NCBI GenBank assembly: GCA_947623845.1
Contig: CANQHM010000042.1
Span: 1-10,029 of the forward strand
DNA: 10,029 bases
Direction of reading: 5' to 3'
Origin: an uncultured Bacilli bacterium
GTDB lineage: Bacteria; Bacillota_I; Bacilli_A; RF39; UBA660
The position numbers and the translations under genes are program-made. Shown here piece by piece: positions 1 through 10,029 of this stretch. Position 1 is the first letter of the stretch, and each line of letters begins with the position of its first letter. The notes beneath the pieces were generated by a model. That model worked only from the letters and a program-made list of their open reading frames with translations, searched no databases and was not told the origin of the DNA.

Positions 1-2234
1 CCAATACAAGTACTATCAGTTAAATTAATACCTCTAACACCACTAGCACTACGTCCCATAACTCTTACTTCATCTTCTCTAAACTTAACGATTCTACCTT
101 CGCTAGATCCCATTAATACAATATCATTACCTGAAGTCTTTCTAACGGCAATAAGTTCATCATTTTCCTTTAATGTTAAAGCTAGTTTACCATTATTACG
201 AATATTTTCAAATTCCTTTAAATCCGTCCGTTTAACAATACCATTCTTCGTTGCAAATAATAAGTATTTTGAATTTTCTTCTCTTGCCACCGTAATCATT
301 GATCTAATACTATCTTCCTTATCAATTTGTAATAAATTAATAATTGGAAGTCCTTTAGCATTTCGACCATATTCTGGTATCTCATAACCCTTCATTCGAT
401 AAACCTTACCCTTATTGCTAAAGAATAAAATATAATCATGTGTTGATAAGTTAATCATATGTTCCACGAAATCTTCTTCATTCGTTGCCATACCCTTAAC
501 ACCAACACCACCACGGTTTTGACTTCTATACGTATCACTCGTCGTTCTCTTAATATAACCCTTATTAGTTAATGTTACAATAACATTTTCTTCTGGAATT
601 AATGATTCATCTTCAATATAATCAATAGCTGTCATATCAATATGCGTTCTTCTCTCATCGGCAAATCTCTTCTTAATATCAAGCATTTCTTCCTTAATAA
701 TATCTAATACTCTTTGATGATTTGCTAAAATATCACGGTAATCCATAATCTTTTCATTTAAATCTGCTAATTCTGCTTCAACCTTACCACGTTCTAAGCC
801 CGTTAAACGACGTAAACGCATCTCCAAAATACTATTAGCTTGAACCTCATCTAGACTAAATCTATTCATTAAATTAGTCCGAGCTTCTTCATCGCTCTCC
901 GCTGCTCTAATAATTCTAACTACTTCATCAATATTATCTAACGCTGTTCTTAAACCCTCTAAAATATGTACTCTTTCTTCCGCTTTAGTTAAATCATATT
1001 GAGTTCTTCTAACAATAACTTCGATTTGATGATCAATATATTTCGAAATTATATCTTTTAACCCTAATGTTCTAGGAGTTCCATTATCAAGAACTAATAA
1101 AATAATTCCATAATTAACTTGAAAATTCGTATGCTTATATAAATTATTTAAAACAACTTGCGGATTAGCATCTTTCTTTAAGGTAATCGTAATCTTTACC
1201 CCATCTTTTAAATCCGTATGATAATCAGAAATTCCATCAATAACCTTATCACGTACTAATTCGGCAACACGATTCTTAAGTTCCATTGTATTAACACCAT
1301 AAGGAACTTCCGTAACAATAATCTCATTATGATTACCTTTTTCTTGAATCTCCGCTTTACTTCTAATAGTAATAGACCCTCTACCAGTTTCATAAGCTTT
1401 TCTTATTCCGGAATTTCCTAATATCACCCCACCGGTTGGAAAATCTGGACCTTTAATATGTTCCATAAGTCCCGCGGTATCAATATCTGGATTATCTATA
1501 TAAGCAATACATCCATCAATTACTTCGCCTAAATTATGTGGTGGAATATTCGTCGCCATACCAACTGCAATTCCCATTGATCCATTAACTAAAACATTAG
1601 GAAATCTTGCTGGTAAAACTGATGGCTCCTTTAAAGTTACATCAAAGTTATCATCCATATTAACAGTATTTTTATTAATATCTCTTAATAACTCTAATGA
1701 AATTTTTGCTAAACGAGCTTCCGTATAACGATAAGCCGCTGCTCCGTCTCCTTCGATATTACCAAAGTTACCATGTCCATCAACTAACATATAACGTTGG
1801 TTAAAATCTTGCGCTAGTCTTACTAAAGCATCATAAATTGAACTATCACCATGTGGATGGTAGTTACCCATAACTTCACCAACAGTCTTCGCGCATTTAC
1901 GATGTGGTTTATCTGGTGTATTTCCATTTTCATACATTGACCATAAAATCCGACGGTGTACTGGTTTTAAACCATCTCTTAAATCTGGTATCGCTCTTGA
2001 TGTAATAACACTAATTGAATAATCTAGAAATGAAGATTTAACTTCATCAACAATATTATTTTGATCTATCTTATCATGTTCATGAAATGTTCCTCCAAAA
2101 TCAGTTTGCATTTCACTGGCATTTTCTTCTTCATTTCCTTCTTCCGTATTATCTTCACTAACTTCTTGTACTTCTTCTTCACTATCCGCTTCAGCTCTAT
2201 CAAGTAATTCTTTTAAATCGTCATTATTATCCAT
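1..2234 (-). CDS. gyrA: DNA gyrase subunit A, 3' end cut by the window edge
   Basis: This is the breakage-reunion subunit of DNA gyrase, which with GyrB introduces negative supercoils. About 744 codons are visible and the last C-terminal blades lie outside the window. The winged-helix region carries HPHGDSSIYD (residues 126-135), and the catalytic tyrosine is Tyr170 in RYTEARL. Ser131 and Asp135 occupy the positions of E. coli Ser83 and Asp87, so the quinolone-determining region is wild type. The C-terminal domain starts with a GyrA-box-like QNRGGVG, followed by the typical VEHMINLSTHDYILFFSNKGK blade in shortened form. The start ATG is set by an ideal ribosome site beginning at the gyrB stop codon, 13 nt upstream. 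From this start the protein carries about 47 extra residues before SSFLDYS compared with B. subtilis, and residues 15-45 are rich in Glu and Asp. Identity is certain; the function of the extension is unknown. Confidence 0.98.
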   Translation of the reverse strand, partial: MDNNDDLKELLDRAEADSEEEVQEVSEDNTEEGNEEENASEMQTDFGGTFHEHDKIDQNNIVDEVKSSFLDYSISVITSRAIPDLRDGLKPVHRRILWSMYENGNTPDKPHRKCAKTVGEVMGNYHPHGDSSIYDALVRLAQDFNQRYMLVDGHGNFGNIEGDGAAAYRYTEARLAKISLELLRDINKNTVNMDDNFDVTLKEPSVLPARFPNVLVNGSMGIAVGMATNIPPHNLGEVIDGCIAYIDNPDIDTAGLMEHIKGPDFPTGGVILGNSGIRKAYETGRGSITIRSKAEIQEKGNHNEIIVTEVPYGVNTMELKNRVAELVRDKVIDGISDYHTDLKDGVKITITLKKDANPQVVLNNLYKHTNFQVNYGIILLVLDNGTPRTLGLKDIISKYIDHQIEVIVRRTQYDLTKAEERVHILEGLRTALDNIDEVVRIIRAAESDEEARTNLMNRFSLDEVQANSILEMRLRRLTGLERGKVEAELADLNEKIMDYRDILANHQRVLDIIKEEMLDIKKRFADERRTHIDMTAIDYIEDESLIPEENVIVTLTNKGYIKRTTSDTYRSQNRGGVGVKGMATNEEDFVEHMINLSTHDYILFFSNKGKVYRMKGYEIPEYGRNAKGLPIINLLQIDKEDSIRSMITVAREENSKYLLFATKNGIVKRTDLKEFENIRNNGKLALTLKENDELIAVRKTSGNDIVLMGSSEGRIVKFREDEVRVMGRSASGVRGINLTDSTCI

Positions 2235-2240
2235 TTTCCT

Positions 2241-2250
2241 TCACCTCCTA
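2241..2250 (-). promoter_or_regulatory. gyrA ribosome binding site nested with the gyrB stop
   Basis: On the minus strand this reads TAGGAGGTGA, a near-perfect complement of the 16S 3' end. Its first three bases are the TAG stop of gyrB. Termination on gyrB therefore delivers ribosomes onto the gyrA start 6 nt downstream, which suggests coupled translation of the two gyrase subunits. The site also fixes the gyrA start upstream of the acidic extension. Confidence 0.9.
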
Positions 2251-4167
2251 TATATCTAATGTTGCATTAAGGGCATTTTCTTCAATAAATTGTCTTCTTG
2301 GTTCTACTTCTTCACCCATTAATTTTTCAAATATTGCATCTGCTGCCACACAATCATCAACCGTTATCTTCCTTAATGTTCTATATCTTATATCCATAGT
2401 TGTTTCATTTAATTCTTCGGCATCCATTTCTCCTAAACCTTTCATTCGGGCAATTTCGGCTCTCGAACGAATATTTTCTGGTAATGATACAAGATAAGCA
2501 TCTTTTTCTTCTTCAGTTAAAACATATTTTCTTGTTTTACCATGCATAATTCTAAATAAAGGTGGTTGCGCAGCATATACGTGTCCTGCTTCCACAATTG
2601 GTCTAAAGAAACGATAGAATAATGTTAATAATAATACTCTAATATGTGCTCCATCGACATCGGCATCGGTCATGATGATAATCTTATCATATCTTAACTT
2701 ACTTAAATCAAAATAATCTCCAATCCCTGTTCCAAATGCCGTAATAATAGATTTAATTTCTTCATTACCTAAGGCTTTATCAAGTCTTGCTTTTTCGACA
2801 TTTAATATTTTACCTCTTAAAGGAAGAATTGCTTGTGTCATTGAATCCCGTCCTTTTTTCGCAGAACCACCGGCACTATCTCCCTCGACGATAAATATTT
2901 CGGAAACACTAGGGTCTTTACTCTTACAATCTGAAAGCTTTCCAAAGAAATTAGTAGTTGCTAAATCACTCTTTCTTGTTGTTTCTCTAGCTTTCTTCGC
3001 CGCCATTCTAGCATCTCTTGCTAAAATAGCTTTATTAATAATTGTTCTTGCTTCATTAGGATTTTCTAATAAAAATCTTTCAAATCCTTCTGCAAACACA
3101 CTATCCGCTAAACTTCTAACTTCGGAGTTTCCTAGTCTTCCTTTAGTTTGTCCCTCAAATTGTGGATTAGGATGCTTACAAGAAATAATCATTGTAAGTC
3201 CTTCTTTAACATCATCTTCTTTTAAATTTTCATCTTTTTCTTTTAAAAGATTGGTCTTTCTTGCATAATTGTTAATAACTCTTGTTAAAGCTCTCTTAAC
3301 TCCTTCTTCATGAGTTCCGCCATCATGGGTATTAATATTATTAACAAATGAGTAAATATTTGGATTATATGACGTATTATATTGCATTGCTACTTCAAAC
3401 ATAACTCCGTCTTTTTCACCCGTTAAATGAATAATATCATCATGTAAAGGCGTCTTTCCTTGATTAATAAATCTTACGTATTCTGAAATACCACCTTCAT
3501 AAAGGAATGTTTCCCCTGTTGTATCTTCATCATCTCGGTCATCCCGTAAATTAATGGATAATCCCTTATTTAAGAATGCTAACTCTCTTATTCTCGTTTT
3601 TAATGTCTCATAATCATAAATATCAGTATCAAAAATCTCTGGATCTGGTTTAAATGATACAGTAGTTCCTGTTCTATTTTCTTCACAATCACCTATAACA
3701 TGTAAGCTTTCTTTCGTGTGTCCCCCATTTTCAAAACGCATTTGATGAATCTTACCATTTTTATAAACAGTTACTTCTACCCATTTACTTAACGCATTAA
3801 CAACGGAAGCCCCAACTCCGTGAAGACCACCAGATACCTTATATCCGCCGCCTCCAAATTTACCTCCGGCATGTAAGACCGTATAAACTGTTTCTACCGT
3901 CGAAATTCCTGTTTTAGGGTGAATATCTACCGGAATACCCCGTCCATCATCCTTAACTGTTATTGAATTATCTTTATTTATAACGACCGAAATATTATGA
4001 CAATAACCTGCTAAAGCTTCATCTATAGCATTATCAACAATTTCCCAAACTAGATGGTGTAATCCTTTAACATCCGTAGTCCCAATATACATTCCTGGTC
4101 TTTTTCTAACTGCTTCTAATCCTTCCAAAACTTGAATATCCGAAGCATCATAATGTTCTCCTTGCAT
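2248..4167 (-). CDS. gyrB: DNA gyrase subunit B
   Basis: This is the ATPase subunit of gyrase. At 639 residues it is full length (B. subtilis has 638). The GHKL ATPase domain shows [10 protein letters not shown] with Glu42 (general base) and Asn46 (Mg2+ ligand), KDDGRGIP with Asp73, and the G2 loop [15 protein letters not shown] (113-127). The transducer domain follows. The Toprim domain has EGDSAGG with Glu428, [13 protein letters not shown] (448-460), and the acidic triad Asp501/503/505 in DADVDGAH. The C-terminal [13 protein letters not shown] segment is intact. No resistance-type change is obvious at the EGDSAGG or LPLRGK motifs. The start lies 2 nt after the recF stop and has AGGAGG inside the last recF codons, so the gene is translated in series with recF and gyrA. 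It looks like an ordinary vertically inherited copy. Confidence 0.99.
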
Positions 4168-4169
4168 TA

Positions 4170-5258
4170 TTATTCCTCCTCTACTTTCCCGTTAACTATT
4201 TTATATAATCTACTATTATCGCGAATACTTTTTTTCACAAACATAACATTTGTTGTGGTAATAAATGTTTGAATCTCTTTATCAAGCATACTTAAGATAT
4301 TATTTATTTTCTTTTTATCTAACTCACTAAATAAGTCATCTAAAATTAATATTGGGTAATTTCCACTAATATCTTTAAATAACTCTACTAAAGCTAATTT
4401 ATACGCAATAATCGCATTCTTTTGCTGTCCTTGGCTTCCTAAATCTTTTAAATCTCCAAATGGCAGTAAAAAATTCATATCATCATGATGAATCCCCATA
4501 TTTGTTTTTCCTAAAAATAGGTCTCGTTCTAAATTCTTTTTATAAAGAGCTTGTAAACTTTCTTTTGATTCCCCATTATAACTTGATATGTATTTGATAT
4601 TAAGTCCTTCTATTCCTATTATTTCCTTATATATATTCCCTATTTTTTGATTAAGTGCTGTTATAAACTTATTACGAAATTCATATATTTTTAATCCATA
4701 TTCAATTAAACTATTCGTTAAAATATCTAAATAATCTAATGAACTATTACCATTTACGGCGACTGTCTTTAAATAAGCATTTCTTTGTTTCAATATTTTC
4801 TTATAACTTGCTAAATATTTTAAATAATTATTATTTAGTAAAGAAATATCGACATTTAAAAGTTTTCTTCTTATCTCTGGACTTTCTTTAATCATTTTTA
4901 AATCATCAGGACTAAAAACTACTACTTGAATTTTCGAAATATAATCACTTAATCTTTTATAAGTATTACCATCTACTAAGACTTTTTTTCCCTCTTCATT
5001 TAAAGTTATTTCATAATCGTGCATTACTCTTTCTCGTACTTTGGCTTCTATTTTTGTTTCTTTTTCGCCCTGTCTAATTAAATATTTATCATCTTTTGTT
5101 CTAAAGGATTTAGTTAAAGCTAAACAATATATTGCTTCGACAATATTACTCTTTCCTGCTCCATTATCTCCATAGATAATATTTAATTTGGAATCAAAGT
5201 CCATATCTAGTTGTTCATAATTACGAAAATTTAATAATTTTAAATGTTGAATTTCCAT
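4170..5258 (-). CDS. recF: DNA replication and repair protein RecF
   Basis: RecF is an SMC/ABC-like ATPase that binds gapped DNA and, with RecO and RecR, helps load RecA at stalled forks. At 362 residues it is close to the B. subtilis protein (about 370). Visible motifs are Walker A GDNGAGKS (30-37), the segment [12 protein letters not shown] typical of the family (51-62), the ABC signature LGSQGQQK (273-280), and Walker B ILILDD followed by LFSELD (303-314), the D-loop region. The ATG has an AGAGG ribosome site in front. The gene is 84 nt downstream of the comK-family gene and 2 nt from gyrB. The gap before it holds a weak promoter and a perfect 11-bp inverted repeat, so it may be driven by its own promoter or partly by read-through from comK. 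RecF also supports RecA during transformation in competent Bacillus, which makes the neighbour suggestive but not proof of a shared role. Confidence 0.98.
4175..4180 (-). promoter_or_regulatory. gyrB ribosome binding site inside the recF 3' end
   Basis: AGGAGG on the minus strand lies in the final Glu codons of recF, seven nucleotides before the gyrB ATG. It supports the chosen gyrB start and translational coupling between recF and gyrB. Confidence 0.85.
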
Positions 5259-5289
5259 TTTAAGCCTCTTTTAACTCCATATAGTAAAA

Positions 5290-5321
5290 TAATAGGTATA
5301 TTAGTACTCCTATACCTATTA
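5290..5321 (-). terminator. Perfect 11-bp inverted repeat between comK and recF (weak terminator or operator)
   Basis: Arms TAATAGGTATA and TATACCTATTA are exact complements around a 10-nt loop that itself contains AGTACT. Read on the minus strand, the second arm runs into ATTTTACT, a poor U tract. The repeat lies 22 nt after the comK stop, which fits a leaky terminator. It also lies just downstream of a candidate recF -10, where a repressor operator would sit. The stem is AT-rich, so strong termination is doubtful. Either reading is inference; only the symmetry is seen. Confidence 0.45.
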
Positions 5322-5324
5322 ATA

Positions 5325-5353
5325 ATTATAACATAAAATGACCTATTTTTTAA
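5325..5353 (-). promoter_or_regulatory. Candidate sigma-A promoter for recF-gyrB-gyrA
   Basis: A perfect -10 TATAAT (5325-5330) is preceded after 17 bp by TTAAAA (5348-5353), a 4/6 match to the -35 consensus that lies in the last codons of comK. The predicted start near 5318 would place the inverted repeat at 5290-5321 at the very beginning of the transcript. In DNA this AT-rich a TATAAT can arise by chance, so confidence is low. Confidence 0.35.
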
Positions 5354-5807
5354 CTTTTTTTTGTAATTTTTTTCTTCTTTCTTGCATTAAACATCCCAAC
5401 CTTGTCGCATTTAAAATTTGGCGATCAATAATATTGTAACTTTCATCTACTTTTAAGACCTTTCCATTCTTAAATCTTATGTACATATCATCATTTTCTT
5501 TATAGTAATTATCAATATTATTTAAACTAATCCATGCACATTCTGTTCTTCTATCACTTTTCGTTGGAAAAAATATTATGTTATTCACATCTTCTACAAT
5601 TATTGGAACTTTATATCTTGTTTGCAAGACCTTTTGTGCTCCTTTTTTTCTTCCTTTTAAGGAACTTCCATAATACGTACAGCTATCTTCCATTATTTTC
5701 GTTGCTGGTTCATTTACCATAAAACTTCGATCGTCTTCATACACCATTGTTCTCGTATTTTTTGGTTTTAATGCGAGTGTCTTTTCATTTATTTCATATT
5801 TACCCAT
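5343..5807 (-). CDS. comK: ComK-family competence transcription factor, short form
   Basis: ComK is the master activator of late competence genes in Bacillus, binding paired AT-boxes (AAAA-N5-TTTT) in DNA-uptake operons. This 154-residue protein shows the family core: DSCTYYGSSLKGRKKG (41-56, compare SCRFFGSSYAGRKAG in B. subtilis), KVPIIVE (66-72), IIFFPTKS (77-84), RRTECAWIS (86-94, compare RPQCGWIS), FKNGK (112-116) and SYN (123-125). The comparison is from memory, not an alignment. The protein is shorter than B. subtilis ComK (192 residues). It ends in a lysine/arginine tail and lacks the C-terminal FMLYPK segment that MecA uses to target ComK to ClpCP. The start ATG has a GGGGG ribosome site 8 nt upstream. 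It sits alone between the dnaN-unit terminator and recF, an unusual location. Family membership is fairly firm; whether it controls competence here is inference. Confidence 0.88.
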   Translation of the reverse strand: MGKYEINEKTLALKPKNTRTMVYEDDRSFMVNEPATKIMEDSCTYYGSSLKGRKKGAQKVLQTRYKVPIIVEDVNNIIFFPTKSDRRTECAWISLNNIDNYYKENDDMYIRFKNGKVLKVDESYNIIDRQILNATRLGCLMQERRKKLQKKVKK

Positions 5808-5841
5808 TTCTTATTCCCCCTAACTGAAATGAATTACTTCC

Positions 5842-5850
5842 ACTATACCA
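5842..5850 (-). promoter_or_regulatory. Extended -10 promoter of the comK-family gene
   Basis: TGGTATAGT on the minus strand is an extended -10 (TGN plus TATAGT, 5/6 to TATAAT). At the correct distance the -35 region reads AAATTT (5865-5870), which is not a -35. This is the layout of an activator-dependent promoter. The expected transcript start is about 28 nt before the ATG. The phased heptamers at 5860-5886 occupy the place where an activator would touch RNA polymerase. Confidence 0.6.
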
Positions 5851-5859
5851 CACTTCCTT

Positions 5860-5886
5860 TGTCGAAATTTGTCATATTTTGTCGAA
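5860..5886 (-). promoter_or_regulatory. Three 10-bp-phased heptamers resembling Spo0A boxes
   Basis: Read on the minus strand, TTCGACA (5880-5886), TATGACA (5870-5876) and TTCGACA (5860-5866) repeat with an exact 10-bp period, each followed by A/T. TTCGACA is the known Spo0A binding box (TGTCGAA on the other strand), and Spo0A binds tandem boxes one helical turn apart. The array covers the missing -35 of the comK promoter. Spo0A is known to bind the B. subtilis comK promoter at several sites. That a Spo0A-like response regulator acts here is inference; another factor recognising the same repeat is possible. Confidence 0.6.
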
Positions 5887-5900
5887 TTTTATCTCAAATT

Positions 5901-5927
5901 AAAAACAAGTCTTCTTTTGACCTGTTT
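5901..5927 (-). terminator. Rho-independent terminator of the dnaN-downstream unit
   Basis: On the minus strand AAACAGGTC (5919-5927) pairs with GACTTGTTT (5903-5911), giving 9 bp with one G-U pair around the loop AAAAGAA. The run of T begins in the arm and continues TTTTTAATTT. It begins 9 nt after the stop of the 222-codon gene and ends before the comK promoter. It therefore separates the dnaN unit from comK. There is no T run in the plus-strand reading. Confidence 0.75.
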
Positions 5928-5948
5928 ATAACTTCTTACTTATCCACA
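5923..5948. promoter_or_regulatory. DnaA box with oriC-like flank outside oriC
   Basis: A perfect plus-strand DnaA box TTATCCACA (5940-5948) overlaps the last codons of the 222-residue gene. Five nucleotides to its left lies TGTTTATAACTT (5923-5934). The same 12-mer with the same 5-nt gap to a DnaA box occurs in the dnaA-dnaN spacer (7850-7875). This looks like an oriC-type DnaA site between the dnaN unit and comK. Its left part overlaps the terminator stem, so both functions would share bases. Confidence 0.5.
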
Positions 5949-6604
5949 TGGGGAAGTACTACTTTTGGTCTTCCTAAAACTAATTTAGGACTTTCAAATA
6001 TTACTTCTTGATCAGAAATTCTTTTTCCAAATTTGGCATTCAACACATTATGCCATTCCATATCTTTTATGCCAAAATTATCTTTCGTTGTGATTACTTT
6101 TCCACAACACTTACACGTATAATATTGTAATACTTCTAAATCTTCTATTTGACCACGTTCATCTTTTTCCGTCTTAAACTCCGTTTTTAAAACATTTTCA
6201 CTTGTATCAATTTGATGTCCATATCTTATACATAACTTTTCTAATAAAGTTTTAATTTCATCTTTTTTCCATAACCATAAACTTAACTTTTGTTGATTTT
6301 CTATTAATTTATTGTGTAACTCATCTTCTTCTAAATTTTGATAATTATCTTTTAACTCTTGCTTGATTTTCCCAATAATAAGGTGATAAGCCACAATTTG
6401 TTTATTACATATTTCTAATTTACTTTGCAATTCTCTAGTTTTTACTTTAATTCCTAACATAAGATGAATTTTTGCTTCTTCAATCTTTTCGTCTCTTTGC
6501 AACTCTAAAGCTTTTATTTGCTTTTGTATATTTGCGGCTTCTTCTATTTCTTGTAACCCTAAATCATATACCTCATTATCAATAACGCTTAAATCTTCTA
6601 ACAT
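5936..6604 (-). CDS. Uncharacterised coiled-coil protein with a CxxC knuckle, downstream of dnaN
   Basis: I do not recognise this 222-residue family. Residues about 15-130 are rich in Glu, Lys, Leu and Gln with heptad-like spacing, consistent with a long helical coiled coil. A linker (132-156) leads to YYTCKCCGKV, where Cys164 and Cys167 form a CxxCG knuckle like half of a zinc ribbon. Cys166 and His185 are possible further ligands. No second CxxC, membrane segment or signal peptide is visible, so it should be cytosolic. The ATG lies 11 nt after the dnaN stop, and the ribosome site AGGAG overlaps that TAG stop, so it is translated with the sliding clamp. A terminator follows directly. The position suggests a role around replication, but this is context only. 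The last codons (HVDK) are formed by a DnaA box on the other strand. Confidence 0.85.
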   Translation of the reverse strand: MLEDLSVIDNEVYDLGLQEIEEAANIQKQIKALELQRDEKIEEAKIHLMLGIKVKTRELQSKLEICNKQIVAYHLIIGKIKQELKDNYQNLEEDELHNKLIENQQKLSLWLWKKDEIKTLLEKLCIRYGHQIDTSENVLKTEFKTEKDERGQIEDLEVLQYYTCKCCGKVITTKDNFGIKDMEWHNVLNAKFGKRISDQEVIFESPKLVLGRPKVVLPHVDK

Positions 6605-6615
6605 CTTTAAAACTC

Positions 6616-7737
6616 CTAGTAAGTCTTAATTGGTAATATAAGTTGAATTAAAGATTCATCATTAACTGATTTAATAACAATTGGTTTTACTTCTCCATTA
6701 AGTAATATAAGTACTTGTTCATCATTAAATGTTCTTAAAGCTTCCATCATATATCTTGCACTAAAAGAAATATCTAAATTAGCACTGTTATTACTCTCAA
6801 TCCCAAGTTTTTCTTCGACTTTTCCTACTTCACTAGCATATGATGTAATTACCATTTCATTATTATTAACATTCATCTTTACGACATTCTTATCTTTACT
6901 TTGAGTAAGTAAAGCTGCTCTATCTATGGCATCATAATAATTTTCTAGATTAACATTAATCATATAACTAAATTCTGTTGGAATTAAATTATTGGTATTA
7001 GGATATGTTCCCGCAAGTAAGTTACTTTGGAAAGTAATATTCTTATATTTAAATACCACTTTATTATTGAAGATATGCATTTCGACATCCTCATCTTCAT
7101 CCCCTAAGATCTTATCTAATTCTTGAATATTCTTTCCTGGTATAACAATATTTATTTCATTACTACTTGCTTTATCAAGTTTTACAATCTTCTTCGCTAA
7201 TCTATAAGAATCAGTCGCAATACATTCTAGAATATCTCCTGTAATCTTAATATTTAACCCTGTAAGTAAAGGTCTTAATTCTTGAGTAGATATTGCAAAT
7301 ACGGTTTGATTAATAATCGTTTTAAATAAACTACTTTTAATAATAAATGGATCTTTTACTTCTTCTAATCTTACTTGTGGATATTCTACTGGATTTAAAC
7401 AATTTAAATTATATTCACTACTATCCGTATAAATTCTTATTTTAAGTCCATCTACTATTTCAAAATTAACTACTTCTCCTGGTAACTTTCTTATAATATC
7501 TAAGATAAACTTACTTTGAATTATAATACTTCCTAAAGTATCTACTTTCTTAATTTCTTTTGTTTCAATAAATGTTTTAATTGTTAACTCCGAATCACTA
7601 GCTGTTAAGTATAACCCCTCTTCAGTTAATTCCATTTTTATTCCATTAAGTATTGGAATTACATTTTTAGTTGATATTGCTCTTGTTACATTAACTAAGT
7701 TATTTAATAATATATTCTTATCAATTGAAAATTTCAT
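6616..7737 (-). CDS. dnaN: DNA polymerase III beta subunit (sliding clamp)
   Basis: DnaN forms the homodimeric ring that holds DNA polymerases on DNA and serves as a platform for repair and initiation-control proteins. At 373 residues it has the usual length (B. subtilis 378). The N-terminus MKFSIDKNILLNNLVNVTRAIS, here spanning residues 1-22, is typical, as are IPILNGI, LTASDSELTI and LRPLLTGLN. The C-terminus QLILPIKTY matches the conserved tail that lines the partner-binding pocket (usually QLILPVRTY). An AAGGA ribosome site lies 8 nt before the ATG. The gene is 144 bp downstream of dnaA, the spacer holding the AT-rich unwinding element, and is followed closely by the unknown coiled-coil gene. 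Transcription may come from dnaA or from a weak TTGAAG-N19-TATAAT in the spacer (7781-7811), which is interrupted by a DnaA box. Confidence 0.99.
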   Translation of the reverse strand: MKFSIDKNILLNNLVNVTRAISTKNVIPILNGIKMELTEEGLYLTASDSELTIKTFIETKEIKKVDTLGSIIIQSKFILDIIRKLPGEVVNFEIVDGLKIRIYTDSSEYNLNCLNPVEYPQVRLEEVKDPFIIKSSLFKTIINQTVFAISTQELRPLLTGLNIKITGDILECIATDSYRLAKKIVKLDKASSNEINIVIPGKNIQELDKILGDEDEDVEMHIFNNKVVFKYKNITFQSNLLAGTYPNTNNLIPTEFSYMINVNLENYYDAIDRAALLTQSKDKNVVKMNVNNNEMVITSYASEVGKVEEKLGIESNNSANLDISFSARYMMEALRTFNDEQVLILLNGEVKPIVIKSVNDESLIQLILPIKTY

Positions 7738-7755
7738 AAAATTTTTCCTTCTTTC

Positions 7756-7787
7756 TTTTTATTTTTAATTTATTATATTTATTATAA
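7756..7787. other. Likely DNA unwinding element of oriC
   Basis: Thirty-two consecutive A/T bases lie directly beside tandem DnaA boxes (7788-7805) in the dnaA-dnaN spacer, the same place as the B. subtilis unwinding element. Read on the minus strand away from the boxes, the stretch contains repeated TAA triplets (TAATAAATATAATAA). These resemble the degenerate DnaA-trio motif described for bacterial basal unwinding systems. Assignment as the melting site is inference from position and composition. Confidence 0.6.
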
Positions 7788-7875
7788 CGTGGATAATGTT
7801 TATAACTTCAAAATTACCCTAAATGTGTGTGTTTATCACTGTTTGTGGCTGTTTATAACTTTCCCTTTTTCCACA
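7788..7875. other. oriC, dnaA-dnaN part: DnaA-box cluster
   Basis: Clear boxes are TTATCCACG on the minus strand (7788-7796, 8/9) and TTTTCCACA on the plus strand (7867-7875, fits TTWTNCACA). Directly abutting the first is TTATAAACA on the minus strand (7797-7805), and the same nonamer recurs at 7850-7858. Between them TGTTTATC, TGTTTGTG and TGTTTATA follow each other at exactly 10-bp intervals (7830, 7840, 7850). These could be low-affinity DnaA sites, being one or two mismatches from TTATNCACA. Together with the A/T stretch this is the better candidate for the actual opening site. Confidence 0.7.
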
Positions 7876-7881
7876 ACTATT

Positions 7882-9237
7882 TCACATTTTTGCTTTTATT
7901 TCATTAATTATTTCCTTTAATTGATTATTTTGTTTTAGATCTTCTTCTATTTTTGATATCGCATAGATAATTGTTGAATGATCTCTTCCGCCGAATGCTA
8001 ACCCTATTGCTGGTAATGATTCATCCGTAAGCATTCTTGATAAGTACATGGCAATTTGTCTTGGATATGCTATATTATTACTTCGTTTCTTACCTTTCAT
8101 GGCTTCTACGGTAATCCCATAATAATCCGCCGTTGCTTTTTGAATCATGGCAATATTACTAGTATTGTAAATATTTTGCGATACATCATCTTTTAAGGCT
8201 TCCGAAGCAAAATCTAAAGTAATCGTCTTAGGGCCATTCATTGCTGTATAAGCAACCAATCTATTAATCGCACTTTCAATTCTTCTTACGTCATTATCAT
8301 AGTTATTTGCCACGAATTCAATCGCTTCTTCACTCATCATATTTGCAATAGAAGTATATTTAATCTTATCTTTGATGATACGACACCGTAAGTCGAAATC
8401 TGGTGGATAAATATCTACTGGCAAACCCCAAATAAATCTACTTCTAAGTCTTTCCTCTAGTAATTTTAAATCATCTGGAGACCTATCACTACTTATAATT
8501 ATTTGTTTATTATGTTGATGTAATTCATTAAATGTATGAAAGAACTCATCTTGTGTTTTAGGTGCGCCCACTAAATACTGAATATCATCAATTAGTAAAA
8601 CATCAATATTTCGGTACTTATTCTTAAAATTATTAGCATATTCTACTTGATTAATATTACTAACAATTCCTGTATAATCTTTCATAAATGTTTCACTAGT
8701 AACATATAGCACTTTTAAATTACTATTTTGCACGATATAATTCCCTATTGCGTGCATTAAATGAGTTTTACCAAGTCCACTTTTTCCATATATAAACAAA
8801 GGATTATAAACACTACCTGGTGCTTCTGCTACTGCAAATGCTACCGTCTTCGCAAATTTGTTGGTATCGCCCACTATATAATTATCAAAATTAAGTCGAG
8901 GGATGAGATTACTTTCAAAAGATTCATTATTATTGGTATTGTTAATAACTTTAGGTTTATCTGATTTTTCTTGTTCTTTATCTATATCTTCTTGTAACAC
9001 AAACTTAAAGTCATATTCTTTTTGGGTAAGTTCCATTATAGTATCACACATTAATGAATACCATTTATTCGATAAAATACTAATATGTACTGCCATAGGG
9101 ACTTTAACCGTAATCAAATTCTTATCATTATCAATATTTACGAGTTCTAACGGTTTGAACCAAGTATTGTAGGTCATAGGATTTATCTTTTCTTCTAGTT
9201 TCGCAAGAAAATCATTCCATAAATCCTCGGTATTCAT
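7882..9237 (-). CDS. dnaA: Chromosomal replication initiator protein DnaA
   Basis: DnaA is the AAA+ initiator that binds DnaA boxes and melts oriC. It has 451 residues (B. subtilis 446). Domain I (1-80) has the family's LWNDFLAKLEEKINPMTYNTW region; domain II is a short Asn/Lys-rich linker (about 83-112). Domain III shows Walker A GKSGLGKT (151-158), Walker B VLLIDD (213-218), sensor 1 IIISSDR (246-252) and the arginine finger Arg267 in LRSRFIW. Domain IV has YYGITVEAMKGKKRS (372-386) and the DNA-binding signature AFGGRDHSTII (414-424). The ATG has a strong GGGGGTGA ribosome site; an ATG 7 nt upstream is out of frame. TGA is the stop at the normal end of the protein. DnaA boxes on both sides, one overlapping the promoter -35, suggest autoregulation. 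Confidence 0.99.
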   Translation of the reverse strand: MNTEDLWNDFLAKLEEKINPMTYNTWFKPLELVNIDNDKNLITVKVPMAVHISILSNKWYSLMCDTIMELTQKEYDFKFVLQEDIDKEQEKSDKPKVINNTNNNESFESNLIPRLNFDNYIVGDTNKFAKTVAFAVAEAPGSVYNPLFIYGKSGLGKTHLMHAIGNYIVQNSNLKVLYVTSETFMKDYTGIVSNINQVEYANNFKNKYRNIDVLLIDDIQYLVGAPKTQDEFFHTFNELHQHNKQIIISSDRSPDDLKLLEERLRSRFIWGLPVDIYPPDFDLRCRIIKDKIKYTSIANMMSEEAIEFVANNYDNDVRRIESAINRLVAYTAMNGPKTITLDFASEALKDDVSQNIYNTSNIAMIQKATADYYGITVEAMKGKKRSNNIAYPRQIAMYLSRMLTDESLPAIGLAFGGRDHSTIIYAISKIEEDLKQNNQLKEIINEIKAKM

Positions 9238-9278
9238 TATGCATCACCCCCGATAGTAATACCTGTTAATATAATTGT

Positions 9279-9308
9279 ATAATAGTTGCGAAATTTTTAA
9301 AAGTCTAA
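9279..9308 (-). promoter_or_regulatory. Possible proximal dnaA promoter
   Basis: TTAGAC (9303-9308) and TATTAT (9279-9284) are separated by 18 bp on the minus strand, about 40 bp before the dnaA ATG. The -10 is a 5/6 match but the -35 is poor. It is weaker than the distal candidate at 9357-9385 and may be fortuitous in such AT-rich DNA. Confidence 0.3.
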
Positions 9309-9324
9309 ATTTTCATTCCACAGG

Positions 9325-9504
9325 TTTTCCACAGCTTTATTAACAATTTATTTGTTATAATAAAACACTTTTTTTAACTTATCAACATTATTAACATTTT
9401 TTTTACACACTTGTTTATAATTTTATCCACAATCCATGTTAGTAATGTTAATAACTTATCTAAATCACGTATTTATAGTGTGTATAACTCTTTACATATC
9501 CACA
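9325..9504. other. oriC, upstream part: DnaA-box cluster
   Basis: Within the 340-bp spacer between dnaA and the divergent gene the plus strand has TTTTCCACA (9325-9333), TTATCAACA (9379-9387), TTTTACACA (9401-9409), a perfect TTATCCACA (9423-9431) and ATATCCACA (9496-9504). The minus strand has TTATACACA (9479-9487) and the degenerate TTATAAACA (9412-9420). This corresponds to the incA/incB clusters upstream of dnaA in B. subtilis. A weaker match lies at 9511-9519 on the minus strand. The rest of the spacer holds promoters and no gene. Confidence 0.75.
9357..9385 (-). promoter_or_regulatory. Main candidate dnaA promoter
   Basis: TTGATA (9380-9385) and TATTAT (9357-9362), each 5/6 to consensus, are spaced by the optimal 17 bp. 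The leader would be about 110 nt and would include the DnaA box at 9325-9333. A second DnaA-like box, TTATCAACA (9379-9387), overlaps the -35 hexamer, which would let DnaA repress its own gene. Regulation is inferred from this overlap. Confidence 0.55.
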
Positions 9505-9524
9505 ATTTCTTGTGAATTAATCTC

Positions 9525-9554
9525 TTGACAATTAATTAAGTTTTAATTTATTAT
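9525..9554 (+). promoter_or_regulatory. Promoter of the divergent carboxypeptidase gene
   Basis: A perfect -35 TTGACA (9525-9530) is followed after 18 bp by TATTAT (9549-9554, 5/6). It points away from dnaA, starts about 20 bp after the last DnaA-like box, and leads directly to the AAGGAG ribosome site at 9561-9566. Confidence 0.7.
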
Positions 9555-9577
9555 AAAAATAAGGAGAATACGAAGTT

Positions 9578-10029
9578 ATGAAACGTAAAAGAAGAAGACA
9601 AAGAAAAAGATTATTTATATTTATTATCATTGTTCTTATTTTAGGTATTACATCATATTTTATAGTAACCAAATTTTTTAAAAATCCTAATGAAAATAAT
9701 GATAAAGGAAGTGAACCAACTATAAAAGAAGAAGAACCTAATAAAAATCCTTCCCCTGAAGTAGAAGAACCTGAAACAGAAAATCCAACTGAACCTGAAA
9801 CAGAAGAACCTACGGAAGAAGATCCTAATCTTAAATATGTTGATGGTATTTTAATAGTTAATAAAAGTTTTCCGCTTCCTGCTGATTATGTTCCTAAAGA
9901 TACTTATAAACCCGTTAACGGTCAAGATTCTTGCCAATATTGTGTAACTAATGAAACTTATGAACATTTTAAAGAAATGCAAGCTGATATTGAAGTTTTA
10001 GGTTTAAATATTTGGATTCAAAGTGGTTA
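9578..10029 (+). CDS. Membrane-anchored VanY/M15-type D-alanyl-D-alanine carboxypeptidase, 3' end cut
   Basis: The first 150 residues are visible. A very basic start (MKRKRRRQRKR) leads into one hydrophobic segment (about 12-31), an uncleaved signal anchor that places the rest outside the membrane. Residues 36-85 form a Pro/Glu-rich spacer with EPETE repeats, probably crossing the cell-wall layer. From residue 90 the sequence GILIVNKSFPLPADYVPKDT, then the MQADIEVLGLNIWIQSG segment, matches the start of M15B peptidases (VanY/DacB/LdcB), which trim the terminal D-Ala of peptidoglycan stem peptides. The zinc-binding SxHxxGxAxD and the later ExxWH motifs would lie beyond the edge, so activity cannot be judged. 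A Cys119-x-x-Cys122 pair (SCQYC) between the two conserved blocks is unusual in my experience of the family. AAGGAG lies 11 nt before the ATG. It is divergent from dnaA across oriC. Confidence 0.82.
   Translation, partial: MKRKRRRQRKRLFIFIIIVLILGITSYFIVTKFFKNPNENNDKGSEPTIKEEEPNKNPSPEVEEPETENPTEPETEEPTEEDPNLKYVDGILIVNKSFPLPADYVPKDTYKPVNGQDSCQYCVTNETYEHFKEMQADIEVLGLNIWIQSG

Follow-up and report, generated by a model that had tools for sequence, protein, structure and literature searches.

At the sporulation operons spoIIG and spoIIE of Bacillus subtilis, 0A boxes lie over the -35 region of sigma-A promoters in which a TTGACA-like hexamer stands about 21-22 bp from the -10 element, and at spoIIG Spo0A contacts sigma. 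Tandem 0A boxes are spaced 10 bp apart, as seen in the Spo0A-DNA structure. According to the available text of Mirouze et al., phosphorylated Spo0A (Spo0A~P) also binds directly to 0A-type boxes at comK of B. subtilis and times the possible onset of competence (PMC3297582, Mirouze et al., 2012), which confirms, for the phosphorylated form, the binding that an earlier note on the present DNA had mentioned. As described in the same part of that source, the sites A1-A3 are imperfect and spread, with A1-A3 centres 54 bases apart, and act largely against the repressor Rok; two further sites, R1 and R2, repress, R1 lying over an existing -35 (PMC3297582). In C. difficile, the Spo0A boxes have the core TGTCGAA, the contacts to G2, C4 and G5 being adopted from the structure of the B. 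subtilis protein (PMC3485338, available part). The spo0A gene of B. subtilis is itself under its own 0A boxes, which are mostly repressive in one model, going by the accessible portion of PMC12090719.

Spo0A binding at comK is already known, then, from B. subtilis (2012). We found no report, among the matches listed in open-licence PMC, of a strict box triplet, of its family-wide spread or of a joint drift of the Spo0A helix and the comK operator. For a comK-Spo0A link in the RF39-like group that concerns us here, the matches listed from open-licence PMC included no paper title on comK, and a study of RF39 sporulation and cell wall mentions comK 0 times in the part of its text available (PMC10868615).

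The comK promoter of the window

The window, the whole stretch of 10,029 nucleotides analyzed here, comes from an uncultured Bacilli bacterium and carries on its minus strand, in this order, dnaA, dnaN, a 222-aa ORF, comK, recF, gyrB and gyrA; gene names besides comK were read from translations. The ComK protein scores far above the Pfam gathering threshold (137.5 vs 22.3 bits, PF06338) and gave no match in NCBIfam, and the gene starts at 5807 (Table 1). No similarity of the window to plasmid sequence was found.

Table 1. Features of the comK locus in the window
Feature	Position	Strand	Basis or remark
comK, competence transcription factor, 154 aa	5343..5807	-	PF06338 ComK, 4e-40, 137.5 bits
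Likely comK RBS, AGGGGGA	5815..5821	-	sequence
Extended -10, TG-G-TATAGT (TGGTATAGT)	5842..5850	-	sequence; belongs to comK promoter
Box 3, proximal, TTCGACA	5860..5866	-	exact match; corresponds to the family's 18-bp position
Box 2, middle, TATGACA	5870..5876	-	sequence; same in L001 and L002; corresponds to the family's 28-bp position
Box 1, distal 0A-type, TTCGACA	5880..5886	-	exact match; corresponds to the family's position at about 38 bp
Terminator-like hairpin directly preceding the array	5903..5927	-	1 found vs 0.1 expected
222-aa ORF between dnaN and comK	5936..6604	-	without family match over a cut-off

Read 5' to 3' on the minus strand, the array consists of TTCGACA, AAA, TATGACA, AAT, TTCGACA and 12 nt, followed by TATAGT (5847-5842) after TGG. 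The two TTCGACA copies and the TATGACA, 10 bp apart, proved on re-reading to have the coordinates and letters first assigned to them. The three heptamers (5860-5886) thus proceed in 10-bp steps just after the terminator-like hairpin, the region of which (5888-5935) folds with -13.2 kcal/mol (z -4.66, equalled by 0/200 shuffles). TTCGACA is the 0A core TGTCGAA read on the other strand; two boxes match this core exactly and the middle one with 2 mismatches, and the spacing is the 10 bp expected of tandem 0A boxes. From the start of the proximal box to the -10 hexamer there are 19 bp. A search of 5790-5990 for sigma-70-type promoters whose -35 stands 16-18 bp from the -10 found none, so that the description of an extended -10 without a usable -35 stands, and ATGACA within the middle box, 22 bp from the -10, resembles a displaced -35. 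The window promoter has the layout of the spoIIG/spoIIE type: no -35 at 17 bp, a TTGACA-like ATGACA at 22 bp and 0A-type boxes lying over it.

A degenerate triplet allowing up to 3 mismatches has 2 matches in the window, the exact array itself and an overlapping match with 3 mismatches, versus 0.01 expected, and 0/200 shuffled windows held 2 matches. TTCGACA alone occurs 5 times versus 0.88 expected, a number reached by 1 of 200 shuffles. Outside the array, the copies at 2794 and 7081 had been correctly located by the earlier note; a third, at 5136-5142 in recF, had been overlooked. DnaA boxes were rejected as the source of the array, none of the listed TTATCCACA-type sites overlapping 5860-5886. 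The window has more of these DnaA-box-like sites than expected (15 versus 3.73 with at most 1 mismatch), with exact ones at 5940-5948 and 9423-9431 and several further ones at 9325-9504, upstream of dnaA.

Conservation of the array in relatives

A ComK-alignment scan of a one-genome-per-species collection returned 217 relatives, and the best 80 of the 217 loci were kept; the MAGs are labelled Bacilli, Tenericutes, Erysipelotrichaceae, Mollicutes, Firmicutes or uncultured bacterium. Additional comK loci came from other genomes in the family of G002, which with G001 is nearest to the window; we take this family to belong to the RF39 group of Bacilli or to lie close to it. At least 90 nt of upstream sequence was available for 168 of 171 loci, and these were clustered to 125 non-redundant regions, window included. 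Sequences resembling dnaN (upstream) and recF (downstream) flank comK in 169 of the 177 loci with enough flank, some genomes being counted twice. Among the loci compared, the 222-aa ORF is found only in the window, L001, L002 and L111 (L111 being G002 again), and comK keeps its array even where this ORF parts it from dnaN.

The nearest comK loci, L001 and L002, have an identical array, including the TATGACA middle box, and G094, the third genome of the nearest genus, has TTCGACA-N3-TTTGATA-N3-TTCGACA. Across the 125 regions, the sense strand carries 87 copies of TTCGACA, distributed over 68 regions, versus 4 copies on the antisense strand and 0.97 in shuffled sequence. Exact pairs within 45 nt are found at 10 bp (6 pairs) and 20 bp (15 pairs) and at no other spacing; with up to 1 mismatch there are 39 pairs at 10 bp, 43 at 20 bp and at most 2 at any other spacing. 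When the -10 was picked blind to the boxes, matches of at least 5/7 to the box were located 18, 28 and 38 bp upstream of it in 45, 53 and 41 of the 125 regions, respectively, compared with 0-8 regions at all other distances from 8 to 59 bp, and this profile showed no box beyond 38 bp. Because matches pile up at these three distances only, the operator can be described as three boxes at fixed geometry. Heptamers and 10-bp period alike are conserved, then, both in the aligned close relatives and family-wide.

With a good array defined by at least 14/21 box matches, 80 of the 125 promoters qualify. The TG of the extended -10 is present in 58 of these 80, and 31 have a TTGACA-like hexamer (5-6 of 6) at 20-22 bp; a -35 with at least 4/6 matches to TTGACA at 16-18 bp occurs in none (0/80), versus 21/200 shuffled. 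Among the remaining 45 promoters, none of which has a good array, some show a single good box or an ordinary -35; L003 and L004, for instance, have TTGACA 16 bp from the -10.

Genome-wide, an exact 10-bp TTCGACA pair occurs in 35 of 98 family genomes (reversed control, 0/98). In six of the 98 (G053, G064, G093, G109, G123 and G140) such a pair precedes the Spo0A_C-coding part of spo0A by 503-558 bp on the same strand, a distance that places it just before the spo0A gene. Perfect 10-bp pairs are abundant in two genomes, at 14 places in G135 and 17 in G140 (overlaps counted apart). G135 also has three near-identical triplets (L225, L226 and L227), which precede promoters resembling one another; two lie close to the end of a contig, and together they perhaps represent a repeated gene family. 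A perfect triplet in G096 (L224:716-1527) precedes a 247-aa ORF whose translation reads like a restriction endonuclease. TTCGACA pairs 26 or 30 bp apart recur in G131, G004, G054, G062, G134 and others, several with similar intervening letters, and possibly mark a second type of Spo0A-dependent promoter.

Spo0A and its recognition helix

Spo0A_C (PF08769) was detected in 43 of the 50 comK-bearing genomes searched, which were the genomes of 50 out of the 80 kept loci, in 91/98 of a smaller family set and in 354/386 family genomes. SpoIVA is kept in 83/98 and ComEC is present in 86/98. Within the nearest genus, one of three genomes (G094) has Spo0A_C; its Spo0A passes the TIGR02875 (spore_0_A) cut-off (277.8 vs 200 bits), combines a PF00072 receiver with PF08769, and has a recognition-helix core, SRVERAIRHAIEV, identical to that of the B. 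subtilis structure 1lq1. The nearest relatives G001 and G002 both have the array, and neither draft MAG gave a Spo0A_C match; the tpiA-gpmI neighbourhood of spo0A was not found in 535 kb (about half) of G002, a genome that has SpoIVA. Spo0A is either truly lost there or lies in an assembly gap. The search for a Spo0A-type effector domain that the earlier note had called for was successful in most relatives, though not in the closest two; on the preferred reading given below, Spo0A would be present in the organism of the window.

For 131 genomes we had data on both the helix and the boxes, and compared them at two helix positions, R214 and R217, numbered on our assumption that the 1lq1 chain begins at 148. 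A near-consensus ..GACA box is absent in 9/9 genomes changed at R214/R217 versus 20/122 unchanged ones (Fisher 4e-7, with kinship ignored and the two defining positions chosen after inspection of the data). Kinship-corrected pairing left 5 supported pairs (in the median, 4 agreeing and 0 disagreeing; p from 0.0625 to 0.5, median 0.125), a result in the right direction that has too few pairs and is not significant alone. The helices of G087 and G070 (fragments or second copies) were set to none by hand, and those of G382 and G088 were entered by hand from alignments.

Genomes with an E-K helix (G127, G382, G321 and G364) have TCGACC or TCGACT, so that position 7 of the box is C or T in 4/4; where an E-R helix accompanies a clear array, this position is A in 29/32, the exceptions being G049, G072 and G126. 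TTCGAGA is found in G258 (E-S helix), ATCGCCA and ATCGCCG in G102 (E-H helix), and TTCTACA and ATCTACG in G055 (R217 changed), although a TTCTACA-type box also accompanies the usual helix in L139. All these altered boxes retain the 10-bp phase, and a -10-like hexamer follows 18 bp downstream in G258, G102 and G055 and is weak in the E-K genomes. To list altered arrays, and not for statistics, we used a blind self-similarity fit of three boxes in which the distance to the -10 was limited to 18 or 19 bp; it recovered the register poorly, with a box of at least 6/7 in 42% of 109 usual-helix genomes. At least two separate origins have to be assumed for the E-K change on a ComK tree of 155 rows whose bootstrap values had not settled. 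Where Spo0A has diverged with R214 and R217 intact, ..GACA is kept in G332, G260, G139, G164, G213, G301, G081, G045, G050, G222 and G100, yet G190, with the same two residues intact, lacks ..GACA boxes. As read from these sequences, the way in which boxes and recognition helix change together makes Spo0A, and not a protein resembling it, the probable binder.

Several genomes encode a shortened protein: the open frame spans 143-220 aa in G139, G127, G102, G104, G081, G321, G382, G243 and G164. Domain scans of G139, G127, G104, G102 and G081, as well as G088, found Spo0A_C without a receiver match. The short protein of G139 reaches 114 bits against the 200 of TIGR02875 and 108.7 bits for PF08769, with no PF00072 match at 0.01; it resembles a Spo0A effector, not full Spo0A. 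All nine short frames (L203, L204, L205, L206, L207, L343, L350, L352 and L353, of which L203-L207 were scanned without a receiver match) follow a gene whose translation reads like tpiA, as does the full-length spo0A of G094, G019 and G035, and because of this shared position they look like decayed spo0A orthologues. The short proteins of G088, G301, G213 and G364 are encoded elsewhere, not after the tpiA-like gene. A changed helix is combined with a retained receiver in G055 (domain match) and seemingly in G258 (260 aa, from reading). In the 98-genome set, to which the SpoIVA search applies, SpoIVA matches are absent in G055, G081, G088, G102, G104, G127 and G139. They are absent in 15/98 overall, including five genomes with a full-scoring Spo0A_C (G075, G082, G110, G111 and G137), so a part of the missing SpoIVA matches may reflect gaps.

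One reading of these genes is about as likely as not. Several lineages of the family that seem to have lost sporulation may keep a decayed, receiver-less spo0A, often after tpiA, because comK still needs its DNA-binding domain. Protein and operator would then drift together, giving new box letters in 10-bp phase (TCGACC/T, TTCGAGA, ATCGCCA, perhaps TTCTACA and AAGGAGA), and the master regulator of sporulation would survive as a competence regulator without phosphorylation control.

Regulation of comK and comparison with known systems

The triplet is probably a Spo0A operator, made of three tandem 0A boxes on one helix face, at which Spo0A binds and activates comK. Spo0A, full-length in most family genomes, would bind all three boxes, which lie where an extended -10 promoter of the sigma-A type lacks its -35. 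From there Spo0A would switch comK on via a contact with sigma as at spoIIG, and DNA uptake would thereby be tied to starvation or the sporulation decision. What we computed is the array, its fixed geometry and conservation, the presence of Spo0A in almost every relative, and the altered boxes that go with altered helices; the Spo0A reading first raised by the earlier note is strengthened by the family-wide Spo0A_C domain (354/386), by the conserved phased boxes and by the helix-box co-variation. The 20 of 122 unchanged-helix genomes without a near-consensus box count against it, as do the two nearest MAGs with their lack of a Spo0A match. By analogy with spoIIG and spoIIE, an array that stands where the -35 would be, keeps its distance to the -10 and turns all its boxes to the same side of the helix most likely forms an activating operator.

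It is unlikely that Spo0A, acting at this same operator, mainly represses comK by covering the promoter from about -50 to -24. In favour of repression, the comK promoter of B. subtilis has a repressing box, R1, over its -35, as the available text of that study describes (PMC3297582); the boxes here, too, overlie the -35 and spacer region, and those of B. subtilis spo0A were modelled as mostly repressive, in the accessible part of PMC12090719. A blocker, however, does not need the fixed distance between box and -10, and array promoters that lack a -35 at 16-18 bp (0/80 with at least 4/6) look too weak to need one. Moreover, G083 (L194), which has no boxes and no matches for Spo0A and SpoIVA, has TTTACA 16 bp from its -10, which fits a lost activator. 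We examined the promoters of 7 of the 22 Spo0A-less genomes for a -35, and the six besides G083 show no consistent pattern of a regained one, with 5/6 matches in G204 and G168 and 2-4 of 6 in the other four.

We give very little credence to the proposal that the array serves a different regulator of tandem direct repeats, either another response regulator or ComK itself, and resembles 0A boxes by coincidence. Direct repeats separated by roughly one or two helical turns are indeed bound by other response regulators, and G001 and G002 have the array with no Spo0A detected. Yet the heptamer is the exact reverse complement of the 0A box TGTCGAA and occurs upstream of spo0A as well, the box letters shift with the Spo0A helix, and the ComK box, AAAA-N5-TTTT, is unlike the heptamer. 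Chance or sequence composition, for which the single TTCGACA copies elsewhere in the window might speak, has a negligible probability and is ruled out as the origin of the triplet by the 0/200 shuffles with two triplet matches and by the strand-specific 10- and 20-bp spacing in relatives, so that three copies in phase are, as had been argued, hard to put down to chance.

Taken together, our findings suggest that the coupling of Spo0A to competence is not a Bacillus peculiarity, since a large family of uncultured Bacilli with small genomes retains it; to judge by their record labels, many of its members come from animal guts. The compact operator, with three boxes and a fixed promoter geometry, lends itself to testing Spo0A activation, and the series of helix and box changes provides natural material on the co-evolution of a regulator and its site once the main job, sporulation, is gone.

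Among known systems, the C. difficile boxes share the core TGTCGAA with those of the window, and the available part of that study describes no phased comK triplet (PMC3485338). As at B. subtilis spo0A with its own boxes, a box pair lies just before spo0A in 6/98 family genomes. The comK promoter of B. subtilis likewise has 0A-type boxes at comK, binding being predicted for those here; in the present promoter, by contrast, three boxes in 10-bp phase stand in for the -35 and keep a constant distance from an extended -10. The locus resembles spoIIG and spoIIE in having boxes over the -35 region and a displaced TTGACA-like hexamer (22 bp in the window), but differs from them in its three strict tandem boxes and in its target, which is comK and not a sporulation operon.
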